DNA from: Ceratodon purpureus
Taxonomy: Eukaryota; Streptophyta; Bryopsida; Pseudoditrichales; Ditrichaceae
Assembly: GCA_014871385.1 (NCBI GenBank)
Contig: CM026424.1
Coordinates: forward strand, 19,857,321-19,921,320
Direction of reading: 5' to 3'
Length of the DNA: 64,000 nucleotides
Positions 1-64,000 of the stretch are shown here, piece by piece (positions within the stretch are counted from its first letter, which is position 1; every line of letters begins with the position of its first letter). The position numbers were made by a program, and so were the translations under genes. Under the pieces are notes generated by a model, which was not told the DNA's origin, searched no databases, and saw nothing but the letters and a program-made list of their open reading frames with translations.

Positions 1-105
1 TGGTCACCTTTACCACCCTGGACCCCGGTCCGAAGAGGGTTGGTTGTACCTTTTCTCCTGCAATGAATTTCTTCATTTGCTCCAAAAAATAAAATAAAAT
101 AAGGT
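1..105 (+). repeat. Retroposon 3' tail, truncated by the window edge
   Basis: The segment ends in a short unique tail followed by an A-rich run with AAAAT units. The stretch from about 35 to 90 closely resembles the stretch at about 22971-23033: both read GTCCG, then a GAGGGTT block, a T/C-rich run, CTGCAATGAAT and CTTCATTTGCTC, and then poly(A). This is the form of the 3' end of a LINE or SINE family. The 5' part lies outside the window, so type and length cannot be decided. Confidence 0.5.
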
Positions 106-379
106 AATAGCACTGTCCATTATTACAGTCATGTAGTGACCTCATGGCATGGCTCAAGGTGAAGGCATCATTCTTTTAAAATGCTGCAAGCAAAATGCAC
201 GCAGCACATGCCACTAATTATATATGCGCTTTTTGTAGACACTTTTATGCAGTCACTGCGAGAAAAGCCTGGATGGATTTGGTTTGCTGACAGATCAAAC
301 ATTGCTCAGGTGTCATTGCTCAGGTTTCATTTATATGTTTTTACATCTATACTTTTTGTTTTTCTGGATTTTACCCTTT

Positions 380-404
380 TATATATATATATATATATAT
401 ATAT
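380..404. repeat. (TA)n microsatellite
   Basis: An uninterrupted AT/TA dinucleotide run of about 25 bases. The 105-659 interval around it is AT-rich and I see no gene in it. Confidence 0.9.
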
Positions 405-659
405 GAGCACTACCAATGATATGTCATTTACAAAGTTTGTTTTAGTTGAGATAGATTTGATAAGGTTTCAAATAAAAATACTTTTCAATAATAATAAAAA
501 CAAAAAGTTGCTCATAATAATGAAGTTTAAAATATTTCAAGGGATTGGTACATTCTTAGGCACACCTAACCAATTTCTATATAAAACATCACGCATTTCT
601 TCTCCTGCCACTTTAGCTGCACGACCTTCTCTAATAACTAGTCCTCGGCCTCTCACCAT

Positions 660-1856
660 TTATAATGGAACCGGATCCGTTCTCAGAAGTGGTTTGTTCG
701 TCAGTTGACAGAAGTTGTGTAGAACACAACAACCTATAACTATAGAGGGTGCGGTATCTACCCTAGAATTTAGAGAATTAAGAATGCGCCATCCCATTTC
801 CAATAATCCAAAAGCATTCTCAATGCTTACTCTACCACCGTTTATTTGCCTATCAAACCTTATTTTGTCTACATCTCCATCTGCCGGCTTGCTATTTTGA
901 AGCAAATAGGTTCTACTAGGGTACCCTAAATCACCTAGTAAAAAAGGCTTGATATGTGTTCCATCTACGCTGACCACTGGCGTAGCCAATATTTCTCTCC
1001 GTCAAATCTGCTCATAAATATGTGAGATCTTAAATTGATCTCCATCAGCAGTACCGCCAGGTACCGAGCAACACACATTCCAAAATACCTTGTCCATGTC
1101 ACAAACAACTTGCAGAACTATGGAACTAAAACTTTTCCTTCTACACCAGAAATCTGCCACTACAGTTATTTGACGTTTATCAAGCTTTCTCTGAAGAAGT
1201 ATGTGGCTTCCATCTATACTCCTGCACACATTTGGAAATCCACAACTCTCTACATATCCAGCTATAATCCTATCTAAACGAGCACCGGAAGGCACCATAA
1301 TATACTTCCCAAATAACTTGTCTCTAGATACTAGAGCATCCAAAACAATTCTCATATACTTACGTACTGTTGAAGCACCTACATTAAACCTATCAGCTAT
1401 AATTTCTGCAGTGATTCCATGAGCAAGACGGTAGAACACTATACCGACCGCTTTTCTAATTTCTAAAGGAGCACATACAAAGTAAATAGTAGTAGATTGC
1501 AAATAAGGCTCAAGCTCTGAGACCAAATACATAAAAGATGCATAAGACATACGATATGCTTGTAAGTATTTTCTATCTCTCATCTCTGGTGAAGTGTGCT
1601 ATACCAAGCCTTCAATAATGTCCCATTGTGTTGATTGTCGAGGATCCTTCCACCAGACATATTCAGGTTGCGGCTCAATCAAAGAGAGAATGGCTATAAT
1701 AATTGGGAATACCCTCACCATGAAAGGACGTTCTTCCAAAATTGAAGAACTTCCCAAAAGAGCTCTCTTTCTCTTCCTTGACATACACCTTAATGTCACT
1801 CCATTGAAAAGAAAAAATGACAAAATAAGTGCCCACATCACCTCATGTGTGTCCAT
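660..1856 (-). pseudogene. PIF/Harbinger transposase with two in-frame stops
   Basis: One reading frame of about 398 codons on the minus strand encodes a PIF/Harbinger (DDE_Tnp_4) transposase. It is broken only by a TAG at 1599-1601 and a TGA at 1002-1004; the frame is the same on both sides of each. An HTH-like stretch (GITAEIIADRFNVGASTVRK) lies at about codons 145-165. The first catalytic Asp is in SIDGSH, the second in GDLGYP and the Glu in SIENAFG, followed by the family's W-R-I-L. The catalytic triad is therefore all present and the gene is only point-damaged. A MYB-like second ORF, typical of Harbinger elements, was not seen nearby, and I could not define terminal inverted repeats. Either stop could be a sequencing error, but two make decay more likely. 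Confidence 0.85.
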
Positions 1857-2537
1857 TTCACTACTCTTACAAGACCCCTTCCCTCTAGTACAACCTAAAA
1901 CACTAACTAATATAACTAGAAATCACCACAACAAAAAAACCATTCAAAACATACAAAATCAAGAATTGGGTGCACTCACAAGTCCTCACAGCCACCCTCC
2001 TACTTCAGCTCACTCATTTAGGTCTGATCAGGTTTAGTTTGCTGCCCCAATTATGGCGGGCAAAAGGCTGCCAAGTCATTGCACTGCCCATGCATGACCA
2101 TCCATCCGCCACTGGATGGGTCAGCTTATCCATCCAAGGAGGCATGTGGTTTGGGAGGCTGCGCCCCTCTCCTCAGGCGATCATGTGCGCCCCTCTCCTC
2201 AGGCGATCATGTGCGCCCCTCTTTAGACCCATATCAAACATCCACCTCTAGAACCCCTTAGACATCCTCGAATTTTTCACCTCTCAATCCCATGGATCCT
2301 CTAAGTGAAGGAACAACTGATCTACTATGTCTAGGGAAGCTTGTCCATGATTTTAATCGGTTTGCCTGGAACAAATAGAGGTTGAGTTGCTCAAACATGT
2401 TGTTGGTTATACGTTCGCCGAGTTCGTTGAGGGGTTGAACACACCGATGGACATTCGAGGGAGTTGTTTGGAGTGCACTGTAGTTATTGAGGATTCCGTT
2501 AGTGATACGTCTTTGGATAATTTGTCCCTGATGTATG
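1857..2537. other. Non-coding flank of the transposase
   Basis: No convincing gene. At 2292 a short frame opens (MDPLSEGTTDLLCLGK) and stops after 28 codons. It may be a remnant of the neighbouring transposon's second ORF, but this cannot be shown. Confidence 0.4.
2161..2223. repeat. 26-bp minisatellite, about 2.4 copies
   Basis: The unit starting GCGCCCCTCTCCTCAGGCGA occurs at 2161-2186 and 2187-2212 and partially at 2213-2223. The copies are identical, so the duplication is recent. Confidence 0.9.
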
Positions 2538-2856
2538 GTGTAAGCACCTAAAGGCGGACCCCCCCCCCCCCCTTAAAGGCGGACACCCCAGATTCTTGCT
2601 GCAGTGGAGATTTGATGACCCTATAATTACCTATAATGTATCCCATGCGTACGTGGAAAAGGGTGTCCGGCTATAGGTCAACCTATTTTGGTCACTTCCA
2701 AAATTTGTAGTAATTATTGTAAGTGCTTATAAATATTCTAAAAATGGGGAAACTTTGTTTTTTCTTATTGTTAATTACTGTAAAATAGGAAGCCACTCAT
2801 TCCACCTCCACAAGTATAGTGAATTCCTCAAGCGTCCGAAAATAGGTGCTGCTACC
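2538..2856. mobile_element. MITE family A, copy 1
   Basis: The ends are inverted repeats: GGTGTAAGCACCTA at 2538-2551 and the complement of GGTAGCAGCACCTA at 2843-2856. The interior matches the element at 25757-26065: a GCGTACGT/GCGTACAT block, TATAGGT, AAATTTGTA, a GGGAAA block, CCACTCATT and CGAAAATAGGTG occur in the same order. Copy length is 319 bp and there is no coding capacity. A run of 14 C at 2559-2572 lies between two AAAGGCGGAC repeats near the left end. No clear target-site duplication was seen. Confidence 0.8.
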
Positions 2857-3912
2857 ATATGCTCTTTTGGTGCGTCTATGAGGATCCTACTCTTGAAGGG
2901 TGTGATGAGGACGATGTTGCCGTTGTCAGGGTCGAGGCTGATGGTGTTGTTGTTGCTCAGGGTAGGAAGGAGAATGGCCCTGATTGCTTTCTCTTTGAAG
3001 ATGGAGATTTCTATGACAAGGCTCCCTTTGATTTTGTCCCAAATGCTTATTGCCCCTCGGCACACTGTGTAGTGTTTTTCTCTAGTGTAGGATGTTGAAC
3101 AGGATGAGGTTACTGTTGTTCTACATCTGCATTGAATGACTTAGGTTTTTGACACTATTATTCTACATTTGCATTGAGTGACTTAGGTTTGGACACTATT
3201 GTACAACATTTGCACTGAGTGACTGAGGTTTTTGACACTATTGTTCTACATGTGCATCCAGTGACTTAGGTTTTGGACATCTACTTAGGACGGCAGGTTT
3301 TTGGATTAGTTTTGAATAGGTACCGCGTCAATCTAGTTCATCTAGAAGATTAGTTTTGAAGCCACTTGGTGGATCCATAGTTGAACGACTTGTTTGATAT
3401 AGAATAAAATGTTAGGAAAAAAGAGATTGTTAGCATATGTTACTTAAAAATTGAAACCAAAAGAAGTCAAATTGTGTTGATCAAATTTAGGTGGAGTGGA
3501 TATTAAAGAGAATGTTTCTTACTTCATATTCTATGATTTTCCAATCCATGCAGTCTATACCCTATATTCTATAATCGTTTATGCATGATCTTTTGGTAAT
3601 CTTAGGTAAGATTCTAGAGTTGGGAATGAAAAGAAAGTTTTTGTTATGATTTTCTTAGTGTTTGATTTAGAAATGGTAGTTTTTTGGAGTGTTTATGGTG
3701 AAAAATGATTAAAGAAATTTATGATTGGATCCCACCATTGCATTGTTAGGTCCAAATCCAAGCTGGTTTGAAAAAAAGTCTCATTTATTATTTAGATTGG
3801 ATTTGCCCTCCATCTTACAAAGAAAGAAATGGAAATATAGAATAAAATGTTAGGAAAGAAGAGAACTCAAAACTGGGAAGTGATGCAAAATGCCAAAAGA
3901 GAGGACACGTGT
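2857..3912. other. Non-coding interval
   Basis: AT-rich sequence with the tandem repeat at 3117-3285. An octadecamer-scale phrase (GAATAAAATGTTAGGAAA) appears at about 3403 and again at about 3840, a small local duplication. I see no gene here. Confidence 0.5.
3117..3285. repeat. Degenerate tandem repeat, about 45-bp unit, about 4 copies
   Basis: The phrase TTCTACATTTGCATTGAGTG, followed by ACTTAGGTTTTTGACACTA, recurs four times with a few differences per copy. Confidence 0.85.
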
Positions 3913-3968
3913 CGCCACCCCAGGGGCTCGAACCCTGGACCACAAGGTTAAGAGCCTTGCGCTCTACC
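3913..3968 (-). tRNA. trnK-CUU: tRNA-Lys(CUU), 3' part, split by a LINE
   Basis: Read on the minus strand, this gives the end of the D arm, the complete anticodon arm (stem CAAGG/CCTTG, loop CTCTTAA, anticodon CTT), the variable loop, a T arm with stem CAGGG/CCCTG and loop TTCGAGC, and the acceptor strand GGGTGGC with discriminator G. The missing 5' part lies 8.3 kb away at 12316-12350. The two acceptor strands, GCCGTCC and GGGTGGC, pair along all seven positions with two G-U pairs, which shows that they once formed one gene. The split gene should not give a functional tRNA. Confidence 0.92.
3951..3968 (-). repeat. Target-site duplication, copy at the LINE 3' end
   Basis: Minus-strand GGTAGAGCGCAAGGCTCT, 18 bp, is identical to 12316-12333. 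It covers the D-arm 3' side and the anticodon stem, and ends inside the anticodon loop. Confidence 0.93.
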
Positions 3969-4254
3969 GTGAAGACCCCACCGGGGTTTAAAAAGCATGC
4001 GCAAAACGCGCTGATACAAACGGGCGAACCCGGGCCAGGCCAACAGGCCAGAGAGGGACAGACAGCCACCGGCCCGACAACAGCAAACAGGGCAGCAGCA
4101 AAGGAAAACAAAGTAACGAAGACCCAAGCCTAACCCGAGGAAACCGCAGACACAACTAAACGAAGCGCAGGTTCAGACCGCAGACCGCCAAGTTCGGAGG
4201 AGATCGGGACGGAGCGCAGCGCCAAGCAAAGAAACCTGCAGGAACACAAGCAAA
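3969..4254 (-). other. LINE 3' UTR with terminal hairpin and no poly(A)
   Basis: The sequence between the ORF2 stop and the target-site duplication is GC-rich and non-coding. The last bases form a 5-bp stem with a 3-base loop at 3975-3987. In some LINE families such a hairpin is recognised by the reverse transcriptase; here that is inference. Confidence 0.7.
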
Positions 4255-7200
4255 CTACCGCGGATGACGACGCCCCAGATTGAAGTACCGTCGGCCTTCC
4301 GCCATCCACATGTTGAAGTTGTCCCCGTCGAGATGCTGAGCAGTCGAAGCGTACACCTCCAACGCAGTGAGGCCGATGAAGTTCGGGTTGGCGCGGGCAC
4401 GGCGAAGGATATCCGGGAGGTTTGCGGCCGTGTAAGGAGTGTCGTCCAGAGCCTCGCGGATACGCGTTTCCGCCCGGAGGCGTCGAGACCGGGAAGCTGG
4501 AGAGCTGGGGGGCGAGAGAGCAGCGAGCTCTTGACGACGTTCCAACTCTATATCAGCAAGTAAGGTGTCGATCTCCTCTTGTAAATGAGAGTCAATCAGT
4601 CGGGCTGAAGCCGGACTAACCTCTCTTCTGACGTCCTGTATTCTCTTTGTCACAGTAGTGAGAGAGAAGAGTTCTTCAAGACGGATATGGCGACTTGTGG
4701 CATCCGAGTAGGGTTCAGGGGCAGGATCTGGGACCCCAATCGGAGGCGGAGGAGTATGGGAGGGTGAGTCCTCCGGAGTAGGAAGGTCAGGGCGGTCCAA
4801 GTCCGCCTGAACCTCAGCGAATAACCCTGTAATGGCCGCATCCAGCACATCGCTGTCCACTGAGAGGATAGAATCCCTATCAGTGTTGCAGGACTGGGTG
4901 GGGATTTGCTGTAGAAACCGAGGGGTATGGGTGGCCAGAGCCTGTGGAAGATAAACCGCGGGAGGTATTATTTTCCAACAGGGTTGGTCACCCATGGTGG
5001 CAAAGATTCCATCTCGCGTCCATAGCTGTTCGAAGTCAGCAAGTAGTTTAGCTTGTCGAACCTCGCTTCGTTTGTGTCTGTGGATGGACCTCCATACCTC
5101 CATGCCGACATGGATACAGTCCTTCCAGGCGAAGAATAGGGCTTTTCCAAGACTGAACTCAATGCCGTTCAACTCCTGCTGGCATTTTTGAACCCAAAGC
5201 TGCCACAGGAGTGAAGCCCGCAAGATTTCCCATGGAGTGTTAGGATTAACCATAGCGTCACCTGCTATCCAGGGATTAGCATCTTCGATGGTGAGATGTC
5301 CTGGAGGATGGCAAAGGCCATACAAAAGGTCTCTCCAAGTTGAGTAAGCAGCTGGGAGTGAAGCAGTACTGCGCAAGCTCCTGAAATGCTCCCACGCAGC
5401 CGAGAGGGTGGGGCAAGATATGAGTGCGTGCTCGGTATCTTCTGTGGGATGTCCACAAAGTTTACATTGCCCCTCCCAACCCGCTTTTGCACGCCAGTCA
5501 CCTATCGGAAGACCGCCAGCCAGTGCGAGCCAATTCATGGCCGCAATTTTGCGGTGCTTCCAGGGGTGCCATATGCGCCGAAATAGTTGCTTGATCTGTA
5601 TTGTGGTGTAGCCCCTGAGTCGAAGGTCGCGAACCGCTCGCAGATTGTTTTGAATACGCCTCAAGCCATGTTTATAACCCTGCTTTGTTTCATAGTTGAA
5701 GAAGGTGGATTCAGGTAGCACTCCTATCTTAGCCCAGTTCCAGTCGATAGGATCCCAGTCCAAGGCAATGATAGGTGCGTTACCATACATCCATACCGAC
5801 TCTTCTTCAAGTGGAGCGCGCGTCGGGTTATATTCTACAACTTGCTGTTTCAGTCCAACCGTGAGCAGTACCCGAACCTGTTCTAAGCGAAGGTTGGGGA
5901 TCGGCCGGGGGTGAGAATTATCCCAGCGAAGCACTTCGGAGGGTAACCGGAAGTACCTCGTGCCCAAAAGACGAGGGGCAGTCTCTTGAATGTGGTAGAC
6001 GACATGGATTGGACCCGTCGTGTCTGCTGTGACCCATTCCCCGATAGTGAGCGAGAGGGGCAGTGCAGGAACTCGAGGGATACCTGCTAGCAGGTAGTCT
6101 CGTTGTCGGTGCATAATGCGAGAGTGCGTCTGTATTCGGAGCTGTTCCTCCGATTTCCAGTTGCGCTCCTCTCCATCCCAAATGTCCTGAATAGTGGCCG
6201 TGTTGTGTGTTGCCCAGGTACAGAAGGGGGAGTCTTTCTCTGCGCCGTATAAGAGCCCTGCTGCATCCTTGAAGAGAGGGTTGCCGAAAAGCTGCTGTCT
6301 GAGAAATTCCTTGGGATGTGATGGAGGTCGCTGCACTAAGCCAGTACGAGTGTTGGTAAAAGCTTGGAAGGTGGCGCGCCAAAGCGGTGAGGCTTGGGTT
6401 TGAGCCTGTGAGGCATTCATCAACCAGTGAATGGACGCCGGCCAGCGCTTTTGATTCGTCATCTTGATGAGGGATATGTGTCGCCGGATGAACGTCTTCC
6501 AGGGAGCATAACCCGGTTTCAAAGCCCGCACTAGAATCTTTGTAAGTAAAGCCGAGGCTTGCATTGTAGGGTCGATGATCTTGACTCCACCCTCCACCAC
6601 CGGTTGGATTGCATTCTCCCAGCTTATTTTCGCCCTCGTTTTCTGTCCTGGAGCAGCTCCCCAGATAAAGTTGCGTACTAATGCTCGTGTTTGTCGAAAG
6701 ACTGCAGCCGTTAGGTTGGCGCACGAGCACAGGTACCAAATCGAAGCGAGAACCACTTGGTTCGCAACCATGATCCTGCCAGCGAGAGACAAGGTATGTG
6801 CGCTCCAGCTGGTTAGGGCTTTGGTAATGTTGCTGATGACCTTAGTGTTAAGTTCTTCTGTGGATAATTGGTATCCAATAGGGAAACCTAAATAGGTCGC
6901 AGCCTGTCCCGGATTTAACCAGCGAATGCCCGGGTCCTCTGGCCAGAGCCATGAGCGAGGTGTGAGTGAAGCTCTGATACAGACCGTTTTCCCCCAGTTC
7001 ATCTTGGCACCGGATGCCTTACAAAAGAGGTTAAGGATCTGCATAGCGGTGTTGAGATTCTCCGCTTCACCCACTAGATATAGAGAGGTGTCGTCTGCAA
7101 ACATAGCGTTTGTGGACGTCTCTCCGTTTGGAAGCCTAAGTCCTTGCAGGTTGCGTGTTGGATCGTCCAACATATGTCCTAGGACATCTGCAATCAGAAG

Positions 7201-9270
7201 GTAGAGATATGGCGCCAAGGGGCATCCTTGGCGCACAGATCTCTGAAGGTTGAAGGCCTTCCCTGGCTTGCCATTGAGAAGAACGGCTGATGCAGCTTCT
7301 GAATACAAGGCCATCGTTAGGTTGGTCCAGTGACTGGAAAAACCCATATGAGTCATGGTGTCCTTAAGAAAACTCCAGCTAACACGGTCGTACGCCTTTT
7401 CAAAGTCAAGGAGTAAGAGTGTTAATTTCTGCTTGCTCGTAGTTGCCCAATCCAGCGCCTCGTTTGCCATAATGATGTTGTCAAAAATACTTCTACCTTT
7501 CACAAAACCGGTCTGAGTCGGTTTTATCCATAAAGGTAGAAAAGTAAGCATTCGGCCAGCCATCAATTTGGCTAGAATTTTATATGTTGTGCCCAGTAAG
7601 GATATGGGACGGTAATTCGGGATAAGTGTTTTATCTCCCCCTTTTGGTAGCAAGCTAATCAGGCTTGTGTTTAGCTCCTTGCAGAGAACGTAAGTCGTGA
7701 AGACTTCAGTAATCCAGGCAAGGAGATCGTCTTGGATGTCGGGGAGAGCAGCCTTAAAGAATTCGATAGGAATTCCGTCTATCCCAGCTGCTTTGCCATT
7801 CGGGAGGTCTTGGACCGCCTTCTGGACTTCGAGGAGAGTGGGTGGAGCGTCAAGGATGGTATTCTGTTCGGTTGAGACGCACCTAGGTACGCTGCGAAAA
7901 CATTCATCCCGTGCCGTGCGCTGCTCGGTCCCCTCCGGTTCTTGGCTATAGAGCCGTTGATAGAAACTGTCCACATGGTCTTGCATGTCCTCATGTTGAG
8001 TGAGAATACTGCCATCTGCTGAAAGTTCTCGTATGACAATGGGCTTATGCTGCCCCGAATAGTAATCAAAGAAGTCTTTAGTGCACCTGTCCCCCACCCG
8101 GGTCCAGGTGGCCATAATCTTGTCATACTTGCGTTCTATGCGTCCTTGACGGACGCATTGAAGGGCAGCTTGTGCGGAATTTAATTGGTCCCTTGCAGCC
8201 TGAGAGTCCCAGTTAGATTGTAGATGTAATTCTGCCTCTGCAAGTGACGAGAACTGCTCCTGGAATGTGTCTTCACGGACTTTCTTCCGGGTTTTAGCCA
8301 CGGAGTCACAACACGTTCGGACTGCTTCCAGAGCTTTACTAACTTTGGTGTTCCAGCTATCTGCAGAGTGACGGAGAAGTGCTGATTTCCAAGCGGAGAT
8401 CATCGCAAGACGAGCCTCCTCATCTTGAAGAAGGTGACGGTGAAACTTAGGAGGAGAATGTATCCGGGTTTCGAGGTTCCGGATACGCAGAAAGACGGGC
8501 GCATGATCTGAGAGATGAGCCGAAGTTGGAAGAATGCCGGTGAGTCCTCCGAGGTCCCGAATCCCAGGTGAGGTATAGAACTTATCTATCCTCGAAATTA
8601 TGTTTTCTGGGGGGTCCCTCCGATTATCCCAGGTATACTTCTTGCCTTTAGTTTTTCGGTAATCATCTGAAAGATATACATCTTGCAGCGAGTGTTGAAG
8701 AACCAAGGCATGCCATGCGTCGATTTCTCTTCTGCCCCGTCCTGTTGAATCTGCTCCTCCTAGTTTGTCCGTTAAATTCTCAATCATATTAAAATCTCCG
8801 CCAAAAATCCATTGAGCTTCGGGCAGTGGGAAATTCCGGATGCGGTTCCAGAGTCGAGATCTGGAGCCCGTCTTATTGTAACCATAAATATTAACTATGC
8901 CAACTCTGCGTGTGGGCGTCCATTGGAAGACCACATACTGAGCTCGGCCGGGTGCTATGATGCCATGCTCAATGATCAGATCACCGAGCTTAGGCGAGAT
9001 GATGATGCCTGTACCGCCCTTATAGCCATCTGTAGAAGCCGAGTAGTGAGCCGCATTCCACAGGATGGGTCCATGCATAAAATGTAATTGACGGGTTTTA
9101 GAAAGGCAATCTTCGTGGACGAACTTGTGTTCCTGTAACAGGACAACGTCGGGCTTGGGGTTGAGGTGTTGGAGTAAATCCGCTATGTCTCGCCTCTTCC
9201 TCGTCCCTGCAGTGTCTCGCCCAAGGCACTGCACGTTGTAAGTGACCAGGGCTAGCTGGTCACTGGGCAT
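4255..9270 (-). CDS. LINE ORF2: AP endonuclease and reverse transcriptase, 1671 aa
   Basis: Residues about 1-270 are an exonuclease/endonuclease/phosphatase domain with YNVQ, LLQEHK, GGDFNM and LSDHAP, so the Asn, Glu, Asp and His of the active site are visible. Reverse transcriptase motifs follow: GKAAGIDGIP at about 495, YRPISLL, DFEKAYDRV at about 623, RQGCPLAP, and the catalytic FADD at about 724. Near 1269 a zf-RVT zinc site (CKLCG...H...C) appears, as in plant LINEs. The last roughly 350 residues are a Pro/Glu-rich and then helical extension that I do not recognise, and no RNase H domain was identified. The frame has no stop or frameshift, so the enzyme could be active. Its ATG overlaps the end of the ORF1 frame by 19 bases, which suggests reinitiation for translation. 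Confidence 0.95.
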   Translation of the reverse strand: MPSDQLALVTYNVQCLGRDTAGTRKRRDIADLLQHLNPKPDVVLLQEHKFVHEDCLSKTRQLHFMHGPILWNAAHYSASTDGYKGGTGIIISPKLGDLIIEHGIIAPGRAQYVVFQWTPTRRVGIVNIYGYNKTGSRSRLWNRIRNFPLPEAQWIFGGDFNMIENLTDKLGGADSTGRGRREIDAWHALVLQHSLQDVYLSDDYRKTKGKKYTWDNRRDPPENIISRIDKFYTSPGIRDLGGLTGILPTSAHLSDHAPVFLRIRNLETRIHSPPKFHRHLLQDEEARLAMISAWKSALLRHSADSWNTKVSKALEAVRTCCDSVAKTRKKVREDTFQEQFSSLAEAELHLQSNWDSQAARDQLNSAQAALQCVRQGRIERKYDKIMATWTRVGDRCTKDFFDYYSGQHKPIVIRELSADGSILTQHEDMQDHVDSFYQRLYSQEPEGTEQRTARDECFRSVPRCVSTEQNTILDAPPTLLEVQKAVQDLPNGKAAGIDGIPIEFFKAALPDIQDDLLAWITEVFTTYVLCKELNTSLISLLPKGGDKTLIPNYRPISLLGTTYKILAKLMAGRMLTFLPLWIKPTQTGFVKGRSIFDNIIMANEALDWATTSKQKLTLLLLDFEKAYDRVSWSFLKDTMTHMGFSSHWTNLTMALYSEAASAVLLNGKPGKAFNLQRSVRQGCPLAPYLYLLIADVLGHMLDDPTRNLQGLRLPNGETSTNAMFADDTSLYLVGEAENLNTAMQILNLFCKASGAKMNWGKTVCIRASLTPRSWLWPEDPGIRWLNPGQAATYLGFPIGYQLSTEELNTKVISNITKALTSWSAHTLSLAGRIMVANQVVLASIWYLCSCANLTAAVFRQTRALVRNFIWGAAPGQKTRAKISWENAIQPVVEGGVKIIDPTMQASALLTKILVRALKPGYAPWKTFIRRHISLIKMTNQKRWPASIHWLMNASQAQTQASPLWRATFQAFTNTRTGLVQRPPSHPKEFLRQQLFGNPLFKDAAGLLYGAEKDSPFCTWATHNTATIQDIWDGEERNWKSEEQLRIQTHSRIMHRQRDYLLAGIPRVPALPLSLTIGEWVTADTTGPIHVVYHIQETAPRLLGTRYFRLPSEVLRWDNSHPRPIPNLRLEQVRVLLTVGLKQQVVEYNPTRAPLEEESVWMYGNAPIIALDWDPIDWNWAKIGVLPESTFFNYETKQGYKHGLRRIQNNLRAVRDLRLRGYTTIQIKQLFRRIWHPWKHRKIAAMNWLALAGGLPIGDWRAKAGWEGQCKLCGHPTEDTEHALISCPTLSAAWEHFRSLRSTASLPAAYSTWRDLLYGLCHPPGHLTIEDANPWIAGDAMVNPNTPWEILRASLLWQLWVQKCQQELNGIEFSLGKALFFAWKDCIHVGMEVWRSIHRHKRSEVRQAKLLADFEQLWTRDGIFATMGDQPCWKIIPPAVYLPQALATHTPRFLQQIPTQSCNTDRDSILSVDSDVLDAAITGLFAEVQADLDRPDLPTPEDSPSHTPPPPIGVPDPAPEPYSDATSRHIRLEELFSLTTVTKRIQDVRREVSPASARLIDSHLQEEIDTLLADIELERRQELAALSPPSSPASRSRRLRAETRIREALDDTPYTAANLPDILRRARANPNFIGLTALEVYASTAQHLDGDNFNMWMAEGRRYFNLGRRHPR

Positions 9271-9704
9271 ATGGAGTTGGAAATGGGGGTTCTCCCCCCC
9301 CCCTGAGTCAATCTAGCTGACTCTGCACTCGCTTGCTCAAGGAGCCCGCCCCAATCATCGTCATCGGTAGCAGGTTCGATAGGGTCTTCATCGGCCGAAG
9401 ATTCCCCCAGTGGGACGAATCCTGTTGGTGGATCATTCGGATCGACTTGCCATGGCAATTCGTTCTCCTTGGGGAGACGAAGAGGAGGGTTAGGTCCCAT
9501 GAAGTAAACTTTTTCCTCAGGTTCCAGAACCCAGTGATTCAACCGTACGCTGGCTTGAATTGTATACGGAAACCGATCGTGCAGGGTTTCAGGTATAGCA
9601 GTCCATTGGTAGTTGCTCGGGCTGCGCATGGTGAAGACGGATTTGTCGTAACGGATTAGGACCAGCCAATAGTTGAGTGCTTCCCACTCATTGATCCTAT
9701 TCAT
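9252..9704 (-). pseudogene. LINE ORF1, 3' part (about 149 aa) beyond the inserted element
   Basis: This frame ends 19 bases inside ORF2 and begins at the edge of the TIR insertion at 9702-10152. Its codon phase is exactly the one that continues ORF1 from codon 672 if the insertion is removed. The sequence is acidic near the end (a DEDP... and DDDDW stretch) and contains no zinc motif. The ATG at 9704 is formed by the insertion end itself, so it is probably not a native start. Confidence 0.7.
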
Positions 9705-10152
9705 TAGGGGAAAAATCAGGTCTCCAACGGGCCTTGTAAGACAGCCCGGATTAGGTGAGCTTCCTGCCCGCTGACACTTCTCTTCGAAATCTCATTGGTC
9801 GATATCCTGCCCGCTGACAACAAAATTCGCCTCGCTGACAGCAGGATTCGCTGACAGGAGGATCCGCTGACAACAGGATCCGGTACTGTCCAATGGGGTG
9901 ATAGCAGTGGGCACACGGTCGGTGACAGTGTCATTACTGCTTATATTGTCCAATGGGGGGGTGGGGTGGGGTGGGGTGGGGAAGGGAAGCGATTGGCTGG
10001 ACCCCCCAAATGCCAACTGCTGTCACTGCTGGCAGCATTTGGCGACCTGCTGGCACAGTTGGTGCCAGCAGGTAAAGTGCACGGGCATGCCCAAAACTTT
10101 GGCACGGAAAGCATGGAAAAGGCCCGTTGGAGACCCCAAACTGCTCCTAATG
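9702..10152. mobile_element. 451-bp TIR element inserted in LINE ORF1
   Basis: The ends are inverted repeats. The inner 17 bp (GGTCTCCAACGGGCCTT at 9719-9735, complement at 10119-10135) are perfect, and the outer part (CATTAGG at each end) is imperfect. The interior has no ORF. It holds short repeats of a CGCTGACAACAGGATCCG type (about 9820-9880), a GGTGG-type G-rich run at about 9954-9982 and repeats of a CTGCTGGCA word. It looks like a non-autonomous DNA transposon. No target-site duplication is visible, which is odd for the class. Confidence 0.75.
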
Positions 10153-12168
10153 CCAACTGTATATCCATTGGGCATCTGCCCAGCGTTGAAGCTGATTCTC
10201 ATGCTGTCGTTTGAGTTTAATGTGGTCCCTAAGATGCCACATGGTCTGGTTCAGCATGAGTGTCTGTGCTTCAAGAGTCGTCCATTGCCTTGCAGATGTT
10301 TCGTGAGAGAGCCAAAAACTAACAATGGGGCGTTTCCTTCCCGATGTTTTGTTTTGCAGCGTCTCATACAGATGAGGTTCCTTAGCCCCTCGGAAGATGA
10401 CCGGGATAACAACAGCTGAGGTACGTGTGAACGATGCTATCCAATTCACTTGGAGGGCCTGCCACAAAGCTTCTCGGATGCGGATGGTTCTGTACCCGTG
10501 CGGTCCCGGCGGTGTAATTTGGATAGGAGCTGCAATGGGAGTGTTCGGCACTGGTTGCCAGACTAATCCTTCTTGAGAGGTCTGTGTTGCAGGCCGAATG
10601 GTGGACGGAGAAGGATCAGAGACTGGAGATGAGGACGTCCTCCGGGCAGTGGGGGGCGTTGCTTTCTTCTTGGTTTTCTCCGCAATTCTTTCTTCGGCCG
10701 GTCGTCTCGTAAGAGGGCAGCGGGACACCAGGTGATCGAAGGAGCGACAGCGCTTGCACTGTGTGGGAAACCCACTATACTCCAAAGGATACTCCAGGGT
10801 ACCCTCTGCCCCAATTTTAGGTATAATAATGGTTTTAGGCAGCTTGTTTAATGAATCTGAAAGTATCCGAACCCTAGGTCCGGAAAGTTTTGAGATATAA
10901 GATTCTGATGTATCTATCGCTAGGACTTCCCCCAGGGGACTAAGGGCTTCGGAAAGGAATGCCTTAGTCTTCAGAGGTTGTGGAAGGCCTACGATTTGCG
11001 CCCATAGAGCTATTTTGTGTGTTTCCTGTTGAGGGGCTTCAGGGTCGAAGTATGGGGACCACGCTGAGAACGTGATGATCTGACCATCACAAGTGTATGT
11101 GCGATCCGTCAATGTAAGAGTCCTGCCCTCCTCTTGGGAAAATTGAACTTCAAAAAAGTTGCTGCTGCGCATTGAAAGAGAAAGGAACGACCTGTGTAAT
11201 CTAGTGCTGGCCCATTTCCTTAATCTTCTTGGGCCAGGGCATTTGCCTTTTACCTGACCCAAAACCATGAGATCTGCTGTTTTTGCAAATGTAGTCTCCA
11301 GTTCCGCTAAGAGCTGGGCGCTAAGATTAACCCTGAGAGGGGCTGGAGAATCATCTGCTTCTGCTGCTCCTGTGTCATCTAAGGGTTTCTCCGGGAGCGG
11401 AATTTCAGGCTGCTTCAATGCTGGGGGCTGAGGATAAAATTGTGGAACAAACCTAATGAAATCGGGGGAAACTCGAGATAACATAATCCGGAGGTCCTCC
11501 TCTTCCGAGCGGGCCTGTTTAAGTCCTAGCTCAGCATGCGCTTGAATAAAAGCGGCAGTCCTGTCTCGAGTGAGTTGAACTTGTTGCTGAAGGAGTAGGA
11601 AAATGTCGAGGTCGGCGGAGTCCCAGACTGTCGCCAGGTTGCGCCGAGGTGAGCCCTCCAGCGCCGTGACATTCTGCGCCGCAACGCCAATGTCTAGCGG
11701 GACGTCTCCCGCCTGTCTTGATTCCGGGGAATAAGCATGAAGCACCGAATTGCAATGGGAAGGTACGGGTATTACCTGGGACGGTGCTTCATGCGGAGGT
11801 TGAGTTTCCTCTGGGAGACGGAGAAGGTCCTCTGGCGAAGCGCTGTTCTTCTCCTCTCGGAACGCCGTCGCGGCTGTCAACGTCTGTCCTCTAAGTTGGC
11901 CTGAAGCCGAAAACGTTGACGAACCTGAAGCGGCTAGCAGCACTTGGCTGCGAGTGCGACTCCGTGTCGAATACGGGGCCTGGTACTCCTGTGAATTTTG
12001 CGAATCTCCGCTACAATCTGATGGCCCGGCTCCAGTCTCAAGTGCAAGCATTTTGCCCTTGAGTTTCTGGGCTTTGGCCCGGCCAGCTCCTCCTTCCGGT
12101 GCCATATGGAGTCCAAATGGGACGGGAATTCGTGCAACCTGTGCTCCGAGAGATGCAGGTTGCGCCAC
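10147..12168 (-). pseudogene. LINE ORF1 (gag-like), 5' part, cut by the insertion
   Basis: The 673-codon frame encodes a nucleic-acid-binding gag-like protein. Residues about 275-445 match the DUF4283 type of plant LINE ORF1 proteins (RLRKWASTRL, FFEVQF, W..IVGLP). A CCHC knuckle, CKRCRSFDHLVSRC (C-x2-C-x4-H-x4-C), follows at about residue 474. After it comes a Ser/Pro/Arg-rich tail and a WW-type segment. The frame stops at a TAG created by the first bases of the 451-bp insertion. The protein normally coats LINE RNA; this copy lacks its last roughly 149 residues. Confidence 0.85.
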
Positions 12169-12254
12169 TGGCGATTGCGGGAGTAAACTAAAGAATGTCG
12201 ATAAGAAAACTGGTTGCCTAAAGATTCGGATCTGAGAAAAGAGAGAAGAATGTT

Positions 12255-12279
12255 GCGGCTCCGCGAATTGCGGAGCCGC
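12255..12279 (-). other. Perfect hairpin at the LINE 5' end
   Basis: GCGGCTCCGC, five loop bases, then GCGGAGCCGC: a 10-bp perfect GC stem just inside the 5' end of the element. It may be a structure of the 5' UTR RNA. Confidence 0.85.
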
Positions 12280-12285
12280 CCCCCC

Positions 12286-12315
12286 AGAGCCTTGCCAGAG
12301 CCTTGCGCTCTACCC
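12286..12315 (-). repeat. Extra partial copies of the tRNA target at the LINE 5' junction
   Basis: On the plus strand, AGAGCCTTG (12286-12294) and a whole 18-bp copy (12297-12314) precede the true target-site duplication at 12316-12333. The copies are separated by CC and C. They are further copies of the tRNA anticodon-arm sequence. Confidence 0.9.
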
Positions 12316-12350
12316 AGAGCCTTGCGCTCTACCAACTGAGCTAGGACGGC
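12316..12350 (-). tRNA. trnK-CUU: tRNA-Lys(CUU), 5' part, split by a LINE
   Basis: Minus strand: acceptor GCCGTCC, TA, then the D arm GCTC-AGTTGGTA-GAGC and the anticodon stem CAAGG up to CTCT of the loop. A box A match (TAGCTCAGTTGG) is intact. The rest of the tRNA is at 3913-3950. See that entry for the pairing evidence. Confidence 0.92.
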
Positions 12351-14734
12351 TCCTCAAATCACGCCACGCCACGTGGCTGACTGTACACGTGTATCTGACT
12401 GGCCCGGCCGGTCGCTGGAACAGAGGCCCATGACCGTGGCATTCCTGCAACAGTAAATAAATGGATTTTTGACTCGACTTTGGTCCTCCCTCCGCTCCAT
12501 ACACGGACGCTGTGCTGGCATGTACGTAGAGAGCCGGTGTACGCTCATACTCTCTAAGGTTATATACTTGTGGCTTGGTAATCATCAGGAGCTGCGTGCA
12601 CTGGAGAATTGAACTGCATAGAGCTGTGTTGGCCTCCATCTACACTTAGAATGGAATGGATGTTTCTAAAACATCTCAGTGAATGATCTTTGAACGGGCC
12701 CTTGGAATTGTGAGCAAAGTTATCTTGTTTTTATAAGTTCCATACATTCATTGTATAAGTGTGGTTACATTGTGTTTTTAATGTTTGGTTGTAGAAATAC
12801 CGTTAGGGTAGTTTGAGCCGTATCCAATAGTTTGGATGTTTACAAATTGTTCAAAAAGATGTTTGATGTATGCCTTTGATAAAACAAGTCAAGGTTTAGG
12901 AGTGTGGAGTATTATTTATTGAAAGCTAGATTAATATATTACTATATTAATTACAAATTATGAATATTACATCTTTTTTTAAGAAAGACAAAGAAAAATC
13001 TTCTTTAACTTCCAGAGTTCTAAGACAACCAAAATGGCCGTTTGTAATTTTGGTTAGGCCACCATGAACGCATTTTATTTTTAGATTTATTGAGACTTTT
13101 TTGGGTGGTAGATGTGGATGGTAGCTTTTCTAAAAGTTGCTACACGCAACATTTGGACTCACGGTTCATGAGTTAGAGCGTTTTAAAGATTTCAGCCGAA
13201 CTGTGGGCAAGCTCTCGGCCACTATCAATGCAGCAAATTCTGCCCAAAACTGCCCAAAACCGCCCAAAATTTCAAAAAAAATCCAAAATCTGCCCAAAGT
13301 CAAAACTTTGAAATTCCACCAAAAATTGAGATTTACATAATTTTCAAAAATAAAAAATTCTATGTATAGAGAAGGCAGTAGAGCATGTTCCCACCATTCG
13401 AATTTTCAATCTAAGAAATTTTTAATATGCTATTTTTTTGTCAAAAAACGGCCTCTGTTTGTGAATTTCAGCTTACCTTCTAGCGGAAAATGATATTTTT
13501 GGCAACCTTCCACAATGTTATTGAATATGATATTTTTTGGACATGTACCTAACTCACTTTGGAACAAGAATATGGAGATACTCATTCCATATCTACTTTA
13601 AAAAATGGTTTTTTGGGCCTTCAAAACTCCGCTGTCATCTTTTTGCGCAGGGATAGAAAACTTGTTTTTCAACTTTGAACGTTACGATCTTGCAATTGGT
13701 GAGGAATGAGTGTGTAAGATTTGGTGGACATGGAGACATAGAAGTTAGCTACAAGATCGTACGGTTAGATGTACTAAAAAAGACCCCAAGTTTGCAAAAG
13801 CCACCTTGCTTTGAAGAAGGGCTGTTTTGAGGAAGTTTTGATGAAAAATACCCTCAGAACTTTAGGGGTTAAGCTTACATTATATGATGCATTTTACAAA
13901 TACATTACTTTTTAGATTTTTGAGGTAGACTATTTTTTGTTTCTTCATATATCATTTTGAAGGATTTTAAATCCTACAGGGAAACTCTAAGTTTTTCAAA
14001 ATGTTAAACATTGTTGAACTGGAAAAATAATTTTTTTGATGAATAGTGATCTATTTGTACTTTCATTTTAAAAGTCTTTCCAAGTGTCATGGTCCAATAC
14101 AAATTCAAAATAAATATTAAGTGATATCTCGATAGTTTTATGTTTTGTACTTAACTATGTATGTATTTGATTACATAACGTATACCCGTATGTCAGCTTT
14201 TGGTAATCACTTACAACATTCTTGTAAAGTTTCCAAGACTAATCACCGTGACACTGCTACTAAGGTTTAGAAAGCCCCTTGCAACTAGTAACGTACAATA
14301 GTATTGTGATGTGTCTTCAAATTGCCGTTCTCTGCTTTGGAGATCCTGGCTCTTCAATGAATTGCTGCTGCTCCTCACCTGGAGGAGGTAGTGCTTCGGG
14401 AGTGTGCCACTCAGGGTGTGCAGGCACTTAGTTAGGCCGATCTAGTCAGAATATAGCCCAACTGGGTACTGGCTGTAAGTGACGATTTCTGTCACAGAAA
14501 TGAAAATTTGATTGAACTGCTACAGGAAGCAAAGACCTTGAAACTCAGTTAGTTTTCTTTCTTTTTTAAAAGTTTTACACACTGATTAATTCAATAAATT
14601 CAGTTTTTGATAAAAAAAAAAAAATACAAATTAAATTTTAGAAATCTAACTAATATATTTGTGATTATCAAAAATAAAAAAAACTAACTTGATTGGATTA
14701 AGTGATCAATATGTGATAAATGGTTTCATATAAA
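12351..14734. other. Non-coding, probably decayed repeat DNA
   Basis: I find no gene. 13140-13330 has an A/C-rich run with repeated TGCCCAAAA words. 14384-14450 resembles 42443-42510 (see that entry). Base composition falls towards AT after 13.4 kb. Confidence 0.5.
14384..14450 (+). repeat. Dispersed repeat, copy 1
   Basis: GAGGTAGTGCTTCGGGAGTG, then ...AGG..., ...AGGCACTTAG and TAGGCCGA. The same words occur in the same order and spacing at 42443-42510, with about one difference in four. Confidence 0.6.
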
Positions 14735-15955
14735 TATTTTTTGCATCCTAATTCTTTGGTTTTGATAATTTTGAGTTTTGTTTATTTTTTACATTGTTTT
14801 GATGATAAATTTGGCTATAAAACCTGAAATTTAATGAGATCAACCCTAGCTACCTTGCTATCGTTATTTTGAGAGAACCCTAAAATTACTTAACGGACAA
14901 CGGGTCCTACCGGACCCATTGCCCATATTCAAAGGGCACAAGCATGGTAAAGTGGACCACAAAAGTGCTTAGCTATTTGCCAGTTTCAGCCCTTTTGCAA
15001 AAATTGCACAAAAGTGATGGAAAGATGTAATTGAAGTCAATTTTTTTTGTTAATATGGATTCTCAACTTGTTTTTCTACAACTTGGAAAAGTTTCGTGCA
15101 AAGTAGACACTTTAAAGTTATTGTATGAAGGCTTTAAATCCAAGTAAAGTGAATGCAGTCATTTGGAAAAGTGAACATAACGGTTTAGGGTTTGCCCGAA
15201 ATCACTTTTGATTTTGCGGTGCCCTTTGTATGTTTAAGAGGTATTCTAAAATAGTCAATTCATATATTCATTAATTGATTTAGCGTTCCAAAAGTACCGC
15301 AAGGATGTTTTTTAAGAGGGTCACTTCCACGGTACTTTTTGTGCATTTTTTTTCATTGATTATTGTTTTTTTAAATTGAAAAAAACATCCTCTAAAGACA
15401 ATAGAGGGCACCAAATGAAGAAATCAAGACTTTGGAAAAGTTCATTTTCATGATTTAAAACTAGTGGTCAAATTTAGTTTCAATTTAGAATGTTCTTCTT
15501 ATAAAGATGTGTATAAGATACCTTATGACACCTTAGAAAGTGACCAAAATGCTCAAAAACTACACCAAAATGCTTAAAATCAGCTTTGAGCTTTAAAAAA
15601 CAGCACACTTCATATTCACTTGTTAGTGATCACATTTTGCACTTTGTGGTCCACTTTATTGTGCTTACACCCCAAACCCTTCTTGCTCCGCTCGATGGAT
15701 TTGAAGAGCCTTATATTTTTGCATCCTAATTCTTTAATTTTGATAATTTTGAGCTTTATTTATATTTAACATTATTTGGATGATAAAATAAGGGCTATAA
15801 AACCCAAAATTCAATGAGATCAATCCTAGCTATCCCGCTGTCGTTGTTTTGAGTGAACCCTAAAATTACTTAACGGACAACGGGTCTTACCGGACCCGTT
15901 GCCCTTATTCAAAACCTTCTCGCCCCACTTGATGGGTTTGAAAGGCCTCATAATT
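14735..15955. repeat. Tandem pair of about 245-bp units, first unit interrupted
   Basis: Unit 2 (15714-15955) contains TATTTTTGCATCCTAATTCT, GATAATTTTGAG, a GAGATCAA block, CGGACAACGGGTC and ATGG(A/G)TTTGAA. Unit 1 shows the same order at 14735-14933 and finishes at 15677-15713, after a 739-bp insertion. The units differ at about one base in eight. Confidence 0.8.
14934..15672. mobile_element. 739-bp TIR element nested in the duplicated unit
   Basis: The termini are inverted repeats of about 33 bp: GGGCACAAGCATGGTAAAGT at the left and the complement of GGGTGTAAGCACAATAAAGT at the right, each continuing GGACCACAAA. The interior has no coding capacity and contains further inverted words. It is flanked by CAAA at 14930-14933 and 15673-15676, a probable 3-4 bp target-site duplication, and the uninterrupted sister unit shows the empty site. 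Confidence 0.85.
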
Positions 15956-16300
15956 AAATAATCTTCCTAATTCAATTAATTCATTTTTCTAATTCAATTA
16001 ATTTAGTTTCCTAATTCAATACATTCATTTTCTAAGTTCTTAATTCAACTAATTCATTTTCCTAATTAAATTTATTTATTTTTTAATTCATTTTCCTATT
16101 TATTTTTTCATAAAACAGGAACAGTAACAACACATGATCAAAAACTGTATATTTCGTTTAAACTGCATGAATGTTGGTTTCCATCCCACTTGACAGTTAA
16201 CTGTGGGTGATTTTCTGAATTAGAACCTGTCAGCTGACAGCCTACTCACACTCCGAGTGGCACACTCCGAGTGGCACCTGGAGCTTGGAAATGATAGGGA
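15956..16300. other. AT-rich spacer with CTAATTCAATTAATT repeats
   Basis: 15960-16090 consists of irregular repeats of a CCTAATTCAATTAATTCATTT word. 16246-16277 holds two copies of CACACTCCGAGTGG. No gene. Confidence 0.7.
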
Positions 16301-16652
16301 TGTGTGCACCCCTTGTGATAAACCTCGCCCTCATCTTAATGACGAGGGCCCCCCAACCAGGGCTGTCATTGGAGGGGGCAAAAAGCCCCCTATATTTTGC
16401 ATGTTGATGAAAAAAAAAATTAAAATTTTAAAAAATTTTAAAAAATATATAAACTAACTAAAATTAATCTAGTGGGTCCCCCTTAGGCTAATTTGGGGTC
16501 CCCGGTTTCATTAAAAATAAAAAAATTACTAAAAAAGGGCCGCAGGGCCCCTAAAAATAGATCAGGAAGGAAAGGAGAAAGGGGAGGAGGAGGGGGAGGG
16601 CCCGCCTCGTCATTAAGACGAGGGCGAGGTTTAGAGCGAGGGTGTGTGCACT
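16301..16652. mobile_element. MITE with long GC-rich inverted ends
   Basis: The two ends are inverted repeats of roughly 45 bp. The left end contains AACCTCGCCCTCATCTTAAT and GACGAGG; the right end contains the complement with one difference (CGTC for CATC). The outer part (TGTGCACC / GTGCACAC) is less exact. The interior is AT-rich, then G-rich (GGAGGAGGAGGGGGAGGG), and has no coding capacity. Single-stranded, the whole 350 bp would fold into one long hairpin. Confidence 0.85.
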
Positions 16653-18736
16653 AGGTGTGTAATGTACTGTACACTAACGCCTGGTTAAAACTAGTGAGAA
16701 AAATGACTTCTTGTGTTCGTACTGTGCAGAAGAATTTTTACTTAGCATTGAACTCCTCAATCTAATTTTGAGATTAATAGGATCGCAGTCGATTCTCTCG
16801 TTTTATATTAAATCCAAGGAAAAACAAAGGAAGGCAAATTGAGTAAAAGAGAGAGAGTTCTGGATCACAAAATCTCATTCCTATCTGCGAATCTACTTTT
16901 GAATCCTCCCTGTATCAGATGCATTTATACTGATCCCTTGATTAGGACCCCATGTGGTGAACTTGGCAGATACTGAAGGAGCAGCTCACCTGTATCCATT
17001 ACGATCGGATCATTTTAATTTTTGATCACGAGTAGTTTTCAAAATGACCTAGAACAACTCCTAGGAATACATCAATTCTGCAGCTGTTGCTTTATGAGGC
17101 TGTTGTGAAACTTAGTACACTTATGCAGGAGCAACCTAATATGTAAAAGTAGACTTGTAGTTTATACTGTATATTATCTTTCATATCAAGGAGGAGATTT
17201 AACCAGGCTTTTACATAAAGTTGTGAGATAGAAGCTGAGTTTCTTCGAAGGCGAGATGCTCTAATCAGAGTTGTTAACCTTCAGATTTTGTCATCAGCAA
17301 ACGGCTGGTGTGCGTCCGTTATCAATCGTCCATTGTGAAGCTTGCAACTCGCTGCTGACCAGTGCTATCTTAGTACTTTCTTCCAGTCATGGTGTCTCGC
17401 CTCCGGTTCGATGAATATGCAGAGATCAGCTTACCATTCAGTATTGCTAACAGAATCTATATTTACAGAGGTATTACCAAAATAAGTGAAGTCAAGTAAT
17501 GTTAGAGCTTGTGTATTGCTCCACTGCTGATTAATTAATGTACAGAAAATGGAACTTGCAGGAGATTGAAACCCTGTTACAATTTGAAGTGGACCACCGA
17601 ATGCTGGGGTGGACTGAATTCCACTCCAATGGAACTGAGCACCCCGCCTCACTTACGAAGTTATCACTCAGTGTTCACCTTACTGTTCCGGAAACGGTAT
17701 CGCTTATCATTGACCTGCTCACCATGCTCTAATAACTTTAGGAACTGGAATAAGTATGACGCACGTAAGGCCTTGATACGAGTTGCTAGTTCAAGGCTGC
17801 TTGACTGAACAAGATTCACCTGTACTGAGGTAGGATACGAGAGTGCCTCGGAAAAGTATGTGAACAAGATTGGCAAATGATTCACAGGCTAGAATGAATA
17901 TTAATTCGAAGTTATAATTGGAAGTACTCACAAAAAATTGGAAAAACGAATTCAGAGTAGGGAACCTGAAACATGCAAATCTTTCTAATTTCCAACCGTC
18001 TGTAACGACACGGAATAACCCCCGAAGTAACGTCCGGTGAACAGAAGAACACACAAGTGGACACACCGCTGTCAATACCACGATCACGAATTGAACAAGG
18101 TGTAAATTAAAGGAAGAAGTAACAGGGCATGAAAATCCATACATATGTGCAATGAGTGTATAATATTAATTTTTTGCTATCTCTTTACAATGGAGAATGG
18201 GGAAGGTTGTACAACGTCAACCATGTACCTCCTGGACTCCCGGCCAACAGCGTGGTCACAACGTATATTTCGTATCATGATATCAGAATTACACGATGAT
18301 AATTCAGAATCATGACTGAGGTAACCACTATCGTGCACCACACAATTATAATCTAAATCTGCTGGAAGACTGAAGATTACGCAAGACGACTTACGAATTT
18401 CAGCATTAGCAACAGCGGTTAAGATTTACCTCCTGAAGATCGTCTTTGTGATTATTGACTACGTCTTAAGCCGCATTGGAACAAATATGTGTCCTCGCCT
18501 ACCCTCAGCTACCATCATCCAAGGACCAACATGTCACATAAAGTCGGGTGCCTTAGGATTTGAGTGGTTGTGTAGTGTCAAGTGTAAGACGAGAATGGAG
18601 GCGAATCTACCAAAATACCTGAGTTTGTGTACGATCTCGAAATTGAAGCTGGATTAAACAAACATTCCTTGGATTCAAGGTACGATGCAGATGGTTCCGG
18701 TGTAATCCCAAGGCAGGAGCAGCATGAATTCGAGCT
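16653..18736. other. No gene recognised
   Basis: Mixed-composition sequence between the MITE and the 3' end of the ERF gene. All open frames are short (under 120 codons) and overlap on both strands without family features. Part of 18.2-18.7 kb may be the 3' UTR of the ERF gene. Confidence 0.5.
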
Positions 18737-20365
18737 TCAAAAGCCAAGCTGAAGATCGAGCTTCACACTTGAATCGGTCCGGTTCTGGAGAAGAGTCATT
18801 GTGCTTTGCAATGGAACTCCTTTCTTCGGAGGGTGGGTCATGAATTGCAAAGTTCTCACTTCGTCACTTACACGCACTGCCGGAAATTTCGTCAGTTTGG
18901 AGCCCCTGGTGCTCTTTCCAGTAGCTGAATAGTTAATGATATCAGATCGTCTTTGCGTTGTACTAGAGGAAATATTTCTCATAGTATTCTTGAAACGAGA
19001 TGTTGCAGACTTTGGTGACAAATTTGATACCTCCGCTCCTCTCAGTTCGTTATTGAGTGGGCATGTGAAGTTGGTTTTCGCTTTGGCACCTCGAAGTGCT
19101 CTTGCAGCTGGAGTGCCAGACAATAGAAATTAGTACATATGTATGTTGGAACTAGAATAGCTTTTGCAAGTAGTAGATCACTTCAAAGAAAACCTAGTGT
19201 AGCACATGAGAAAGCTTTGGCAATTTCATCATGCTCAGTACTGGTTTCATTTGTTGCACTCACCACTGTCATAAGCCCGGGCAGCATCTTCAGCCGTGTC
19301 GAAAGTGCCCAACCAGTGTCGACATCTTCCGATCCGGTCACGAATCTCGGCAGACCACCGACCCCATGGCCGCTTCCTCACACCTCTGTAAGATCGACCT
19401 CCGGGTAGTGCAGTCCCGACAGCTTTATCAAGTCTAATTGCTGCATTCCCTTTGGTCACTTGATTCGGAACCCTCTGAGTACGGGACCTTGATGACTTCT
19501 CCACCCGTGGTACGATAGTGAGAATGTTGTCAGGTGTAGGTAAACTGAAACTATTGATTGTTGATACATAAACACGAGGATGAGAACATTGGACTGTCCC
19601 TGACAAGCTAAGCATGCTCAAGTTCTCAAGCTGTGAGTCCTGATGATTTATCTGCAGATTCTGGTGGTGCATCTCTCGGTAGCTGTCGAGGAATGAGCCC
19701 GGAGAAGTACTACGATCATGTACAGAAACAAAATTTCGATGAGCTGCAGCTTCGAAGCTTTGAGGGTTCCCGTACAAGGTGCTCTGCCCCACGACCGCCG
19801 CAATGCCATCGAGATCTTGCACGTCCACACAAGAGCTCTTGGGTGAATCATCGTAGTCCACAGCCTCAACTAAACGCGCAAGGGATGGAAGCCTATCATC
19901 TCTACTATTCTCAGCTGCAGAGTCACCGTATTCGGCGAGGAAGAAGCTAGGGTCCAGCTCATAGTGATTTTCCCAGTAGAATTGATCATCAGCTGATAAT
20001 CGTCCGTTGTAATGGACGGTGACTTTCTCCACCGAAGAGACGATGGAGTTGCCAGCAGATGACTCCACAATGGGCGAGAGATCGCATACATCGCACAGAT
20101 GGTGCAATGCAGGCCCTAAGCACCGCAGACAAGTGTTGGGCCAGCCTCGTCCATCTAAACAAGTCGGCTCAGCGCTGCTATGCAACTTTTCCCTCTTCAG
20201 GGACCCGTAAATCTCAGATGTACTTGCGTCATGCCATTTACGCTTGACAAGCAGCTGGGTGTCACACAACACTGCATCCAGCATAGCCATAAGTGAAGTC
20301 CCAAGGCCTACAACGTCCACTTGATTATCAGAATCTTTGTAGCTGAAGGGGTTACTAAGTTCCAT
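18737..20365 (-). CDS. AP2/ERF-family transcription factor with C-terminal EAR motif
   Basis: There are two exons: 19264-20365 and 18737-19107. The 156-bp intron starts GTGAGTGC and ends CTCCAG. The product is 490 aa. The single AP2/ERF domain lies at residues about 326-382 ([28 protein letters not shown], then [14 protein letters not shown] from exon 2), so it binds GCC-box-like DNA and is nuclear. The protein ends with KLDLQLGF, an LxLxL EAR motif, which in plant ERFs recruits TOPLESS-type co-repressors; a repressor role is inferred. The 325-residue N-terminus is not recognised, though it has a Cys-rich patch (CLRCLG...CDVCDL) at about 80-95. The intron splits the AP2 domain, whereas most ERF genes have no intron there. 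The start ATG at 20365 is the first in the frame. Confidence 0.93.
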
Positions 20366-22958
20366 AGTCCTTCAGATCGCATCAATTGGCTCTCTAAGAG
20401 AGCAGGCGCAGTTACCAATTCTGACAAACAATATTCGTGCAGTCGACTAACCTCTCCCTTTCAGCTTAAAACCTGAAACCAACCCAGCTATCTGGTTTAT
20501 CACCACGATCTTAGAGACTTCATCCTCCGAATACTAGGGTGAGGACCCCGGTGAGGACAAGCATGCATTGTGTGATGCGACTGTAGTCAAGCGCAAAGAG
20601 CATCAAGCTGATCTTACTTAGAACGCTAACACCGTCCTGGTGGAATGTTATATTCATCATGTCCCTAATTTCGCATCTTCGCGGACGAGTGAGGATGCAA
20701 CCATCGAGAGGAATTAGGCACCGGTGAGGATGCAACCATCGAGAGTACTTATCCTTCAACAAAGGACTTCCAACGGCTCAGTCGCACACTAGATACACAG
20801 GCAGATTCTCCGGACGAGTAAGCAATGAGCATGAGTTGCGGTACTAACTTAGTAGCAGCTAGAAGATGCTGCCAGGAATAGAACAACTGCAACGAAACAG
20901 CCAGATTCCCGGCAATCGAATGAACCAGCCACACATGCAACCTGCATGTAACCTCCGCATGTGTGCTTCAGGGCGTAATTGGTTCGAACAGCCACACGCG
21001 TAGGCGCAGAAGGAGAGGCAATCGACACTGCTGCACCTGCTCAACGCCCACACTGAAGAGTGGTGACCTGGTGGCCAACACACAACTTACAAGCTGAAGG
21101 TGGGTAAGTGCAAGCCACAACAGCTACACACTACTACTCCTGTACTGTAGTGATATGTTACACATCAACTGCAACTAGAGCACTTGCCCTTGTATCATAT
21201 ATCTTTGTAGAGCAGGGAGCAATGAAGAATCATTAATATTTCTTCTAATTCTGCATTATCATCTCAGGATTTCCTTTTGATCTGCCTCTAGGGCCTTTCA
21301 TTGTAACTTAGCAGGGGCTAGCTCTTCAACTGCAGCAGCTAACAAGATGGCTGACTGCAATCCAATAGCAGGCGGTTTAACAGGATTGTTGCGTAGCTGG
21401 AGGTTAGTGTGCTGGTAGACCTAGCACTAGTAGCAAACCTGTCGTTTTCGATCCCAGAGTTTGCGGTACATTGAGCAATCAACTAATCCGAGCAGAGTAA
21501 AGGGGCCCGCAAAGTTGTCTCTTGTGACGGATTCGACTGGCAACTGCTTCACGTAAGAGTGGTGCGATTTGATTGCTTTTTCAAATAAAAAACGACGCAT
21601 TTGCCTGCAGTGTAGCATCATCAGAAGGCTATATGAAGGGGAACTATCTAGATCCCCCATCAGGCGTGGCTCGGAGCCTCGGTTCACGGGTCGGGTGGGT
21701 GGCCGGTGGGCAAATGAGTGGAGCCCTTCTTGATCTCAAGACACCTTCCTAGAGTAATTTGGGGATAGTGGCCTTGAATTTAGCAAAAAAAACTTTAAAA
21801 GACCTTGAGATGCCAAAATGGAGAGGATTAGAGAAATTGATCTAACCGAGCCTGACATCCAAGCCATGCTCATTAGGGAGAAATAAAGAGACTCATATGA
21901 AGGTGATTTAGCATGGTCTTCATCACCTTTGATAGATTGTAGACATGACAATAGTTGCGAGAGTGCATGAAGGTTTTCATGAAAGTACAATCATTTCAAG
22001 ATTAAAGTAACGTTGAAATGCTTATATTGTAGGAGATCACTTGCATGTGTTTGGAATTTATAATTGTAAAATTTATTCAAGAATATGTTTTGATTTTAAT
22101 CTATATATACCTAACAAGTATTCTAATCCCTAAAGTTCTTTGGAATCATATTATGGTCGGAGCACATCGTGACATGCTATATTTATCTCTATTTTTAGAA
22201 AAATTCAAAAATTTACCACATATATGTTTTACATGTGGCTTTTCAATAGCACAGTTTTTGAAAGATTTGAAGTTACAATGCAAAAGCTATAAATTTTAGA
22301 AGGATTTTTTCTAAATTTGGGCAATCTATAACTTATCACAATTCACCATTTTTAACCCGTGTTGCCGGATATTCACAATGGCAAAAAGGAACAAGACTAA
22401 TTATATTTGACAACATAATGGGCCCAATATTTTCTCATTTATATACATTGATGAATTTCCTCATTCAGTAGAACATTTTTATCTAGCAAAAATTTCATTC
22501 AAAAGATGGTTTCCATCCATAGGATAATTTTCATCTAGTGCAAATTTTTCATCTACATGGATATTTTGATCTGCCTTGCAATTTTTAGTTGGAGCTAATA
22601 CATCATCCAGCTTGTGTGATATGGCATTGAGTCCATCCACAAGACCTACAATTAAAACATGAAACAGTAGATAGATAGAACATATCTACTGTTTATATTT
22701 TCAATTGGACATGAAAGAGTGACCCATTTGAGAGTTTTGAATTTGAAGAGTGTAAGGGAATTTGAGCACACCTCCTATGCCAAAAGAAAGACTTCTCATT
22801 TGTCCCAAGTATGCATAAGGCTTAAATTTGGTGAGCAAGGAAGTAGTACTGGATTTAAGTACAAATCTTGTAATAGATATGAGCACTTCTTTGCATGTGC
22901 CATGGCCTGTTGGTGGAAGTTTGAATGGCATTCTCAAGGTGAGGCTTGAACTCAAAGA
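20366..22958. other. ERF upstream region and spacer
   Basis: 20366-21100 is the likely promoter and 5' UTR of the ERF gene. A 22-bp word (GTGAGGATGCAACCATCGAG...) is repeated at 20689-20710 and 20724-20745. From 21.7 kb the DNA is AT-rich. At 22480-22600 the word ATTTTCATCTA recurs several times. No gene seen. Confidence 0.5.
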
Positions 22959-23159
22959 AATGATGTGCTTGTCCGCTGAGGGTTAGTCGTTCTTTCTCTG
23001 CAATGAATTCGCTTCATTTGCTCATAAAAAAAAGAAAAACAAAAAAAAAACAAAAAAACAAAACAAAACAAAACAGAACAAGAAGAAAAGAAAGGAAAGA
23101 AAGAAGAAGGAAAAAAGACAAAAGAAAAAAGAAAAAAGAATAAAGAAAAGGAATGATGT
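22959..23159 (+). mobile_element. 5'-truncated retroposon with long A-rich tail
   Basis: The body at about 22967-23025 (GTCCGCTGAGGGTTAG, CTGCAATGAATTCGCTTCAT, TTGCTC) is followed by roughly 125 bases of A with scattered G and C. Flanks of AATGATGT at 22959-22966 and 23152-23159 look like a target-site duplication. The body resembles the tail at the very start of the window. It is a dead 3' fragment of a LINE or SINE. Confidence 0.75.
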
Positions 23160-24492
23160 ACGGTGTACCTGAAGCTTGGGTCTAGATTAATGCAAACAAA
23201 ACTAGTTATGAATGAGATCTGGAGACTCAGATTTGCTGAGTACACTTTAAAGTTATGTACTGAATTTCGACTCACTAGTTTACTCAAAAGTTACTGAACA
23301 ATGGCTTAATCTGAGAGAGTTGCATTGGAATGACCTTCAGTTAGTGTTCAACACAAGAAGTTTGGTGGGGACTCATCAGCATCTGTCCTTTGGGGGTTTA
23401 GCTGCAGGTGATAATGCCGCAGGTGAAGGACAATTTATAGCTTACAGGGCTCCACCTGTAGTTACAGGTGTGTGTTCTTTCAAGGAGGATACATAATTTT
23501 CCTTCTCAAAGAAATAAGAAAAGGACAATTCTTGGCATACCGGACACAGCCTGGGCAGTGAGTTAGTGGCTGCTGCACAGTGCAAACTGAGATACCAAAC
23601 AATGAGGTTGTGGGAAATGGGAAATCATTCTTACTTGGACCCTCTTCAGTTTCTCAAAGTTGGTAGAGAGAGAAACTATGGTCTCCGTAGGAGACGGAAG
23701 TGAATTAAGTGTCTGTTCGATCCACCCCCAATCCAATGCCCACATGACAAAGGTATGGAATCAAAGTTGGTACAGTATATATAAGTTGAGCTATCATCAT
23801 CAGGATTCAAATCTAACTTTAACCCCTAAAATTCTAGGCCCGTTTTTGCCAATTTTCACTTCTAAAATGCTGAAAATTTCAAAAAAATCCCTATTTGTTT
23901 AATTTATTTTTTAAATGCTGAAATTTCAACCCCATAAAGATTATGATTTACAATGTTCACTAAAAATATCTTGTCAAAAAATATTAAAATCCTAACTCTG
24001 GTAGCTTGCCGAAGTTCCTCCAACCCACTTTGGGTTTTGTGGAATTTTAGGGGTTAAGAACGACACCATGTTTCCACCTTCTTCCTTGAAACCCCAACCG
24101 GACATTCATTCTTCCTTTCTTCCATAACCTTAACCTCCATAGGATGTTGCAACCGGCTTTGGGTTGCTGATGAGCGTATTCCACTAATATCGCAATGCTC
24201 CTTATTGTATTCGCCATTCCCCTGGAAAACAAAATGTAGGCCATGATTTGCACTTGCTCAATATATATATATATATTTTAAATTTTAAATTAAATTCCGC
24301 CCTATAGAGACCACAGAATGTCGTATTCTATATACAATATGTGGAGACGCGGCATGGACAGCGCAATGTACAGTAGCCTATGTACCTGACAGTGCGTTTG
24401 CCAGCATGGATATGGTGACCGGCTGAGCAGGAAATAATTTAGTTACCCTACTCTAGTGGCGCGAGGCTTAGAGCATTGGATCCAACAGTCAC
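23160..24492. other. No gene recognised
   Basis: Spacer with short overlapping frames only. At 24260-24275 there is a small (AT)n run. Confidence 0.5.
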
Positions 24493-24993
24493 TTGAGTTT
24501 TCGACTTCAAGAGTGGGGATTCGCGTGGCATGAACTGAGGTTTCAATTCATTGTGGAGATTCAGCAATTGACGGCAGGGAGTTGTCACACCGAGCGATGG
24601 CGACTATTCATGAAGAACTTGTCTTCAATGAGGGGGGGGGGGGGGGGGGGGGGGGGAGTGTTGGGATTCGGAGGGGAGTTTGAGAGAGGGGCTGAGACAT
24701 CGAGGCAGCGGGAAGCCACGATGGTGGTCTTTGAATTTTGCAAAGCAATGCAGGGTAAGCGCTTGATGGAGCCGGGATTGCTCACCGAGGTCCATGCTGA
24801 TCAAATTCGTGTAGATGTTGTAGAGGCCCTGCGGGATTGGATGAGGGGACAAGGGAGATCAGAAGCCACTGAGTTGAAGTCTCCGAAAGGTCAAATAATA
24901 GACCTAGTGGATGATGTTGAAGGATCCCCTGGATTTTGTGGCGAGAGAGGCAAAAATGGTTATTTCATTGCCAAAAGAGGAGACCATAGATAG
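24493..24993 (+). CDS. Hypothetical ORF spanning a poly(G) tract
   Basis: An open frame of 166 codons from its first ATG-like start to TAG. The first 45 codons precede a run of 25 G (24632-24656), which would read as eight Gly. After it the frame has plausible composition (FEFCKAMQGKRLMEPGLLTE, then an Asp-rich stretch). I recognise no family. The G run makes the true frame uncertain, because one base more or less would break it; the part after it (from MVVFEFCK at 24721) may be a coding exon on its own. Confidence 0.3.
   Translation: MSFRLQEWGFAWHELRFQFIVEIQQLTAGSCHTERWRLFMKNLSSMRGGGGGGGGVLGFGGEFERGAETSRQREATMVVFEFCKAMQGKRLMEPGLLTEVHADQIRVDVVEALRDWMRGQGRSEATELKSPKGQIIDLVDDVEGSPGFCGERGKNGYFIAKRGDHR
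24632..24656 (+). repeat. Homopolymer of 25 G
   Basis: An uninterrupted G25 run, with GA and GTG at the sides. Its true length in the genome is unreliable. Confidence 0.9.
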
Positions 24994-25756
24994 CAAATGT
25001 TCTCTTCATATTTTAAATTTTGTTTTTGACAGGCTACCAATGTTCTACAAGTGTTGTTAATAGGTAATCACTTAAAAATCAACACTCTCACTTTTGATCA
25101 GTACACAGTCATTCCTCCTGGTTTAAGTTCAATCTACACTTAGTGAAAGGCCGAAGGACTTTGGAAATTACATTTTTCTGAAATGTGACCATGAAAGTGT
25201 GACCGCAAAGTGTGACCATGGAATAAATCCATTTTCCTTGGTCATGGCTCTTGGTCCATGGTGTAAACTGCTCCTAAGACCAGAGACAATTATTCCCACA
25301 TCACAATTTTGGCCAGACATGCAGTCTTGTCAAAAAGGCCTGTCGAGTACTTATTTTTGCTAGCTGCCGTCGGAGGCATGTTTACAAGATGGTGCATAAA
25401 AGTGTAAAATAGCCTTACAAATGTAGAGAAATTCTAAAGCACAACTCAAAACCAAGCCTTCATTGTAAGATTTTCGGACAGCAGTTCAGCAAGAAACTGA
25501 ATCGAGTGTATGATTTGGCACATGAAACTACAAAACCATAAGAGGAAGTTTTACACGTTTGAATCACAGGATAAGGGTTTACAAGGTTTCATAACTTCAC
25601 ATTCTCTGCCATTAATTACAAACATTACATACAGGAGGAATGCATCTGTAAATACTACATTTGCTGCTTTACATTGAACGGTTACTCTCCAGAAGCTTTG
25701 TTGTGCCTTCAGCTGGGATTGCAGAAACTTCTAATTCTCATCTGCTACTGTACTAA
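24994..25756. other. No gene recognised
   Basis: Spacer with short repeated phrases (GTGACCATG/GTGACCGCAAAGTGTGACC at about 25190-25230). Nothing else seen. Confidence 0.5.
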
Positions 25757-26065
25757 GGTAGAACCACCTATAAGCGGGCACCACCCCATGGGCGTGCCCT
25801 AAGATTCTTGCCTTTATAAAGATATGACCTTCCTTGCATGTGCCTCATGCGTACATAAATAGGGTGCCCGCTTATAGGTTTCCACTTCTCAAGGCTTTGA
25901 AAATTTGTACTTAATTATGTGTGTGCTTTAAAATATCAAAAAAATAGGGAAAACTTGTCTTTTCCTATTCCTTATCCCTGAAAAATAGTAACCCACTCAT
26001 TTCATCACCCAAGAATATAGATTCCTTACATAATCCTTAAATGCACGAAAATAGGTGGTTCTACC
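25757..26065. mobile_element. MITE family A, copy 2
   Basis: The inverted ends GGTAGAACCACCTAT (25757) and ATAGGTGGTTCTACC (to 26065) are perfect over 15 bp, and CTAA/TTAG extends them. The interior is collinear with the element at 2538-2856. At 309 bp it is 10 bp shorter, and it lacks the poly(C) run. It is non-coding. Confidence 0.88.
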
Positions 26066-26422
26066 TTAGAAGCATATGGAAGTGGACGTCTTGTTTTGCC
26101 CACCAAAGATGCGTCACAAGTATGGAACTGAGTTTCAATGAGAACCCCTGAATGTTTTCAGTGATAAAGGTGTACTTCAGGTTTTGAATAACAAAAAATT
26201 ATCTGCCAAAGCATCAAGCAGTACGCGTTAGAACAAGAATGTGACCTCATTGACTCAGATTCCACAGCCGCTTTCAACATACTCACAAACAATCAGCTTA
26301 CAAAGATCTCTAGGTCAAAATTCTGAGGCCATTACAGTCGCTTCTGATTCTATGAACACATCCTAAAAAGATGACGAATTACAATGCCAAAACTTGCAAA
26401 TTTCAGAAAAGAAGCAGTCTTC
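26066..26422. other. Probable 3' UTR of the WAT1-related gene
   Basis: This lies directly downstream of the stop of the minus-strand transporter gene. No other gene is seen. Confidence 0.5.
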
Positions 26423-29153
26423 TTACGCTAGTAAAGGCTCGACCAAGAGTGAAGTTGGTTCCACTGTATGTGCATTGTGTTTCCCACTAGTCGGGATTTG
26501 AAGTGAAAGCTTTCTCAAACGTAGAGCTTCTCGTACCCCCCAAGTCACAAAGAACACCCCACTCAGGATTGCAAAGGCACCAAGCAAACTGCCATAAACA
26601 CCGTACGTTGGATGTTAGATTAGAGAAGATCTGTGTTCTACTCAGTCCTCTACCAATTATGAAAAAGCCAATATGAGCTCAAGCTAAGCAATCGTGACGA
26701 CATTTCTTCTTTACCCAGAAAAGCTCGCAACGCAAAGTAATCAGCTAAATCGAAGTGCTATACTAAAATCAAAACCCAGAAGTTCGCTACGCCGTTCATC
26801 CTCAACTTACAGTAAGTGAGGGCTAAACTCCAACGGGAACTCCAAGTTCCTGGCATCACAGTTTGCATTCACAAGGAACACAATAAAGCCACTATATCCT
26901 ACCTTCCAAGATAAAGCGCATTGCCGAGAAAGAGAATGCCGAAAATCGTGGAGAAAATGCTCTGTGACGGGGTGTAGGCTGCCACTAGAATTGGACCACC
27001 TTTGTGGTTGGCCCAACAACTCAACATGAGGCAGATCCCTGACGCCATTACTCCCTGCAAATCATAACCAAATTTATAAATTGCAAACGCCGGAGTTCTC
27101 TTCCAGTTCAGTACTAGATGTATATGCGATATAGCTTATTTAAACTTAAATAAGCTAGCATATGCTGTGTATCTTTCATGGCGGATGTGATTTAGGGTGC
27201 ATTACCTAGATTAAGAACTAGCTTACCATAATAGGCTTACACGTGAATTTGATGAAAAAACAATTCTGAAATACACGAAACGTACCGCATATATGGCTGC
27301 AAAGAGGTCTGGTCCAGGAGGAAGAATCCACTCCAAGGGGTCTAATCCCACCCTGAAGAAAGCAGTGGTTGCAAACATGGGAGTGCCTACCAGAGCTGAA
27401 AGAGCCATCAATGTGAACGGAGCAGGGAATCTTTTCAGTGCTGGAACCTGTCATAATGACCCCCAAAAAGCACTAAAAATGTGAGGCATACACGATGGAT
27501 TACAATCATTATGACTTTGTCATAGCTCTACCAATTTTGAGAACTTCTAATATCATCAAGGCAATGGGAAGTTTTGTTGAATGCAAAAAAATCCCATCTT
27601 ATCAGGATGGTCCTTGTTCGCTACAGGTTCACGTTGAGTTTACGATGAAGACTACTGAACACATCAGATGCAGAAACATGGTCGATAAGGACTCACGTTC
27701 TGCTAGTAATTGAAGTGATTGGGGCTAAGAGGCACCTGTATGTTAACAAACAGTCCGATGCAGGAGCAGCAGCCGATCAGACAGAGTGCACCAAGTTTCC
27801 ACTCATCAATTTCCCACCCTCGCAAATTCGATAACAAAGAGCCACGAGATACGTCAGGAAGTGGAGACTTGGGTGTAGAATATTCGTAAACGACGGGGCC
27901 CTGGTAAAGAGTCAGGACAAAGGCCCCGACGACGCAGAATACGATTCCCAGCATCTTGGCTTGTCCATCTCTCCTACGGGCAAGAATTTGTTCGTGCCTG
28001 ACCAGCGACATCATCACATGTGGGTTCTTAGCTGTAAAAAGATTCCGAACGTGCAACTGCATATTTACACCATATTTGAGCAGTAGATTTCTTATCCAGC
28101 TGCTCTGACTACAAAAAATGAACAGCAAGGAGATGCTCAACAATAAGGAAACCAAAACTCACAAAGTTGAAGAACTTACCCGAAAAGAATTGCAAAGAGG
28201 AATGTCGAGACTGGAATGCAGTTCAACACGAGAGAAGAGAATATCACGTTTGTGTATCCTAATCCAAATAGGAAAAGTGCCTGCTGCATGTAAATTCTGC
28301 AGCATAGACAAACACTCAGCTGAGCTTTAAAACAAAAATATATACATGAATACCAGCAAAACCCATGTGCAAGTTCATGTGCAAGAATCCTAGAGCAGGT
28401 TACTATCTTTCCAGTCATCGAGTAGACAGTACAAAAGCTGAATTAGGGATTACTCAACAGATAACACAAGATACCGCAACGACTAAAACGACGACGGTAT
28501 GCTCCTCTGGGCAGGACTACAACGAGGCTACTGTTCATACTTCAAAACCTATAAATAAAGAACGCAATCTGTGTAAAAAATGTGTTGCAGCATTTCAAGC
28601 GTCGACTGAATGTGAAGAACAAAGATGCATGTACACAACGTACCCAACAACTGCCATCGCAAAGACAAGACCTGCAACTTCAAGCGACATCTTCGGCCAA
28701 TGTTGCCTGCCATCCACATAAACACGAAGATAATCTCAGCTCCACTCTTCCAAACCATGCTCGTGCAATTCTATCGCCCAATTCAGAACAAGCAGCTTCA
28801 CAATGCACAAAACAATATCCAAAAAAACCAGAATCTAGCTTTAAGCATAGCTATGGCCTCCAAAAACATGCCAACAAAACCCTCTTGCTCACCAACTTCA
28901 TCACTCCGCAACCCTAACCCCACATGCTAAAAATCAACAAAACATCCAAACAACCATCATACCTTTCAAAGCACGAAGCATACAGAAACAAAGTGAGGAA
29001 GCCAATGCCATCTCGGTAAGTCCCAAACACGAACGGATCAACACCACCAGACAAGGACGCCTTCGTGAGCACAAAATAACCTCCAAATCCAGCAGCCCCA
29101 AAGATCAGAGCCGCATGCGGCCCGGCCCGGTCGATCCACCGTGCAGACACCAT
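26423..29153 (-). CDS. WAT1-related (EamA/DMT) membrane transporter
   Basis: There are seven exons: 28963-29153, 28644-28706, 28180-28296, 27736-27997, 27286-27447, 26903-27054 and 26423-26588. All introns are GT-AG, the phases close, and the product is 370 aa, the normal length for the family. The start PHAALIFGAAGFGGYFVLTK and, in the middle, RRRDGQAKMLG are hallmarks of plant WAT1/UMAMIT proteins. Two EamA repeats and about ten membrane helices are visible; the second repeat includes VGTPMFATTAFF, GVMASGICLM and SIFSTIFGILFLG. Members export or import small solutes such as amino acids or auxin across the plasma membrane or tonoplast, but the substrate here cannot be told. The C-terminal tail (about 45 residues) is hydrophilic and ends VEPLLA. 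The ATG at 29153 gives the family's usual N-terminus. Confidence 0.95.
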
Positions 29154-29615
29154 CTTCTCTCCCCGAATTCACAAAATCGCAAGCTCCCCAAACCACCACC
29201 GGCCTGCTGAAGCCCTGGAGCCCGCCTCTCGAGGCCCCATCAACGACAACCAACAACGTGGCTCCCGGCCCCGCATGCACGACGCCGACGTTCCTTCCAC
29301 CCCAGGTTCCAACTGCCAATATGCTCGGGACATCACCAAATGTGGGACCTTTGAGACTACGACTCTGTGACGTCGGTGATGAGCTCGCATCACTGCTCGG
29401 TGTTCATGTTTGCCTCGGACTCAGTGTGTTGTTCTAGATGGAATGTAGGCCTACTTCGGAGTGAGGCCGGCGTGTTCAACGAGTTTGTCATGGTTTTTGC
29501 AATTTGGGGAGGGAAACTGGAGATTTCTTGCTTCACAGCATACACGGGCTTTGCATGTGTGTGAGTGGTTTTGTTTTAAAAAAATTTGTATGACAAGGAG
29601 AGAAAATGAATATTC

Positions 29616-29686
29616 TGCGCAGCCGGGGAATCGAACCCCGGTCAGTACCGTGGGAGGGTACTATGATACCACTACACCAGCTGCGC
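29616..29686 (-). tRNA. trnG-CCC: tRNA-Gly(CCC)
   Basis: A 71-base cloverleaf on the minus strand: acceptor GCGCAGC/GCTGCGC, D arm with GTGTAGTGGTATCAT, anticodon stem GTACC/GGTAC with loop CTCCCAC (anticodon CCC), and T arm CGGGG/CCCCG with loop TTCGATT. The discriminator is A. There is no intron and no encoded CCA. It lies 463 bp upstream of the WAT1-related start. Plus-strand open frames across it are artefacts. Confidence 0.96.
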
Positions 29687-31216
29687 ATGCTCAAGGGAAG
29701 GGCATTCAATGACCAATCTCCGAGTATTCAGGGGATGTTGATGTCTACCTGGGGGTTTAAATTTTAATACTATTTTATTTAGAGATTTGGGTGCAAAGGT
29801 GGAGGTACCTCTTCTGTATTATCTAAAGACTACAAGAAAGTCATAAAAATGAAAATGACTCGCATGTGTTAGCATTTGAAAATGGAATTCAATTTTCATG
29901 ATTTTACAATTTTTGGTGTTGAAATGAATATTTTATGAATTGTTGAAGTTACATGTGGAAGAGGCATGAGTGCGGAAAGCAGGAACATCTAAAGTGGAAA
30001 TGATAATTTCATGCATACAATGGTCAATAATCAAATTTCAAGGTTGTAGTATAGATAGATTTTGTTCTATTACAACTATTTTAGGTTGAATAGTAGGAAC
30101 TACTTTTAGTGGACCAGTCAGAAGGAGTAACTTATCCCTGAGAATATATGCAATGTGTTTGGTGCTTCATCTTGGAGTTGATTTGGAGTACGATGGTAAA
30201 TTATAACTTGTGGAGGTTGATGACAAACATTCTTCTGATTGTACTTCCACAAGAGAACATTTCACGCGCTTTTTGACAGAAGTAATTATGATATTATGAG
30301 GACTTGAGAACCTGAGTCAGGTTTGGCGAAGAGCAAGGACACAAAAGTTCACGTACCTGATGGTGTGGATTCGGAAAGGTACGTGGATGTTGTGTAAACG
30401 GTGTTCAATTTTTGATAATAGAGTTATTTGTAAAGTCCGTCAAAACTTGAGTTTTTGACCTGTAATTTGGAAAGGACCGGATCGGCATGATCTTATTATA
30501 GACCAAAAATAGAATACTGGATAGATTGAAATTTTTATTCATAAAAATTTGGAGGGAGGGAGAAGAATTGGATAGAGGGGTGGGAACGTGAGGAGGGGGA
30601 GGAATGGTACTAGCTGTGGTCCATGAAAAAAGGAGGACAAAAGATTGGATGCCTTTACAAATAACTCAAGTGTTGCCAGAAAGTTTGGTACAAGATGACT
30701 GATCCGATGGCAGTTTCTGCCTGTAGGTACACTGTTGTACTGTATGATGCTTGTAATGTGTGGGATTTTTGACTCCGGATGGGGTTTGAAAGGCAAAGCA
30801 TTGAGAGCAGTTCTTTGCTGAATGAGCTTCAGGTGTGTGAAGGGGACGGACATAGGATATCATGAAGGATTTAGCGGGTAGATATGCTATGCATGAATGA
30901 TGATTTTTTTTATTACTTTTAAGTTGTAATTAAGTGCATTTCATGTTACAATTTCTGAATACCTCGCTCATTCTAGCAGTACAAACTTCAAAGAGTTCTG
31001 TACAACACTGTGTACCGTATTAAACATGAGAAAAGTAAATGGCCGGCTCAGCTAACGGCACCACACTTCTTACACTCTGTGTCACCTGGTAGAACATTCT
31101 TATAATGCAATGATATCTGTGCCCGATCTACAGTCTTTCTTACTGAAACTGAAGCGGGGGAAAAATAAAGTTGTATGGTTCTTCGGTTTTTTTGATGTAA
31201 TTCATAAATATCGCTC
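29687..31216. other. No gene recognised
   Basis: AT-rich intergenic DNA. 30540-30620 is a purine-rich stretch (GGAGGGAGGGAGAAG, GAGGAGGGGGAGG). The last few hundred bases probably include the 3' UTR of the DHRS12-like gene. Confidence 0.5.
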
Positions 31217-33994
31217 TCAATTACTGTTGGGAGGTAGACCAGATAGAGAACGAATCTTGGAGACTAGAGTTTCGACCAGTTCAGGTGCATACTTCGTCCC
31301 ACAGCCTGGAAGATGTTTGGTAGTCACCTTCCGGTCGAAGTAGAATTCTCCGTTCCGCAGCTTTGCATTTGGTTGCAACCCCAGCCAGGTAATTGTGTCC
31401 GCTCCTTGGTCTAGAGTTCTCATTGATGTTTGGAATCTGTACAAATAAAGAGGAACATGTTGAGTCCATCAGGTCACAATTCTGAATAATTTTTCCAACT
31501 TTCTATAGAACAAGCAAGAGTTAGGAACCCCATTTATCACTACAATCAATGCGCATTTTTGTATGCAGATATTGAACATCCCCAAGGACTGAGTAGGAAT
31601 CTACTTACTTAGCATGGAAACCAGGCATGCTTTTCTTTAGGCCGTCTGTATCAACCCATCCTGGGTGCATGGAGTAGAATCCAACTGAATCTTTATGTTT
31701 TTGAGCCCAGTTCTCTGTTAGAGCGACCTGCATCGACATCAGTGACGAATGCACATGAGAAACAGAAGAACCTAAATTGCACACCACAGGCAGAGGTGTT
31801 TATGCAAGCAAAATCACATTATGAAGCTAACTCAGGGGCGGATTTCACCTGCACGCGCTTGTTGCGTGCGTATTGAGCTGTTCCATCGAACTTTTTCTTG
31901 TCCTCATACTGCACAAACAAACGAGGAATGCCAAGTCAAGAACATGAGAAATACTTCCAACGAACTTCTAGTACATGAGAAACTATCACGTCTAAAGTAC
32001 ACTGAACGAGAGGAGTACCTGTAAATTTTCAGTGAGGTTTTCAGTCAACATGCCCCCAGACGCCACTGTAATGACACGAGAATCAGGCGAAGCCAGTTTC
32101 AGTGCAGGCATCAAGAGCTCTGTTATGACATACACACCAGCCACGTTCACTGCGAAATTTGTCTCCAACCTGGATCCACAAGAATTGCCATGCAGTCAAA
32201 GCGGTGCTCTCATTGTGCTAATCATGTAGCTATAGAATTGGTTCGCTTATCTGACCAAGTTCTGGTGAATCCAGTTGGAAAATGGAATGGTCAATACATT
32301 CAGCACGCCATGCGTGATTTTATTTTATTTTATTTTCATTTGCAGACAGAATGAATGAAAAGCTAGAATGTAATTCAACAGCAAAATGTGCCTGTCTCTT
32401 ACCCGTCAGCAGTTAAAGTGCGTTCGTTTTCCATCAGCCCGGCATTATTCACCTACATCCAATGACAAATCTCAGTGCTCATGTCGTGTCCAACACGCAG
32501 TTTTAGAAATGCAGGACATCAGATTTTAGTATACAACTAAGAGGCGATCATTTACTGCGGACGTATCTCTTTAGTATCAGCGATGTGTAAGAGCAAAGGC
32601 CGCTGGAATTTTGCTAGAATTACCAGAATGTGAAGGGGCTGATTGGTCGATGTATACCTCGCAGCAAAGTCTCTAACTTGCTGTAATGATGATAAATCAC
32701 AGACCTGCATTCAATATAAAAAAATATTTATTTATGCTCTTACCAAAATTGGAGTAGATTCTTGGGAATAAGCATAAAATCTATTACACAATCGTTTGGT
32801 GCTGTAGAAGTTCTAATAAAAAACGTAAAATATTACAAAATGATATGAAACGCAAGCTTGTTCTCAACAAATGAAAAAAGGAGGAAAAACGTCGAATTAG
32901 CAACCTCAAGAGACACATTTTGGTTTCCAGTTTTGGCCTTGATTTCCTCCACAGCCTTCTCCCCTTTCTCTTTGGAACGGCACACCAAATGTACTGTTGC
33001 GCCCCTGCATCAACAGCGTCATGTAGATCAACACAAGAATGCATGTTATCTCAAAAAATCTGTCAACAGTTTGTTCTAGACATGAAAGGGCGAAACTTCC
33101 TGATTCTTTGAGAGGTCAAGGTAAAGCCCAGTTTTGACCTACTGCGCAGGTGACAGAGAAGGGCTTTGCATTGATGTGTTATGACTAGTTCAGAAATAGA
33201 GTAGATTGTGTGCACATGCTAGCACAACCTACCTTGCAGCAAGAGCTTCTGCGGAGGCAAACCCAATGCCCTGATTGGCACCAGTCACTACGCACTGTTT
33301 GTTCGTCAAGTCCACTGCCATATCCTCATTCTGGAACTCCTTCGCGTGTTTTCTGCCAGGTTACCATCAACAGCCCTGAATCAGAAAGAAGTAAAATCTA
33401 GATGTCAACGCAAATCACCTCCCAACATGATACCCCAAATAGCAGAAAGCTTTCTTAGATTGGTGCAAAAATCAGGTTTAGCTCGTCAGAAACCGTACAT
33501 TATCCAAAAATAAAGACTGGGAGCAATCTGCAATGCGCAATGCTAAAAGACTGATCTAAAGAGTTCTTACAGGAAGGCGCCCTGCGTGAAGTTCATATAC
33601 CCATAGGAAATGAAAGAGGCGGTCCTGTATGCCTGCAAAGATAAAAGATAGGTACATCGTTATGGAGACTGGCTCACAAATGTTCTGCAAAATCCCTCGG
33701 TCCAGAACCCCTCTAAACTCAAAAGAACTTCCAAAAAATCCACCTCCCAGCACCAATTCATAGACCCAACCATGCCTCCTAATCCCAATCCTCAATCACA
33801 ACTTCCATTTCTAGTGAAAGGTGCTTGACAGAGAAAGACACCATTGCCGCAGTCTACCCTGAACCACCGTAGCCTTGCAGAGACAGTGCCCACTTCAAAC
33901 TCACAACTACTCTCACCTGCAACTACTAATGCTGACCCCAAAACTCCAAGAGCAACAGAAGTGGCGACCCAATGCAAACCTGTTGGAGAAACAT
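31217..33994 (-). CDS. DHRS12-like short-chain dehydrogenase/reductase
   Basis: There are ten exons: 33980-33994, 33571-33632, 33233-33352, 32905-33004, 32624-32704, 32403-32452, 32019-32169, 31849-31908, 31609-31727 and 31217-31436. The product is 325 aa, close to plant homologues. The first exon has only 15 bases (MFLQQ), which matches the conserved N-terminus of the family. The Rossmann motif TGANQGIG is at about residue 47, NNAG follows, the catalytic Ser is in VASGGML, and YARNK supplies the Tyr-x3-Lys pair. The C-terminal MHPGW and GEFYFDR segments are typical of the DHRS12 subgroup. It should be an NAD(P)-dependent oxidoreductase; the substrate is unknown. The intron after LE uses GTTGCT, a weak donor. 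The gene is divergent from the vasohibin-like gene, with 1.67 kb between the starts. Confidence 0.95.
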
Positions 33995-35664
33995 TGCGGA
34001 ATCCGTTCACGAGCGTCCGTCCACCAATGTCAACTGCAACAAACCTAGAAACACTTATCCTTCAAGTTTCTAACCCTTGAAACAACTGCTCACACAACTA
34101 CTTCTTCTCCACTCCAACTAACTATACCTCACTACAACCAACTGGCAAACTCTCAGTCTTTCGAGTTCTCAAAATCACTGCAGAAACAATCTCATTATAA
34201 ACTCCTACAGCTGAACCATGGAAGCCCACACATACATTCCAGCACCTTGCGTGAGCAGCACTTCCACGTTTTGCGAAATCCAAGCAAACTTGATGTTTCC
34301 AAAAAGTGGCGTGACTGGCTCTTGATGAAGGAGCTTTTGAATTCTCGCCAGGAAGTTGCTGCAATGAAAACAAGGCGAGGAACTTTTGCCGAGAAACTGG
34401 GATGGCGTCGTAGCTTCATGCTCCTTGCAGAGGACCATCAACTGGAAGTTCCCCGAATGCCCCATGAGCTCCACTTGAGTTAGATTGTGATCTCCAGCTG
34501 CTCGTTTCACCATGTCTCTTTCACTGCCGACCACTTACTTACTGCAGGTAATATGTACCAATGCTTGAATGTGAAATCATCAGTTTTTCACCGACGATAT
34601 CTTTGCAATCCATTCACTGACCTCGTGTCGTGTTAACCGAGACTAAGGTCCGGTTAGGGCTCGGTTTAACCGACTCAGTCTTCGGACATTGATTGTCTGG
34701 CTGGCTTCTTCTTCTCTGATACGTCTTCGACTTGGGTGCTCTTCTATTATCTAGTGGAGAGTCTGGAGACTTTCTGGTGGTGTTCTTTCCAATTGTTAGA
34801 TTTGTGTGTGTCGTTGTTTTTATGTTCATGGAGATGCTGGAGTGAGATCGAAGATGGTCATCGTCCTTCTAGCGTTGTGTTTTTGTTCGCTAGAACGATG
34901 ATTTGCATCTTCACTTTGTAGTTCTGTTTCTGTATCATGTGCGGGGAGTGTGATGCAGAAGTGGATTTGGGCATGCCCGTGTGGATGCTGGAGTTCATAG
35001 CAAAGCTGTAAACGATCCTGCTTTGTTGGATGGTTGAGGAGGATGGTTTACAACTTCGCTGTGTACTCTGATATCTGCATGATTTTCGAGGATTTTCTTG
35101 CAGAAGACCTGGGCTTACCGAGTGTGGTGTTGAGGGTTTGTTACCTTCACGTCTTTGGAGGCATTTGAAGTGTGATTATGGCTTAGTTATCGTTGTGTGT
35201 TCGTATGTTGTATTTATTGGGTAGAGGGTATGTTGATTTGTGGATATGTGGAACTGATGAGGGAAGAAGGGGAGAGGCCAGCGTTTCTGGTGCATCCTGC
35301 TTGTTCCCTTTCATCACCCATGTTGCAGTCGCATCTGCTGGAATCTGTCCCCAATGTGATCTTAACACGGTTCTGTCTTGGATTCTCAGGACGCTCCACG
35401 TCCTCTGTCTGTGTCCTCACATGTCATGTTATGATCTCTAAGGTGAAAGTCTCGACATCTTCATCCTCACTGCTTGGTATACCTACTGCTCAATTTCACA
35501 GAAACAGCAAGATCATCATCGGTAACCCTGATCTTTCAAGGTCTTTGAGACTTGCTGTATCCTTAACAATAGTCGTTTGAGCCAACCTGGACTTAGCATC
35601 CTGATGTAAGTGCACCTATTTTGTTGAATATGAAGGCTATATTCGCAGGGATCGTTCTATTTTA
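33995..35664. promoter_or_regulatory. Divergent intergenic region of DHRS12-like and vasohibin-like genes
   Basis: This lies between two divergent start codons and must hold both promoters and 5' UTRs. TCTATTTTA just before the plus-strand ATG follows a possible splice acceptor (TATTCGCAG at about 35640-35648), so a 5' UTR intron is likely. Some frames of up to 127 codons (such as 35197-35580) cross it but show no family feature. Confidence 0.5.
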
Positions 35665-38600
35665 ATGCGAGGTGGAAGAGGTCGTTGGGAAGAGTCTTCT
35701 GTACCACCATCTTCAGAAGATGAAAATTCAATGATCCTTCTCGAGTAGGTAAACCAAGACTTTTCCTCTGTTTATTCTTCACCTCCGACTTTGGAGATAT
35801 TGGACTCAGGTACAGTAATGTTCACAACTCATCTTCTTTCGAACCTGATATTCTTTGAAGGGATTGAATATGTAAACGGTATCAGACATTCAAAGGTGTG
35901 ATCAATTCAGGGGCTTGTGGTTCAGGGGGAATTTCACGATGTCATTTTGACGCTCTTATAACTTCCCCGTTCTGATGCAGCCGTCTGTATCTGAATGAGC
36001 GTAGAAGTTTTTTTATCATGTTCGCTGGCCGATTGTGTAAATCTCTGTTTATCTTGTCCTTACAAACATGAGAATGAGAAATGTATACTTTAACTAGCAA
36101 AATTGAGTTGTGAGAAATCTTCTGATTTAATACCCGATTCATAGCTACGACTGGCGGTAAATGACCGTTCCCTGAAGTGCGATGTCAAAGGCACCCACCT
36201 GACCTAATACGTATGATTTCTCTTGTTTTCAAATTAAAGATGATTGTATGGTATGTCTTTGTACAAACAATTAGCTTCAACGTTGACAATTTCTAGAGAC
36301 AGCATTTTTGCGAATTTGCAATTCTTTGCTTTTCCTTTGCATTTGCGCGTGGCATTCCATTTTTTATGTGCTCATCCTGTTAGGTCAGATGTGACTAAGT
36401 AAACAGTCGCGTTTCGCATATCTCTTTGTACTGGATTGTAAATACTGCGCATGTACTGGATTGCTTGCCTGGCTCCATAGTTTAGTGTGTTGATTAGAGA
36501 TAGAACTTCTAGCAGGCTAGTATGAAAGATGCATGTCTGGATAATTTACTGCTTACAGACCTAATTATTCTCCTCCATGTTGTACTAAAAGTTCCTTTTG
36601 CGCTTTGTTGATTGTGCATATGTACAGATGACATGTCCAGTTGTTCCTTCAGCAATCTGTCGGAATTTAATGATACCGCATTTGGTTGGGCAACGGATCA
36701 GTGCTTTCTTCGTCCACGGAAACAAAGAAATGTTCTCTTTGATCTCTTTCTCACCCGCTTTGGAAAAACAAGTCGAAGAGCAGCCCGTGCAGTGAGAGAT
36801 TTTGTAACATGCAGCTCCCCCCAGTCAAATGGATTCAGTACAGAGGATGTGACTACGACTTCTCAAAGGAGCCCGACAGACGTTCAAGACAGCCAAGATG
36901 AGACGCCATCCACCACTTCCAACTTGCAGACACTGCGTGACAAACCTGGACGTGATGATTGGTCGAACAGGAATGGAACAACTTCTCCTACTCGTAGGTT
37001 TAGCCGAAAGCTTGACTTCAACGACAGAGAAAGGCACCCTCATTGGAAAAACACTCATGACCAGGTATGTGTAATCTCTTTCCTTAATCCTGTAGAGAAG
37101 AGTTTTATTACTAGGTTTGAAACCTACAATTGGATTCCACTGAATCATTTTCTTATCGTGTTGCAACCAACCAATGTGTTCGACTCTTGATTTTTTAAAC
37201 TGAGGTGTAGATTTCCCACATATTATGTCCCTCTACAAACATGATTGAAATATCACGTTCCAGCCTTAAAAGTTTAGACCAACTCATGGGTGGTATTTTT
37301 AATTCGGTTCGCAGGGTGTTACAAACGGTGAGAGCAGTCTCTGGACTCATGCTGCGGAAGGTACCTCAACTTCAAATTGTGGGCAGAAGTTGCCGTCCAA
37401 TTTCTTCGAGCTTCCAACTAGGCAACGTCTTCGAGCTGTGAAGCAGGTATGGCCACTATGGTTTGTTATTGAAATTAATGTAATTCATCAACAGGTTGAA
37501 TAGCAAATAACCTTCTTTGAGAGTTGTATTAATAACATTTAAAGACCTCTTGTGTTTGTGCATGAGACAGTTTCTTGCTGGTTTTGTATACAAACCGAAT
37601 TCAGAAGCGTCTCTTCAGGCAAACAAACAACGGCCATTGTGTCGCCTCATGGCCACAGCAAGACGGGTAAGTACTCCTTAGACGAGGCTAAGCGTGATGC
37701 TGTCAATGTGAGTATTACCTCATGAAGGTTATACATAAAATTAGCAAACCTTGATCTTGTGCCTAATCCGTTATTATGAGCTGCTGCATATCTCAGATAG
37801 TGTACAAGCCCGAGCCAATCAAGTCTGTGGAGGCTGTCTTCCTTGCGCTGTATCTCACTGTAAGTAACACCTATCGATTCTTACTATTAGTTTCTGTGAT
37901 GAAGATATGATATGATGTCCCATTCGCGTTCCACATGACAGCTGATAATTTTTCTTAAACTCTCCTCTGTAGGCTGGACTTCTTTCAGTGGATCGTATAC
38001 CTGTTGGTTTCGAAACCAAGTTTGCGGGTGGGGTATGATTTGATCTCGTCATATTCCACCCATTACTTATATTGTTCATTTTCGGTTTCCAGTAGTGCAT
38101 GATCAGTGTGTTAAGCATGACCAAGCGTCTGTGTGTTTGCATTTCGCCCAATTTGATATGTATGCTCGAATTATGTACAGGTAACTCAGCATATAGTGGT
38201 AGTGGTGCAACACAATGACAAGTATGGAGCCTTTGGGATCAGTCCAAATCCTGATCTTATGACGAAGGATCTTCAGTTTGACAGGTAGCTTATTTGGAAA
38301 GCATCGCTCTAAATTATTGGAGTGTTATAAATATTATTTCATCTTCTGTTTGTTCCGATGCCATTGCTCGAGCATCTTGAAGGCAGTATAGAGCGTCACA
38401 ATCTATACTTGGTTCTGCAGGAAGAGTTGTATGATTCTTGTTCCCTGTTTGCAGCATGTCAAGTATCATTGAAAACTACGTGAAAGCGTATGAGGCGAGT
38501 GGCCACACAGTTTTGAAAATCCGGATTGGCCTCCGGGTGTGTAGCTCCATTCTTTTGTCTTGATGAATATCAGGCTCCGCCTGATGTTAACAAAGTTATA

Positions 38601-40260
38601 CAACTCAGCTAAGTTGATAATTGGTGGCAACATCCTTGATTTGTTTCTGCAAGCATTTACCTGAGTTTCGTGAGAACATAAGCTGTTTCTCGATGAACCT
38701 ATCTAAAGACACTTACCGCTAAAATAAAGGACATTGTTTTAAAATTAAAGGAGGACATAATCATAAGTGACAGGATGTTTGGATACGGCGTTGCAGGTGG
38801 AACATGACGTGATGTCTTCTCATTTTATCTGTTGGCGGCATCTTTGTCTCTCTCCTGGTTCTAAATCATGGGCAGAGGTAGGTCACCATTACGTTACTCA
38901 ACTCCGCTATCATTTTACCTGGCGTTTCTTTTCATGACTTCTTCACCGTTTTATAACACGGAAATAAGATGTCCTGTACTCACCAAGTGATCTATCGAGT
39001 ATGTCATAACAACTAGTTCTTGCATGAAACTTCCCTTCGAGGTGGTTGAACCCATTGAGTAATCCGAAGCCTAGTAAACGTTTCACGATTCTCCACAATG
39101 TATACATAAACTATGAAATGGTTTTTAAGATTCAGTGTCCTTAACTAGACATCGGGCGGCTTGTATCGACTCTTGTCGTCTGTTGCTATTTTTACAAGCC
39201 GCATCTTTGGAAACTTACAATAACTTCTTTGAGCACTCTTGTGGGATCCTGGTTGGGTTTACAGTGTGTTGTGGATATCGAGAATCACGTGTTACGAATG
39301 AGGCATTTGTGGGACTTGTAAGTTGAACCTGCCGACCTTCGTAGGCTACTGGACTATGCAATTCTCTTGTATAAGCTCTAAAAAACACGTTTTGTGAGTG
39401 GACATTTTTTTTCCAGATGTGTTTAGAACTGTCATTAGGGTGTCAAGGTAGTACTGTATGTGAAATATAGAAACGACATCGATATGCCAGAAGTTTAATA
39501 CACTTTATGCTCCATGCGTGCTTTCATTTCTCCTCGCGTAAGCATCATATAGCTATCTGCCATGTTCGCTGTTTGCAATACTAAAGAATGGATTGTATCG
39601 ATCAGATGGATGCTTACTGGTAAAGGACATGATCCTCACAAAGTGGGAATGGCGAAAAAACTAGAACCATCAAACTTCACCCCAAGAGGAAAGGCAATGG
39701 AAAAACCAGGTGTAGTAGCTGAAGTGAAAAAGGATGTGAAGTCAGGTTCACAAGTACAACCCACTCAAGCCATGACCACGCAGCAACTTTGGGACGTTGA
39801 GTCCACAGGCAGCAACACAGAAGAGTGCGAGCACTGTGAGCAACTCAAGAGAGCCATGCCACCTGTGGATACGAAGCGTGCCAGCGTGACCACCGTCAAG
39901 AGAGTTAAGAGATCCGGCCACCAAGACATCAGATTCATCCCCAAAAACAAAATTCCTGGCCAACGGTTCACTCACGATTCCCATGACCCTGATCGGCAGT
40001 GGGAAGCGGAGTCTCTTGGGAGCAACACTGGTGACTCGCCACTGAAACCTTCGATACGTTGTAAAGCAAAGCAGGTATTGAAGAATTTGGTGAGCAGCAG
40101 TGTCATGTCTACTACCCCTCCAAGAAGGTCAACTAACCGGCGAGGAAGTAAAGACATATCCCGAAATGTAGACACCAAGTTGCGGGATGTTAGTGGGAGG
40201 AAAAATCTAGGTTCTTTGTACAATTCTTCTTCAGGTCGTAGAAAATCCAAAGCAGGGTGA
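35665..40260 (+). CDS. Vasohibin-like (transglutaminase-like) protein with Ser in place of Cys
   Basis: The exons are 35665-35744, 36641-37064, 37315-37446, 37571-37666, 37797-37859, 37973-38032, 38181-38284, 38455-38536, 38797-38877 and 39553-40260. The product is 609 aa. Residues about 215-375 match the vasohibin core: RPLCRLMATAR, IKSVEAVFLALYLT, IPVGFETKFAG, TQHIVVVVQ, YGAFGIS and VLKIRIGL...EHD. Animal vasohibins, with SVBP, remove the C-terminal Tyr of alpha-tubulin using Cys169, His204 and Ser221 (human VASH1). Here His289 and Ser306 are kept with the same spacings (35 and 17), but the Cys position is Ser254 (codon TCT). It may be a pseudoenzyme or use Ser. The N-terminal 210 and C-terminal 235 residues are Ser/Lys/Arg-rich and probably disordered. 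The first exon and the 36641 and 39553 acceptors are my choice by phase; the middle exons are firm. Confidence 0.85.
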
Positions 40261-40872
40261 TAATCTATATTGAGTTGGAGATAAATCTGGAACCCAGAAT
40301 TGTGTGCACAAGAATTTCAAACCTTGCTTATCAGGATTATTAGGTAGATTTGAACATAGTTTCTTGTTCATTAGAAGGGTATATGATGGGTTGGAGATAG
40401 TTGGGTGACGGTCGCCCCGGAATTGGGAATTCTTGGTTGCCTACAACTACATCATCAATTGAATGAGCTTTTACCAAAAGAAACGTTCACAAATGGTGTT
40501 CAAGCATCACATGTAATATGAGGAGGTATACCAAACATTTCAAGCTCATGAGGACTTCGAAAAACAAGACGGGGTAAGTCCTGAAATAAAAACGGAGAAA
40601 AAACTAGAGAACCGTAAGACTAACTTTCAGAAGGGCAATCATACTGAAAAAACATGATGTACAACTTGCTCCTCAATATTTCAGGAACATGGCTTTATAC
40701 AATTCGCGAAGCATAAATGCTAGCGTGATAGTGTACAACTCTCAAAAAAATTCATCTGAGGGCAACTCTTTCGCACCTCATACAAATCTAACTCCACCAC
40801 CTCAACCAACTTATCTTACACATTCGTCTAAATTGAAACTGGAATGGGCACCAGAAAAGAATTCCAAACACT
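40261..40872. other. Convergent 3' UTR region
   Basis: This lies between the stop of the plus-strand vasohibin-like gene and the stop of the minus-strand lumen protein gene. It is non-coding. Confidence 0.6.
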
Positions 40873-41903
40873 CTACTTTCCGACATTGGGAATGGCATTC
40901 TGCACATCAGCACCCTTCGACGCCACAGCGCCCTGAATCCCCTTCGCCTGCTGCTTGATCTTCCCGAAGAACCCTCCCGAGCTGCTCTTCACGGGTGCCG
41001 CCACCTCGTCGGCCTTGCTCTTCACATCCGCAGCCACATTTCCAGCACTGCTCTTCACATTCGAGGCCACGGTGTTCTTTGTGGCTTGGCCAAACGCCCT
41101 CTTGGCGCCCTTGGCGGCGTCGTCAACCTTACCTTGTGCGTCAGCAACCACATCGTTGGCCATGCCCTTGCCCATGCCCCAGATTCCGTCAATCCTGCGC
41201 TGGGTCTTCTTCACATTGGAAGCGAACTTGTCACGAGCTCCAGACACCTGGGCACTGGTCGCATCCTGAAGCTCAGGAATGGCTCCACTTCCGGCCCTGC
41301 ACACAGAAATTTATGTAGCTTTAGAAATCAGGTAACGAGAATCTAAGTGCGCCTTCCCAAACATTTGCTTGCTAATCAACAAATAACCAATCAAGTAAGA
41401 ATATCTAAAACCTTTATCAGCATAGAGAAACCACTCCATTCCCTAAGCATGCAGAGCACAGAGAATTATTTACGAGACACTCACTTCTGGGAGAAGCGGT
41501 CCTCATCAGCCTTGTCTGTTCCGTTGCCGAACCCTCTCTCCGGCCCGAAGCGCTGGGGCGAGTCATTCTTGATCAACGCATCTGCGCCCTGCAGCAACTC
41601 ATCTGCCTTGCGAGCAGTACGCTCAGCTCCATCCCCACCCGGGCCTGAAGCAGCAAACGCCGACCCGGCCAAGCTGATGGCCAACCCAGTCGCCAGAACA
41701 GAGCTTAACACCCGCTTCGTGACAGATGACTCCTCCTCAGAATAGCTAGCCTTCACAGCCACAACGCGACCACCATTGGTGCTCACATTACAAACCGGGG
41801 CGAACTGGGCCTGCGACGCACCAAAAGCCACAGAAGAGGACAATGTGGTAGCGCTCAGGGGCGCAGCAACCACGGATCCAGACACCATTGATACTGCAGC
41901 CAT
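40873..41903 (-). CDS. Predicted thylakoid-lumen LEA-like protein
   Basis: The exons are 41485-41903 and 40873-41296, with a GT-AG intron of 188 bp; the product is 280 aa. The N-terminus is a bipartite plastid signal. A Ser/Ala/Val-rich transit peptide ends near VAVKA (residue 52), then KR and a hydrophobic segment (VLSSVLATGLAISLAG) lead to an SAFA site (about residue 84), so the mature protein should reach the thylakoid lumen. The mature part starts with a Gly/Asp/Arg-rich region (QRFGPERGFG). It continues as an amphipathic Ala/Lys/Asp-rich helix with repeated KSSAGNVAADVKSKADEVAA-type words, as in LEA or apolipoprotein-like proteins. I do not know a named family that fits the whole. An upstream in-frame ATG at 41930 is possible, but MAAVS is the normal transit-peptide start. 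Confidence 0.85.
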
Positions 41904-44189
41904 TGTGAAGTTAGCTCGGCAAATGTACAAACTCTAGATGTTGCGAAAAATCGAGAAGAAGATCGATGTATGAGGTAGTAGTCTAAGTAATGCTGAGTGC
42001 TTGAGATAGATGTTGTCGAAGTGATTTGAGCTGAATTTATACAACCGAGATGCGCAAGAAGACAGTTTTCACATGAATGGGTGTAGCGAGAAACACCCGG
42101 AGATTGTTCCAGTGAGGTCTCTCCACGTAGGATTGGCTTTGTGGAATGAGGTGAGGTCGAGGCGCCACTTGGCTGGCACTTTGTGATTGTCACATACGCA
42201 GCGTGAAGGAGCAAATGAGGTGTGCTTGTGCTTTGGAAGAGTGGCCGAGGTCGAGTGCGCAGTGAAATTGGGATCGAACATTGTTCGTGCGATGGAGCAG
42301 AGATCCAATGGTCTGCGATACAGTTTGTGGAGTGCTGGATTAACTGTCGTGTTCTATGGCATAGTACTGTATTACCAACTTGTTCGTCGGGAATGCTTTG
42401 GGAGATGAAAAGATACATACTGTTGCTGGTGTAACTTCCCGTTGAGGTAGTGCTTCCGGAGTGTGTAACTTAGGGTTAACAAGTACTTATATAGGCCGTA
42501 TCGGTAAGTAAGTAGGCCAGGCTGCACCACCGTCTGAGAAAAGTGCAAAGGATGATAACGTGGTCAGATACGAAAAGCTAATCGCGAACAGGGAAATCAT
42601 CCACGAGATCCTTCGAAAGTTCAATGATAGAAATACGTGTACAGCCACACAATACGTACGACGTAATACGCGACCGGCATAAGAATGAAAACCATCCAGA
42701 GTACAATACCAAATACGTATACAATACCAAAGATACAGTACTGATACGGAGCGAAAAGAGGAAATGTCTAAAACTGTCCAAGACAAAATTCACTGCTTGC
42801 CGCTTGGCGCTTGCGCCTCCTGTAAAGCTTGTAAACCAATGTTTTCAAAGTTCTGATGCAAAGAAAATCAACATTGAAAGAAAATCATCCACAAGACTGT
42901 TTGCTGCATTTACAAGCAGGCTGACTGAAGGCCCTATGTAGCAATTGCGCAGTCGCCCTACTCACGGCGCATGTTAGTGGTATGTATTTGGAAAAAATCC
43001 ATTCGGGGCTCTAATAAGTGCTATCATCGAGGATGCAGGTTAGCAGAGCTCCATCGAACATGTGTTGACATCTGTGACCGGCAACAGCCAGAAAATGAAA
43101 TCATTGGGGATAGTGGAAGAGTACCGATATGGAGTGATCCCAGAACAAGACAACTCCATATCGCAACACCATAAAAAAAGTCAATGGAATGCAGCCAGCA
43201 ACGGTGCGATTTAGTAAAAAAATACAGCAAGCGGCTCATAACATGGTTAATAAACGATAAAATAAGAGGGACAGGCTGATAAAGCATATGGCGCTGGCGC
43301 CACCCATTAGGTGATCAGGAACACCTCGAAGATGTTTGCTGACGACATAAAAGTTTTCACGCAGACTCTCGGATAAAAGGCAAAGTGTTGAAACATAAAA
43401 CAGATACATCACGATTTCATATGCGCACTGACATCCATTGCATCGATGCGAAAATTGGCCACTGCAACATTCAAATTTGCAAACGTTCACACATTTTGCA
43501 TACACAAAAGGAAAACTATCTAACCTAGGAGTGGAGAACGAACTCATCGTAAAGGTATGAAAGGTACGGCTTAAGATGAACGAGAGAAGATTCCTCATTC
43601 AGTATGAGCGATAAGAAAAACAGCACGAATAGTGGAGCAAAGACTGGACGATCATTAATACAACTCCATACACTCAGGAAAAAAAGCAAAATGCTCTAGT
43701 GAGTTCACATTGCAATGGTGGGAACGCTCAGAGCAAAACAAATGTAGGAATGGTAAGTCCTCACATTGAAAGTTTAACTCCAAAGTCGCCTCGATGCACC
43801 AAAAATACCTGAATTCAAGAAATCAGAGGTGAACAGAGAAAAACATCGACCATCGCGCCAGCGCCAAGTGGGCACGAACTTGAACAGAACCTTAATAATT
43901 TCGATCCCACTCGACCAATATGAATGGGATTAAACCTCAAGAAAATTGTCACTGAATAAGTCCGTGTCTACGATGACTAGGGAGTTCAGTGAGGAAAATC
44001 CAGTTCACGAAGAACAGGAGAAAGAACGGGGGGTTCCGCCGGGGCTCGAGTAACAAGTTCTGTAGAATGCATCAAAATAGCCAGTCAAGCGCTGCATATA
44101 ATGCTGAAATCCGAAATGACTTGTTGATGCACGAAACAAAAAGCGAGCCACAACTGATTCCAGTTGAATAATCCACATGCACAACCCTC
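41904..44189. other. Lumen-protein promoter, then repeat-containing spacer
   Basis: 41904-42440 is the likely promoter of the minus-strand gene. 42443-42510 repeats 14384-14450. 43268-43340 is the first member of the palindrome-bearing repeat seen at 49095 and 52747. Open frames here are short and unconvincing. Confidence 0.5.
42443..42510 (+). repeat. Dispersed repeat, copy 2
   Basis: GAGGTAGTGCTTCCGGAGTG, ACTTAGGGTTAAC and TAGGCCGTATC follow the order of 14384-14450. It is an old copy of an unnamed repeat. Confidence 0.6.
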
Positions 44190-44930
44190 CTAGAAGGCTA
44201 AACTACAGACGACAAATTCAACGCCAGACTTAAACCAATGAAAAATATCCAAACCTGCCGAAAGGTGGACGAGGGCATCGTCTGTGACCAGATGTGACAA
44301 AGCCAAGCTATCAAATTCATCATCTCCCACATCGCCATCGTCCCCTCCATCATCGCCGGAACCAGATCCACGACTAGAATCCGAGAGAATAACAAGGGGG
44401 ATCAAATCCGGAACTACAAACAATTCAACAGCTGAACTATGAGATTTCCTCAGGGCCTCCGGATTACTTCGGTCTGCAGAGTCTGGCCGAGGACTAGCAT
44501 TATTACGACAGAAAGTTGTCGGAGAGGAAGCAGTCATCGAAGGACCACATCTCTGCATCGCTTTGCGGAATTGGAGAGGGGGGTGCATAACCCCGGATGC
44601 ATTAGCTGCTGCTTGAAATGAAAGGATAGCCTCGGATGTCCAGCTTCCGTCCCAAGACGGTCCAGCTAGATCAAACACTGATTTGATACTTGGACACTGC
44701 AAAGCGGACGCTTCCTCAAACTCCGAGACGCTACGTAACCATTGCATCAGCTCCCGCAAATTTTGAGGAGCGTCACGAAGATGCTGATACTCACCATGAC
44801 GTCTAGTGGATGCTCCAATCCATACCGGCAAATCCGGTTCTTCCAAGTCCAACAATCCTACACATCCGAGGTCAGAGGTAACCATACAGGATTTTCGCTT
44901 CACTGATCTCCTATGTTCAGCCTCACCCAT
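44190..44930 (-). CDS. Hypothetical protein, acidic C-terminal part
   Basis: An open frame of 246 codons starting MGEAEHRRSVKRK. It has coding-like composition: WIGASTRRHGEYQHLRDAP, a helical ELMQWLRSVSEFEEA segment, a Ser/Pro-rich middle, and a Gly/Asp tract (SGDDGGDDGDVGDDEFD). I do not recognise it. A possible donor (CAG-GTTTGG at about 44259) lies before the last 20 codons, so the true C-terminus may be in another exon. It stands alone, convergent with nothing obvious. Confidence 0.5.
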   Translation of the reverse strand: MGEAEHRRSVKRKSCMVTSDLGCVGLLDLEEPDLPVWIGASTRRHGEYQHLRDAPQNLRELMQWLRSVSEFEEASALQCPSIKSVFDLAGPSWDGSWTSEAILSFQAAANASGVMHPPLQFRKAMQRCGPSMTASSPTTFCRNNASPRPDSADRSNPEALRKSHSSAVELFVVPDLIPLVILSDSSRGSGSGDDGGDDGDVGDDEFDSLALSHLVTDDALVHLSAGLDIFHWFKSGVEFVVCSLAF

Positions 44931-47046
44931 GACTAACCGGATGGATTCTAAAATGCTATGGATTCAATGCAACAGGAATTCTGCACTACGATACTGATGG
45001 AATTCAAGGATGGAAAAATCGAAGAGCGCTATATTCTGCAGAGCCAAGAGAAAGTGGGAAAGAAACACAGCCTACGACAGTAATAAAAACGTCAAAATCC
45101 TTTCATACTGGTCATAACCTAAACTCTAAACCAAGCAGTAATTATCACAGCCGCAAACAGATGCCTGGACCCAATTCATATCAACAATCGTCAAGGAGAT
45201 TTCGTATAGCACGCTGACCAATGTAGCAACAGAAAACCTGGCCGTCAAAGCAGCAGAACAAATGACACCCCCCCGACTCGAAACGGAATGTTCTGTCACA
45301 ACGCGAATGAAATCAAAAAGATCTAAGAAATAAAACTAAAGTTTTAAACTTCAGCGCCGTTTTGAACCAAAATCGTTTACTCACCTGATAATAGTCTTGG
45401 TTTGCCTTCTAAGGATGGAAAATGGAAATGAAATTAAAAACTCATATCATAAAAGTTTATGTCCACCTACCCCAGGATTAACATATAATTATCCAAGGAA
45501 AGTATAAATATCTCAGTAAATCCAAATTAATATTGCCGCATATTAACAAAAGCAATATCCACAGACGCTGCACTTGAGATTACGGGTAAGAGCAAAAGTT
45601 CTAAGTTAATATTCACAAAGATTCACTATATTCAAATTACACAACACGAACCAATATATACCAATTCGTGACCTTGGCCAAATATTACCACCAGACGCTG
45701 CCACACATTCAGTGCCAGGAATCAACTGGTCCCATAAGTATTTCCGGTTTCCTGGACAATCCAGGTACTAGTTTAAATATAGGATATCAGCTAGTTCGAT
45801 TATTCAACTGTTCTGCATTAAGATTCCTCAGAGAATAGCAACGACGTTTTACTTTATGGACAAAAAATCTAGATTTAAAATAGAACCAACTGCTAAATGG
45901 TAATGTTCGAATTATAATCCCTAGCAATGCTGGTCATAGAATAGAAAATAACGAACCTGATTAATGAAAGAAACGGCCATTATATTATATGTTAAAATCG
46001 AGCAAGGCCCAAACAGAGAATACAGGACAAATTGTGATCAGATCTCCGTATTCCAAATAATTTAATCCAACACCACCCCGGTAAAGCTCCGAAAAACGAT
46101 TTCCAACATAAAACTGACCGCGGTTACCAAGATCGGATTTGCGGAACAGAATGTGACATTAACAAATGAACTTGTCCTTTGCAGTAATAAACTCTTATTA
46201 CGTGTCTTCAAAGAGAAATTTGAAAAACAATTACGGTTGAACTAGTCCAAGGATCCACAAAAGACGACTGGCGCCGGCGCCAACTCCATGCCCGAGTCGA
46301 TTCACACATACCCGACAAAGTCTCTCGTCACCAACTACATCTGTAAATTACATGAAGAGTACACGCTATTTGGCGCGTGCGATAAAGTTTGCATTCAAAG
46401 TTACAAAAAAAGCTAAGTGTCATTGAACGAGACATTGAAAACATAGCCACCGGCTCCATCCCAACACATCTGAACATTATCGAATTCAACCTTCTCTGCA
46501 CGAAGGTTATTGACAGCCTGATGCTGATCAAGCAAAACCAGATGGCCATAATAGCTAAACAGTACCCAAAGGCAAGGGAAGAAAATAAATGCAGAGTGTC
46601 ACGTAGAGCTATGAAGGTGGCACCGGCGCCATATATGCTCAGGTGGAGTGTAGATTGCAAAATGGGTCAAACCCATCAAGTCAAATGAACACGAGAAAAG
46701 ATGGGATACATTAATCTAGCTCAAACCGACAATAACGCCTTCTTCCGGCCAGTATCATCTTCTTAAGTATCAAAATCAGATAACTCTTTGACAACATTCA
46801 TGCGTTGGGTTTACTGAATGGCTGAAAAATAAAAGCTTGAAGTGACGTTTAAGCTAAAACGACATAACTTCACCAGCAGATGATTCAAGGCCGGTTCAAG
46901 TGCATATTACTTAATGTATAAATATCAACATCCATATCCTGAATCTGAGGAGAGAAGCAGTTGTAACAAATAGCGAAGTCCAGAAACTGTGTGTGGGGAC
47001 TAATTTTAGAAGCTCACTTTGAAATCAAATCCATAGTTTAGCCAAG
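44931..47046. other. AT-rich spacer
   Basis: No firm gene. The plus strand at 46389-46688 has a 99-codon frame with a helical look (QKKLSVIERDIENIA, FNLLCTKVIDSLMLIKQNQM). It lacks an ATG at its start and could be an exon or a relic. Palindrome sites 46269 and 46618 flank it. Confidence 0.5.
46389..46688 (+). other. Possible relic exon, 99 codons
   Basis: The frame has coding-like composition without an ATG. A possible acceptor (AAAAAAAG) precedes it. No family is recognised, and the opposite strand is also open over the same stretch, so chance is quite possible. Confidence 0.25.
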
Positions 47047-48555
47047 ATGAGCCAGCGTAGGCTTGAGCGAGGTAAGGAGCCCTGGTTTGCTGTAGAGGCC
47101 CGACTTCCGAACAGTGGTCTGGACCCGATTAGAGATTGCAACCATGTAACAAACGAGGAGTTACACTTCATGTTTGGGAATAGAGAGAAACACAGGGGGT
47201 ATGTGTATACTGCCGCAAAGTCTGAGCGTTTGAAAGAGCGTGTCCAAGAATTGTACCCAGCAATTTGGCAATGTCAGTCCATTCCCGAGGGAAACTTTAT
47301 CCCGGAGAGCTTCGCGCGTGCCCTAATTTCAGAAGTTTGCCATCTGCACCCGATGAACTGGGCAGCATACGCGGCAGACCGTTGGAGAGGGAAGAAGGTC
47401 GAGGAAGCACATGCTCCAGTCATTACCTACTCCTGTAAGTGTCCGTTTAAACCATTCTCTGATGTATGGTGGAAAGGCTGGACAGAGAAATAGAGGCAGC
47501 TCGCATCGAATATGAACAGTTCAGTGTCGCACACAACGAAGAGTTTCGGTGCAAGGTTGAGAATCGATCTTCGGTCCAAAATGCACTTTCCGAAGCAGAC
47601 AAGGAAAAGTACCAATTCGAGATTCATTGCCTACACGAACTGTTAGACAAGTCAAAACAACTGCTGGAAAAAATCCAGGGCATGAAGCATCTCTATTTTA
47701 GATCGGGGGACGAGGTTCTCATAGCTAAGTTCAAGGCCGAAGTGAAGAGAGAATCGGACGAGGTTATAGGGTACTCATCTCGCATTCGAATTTTGGAGGA
47801 TCAACTTAAAGTCACAGAGAGAGCACTCACCGTGGCCATGGACGAGGAGCTCCGTCTCAACCGATTAAAGAGCCAGCACTTGTCCAAGTTTCAGGAGCTA
47901 ATGGCCGTGAAGCAGAAGCTGCTGGATCGATCCAACTTCCCACTCTTTCGAGCTCCAGGCGCAGCGATTGAAGTCCTTGATTTCGATCCTGACCACAAAA
48001 CTTATGTGCAGAACATATCCATTTCGACATGTGCTCTGTGCAAAATCGGATTTCCAAACCTAGATATTGTTATTGCACCTTGTCTCTGTACCTATCATCC
48101 ATGGTGCGTAGTAATGCAGAATTGGATCCAGGACACATGTGCTAATAGCAACTGCAAGAAGGAATTCCCGACTGTCTGGAAAAGAAGCTTCGGACTACTT
48201 CATATTCCAGGTACGTTACTTCTAAGCCTTGCTAAATCCAATTCCAAGTTCTGAGTCTTGCAATGTTTTTCGACTTCATACTTTTGAATATCGAAGTTAA
48301 TCTCCTGAGTCCCTGGCCTCGCCGGCCCTGGCGGGGCTGCTTTGTCTCTGTTCTCTTTTCATCTGCAGTAAAGGTTACCCTTTAGTTGTGTCAGAAAATA
48401 AAAAATAAGTTAATCTCCTAATAAACTCTACAGATCCGTTCAAGGCGCCTATAATTGACGAAGGGGCTACCCAAGACGGAAAGAAAGGGCATCTGAACTC
48501 AGACATCGGCGGGCTCAACTACAAAAGGAAGCGGAAATCTCTTAACAAAAGCTAG
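47047..48555 (+). CDS. Coiled-coil protein with RING-like Cys/His domain (frames to be joined)
   Basis: The frame opens with ATG at 47047 (MSQRRLERG) and runs to 47493. A second frame from about 47466 continues to 48211 and is spliced (GTACGT...CTACAG) to 48434-48555, ending KRKRKSLNKS. The second frame holds a long coiled coil (about 47490-47910) and a zinc site of RING type, CALC...CLCTYHPWC...CANSNC, at about 48030-48160; a basic tail suggests nuclear location. The two frames join in phase if 47434-47480 (GTGTCC...GGACAG, 47 bp) is an intron, which is short for a plant; a frameshift or two separate cistrons are the alternatives. No known family is recognised beyond the RING-like pattern. 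A SINE-like insert sits in the second intron. Confidence 0.65.
48307..48406 (+). mobile_element. SINE-like retroposon in the intron of the RING-like gene
   Basis: A 100-bp insert ending in an A-rich tail is flanked by perfect 13-bp direct repeats, AAGTTAATCTCCT, at 48294-48306 and 48407-48419. The body contains GGCGGGGCTGCTTTGTCTC and a GCAGTAAAGGTTACCC stretch. It resembles the insert at 50765-50878 in its 3' half, so both may be 3' ends of one LINE family or SINEs sharing its tail. Confidence 0.85.
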
Positions 48556-49597
48556 ACATTGAGGTAGACTGTACTTTTGCACTTGATAATCACCAGTCTT
48601 TGTGGTTTATGACGAATTATGTATGTAAGTATACTACACTGCTGCAAAAATGCAGGCAGGGATATAGGCCGCATAGTAGAGGAAATTAGATTCAAGAAAC
48701 CGTTCAAGAGAACCAGGCTTGTCAAGTAAATTGGGAACGGATTTATAGCGAATATACAAATACCGGAATATACGACTTTTAAACTAACTAAGGTGTGGTA
48801 TCCAAGTTATAGCATGGTCGAGGATCATCAATTTTGAAATGTAAAGTTTCTCTTGAATGCGAAAAAATACCATTACAAGATGTGTATGCTTCACAGATTT
48901 CTTTGTGCTGCAGATGTTCTAACCGGTATGAGGCTAACAGTCAACTCATTGTGGGTAGAGATGTAGTACTGGGATGCCAGAAACAACAGAAATCCTTACA
49001 ACTAGTATATCATAGTAGTGAATGGCTTGGCGCCAACAACGGAAAGGAGAAGTAAGCAAGGGGCTAGAGACATGATAAATGAACCATATATATTAGTGGG
49101 ACCGGTTGATGTACCTTATGGCGCTGGCGCCATCCATTAGAGGATCAGAAACACCTCGAACATGGCGCCAACCATTCGGTGATCAGAAAAGAATCCACGC
49201 AGACACCAAGACATTTGGATGGGCCTTGGAATATAGACGACATAGAGGTATGCTGTTTTCGAAAATGTGTAGTGGAAATGTAGACCAAGATTATACAGGC
49301 TTCACGATTTCACTAAAGCTTCCATTTTGCAGTTGAGCCTTTAAGAAAATGCACACTGAATTGTGGAACTCGAAAAGCTGATGAATCGCGCAACATTAAT
49401 GATCTGTTATTCTGGCAAAGTATCAATGGAATGATTCTGAGCCTTGAAATCCACCGTCTTAAGGTAACTCTGGAGATACATGAACACGTGATAACCTACT
49501 ACAGCAATACTCCATTAGCAAAATAATGTTGCTGAATTCGGCAAAGATACCAAGTTCATTAGTCCACAATTTCTTGACAAAGCTAACGGATCCATAG
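48556..49597. other. Spacer with the palindrome-bearing repeat
   Basis: 49095-49255 is a member of repeat family D (see 52747-52915). I see no gene in the rest. Confidence 0.5.
49095..49255 (+). repeat. Repeat family D, copy 2
   Basis: GGGACCGGTTGATGTACC, the palindrome, AAACACCTCGAACATGGCGC, AAGACATTTGGATG and GACGACAT are shared in order with 52747-52915. A shorter, older copy is at 43268-43340. Confidence 0.85.
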
Positions 49598-50190
49598 GCA
49601 GGGTGAATGGAAAAAATATCAATTTATCCCGTACTGTTCGTTGAGGTGAACATGGGTAATTATAAGTAACCTGGCCTCAGTAACACTAATCGTCAATTGG
49701 ATCATGGTTCGGTTCGGGTCTGCTTGCTAGCGAAATCAAAGGACCCCAGATGTAACTTGAAGGCAGACTCAGCTGCATCCTGGTCCAAAATGACACAAAC
49801 TAATTCAAACCGGAACCTCGTGATGCACAAGTTGCAAGGTACGAAACAAAACTTTTTAAAGCTCAAAATACGAATTCCAGAGTGAATTTAGAAATACGAA
49901 TTATAAACCACATGGCGCTGGCGCCAACCATGTTTCGAATGATTTTTGTTGGGAGTTACATTCAATCCATTTCTATTTGACCAGCTAACCATGCTTGGCA
50001 TATTTTATGTTTTTAATCTTTTCCCGGAACATGGATGTGAAATTCCACTGATGATGAAAAGTAACGACCTATAAGAAAAGTGGCATTTGTCCCAAAAACC
50101 GAAAAAAAAGTAACAACCTGCTAACCAAGGAGGAAACAACGTCCTTGCGCTGATGACTTTTACATTTTGAGTACCTTCTTAGCTCACTTG
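49598..50190 (+). repeat. Repeat family E, copy 1 (type A)
   Basis: The unit begins GGTGAATGG and ATCAATTTATCCCGTACTG, carries a 62-codon open frame (49697-49885, MDHGSVRVCLLAKSKDP), then the palindrome at 49913, and ends with GTAACAACCTGC and GCTGATGACTTTTACATT. The other copies start at 50293, 52131, 53305 and 54272. The function is unknown. Confidence 0.88.
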
Positions 50191-50292
50191 AAACAAGAAT
50201 TCTTCAAAGTTTCTGAGTCCATTTATTCAGAATTCTTTAAAGTTACTGAGTCCATTTATTCAGAATTTCTCGATAATGCTGATGGAACCAAA

Positions 50293-51000
50293 GGCATGGT
50301 GAATGGAAAACATATCGATTTATCCCGTACTGTTCGGTGAGGTGAACATGGGTAATTATAAGTAACCCGGCCTCAGTAACACTAATCGTCAATTGGATCA
50401 TGGTTCGGTTCGGGTCTGCTTGCTAGCGAAATCAAAGGACCCCAGACGTAACTTGAAGGCAGACTCGGCTGCATCCTGGTCCAAAATGACACAAACTAAT
50501 TCAAACCGGAACCTCGTGGTGCACAAGTTGCAAGGTACGAAACAAAACTTTTTTGGGCTCAAAATACGAATTCCTGAGTGAATTTAGACATACGGCTCAT
50601 TAACCAAATGGCGCTGGCGCCAACCATGTTTAGTATGATTTTTGCTGGGCGTTACACTCGATCCATTTCTATTTGACTAGCTAACCATGCTTGGCATATT
50701 TTATTTTTTTATTCTTTTTCCGGAACTTGGATGTCAAACTTCACTATTGCTGCAAAGTAACGACCTCTCTGTCAGTAGGTAGACTTGCCTACTTGGCACA
50801 GCGGTGGCGCTTCTTATTTCTCTGTTTTTTGTAGAAATACAAGGTTGCAATTGTTTCCAAAAAAAAAAGGAAAAATAAAAAGTAACGACTTGTAATAAAA
50901 GTGGCATTTGTCCCAAAAAACCCAAAAATAAGTAACAACCTGCAAATCAAGCAACAAACAACACTGGCGCTAATAATTCTTACATTTTAACTCCCAATTG
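50293..51000 (+). repeat. Repeat family E, copy 2 (type A) with nested SINE
   Basis: This has the same order as copy 1, with the open frame at 50393-50581 and the palindrome at 50609. It is enlarged by the 114-bp insert at 50765-50878. Confidence 0.88.
50765..50878 (+). mobile_element. SINE-like retroposon in repeat copy 2
   Basis: A 114-bp insert, A-rich at its 3' end, is flanked by AAAGTAACGAC at 50754-50764 and 50879-50889. The same position in copies 1 and 4 (about 50060 and 53770) is uninterrupted, so the empty site is known. Confidence 0.9.
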
Positions 51001-52130
51001 CCTCAGCCTATGATCATGGAAATAGACTTTGACTTTGGATGCTCTAATTTTCCACTATAAATAATGTAAAGTAGGAGTTTTTAATTTTTCTTAGATAGGT
51101 ACACATGATATCTGCAAGCAATAATTATCCCAAAATTAATGATTTCATTATGTAATTATTATAAATGTTCAAACAAAAACAAACAAAGAAAATTCATATC
51201 AAATATGACTTATATCAACAAATTACGAAATATATGTCATAGATGTACATGACAACCAATAACCTCATACTGGTTACTCTGCTCAAAAATAATGTTTTAA
51301 TCCAAAAATATGATGACAAAACCTAAAACCGTGGAAAATCAAGAAATAGCCACAGTTATACCCCTTCACCTTAATCCAGCTATAAATCACTTGATTTTTA
51401 GTATATTTCAAAATTTCAAATTGGACTGCAAAGTAGATTTGCAAAGCTACATGTCATTAGTTTGCCTCAAATGCAAAAAACATCAAAATTGCGTTTCAGC
51501 TTCCAGCTTTTAGGGATTTTTGAATACACACACGGTATTGATGTTTTGGATTTTAGGGTGGCACCAGAATTCATGAAATCATCATTTTGAAAATTCAATG
51601 ATGATGTTAGATAGATCTTTACAGCTTTTCAACATGAAGAAGAAATGCATAAAAAATGGTCATTTGGATGATAAATATGAAACTTGTAAAAATGAGATCG
51701 ACCAGTTTTCGGTCGATAAGGCGTTTAGGGGTTAACTACCTTACAGGCTGACTTGAAACAAGAGTAAACCTTAACCTACCCGCCGAGGCGAAATAACGAA
51801 AACCTGAAGGAAAAGCCGACTTGGCACCTACTTGCAACGTCTTGCAAACTTCCTTTTTGATTCGAAATAAAATTAAGGAAAAAAAAAAAAACTATAAGGA
51901 GATGAAGATTTGTGAAAATTCAGGTCCACCGGTTTGGTGTTACTAAGAATGCACGTACGTAATCACTTATCAACAATAGTAGAACTACTGCGGAATTCTT
52001 CAAAGTTTCTGACTCCAGAATTCTTCAAAATTACTGACTTCAGAATTCTTCAAAGTTACTGGCTCAAGCATTCTTTAAAGTTACTGAGTCCATTTATTCA
52101 GAATTTCTGGATAATGCTGATGGAAGCAAA
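51001..52130. other. AT-rich spacer and minisatellite
   Basis: 51750-51850 repeats 53890-54000. 51995-52110 holds four or five degenerate copies of a 27-bp word, CAGAATTCTTCAAAGTTACT plus GGCTC. No gene. Confidence 0.6.
51995..52110 (+). repeat. 27-bp minisatellite
   Basis: AGAATTCTTCAAAGTTTCTG, ACTCC and variants follow one another. The same array occurs at 54128-54240, and a shorter one at about 50192-50270. Confidence 0.85.
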
Positions 52131-52450
52131 GGCATGGTGAATGGAAAACATATCGATTTATCCCGTACTGTTCGGTGAGGTGAACATGGGTAATTATAAG
52201 GAACCCGGCCTCAGTAACACTAATCGTCAATTGGATCATGGTTCGGTTCGGGTCTGCTTGCTAGCGAAATCAAAGGACCCCAGACGTAACTTGAAGGCAG
52301 ACTCGGCTGCATCCTGGTCCAAAATGACACAAACTAATTCAAACCGGAACCTCGTGATGCACAAGTTGCAAGGTACGAAACAAAACTTTTTTGAGCTCAA
52401 AATACGAATTCCAGAGTAAAATTAGACGTTCTCCGGGAAGAATTTGATCC
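52131..52450 (+). repeat. Repeat family E, copy 3 (type B)
   Basis: It contains the 62-codon frame (inside an open frame at 52141-52419) but diverges before the palindrome, with AAAATTAGACGTT and AATTTGATC, as in copy 5. Confidence 0.85.
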
Positions 52451-52746
52451 TCCATTAGTCATACGACCCCTCACGGCCCCTCAGATCCCAAACGATCCAT
52501 GATTTGTGAAGTCGAAGAGATCAGGTCCCTAGTTTTGGATTTATCGAGAAAGTCAAACATAATTATAATTCGGTCTGGCACGAATTCCTCTGGTATGTGA
52601 ACTGAAGAGACAAAATTAACAATTTCCGGAGACCACTTCTAACCACAGCATTATCAAAGTACTGAATGGGAACCAGCGAGCATGGTACGATGAATTCTGT
52701 AAAATCAGCAAGCCGGTTCTTCACTTCGGAAAATAACGATTCAATT

Positions 52747-52915
52747 AGTGGGACCGGTTGATGTACCATATGGCGCTGGCGCCATCCATAAGTGGAATAG
52801 AAACACCTCGAACATGGCGCCAACCATTTGGTAATTAGAAATGAATCCAAACAGACTCCAAGACATTTGGATGACCCTATGAATAAAGACGACATGGAGG
52901 TCTGCTGATTTCTCA
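52747..52915 (+). repeat. Repeat family D, copy 3
   Basis: Collinear with 49095-49255, including the palindrome at 52771 and the half-site ACATGGCGCCAACCATT. Confidence 0.85.
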
Positions 52916-53304
52916 AATGTGTAGAGGTAATGAAAACCAAGATTGAATAGGCTTCACGATATCTTTTTTTTTTTTTGACACAAGTAAATTGAAATCAATG
53001 GAATGATTCTGAGCATTGAAATCCCCCGTCTTTGGGTAACTACGACTGGAGATACATGAACACGTGAAAAGCTACTCCTGCAATTCTCCAACAGCGGATT
53101 TATTTTTCTTTTTTTGCACACCAGCAAGTAGCTTTAGTTCTTGTTGCATGAACGTACAATGCGAACGGTATTACCCGCTGGTCAAAAAGATTTTTTAATT
53201 TTAAAAGTTAAAACTGAATGTAAACCGCGGAATGTTGTTGCGGAGTTCTACAGGGTCACCAAGTTCATAAGTCCACACTTTCTGGATTAAGCTAAAGGAG
53301 ACAA

Positions 53305-53905
53305 AGGCATGGTGAGTTGAAAACATATCGATTTATCCCGTACTGTTCGGTGAGGTGAACATGGGTAATTATAAGTAACCCGGCCTCAGTAACACTAATC
53401 GTCAATTGGATCATGGTTCGGTTCAGGTCTGCTTGCTAGCGAAATCAAAGGACCCCAGACGTAACTTGAAGGCAGACTCGGCTGCATCCTGGTCCAAAAT
53501 GACACAAACTAATTCAAACCGGAACCTCGTGGTGCACAAGTTGCAAGGTACGAAACAAAACTTTTTTGGGCTCAAAATACGAACTCCTGAGTGAATTTAG
53601 ACATACGGCTCATAAACCAAATGGCGCTGGCGCCAACCATGTTTAGTATAATTTTTGCTGGGCGTTACACTCGATCCATTTCTATTTGACTAGCTAACCA
53701 TGCTTGGCATATTATATTTTTTTAATCTTTTTTCGGAACTTGGATGTCAAACTTTACTATTGCTGCAAAGTAACGACCTCTATGAAAAGTGGCAATTGTC
53801 CCAAAAAACAAAAAAAAAAAGTAACACCCTGCAAACCAAGCAGGAAACGACCTCCTGGCGCTGATGACTTTTACATTACGAGTACCTTATAAGCTACCTT
53901 GAAAC
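53305..53905 (+). repeat. Repeat family E, copy 4 (type A)
   Basis: The open frame is at 53406-53594 and the palindrome at 53622. The end is like copy 1. Confidence 0.88.
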
Positions 53906-54127
53906 AAGAGTGAACCTTAAGCTACTCGTCGAGGCAACATAACGAAAACCAAAAGCAAGACCCGACTTGGCACCTATTTGCAACGTCTGGCAAACGTCTT
54001 GTTCGTTTCGAAATTTACTTATGAAGAAAATAATTACCTATAAGGAGGGGAAGAATTGTGAACATCAAGGTCCACCGGTTTGGTGTCACTAAGAATGCAC
54101 GTACATAATCACTTATCTAGAACTACT

Positions 54128-54240
54128 GCGGAATTCTTCAAAGTTTCTGACTCCAGAATTCTTCAAAGTTACTGGCTCCAGAATTCTCAAAAGTTATTGG
54201 CTCAAGCATTTTTTAAAGTTACTGAGTCCATTTATTCAGA
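54128..54240 (+). repeat. 27-bp minisatellite, second array
   Basis: The same word as at 51995-52110, directly ahead of repeat copy 5. The whole block 53890-54620 is a duplicate of 51750-52490. Confidence 0.85.
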
Positions 54241-54271
54241 ATTTCTGGAGAATGCTATAGGAACCATAGGC

Positions 54272-54615
54272 AGGGTGAATTGAAAACATATCGATTTATC
54301 CCGTACTGTTCGGTGAGGTGAACATGGGTGATTATTAGTAACCCCGCCTCAATAACAGTAATCGTCAATTGGACCATGGTTCGGTTCGGGTCTGCTGGCT
54401 AGCGAAATCATAGGACCCCAGACGTAACTTGAAGGCAGACTAAAGTCTGGTCCAAAATGACACAAACTAATTCAAACCGGAACCTCGTGGAACACAAGTT
54501 GCAAGGTACGAAACAGAACTTTTTGGCGCTCAAAGTACGTTTTCCAGAGTAAAATTAGACGTTGCACATTAAAAACGCTCTCCTCGAAAAATTTGATCAT
54601 CCAATAGTCATACAT
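54272..54615 (+). repeat. Repeat family E, copy 5 (type B, broken frame)
   Basis: A 12-14 base loss at about 54442 (GACTAAAGTCTGG instead of GACTCGGCTGCATCCTGG) puts a TAA in the conserved 62-codon frame. A further, very degenerate piece is at 55595-55660. Confidence 0.85.
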
Positions 54616-55924
54616 TGTCTTGCCTTGAAATCGTGCTTGGGTCTACTTAATTCTACGGTCGCCTTTATTAAAGAAGTGTAAAATCATTTTGAATTAGTCT
54701 TACTCGCCTTCGTTTTGAAATTCCACTTAACTTTCTTTATAACATACGGTTCACAATTTCACAATTTCTTTATAACATTTCAGAATTTCACAATTTCTTT
54801 ATAACATTATAACAAATTCACAATTTCTTTATAACATACGGTTGTTACGACTTTAGAGAAATAATTGAGTACATGTGACGATAGTACTACTTCTATCACT
54901 GAGTGAGGTGAGACTAATACCTTTCCTACGCACATTGTTTCTTAGGTGCTGAGAACTTTCAATGTGAATTTACGAAATTACAATGTTGTGCCCATATGCC
55001 ATTCAAACACCCTGTACTGAAGACCAACTTCTCAACTAGAATTAGTGTCGAGAGAAATTTAGTGCAAAGTACAAATCAATGTCAGTCTCTCTCCAGCCAT
55101 GGAATTTGTATAGGAAGTAAACGTAACTGTTCGTGTATAAATCATGTTCCGTTTGCTAACGCAGAAGTACAAAATATTACTTTCCAACTAAAAATCCTCG
55201 AATTTGCCTTGAAACAGGGCAGACATTTGAGGAGATTCCACAAGATCTCCAATGATTCGATTTCTACATGCCTAAGGATCTGTTTATCTGTGTTGAAATT
55301 CGTGGACGTTGTCGATTCCGTTTATCTCTTACACTGCGAATAATAATATAATTAGTAATGATGAAAACCATGAGAAATTGTAGAAATTTTTGACAGATTA
55401 TCTGCTCGTGTATCTACGAAAACACAGATGTAAACAGCTACAAGGGCAACTAATGAACCACTGTCCGTCAATTCATAATTTCTGAACAATGCGAGAAGAC
55501 CATACGCAAGGTCGACGGTGAACAAAATGATTTCTTTGATAAAATTCAGGGAGGTAGTGAAATGAAAACTGTCCCTAACAAAACGTCAAAGTCCATTGGA
55601 TTCAGCTCTGTTTGCTATTGAAATCAAGGGACCATAGATATAGCGTGAAGGCAGACGATAGTTCATGATACTTAGGACTGGTATGTGCCACATCTGACGA
55701 CTGCAGATTTCGCATTACGGCGGTGCAGTGTCCAGGGACCTCACATCGTCCAAAATCTTGCCTCTCTGTCCTGACAACGCCGACTTTCTGAGATTCCATG
55801 TGACCAACTGACTATGGCACTTACTCCGACTGTGTTGTGGTGGTTGCTGATATCATTCATGTTGGCCTGGTGTCATTTGTGAGGAAGCGTATGCTCTCAT
55901 TATTAGTTGCAGTTGCGACTGTGT
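54616..55924. other. AT-rich spacer
   Basis: 54735-54842 has four copies of CACAATTTCTTTATAACAT. A frame of 115 codons at 54996-55343 has no recognisable feature. 55595-55660 is an old piece of repeat family E. Confidence 0.5.
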
Positions 55925-56464
55925 ATGTTCACAGCCAGAATGTCGCAAAGTTTTCCGTCAAATCGTCCCACTAAGATAGGCGGTGAGCAACAGAGTGGTG
56001 ATGCAAGGAGGAACCGCACGAGAAGTTCATCAGAAGAAGACCGCAGGTACCATCGAGTGAGCAATGGCGTGTGGCAGACATTAAAGAGGTCGATGGTGCT
56101 CGAGGAGGACGAGGCGGAGAAGCGCTACTTCATCGAAACAGAAGACGATGTCTATATCACACCGCCTCAGAGTCCGCGAGAACTAACCAGTAATGACGAC
56201 CCCAGGATTCACGATCCAATCCTGTCAAGGACCGAAGTCTCGCAACGGCGGTACACCGCATCGCGCGCTCAGCTCATGCTGACCTTACATGACACTATAG
56301 TTAGAGATTTGACCAAGCCCGAGGCACAACGGCTGCCTGCAGCTGCTTTGGATGCAGAGAGAGTGCAAGGGCGCAGAAAGCATGTTATGTCGTATTTCCC
56401 AGGGTGCAATGGCAACCCGGGACACACAGTGAAATATGGGGTTCCTAAAGATGAGGCAAAGTAG
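55925..56464 (+). CDS. Hypothetical basic protein, about 175-180 aa
   Basis: A single open frame begins MFTARMSQ; the second Met (55940) gives MSQSFPSNRPTKIGG. It is rich in Arg, Ser and Glu, has a helical middle (VWQTLKRSMVLEEDEAEKRYF), a TPPQSPREL stretch that looks like a phosphorylation site, and an RYTASRAQLML segment. No intron is needed and no family is recognised. It may be disordered and nuclear. The MSQ start recalls the gene at 47047, which may be chance. Confidence 0.5.
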   Translation: MFTARMSQSFPSNRPTKIGGEQQSGDARRNRTRSSSEEDRRYHRVSNGVWQTLKRSMVLEEDEAEKRYFIETEDDVYITPPQSPRELTSNDDPRIHDPILSRTEVSQRRYTASRAQLMLTLHDTIVRDLTKPEAQRLPAAALDAERVQGRRKHVMSYFPGCNGNPGHTVKYGVPKDEAK

Positions 56465-57672
56465 ACTATTCCGTGAGGGATTTAGAGGATTGTCTAGATA
56501 GCTTCGGCGCAAGATAATTGATACTATGATTCCGTAACGAAGTTCCAGCACAATCGACCGTAGGTGGATCGTGCATGAGTTTTGTAAATTATTTTGTATC
56601 TATAAACATCGCTAATTATTGCACGAAAAATCTTGAATTCGAGGTACGGGTTTTAGATGCTGGGAATTCCATTCAGGTGCTTATTTAGACCTTAGCGTAA
56701 ACCAAAATTTAGTTTGAAAAACCACAAATGTGTGTACATATAGACTGAAATTAACAGCTTCATGCATCAGTTCCCTTTTCGGCCGAGTCTGGGACCAACA
56801 TTTATCAACTGATCAACTGTGTGCTCTGCATACTTAACTCGAATCGATTAAAATTGGTCAAGCTTCCAAAGAACAAGACAGTCCTTGAAGGACTTTAACG
56901 TGGTATAATGTGATTCTCACGGTCCTACACAGATTATAATATTCTGCGAATTTCCCTTGATAGATTTTTAGAATCATTGTCCGTAACAGTGCCTCAGAAC
57001 CAAGATCAGATGCCCGCCACCACATCGGGGAGTACCAAGAGAGGCTAAATATTTCAGAAAGGTTCACGCCTACGATTCACAGGTGTGCTCTGGACGAACG
57101 GTGACTCAACGCATATGAATACTTTCCAAAATTCGATATTACATCATGCAGCTCCAGCAACTGTATGTTGTATGGTATATTTAGCGGCCACCAGACAACG
57201 ACGGATATCCGACTCTAATAATCACCGGAAATAAGGGTTTACTTCAAAATGGCGAGGGTTCAACATGGTAACGATTTGAATGCTTGATTACTTATCCTAC
57301 ATATCCGTTGTCATAGATCTAATTGAATCGTCTCATTTTACGAAACTTTCCGATCGTTATGCAACGTCCACAAGAGGGATAAAGCATGCGATCCGAAGCA
57401 TAATCTTCACCTGACAACACAAAATCACCTTCATCAATGTTCAGCATCACAACTTACCGTACTAGTTTGATCACCTTTAGAAAGAGATTGTAAGTGACGG
57501 TCTAGTTAATTTGAACGGTTAACTCAACAATTTAGAATTAGGTCGGTGTTCTGAAGACAGAAGTATAAGAAGTCCAAGGTTCGCACGTCCATAGTGAAGA
57601 CTTTGATGTTTTCTCGTCACTTCACAACAGTGCTGTAAGATTATTCCAAACTTAGGACTGAGGCTTATCAAA
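56465..57672. other. No gene recognised
   Basis: AT-rich spacer without repeats that I can see. Confidence 0.5.
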
Positions 57673-58319
57673 ATGACATTCATAGATGGTATCCCCGAGG
57701 AGGTCGTTTTGAGGTTCATTCTTCCAAAGCTGAGAGCTCCACTCAATAGGCGGAATGAATGTGTGTGCGGCACTGTGATTGTGAAAGAGACTCTGAATAG
57801 ACTTAGACGGATTTGGGCATCTTCAGCTTTGTAGAAAACGACAATTGAATCCACCGCTGAATGGGCGGCATGGCGTCTTGCACGCTGGGAGGCTGAGCAA
57901 TACCAAGCAGAAGCCACGCGGAATGGTACGTTAATTCGATTGACCATTTGTGATTAAGTAGTGTGTTGCACTAAACCATTGAATTTTTTATGATTTCTGA
58001 ATTCCTGACTTCGGAACAAATTTGTTGTGATGCAGAATACACGCTAATGGACATCGATCCTACTCACCCCCTTTTCGGGAAGTCGGATGTGATGGAGAAT
58101 TTCATGATAAATTTAAACGCATTCGTGAAATCGAAAGCAATATGGGTGCACTGCAGGAGGCATCCTCCACTAACTGCTCGCGAGTTGCACTCCCCTTTGC
58201 GCGAGCTCTCCATACCGGAGCTTGTACGACTCCGGAATGTCCTGACAAAGTCGATGGGAGGTTACAACAAGGAATCAGCAGGGCAAATATGGGTGACGCC
58301 TCTTGATCGGCTGGAGTAA
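57673..58319 (+). pseudogene. F-box-like protein gene with an in-frame TAG
   Basis: The exons are 57673-57925 and 58036-58319 (GTACGT...GATGCAG), 179 codons in one phase, with a single TAG at 57832-57834 (codon 54). The start MTFIDGIPEEVVLRFILPKL resembles the first helices of an F-box. The sequence after the stop (STAEWAAWRLARWEAEQY, then DPTHPLFGKSDVMENFM in exon 2) has clear coding composition, so the frame was once read through. The likely state is a recently killed or truncated gene; readthrough is less likely. The domain after the F-box-like start is not recognised. Confidence 0.55.
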
Positions 58320-59424
58320 CGTTGATACAATACTTGATCGGCTTGAGTAACGGTTATACAATACTTTAGCCAGCCACAGCCCGATTCTCGCAATACTTTT
58401 GCAGTCAGTCTGAAAGTACTGGGCAGCGGCATTTGGCGCCGGCGTCATTCATCATAGGAAGTATGTTCCCTTTCGTGTCTAGGAAAATGGAAGGACACGG
58501 ATTAGGATCTCACCATTTTGTATTGCCATGTGTGATGCATCGACCATTGCACTTATCCTAAATAAAAGAACAATTATCGAATACACTACGACAAATTTAG
58601 ATGCAATGTGTTGTCCTTGTGGAGAAATAGAACTTGAACAAACAAATCATACAAGCCTCTTACAGCGTCGATTTCTAGGGCCCATTTGGATTATTTCTTG
58701 AAGGATACTGCTATTTGAATTCCATTCTCTGGAATTTCAAGAAACTGCATAATTTGCTGAGACATATTTTCAACGAGAAAAATTCAAAGTTACCCCATTC
58801 CTTCAATGTCAGATGAATGTGAATAATCTATTCCATAAAGACACACATTTCCGGATCCAAAAAGTTAGTACATCCAACTGAGACAAAGAAAAGTAATGAA
58901 AGTTTGTTGCCAAAGTTTAAAATGGTAACTTCTAACTGCCGCTATCATAAAGGAAATTCTACTGAAATAGTTATTCGGCTAAAATCATTAATTCTCTACC
59001 ATTAAAGAGATATTCTAGTCAGTATTTCAGATTTTGCTTACTTTCAAACTCACTGACACCGATATCGGTGACGGCTATTCCCATGTTGCTCAAAAACAAT
59101 CAAATGCATCAGTAGTTGGCGCCGGCGCAAGCACTGCAGTCCAACAAGATTTTCAAGTTCATCATAACTTCAACCTCTAAATGTACTAGCTGTAGTGTAC
59201 CGCACTGCCCAAATCAATTTGAAACGATGCAAAAACGGGCTCATATTTTTGAAATCAGCTAGTGGTCATATACTACTACTTCAAGGCTGAATCGTCCATA
59301 AGAACCAGTTCTCTCCCCTGGATCCATGAGTGTTTATTTTCAGCATTCGTAGTTTTGAGTGGTTGCTCGGCTTTTTTATGCGGGTTGCTTGTCGAGTTGA
59401 TCGTTGTCAAGTGACTCTGTAGTG
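58320..59424. other. No gene recognised
   Basis: Spacer with palindrome sites at 58434 and 59117. The last part is probably the promoter of the 59425 gene. Confidence 0.5.
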
Positions 59425-59958
59425 ATGGATGCTCCCGCGGTTACACCAGACTCTGATCAAGTCGTTCCGGTAGTAGAATCTCCGGATCATGGCAACGTGG
59501 TCCATAGCCCGTCGATATCGGCTAAAGCAGAGAATAGCCATTGCTCTGATACATTACGTGAGTTCATCTCAAACTCGAAACGTAGCGCATCTGTAGGCTG
59601 CGCGATTCCCGGACCTGAGTTTGACCCCGCCTCTCATCAGCCGGGTCCACTTTCATGCACACTCGGATGCTCGGACGATCGCAAGACCTTAAAGCGGGCA
59701 TGTCCTGCTCTGGTTTACCGGCGACGTAAACAGAAGGTGGTTGTGAAAGAGTTTCCTGCACCAACGACAGTCAGGCTTGCTGAGCAGCTAAGGTACAACT
59801 TAAGCCGGAGTCTCACGCTGGACGGTTCCAGTTCGCCGGAGCACACGCTAGCAGGGCGTGCATCTAGATTCCAGCGCATTGAGGCGGTGGGGAATGCTGA
59901 CAAGGATGCTAGTGTTGTTGCCGAAGAGCCTGGCACTCCACCCCTGCTGTCTGAGTAG
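59425..59958 (+). CDS. Hypothetical protein, 177 aa
   Basis: One open frame from the ATG at 59425 (MDAPAVTPDSDQVVPVVESP) to TAG. The N-terminus is acidic, followed by a basic patch (YRRRKQKVVVKEF) at about 96-110, a helical APTTVRLAEQLRYNLSRSL, and an acidic end. Composition and length suggest a real intronless gene, perhaps for a nuclear protein. No family is recognised. Confidence 0.5.
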   Translation: MDAPAVTPDSDQVVPVVESPDHGNVVHSPSISAKAENSHCSDTLREFISNSKRSASVGCAIPGPEFDPASHQPGPLSCTLGCSDDRKTLKRACPALVYRRRKQKVVVKEFPAPTTVRLAEQLRYNLSRSLTLDGSSSPEHTLAGRASRFQRIEAVGNADKDASVVAEEPGTPPLLSE

Positions 59959-61547
59959 TGAAGTCGCAGTACTACAGCTGAGAGTTATCATGTAGTGATA
60001 TTGCATCGTTGGATACTGACCAGGTGGAGACTTTCATTGTATTCGTAATAAAATTTCACTCACAGTCAGATCTTGACCAGTGGCATTGTTTCTATGGATT
60101 TTTTTACATGAGAATGATGAACATAAGTATGGCGCTGGCGCCAACTACACCTGGTCTTTGTCGAAGTCAGAACTCTGTTTCATTAGTTAAGTACGAGGCT
60201 GTTTCGTTAGCTCAAATTTTTTGATGTTTTCCGATATGTCTGGAGCCGCAGATTGTAGATTCCTTGCATAGTAACGGATTTATATATAAATTGAACGAAA
60301 TTTTAACAAATACTTGATCAATGTGAGTACCCTGTCTAAGAATTCTGCAATGGCGCCGGCGCCAGTTGCACTTCTGTTTCGTTTTTCTTGAGTTCTCTTT
60401 ACCCCAAATCACAGCAACTATGTCGAAGGATGTATGATGCATAAATTTAACCCAAGGACAATTAAGTTTATTGATACACCCTTTCAGGAATCACAATCTA
60501 TAAATCATTTTCTTGACGAATTTTTAATCAAATTTAATTCACAGAATTCAGAATTGTCAAGGTTAATTTTTTGTTGTGATAATTCCTGGCTTTATGCATT
60601 TTAGCTACGTGCAGCTTAGGTCCTTCAATTTAATTTGCGATCAAGTCATATCACGATTTCCTTTTTATATTTGAGACAATTCGAACTCTCTATTCCAAGG
60701 AGAACTAGTTACTTCACGATTTCCGATTCTCCCTCGTCTGGAAATATGTTCGGGTTTTGAAATAAAACCAGGTTCCCAATCAGTCCCCATCAATGCTTCG
60801 GAAAAAAATTTGTTTTATTCTTGACCATATTTGCATACCTATCCTTAATTTTCAATTTTCTCATTGTATACCTTAGATAATTGCTCTCAACAGTCAAAAT
60901 CTTATGTCACCAGTTTTAGCGCAAATTATGCGATTTAAGAGTGATTAATAGTGCTTGAGGGTTTATAAGTTAACTTATAATTAAAAAATAAATTATTAAG
61001 AAAAGATACTACTATTAAGAAACCACAATTAAGAAAAGATACTACTATAATAATATTGAACATTTTCGTTGGATCCCCTATACTTTGTTCGAACCACATC
61101 GACCTAAATTGAATACATGCATTTTAAGGAGAGATATTCTAACTAGAATCATGGTCAAAATATATTAATGTTTAGAAGTCAACTAACATTTACATTGTAA
61201 ATCCCAAAAGAGCATCATAGTCATTTACTGTATAATAAGACACACCTTATGCCATCTTTAAAACTAAACTAGGAATGCTGGAAAATATTATAATTAAACA
61301 TTAGTATATGATGCATATTCCAACGTACATTGTTTATTACCTTTGCACTTGAGTATTTCATTTAGTTCACAATTAGAGAGATTCATTTTATTTAGTTCAT
61401 AACTTGTTTTTTTTATTTTTACTTTTATTATATTTTTTTGGTTGATAACACATGAATTCTTAAAGGAGCTTATTATTCTTCTAAGTTGATGATGAGAATA
61501 CAAACACATTTCATTATATTAACGCCGTAGTTTAGCATGCATTAAGA
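59959..61547. other. Increasingly AT-rich non-coding DNA
   Basis: Palindrome sites at 60130 and 60351, then no features apart from AT-rich runs (ATTAAGAAAAGATACTACTA occurs twice near 61000). Confidence 0.5.
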
Positions 61548-61868
61548 CAATTTCAAAAATTTAAATTTATATCCTATATTTCAAAAATTTAAATTTATAT
61601 GCTATATTTCAAAAATTTAATTTTATATGCTATATTTCAGAAAATTAATTTTATATGCTATATTTCAAAAATTTAATTTTATATGCTATATTTCAAAAAT
61701 TTAATTTTATATGCTATATTTCAAAAAATGAATTTTATATGCTATATTTCAAAAATTTAATTTTATATGCTATGTTTCAAAATTTAATTTAATATGCTAT
61801 ATTTCAAAAATTTAATTTTATATGCTATATTTCAAAAATTTAATTTTATATGCTATATTTCAAAAATT
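61548..61868. repeat. 28-bp AT-rich minisatellite, about 11 copies
   Basis: The unit ATTTCAAAAATTTAATTTTA plus TATGCTAT recurs head-to-tail with single-base variants and one or two short units. Confidence 0.93.
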
Positions 61869-64000
61869 TCACAAAGCTCACCATTTCATTTGGAGAATAA
61901 AATTAAAAGATAAAATTTAAAACTTAATAATATTAAAAATTAATATTTCTTAAAAAAAGAAATTAATTTTTTACTTTCAAAATGATGTCATGTTCATTGT
62001 TGTACTCTCATGATGTCATAATTAAAAATGATGTAAAGTAAAACTTACGGATCGTTAAATACAAGCTCCTCCTAAATTCAAAACATTTATCATTTAATAT
62101 ACACTTGATTCAATGAATGAATCAAATTAATCAAAATGTTTAAATCATAGTGAATCAAAAAAATAAAAGTCAATAATTCATGTGTTAATATGGAGATATA
62201 TTAAAAGTAAATTCAATAAATAACTAAATAATTTATTGTTTATAATATAATTAGAAAAAAAGTAAATAGGTGAGATTGAAGGATATGGCTTCATTGTGTC
62301 AATGCCTGTCACATTGTTTTCGTTTCATACAACAACAAATGTGGTCTACTCTGAAGCAGAATCAGCCTATGAATTCCCTTCACACATGCTAAATAGTTCA
62401 CTTTGAAAGCACTACCTCGCAAAGGAAAATTAGATGTTTATCATAAACGCTTTTTTCGCAATAACGTCTTCTATATCGTAGCATCCATTTGCTCTTAGAT
62501 AGATGTAACCAAGTGCATGCACGGTTTAATAGAGACATTTTCAAAGCATTTCTTACAATTTATAAATCAAAAACGTTAACACAAAATATATTTATTTCGA
62601 ATCCTTATGTAATTGTACGCTTTGTTAACAATTTAAATCATATCATATTACTTTTACTTCGATAATTCTTTCAATTTCATGAAAGGTTCTAATTTGAATT
62701 AGCTAACGTAACATTAAAAAGATTCAAACTTATGAAGATATTAAAAAAAGAATTCAAACTTATAAAGATAATAAAAAAAAAAACATTCTAAAATTTGATT
62801 ATAAGATACAATGTCATACCAAGGTTTTTAGCTTTTACTACTATCATACCTTCAAAACTTTTTTAGATTGTAATACTTGTGTTTAATCTTCTTTTTGTTA
62901 CATTAATATCAATCTTTTTGTAAACATCATATGAATTGATTTTATTCAAACATCACATAATGAATAAAATAGCAAAAATGCACTCGAATTTGAAAAAAAA
63001 CTCACTTTTTAGTTCTTTAAAACTTTCATGCAACGCGCAAATGATTTATGACGAAATGATTGATTTAACAAAACCAAATTCTTCACGAATATTCTAAAAT
63101 TAAATATGCTTATTTTTATTTGAATATCTAAATCTAATATATTCAAGACTTTGATTTTTGTTTTAAAGCTTTATAAGTTTATTGAAAATATTTTATAGAT
63201 TTATTTTGCTCTTTTTGTTTTAAAAATCCCATTTGTAATTAATTAAATCATAAGACTTAGACTTGTAAAGCCTCAAGATTTTATACTATTTACGTTCTAA
63301 AGTTATTTAAGTGATTAAATGGATTAAATTTTTAAAAGTGAATATAAACGGAAAATAAAAAAATGTAAATTTTACTTCATTATATTTGTTTTTCAAATTT
63401 TAATCATTAAGTTATTTAAAAAGAAAAAAAAAATTTAAATAATCCAAATGCGAAGTTTCAATGGATTAAGATAATGAATTAGTTATTACTATTTGATGGA
63501 TTCATAAGATATATGTTACGACGATAATTCTCGGATATTGCAACTTATCACGTTTTTCGTAGGCTTCAAGCTTGAAGTATAGTTTCAAGGAGGTAGAGAA
63601 CAAAACGTAATGAGGAATTGGACGGCCTCCTCTGGTCCACATCTCAATAGGTGAAATCTACTGAAAGGGTATTTACCCATGACATGCAGAACCCAACTAT
63701 TCAATGATTTATATCAAATAAAGAAATGAAAATGAATGGAATATACTAAACCATATTGTCAAATATGCTTTTCTTGAAAAGCTTACTAAGTGAAGCTAAG
63801 AATATATAATGTAACATTAAAAGTTGTTCAATATGAGTGGCAAACGTGGTAAACATTTCATCGCATAATAAACATTTTAAATCAAAATAGTGGTTATTTA
63901 ACTAATTGCTCATTGTTATTGTATTTTAAATTACTGTTGAACCTCAGCAATTAACGAAATTGCACATTAAATTTCAATTGTAATTTGTATTTGCTTTCAA
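61869..64000. other. Very AT-rich DNA without recognisable genes
   Basis: Long A and T runs and no frame worth reporting. It may be a matrix-attachment-like or heterochromatic stretch, but nothing in the sequence proves either. Confidence 0.6.

Follow-up and report, generated by a model that had tools for sequence, protein, structure and literature searches.

A full-length L1-type LINE within a tRNA-Lys gene of the moss Ceratodon purpureus and its relatives at other tRNA genes

The window, meaning the whole stretch of 64,000 nucleotides of Ceratodon purpureus DNA analyzed here, contains a tRNA-Lys(CUU) gene on the minus strand (12350 to 3913) that is interrupted by a full-length L1-type LINE. 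The element very probably belongs to a clade of plant L1-type LINEs that is specialized for tRNA genes and, at least once, for a 7SL RNA gene. The specificity spans several tRNA species, not Lys alone. It is weaker in sister and outer families, and strict specificity is limited to the Lys/Ile subfamily, to which the window element belongs. The parts of the element and of its target are listed in Table 1.

Table 1. Parts of the LINE and of the interrupted tRNA-Lys(CUU) gene in the window, ordered along the minus strand
Feature	Position	Strand	Basis or remark
5' part of tRNA-Lys(CUU) target, nt 1-35	12316..12350	-	direct reading; ARAGORN on rejoined flanks
5' target-site duplication GGTAGAGCGCAAGGCTCT	12316..12333	-	identical to 3951-3968
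Two extra partial target copies, GG+GTAGAGCGCAAGGCTCT and GG+CAAGGCTCT	12286..12315	-	direct reading
5'-terminal hairpin GCGGCTCCGC-AATTC-GCGGAGCCGC	12255..12279	-	common to relatives
ORF1, N-terminal part, 673-aa frame, start provisional	10147..12168	-	DUF4283, weak zinc-knuckle match
MITE-like insert splitting ORF1, ~449 bp	about 9701..10149	-	absent from four relatives
ORF1, C-terminal part	9252..9704	-	open frame; comparison with relatives
ORF2, 1671 aa	4255..9270	-	APE-type endonuclease aa 9-256; reverse transcriptase aa 545-796; zf-RVT aa 1228-1293
3' tail with short hairpins	3969..4060	-	ending ACCCC-GGT-GGGGT (3987-3975), then CTTCAC
3' target-site duplication GGTAGAGCGCAAGGCTCT	3951..3968	-	direct reading
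3' part of tRNA-Lys(CUU) target, nt 18-73	3913..3968	-	direct reading; ARAGORN on rejoined flanks

Both halves of one tRNA-Lys(CUU) flank the element, as had been noted in a preliminary description of this DNA. They can be read directly, and ARAGORN calls a tRNA-Lys(ctt) on the flanks once one copy of the target-site duplication (TSD) is removed. All seven pairs of the acceptor stem form (7/7, two of them G.U, by eye), the two TSD copies are identical at 18/18 bases, and the 3' half matches intact tRNA-Lys genes at 56/56 bases. Element and tRNA share one orientation, all parts being located on the minus strand. The split tRNA, the acceptor pairing, the perfect duplication, and the shared orientation had been described correctly; the position of the insertion has to be revised. 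It had been placed in the anticodon arm, whereas the 3' junction lies between T17 and G18, in the D-loop/A box, and only the TSD extends from there into the anticodon.

ORF2 is open, as described before, and its 1671 residues contain Exo_endo_phos (PF03372, 2.9e-13), RVT_1 (PF00078, 8.9e-32), and zf-RVT (PF13966, 1.4e-9). Its best relative among solved proteins is human LINE-1 ORF2p (2.1e-48). ORF1 exhibits PF14111 (2.1e-12) and a zinc knuckle under the cut-off (E 0.03). An ORF1 with DUF4283 and a zinc knuckle, combined with a zf-RVT domain in ORF2, is the pattern of plant L1 elements. The window element is thus predicted to be a non-LTR retrotransposon (LINE) of the plant L1 type, an assignment made by domain content, the ORF2 tree being composed of rows from the genome of the window. 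The endonuclease at the N terminus of ORF2 is of the APE type and not of the restriction-like type (RLE) of NeSL elements. The earlier reading of a full-length LINE holds for its length; the copy is nevertheless not intact because the insert of ~449 bp splits ORF1. This insert has inverted ends of 34 nt that are 79% complementary, and it is missing in 4/4 relatives compared (L008, L009, L011, and L024).

The last 302 bp of the element were compared with the genome of the window (362.5 Mb), all copies hence coming from one assembly. They match six places, and 6/6 adjoin a tRNA gene at the same base, between T17 and G18, with none of the 3' flanks in unrelated sequence. The targets are Lys-CUU at L001, L003, L004, L005, and L006 and Ile-AAU at L002. 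The 56-base 3' half of tRNA-Lys is matched with 0 mismatches at L001, L003, L005, L006, and L105, and the target at L004 is decayed (7 mismatches without gaps). The Rfam scores of the 3' halves at L005 and L004 are 28.5 and 22.0 bits, to be read against a cut-off of 29 bits that is set for whole tRNAs. A protein search with ORF2, in which 28 of 1479 candidate places were scored, adds one copy in Lys-CUU (L011, whose end is L105) and one in Lys-UUU (L024, whose end is L035 on the same contig), so that 8/8 copies of the Lys/Ile subfamily are located in tRNA genes at the same base. What marks a site-specific LINE, meaning independent copies with a TSD that share one base of a repeated gene as their insertion point, is therefore found in 6/6 tail matches and in 8/8 copies with relatives. 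This bears out the preliminary proposal of a family specific for tRNA genes rather than a chance hit. L010, which is outside the tree as its fragment is too short, also sits in Lys-CUU.

Rejoining the flanks gives tRNA genes called by ARAGORN for 7/9 elements (Lys-CUU twice, Ile twice, Lys-UUU once, and Ser-GCU twice); the two sites without such a call are L016 and the 7SL case (L020). Copies of the tRNA-Lys target are intact and identical at 40/40 scored places (of 103 candidates), many of them in tandem arrays. One intact tRNA-Lys is positioned 856 bp beyond the L008 insertion, with the leader sequence that is seen 5' of this insertion. A tRNA-derived SINE was considered as the target of the Lys family and rejected on account of the whole tRNA genes obtained by rejoining and of the intact tandem neighbors. 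Random insertion, or an unspecific preference for repeats that are GC-rich or derived from tRNAs, would fit the outer-group copies, which are frequently found in non-tRNA sequence. As a general explanation it is extremely improbable in view of the single base used by the inner copies, the whole genes upon rejoining, the intact neighbor copy, and the frequency of the B-box core, which occurs in 3.7% of 120-nt stretches drawn at random from the window. For the Lys/Ile subfamily, chance is refuted by the 8/8 inner copies in tRNA genes.

The ORF2 tree consists of 27 rows and contains one clade of 14 rows with a support of 100/100. This clade holds the Lys/Ile subfamily, a Ser-GCU subfamily (L013 and L014), L016-L018, and an Ile/Cys subfamily (L019 and L023). 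The 3' ends are readable for 10/14 rows, some of them assigned by proximity, and 9/10 are located in tRNA genes (L007, L008, L009, L011, L024, L013, L014, L019, and L023). The flank of L016 contains a B-box core without a tRNA call from ARAGORN. Rows without a readable 3' end are L012, L015, L017, and L018: no 3' ends were found for L012 and L015, nor for L029 and L030, and the stretches downstream of L017 and L018 are N, the very long open frames of these two in the protein search being meaningless. The junction base is characteristic of each subfamily, lying before G18 in Lys/Ile and Ser and around G10 in Cys/Ile/Asn. Herein, the Ile/Cys subfamily inserts before GCTCAG at nucleotide 10, and intact tRNA-Cys genes are found beside L023. 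LINE and tRNA have the same orientation in the cases read. A second clade of the tree includes L020, whose 3' end adjoins a 7SL RNA gene (RF01855, 128.9 bits from the junction; TSD of 15 bp), and L026, which sits in tRNA-Pro (36.2 bits with Rfam; Pro-tgg with ARAGORN). A cut tRNA was detected at the junction by Rfam or ARAGORN for L035, L019, L023, L046, L111, L108/L109, and L099. The targets of the sister families comprise Ser, Cys, Ile, Asn, Pro, and Glu tRNAs and one 7SL RNA gene, the labels Asn, Glu, and Ala, as well as Val for L085, being assigned by eye.

Queries from sister and outer families gave mixed flanks. The Ser query found seven places: three Ser-GCU, one decayed tRNA-Val (by eye), and three non-tRNA. 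Among the 12 places of the Cys query, five carry an Rfam tRNA of at least 29 bits (L108/L109 being one duplicated site), three more are tRNA-like by eye (L113, L114, and L116), and four are not, giving ~8/12 in all when decayed tRNAs judged by eye are counted. Of 17 places found with the Pro query, three are tRNA-Pro (L066 by eye) and 14 are non-tRNA. The 7SL query found 40 places, 24 of them reaching the 3' end, of which 21 were read. These 21 ends include one 7SL and one tRNA-Glu (38 bits), and the copy at L086 lies upstream of a tRNA-Val (56 bits), at a distance of about 38 bp. At 18/21 ends of this query, no Rfam family was found at the junction, several of the flanks containing B-box-like motifs; 6/18 of these flanks are shared among themselves and may be one longer repeat. 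At L044, also from the 7SL query, snoRNA genes follow some 200 bp onward. Rows with a shared flank are not independent (L079/L080, L083/L084, L108/L109, and in part L068/L077; likewise the groups L091-L093 and L097/L098/L103). The mixture of flanks indicates that the search method does not by itself yield tRNA flanks, and the looser flanks of the Ser, Cys, Pro, and 7SL queries restrict strict specificity to the Lys/Ile subfamily.

In a different explanation, the elements are guided by a protein contact to the Pol III machinery that occupies the gene, a mechanism proposed for Dictyostelium TRE5-A and yeast Ty3, and the exact base is set secondarily by the endonuclease. tRNA genes, the 7SL RNA gene, and several B-box-bearing flanks are all Pol III-transcribed, and besides L086, the outer-group copy L048 is located about 60 bp upstream of a tRNA gene (tRNA-Asp). 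We nonetheless regard such tethering as unlikely, since the single-base precision within the gene and the change of this base between subfamilies speak for recognition of the sequence, and since 11/14 non-tRNA sites of the Pro query still start with GGTC, as does the tRNA-Pro target.

The elements carry terminal hairpins. The 5' hairpin of the window element folds with -21.9 kcal/mol (z -5.8). Such a hairpin, often after a G-run, is present at 8/10 5' junctions seen, with the same letters in L037, L043, and L063 and variants in L057-L060; among these 10 junctions it was not seen at L056 (element L019) or L062 (element L020). For L026, the 5' end was not found in the stretch examined. A known ribozyme was considered for the 5' end and rejected, as scanning the window against Rfam with gathering thresholds gave only a tRNA-Gly. 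Poly(A) is absent from the 3' end, and copies finish in short hairpins instead. Thirteen tails were aligned that had been chosen by the final motif CCCGG(T/G)GGG, whose presence in them is hence no evidence. The small stems upstream of this motif vary between subfamilies (GCGC/GCGC and GGC/GCC types), and two whole-tail folds are no stronger than shuffled sequence (z -1.1 and -0.8). The 3' ends of copies were located mostly by the hairpin motif, and ends lacking it would escape. TSD lengths of nine elements range from 13 to 20 bp (L007 18, L008 18, L009 15, L035 19, L014 16, L013 13, L016 20, L019 16, and L020 15 bp).

LINEs are known to integrate by target-primed reverse transcription, on which the following steps are modeled. 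The putative endonuclease of ORF2 would nick the bottom strand at the A box and leave a primer ending in ...ACC-3' (...GAGC in the second subfamily). From this primer, the reverse transcriptase would copy the element RNA, beginning at the hairpin tail. A further nick, placed 13-20 nt downstream in the direction of the anticodon arm, would create a top-strand overhang, which the cDNA end, often with a scrap of upstream target, would join, perhaps via base pairing with this scrap. A tRNA family with at least 40 identical intact copies may make for a target that is cheap for the host.

Such scraps are present in the window, where two partial target copies that are absent from the preliminary description (12315-12297 and 12296-12286) lie between the TSD and the hairpin and comprise 17 and 9 nt of target, each after GG. 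Comparable 5' scraps occur in L009, L013, and L014. L009 sits in tRNA-Ile, yet its scrap GTCAAGGCTCTGG contains the end of the tRNA-Lys target, and L008, to which it is most closely related in the tree, is found in tRNA-Lys. Because tRNA-Lys sequence cannot derive from a tRNA-Ile target, the scrap of L009 was brought from a donor in tRNA-Lys and is the fossil of a target change. The scrap GTGTGCCTGGGGGG is common to L013 and L014, both in tRNA-Ser, and is compatible with inheritance or with fresh origin. Upstream of L014, three tRNA-Ser 5' halves are arranged in a row, each with the tRNA's own 5' end. Scraps might also be made at each insertion by the reverse transcriptase jumping onto the 18-nt top-strand overhang, without being borne by the RNA. 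The window scraps correspond to exactly that overhang, which makes this origin possible, if somewhat doubtful as the general one given that the tRNA-Lys sequence in L009 is impossible from its present target; both processes may act. Inheritance with the element RNA thus accounts for the scraps at least partly, and to this extent they record earlier target genes. A tentative but plausible overall picture is a radiation of plant L1 LINEs on Pol III genes that shifts between tRNA species and 7SL. Herein, the endonuclease would keep a short A-box motif, and the RNA would carry a 5' piece of the previous target, which would aid attachment of the cDNA and leave a readable history of targets.

An APE-type L1 relative that integrates naturally and precisely at tRNA genes would be a new model of how L1-like endonucleases gain site specificity, for which the looser sister families of the same genome serve as comparison. 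With the 5' scraps, changes of target can be followed from one copy to the next. As tRNA genes are numerous and redundant, such an enzyme is also of interest as a mild integration tool. For tRNA annotation, a caution follows: a tRNA gene that is split or decayed can mark the place where a LINE has inserted.

tRNA-gene-specific LINEs are already known in animals and protists. In the open-access literature, no plant LINE with a tRNA-gene target was found among the matches listed, in agreement with the preliminary description, to which no described plant LINE with such a site was known. Elements of the Tx1 clade are APE-type members of the L1 group with acquired site specificity and, compared by description alone, resemble the moss LINE in this respect; they are not known to target tRNA genes. 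In the name NeSL-1_TV, the suffix TV stands for Trichomonas. The available part of PMC4640811 names target-specific elements of the Tx1 clade and describes NeSL-1_TV (tRNA-Pro), LIN15_SM (tRNA-Arg), and LIN25_SM (tRNA-Glu) as NeSL-related non-LTR retrotransposons specific for tRNA genes, some of them planarian. Like the moss LINE, these are non-LTR elements specific for individual tRNA genes; they belong to restriction-like-endonuclease lineages (PMC4640811, in the same part), whereas the moss LINE combines an APE endonuclease with a DUF4283 ORF1 and zf-RVT. According to the accessible text of PMC8869645, Dada elements enter tRNA genes either in the A box (nt 8-13) or close to the anticodon, and related families differ in the tRNA that they use. 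The same two regions of tRNA genes are targeted by Dada and by the moss LINE, but Dada are Class II DNA transposons (PMC8869645, same text), and only the targets are convergent. The dictyostelid TRE5, TRE3, NLTR-A, and NLTR-B share with the moss LINE the APE-type L1 nature and tRNA genes as target, being listed as L1 in the excerpts available from PMC5911963 and PMC5006619. In these excerpts, their insertions are described outside the gene, at 2-6, 40-54, or 39-64 bp upstream or 40-150 bp downstream (PMC5911963, PMC5006619). Hence, the dictyostelid elements land beside the tRNA gene, whereas the junction of the moss LINE is located at one base inside it, between T17 and G18.

Three LINE copies in tRNA-Lys(CUU) genes (L008, L011, and L010) lie within or adjoin tandem arrays of this gene, which occur on two contigs of the genome and have periods of 856 bp and 1725 bp. 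Besides tRNA-Lys(CUU), the 856-bp unit contains a tRNA-Ser(AGA). Upstream of L014, the element in tRNA-Ser(GCU), three consecutive 5' halves of that tRNA are found at positions 726, 965, and 1038 of L058, the stretch carrying the 5' side of the element. Each includes the tRNA's own 5' end and continues into differing sequence; the three halves may reflect repeated insertion or, alternatively, cotranscripts whose start lay at the tRNA. At two further places (L113 and L114), an element 3' end is followed by only a short tRNA start and then, as read by eye, by what looks like the beginning (5' side) of a different element, an arrangement in which one tRNA gene was perhaps hit by successive insertions.

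Features of the window and tRNA-Lys(CUU) arrays elsewhere in the genome (G000)
Feature	Location	Size	Remarks
MITE-like insert	window 9701-10149	~449 bp	interrupts LINE ORF1; imperfect inverted ends, 34 nt
ORF with AP2/ERF-domain-like C terminus	window 19247-20365		by-eye reading
tRNA-Gly(CCC) gene	window 29615-29687		intact; sole whole tRNA reported by ARAGORN and Rfam within the window
tRNA-Lys(CUU) tandem array	C5 ~18.19-18.23 Mb
tRNA-Lys(CUU) tandem array	C8 ~2.95-3.01 Mb

In the search with the 3' end of the relative inserted in tRNA-Pro, 11 of the 14 non-tRNA 3' flanks (L067-L080) start with GGTC, just as the tRNA-Pro target does; the motif may be part of either the element or the insertion site. 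Within the looser outer group, the 3' end of copy L021 is separated by ~200 bp from a series of C/D snoRNA matches (L044 44-399), with snoZ159 scoring over its cut-off (61.9 bits) and two others under theirs. Two further outer-group copies precede complete tRNA genes: the one at L086 lies ~38 bp upstream of a tRNA-Val and the one at L048 ~60 bp upstream of a tRNA-Asp, positions reminiscent of the dictyostelid LINE TRE5.
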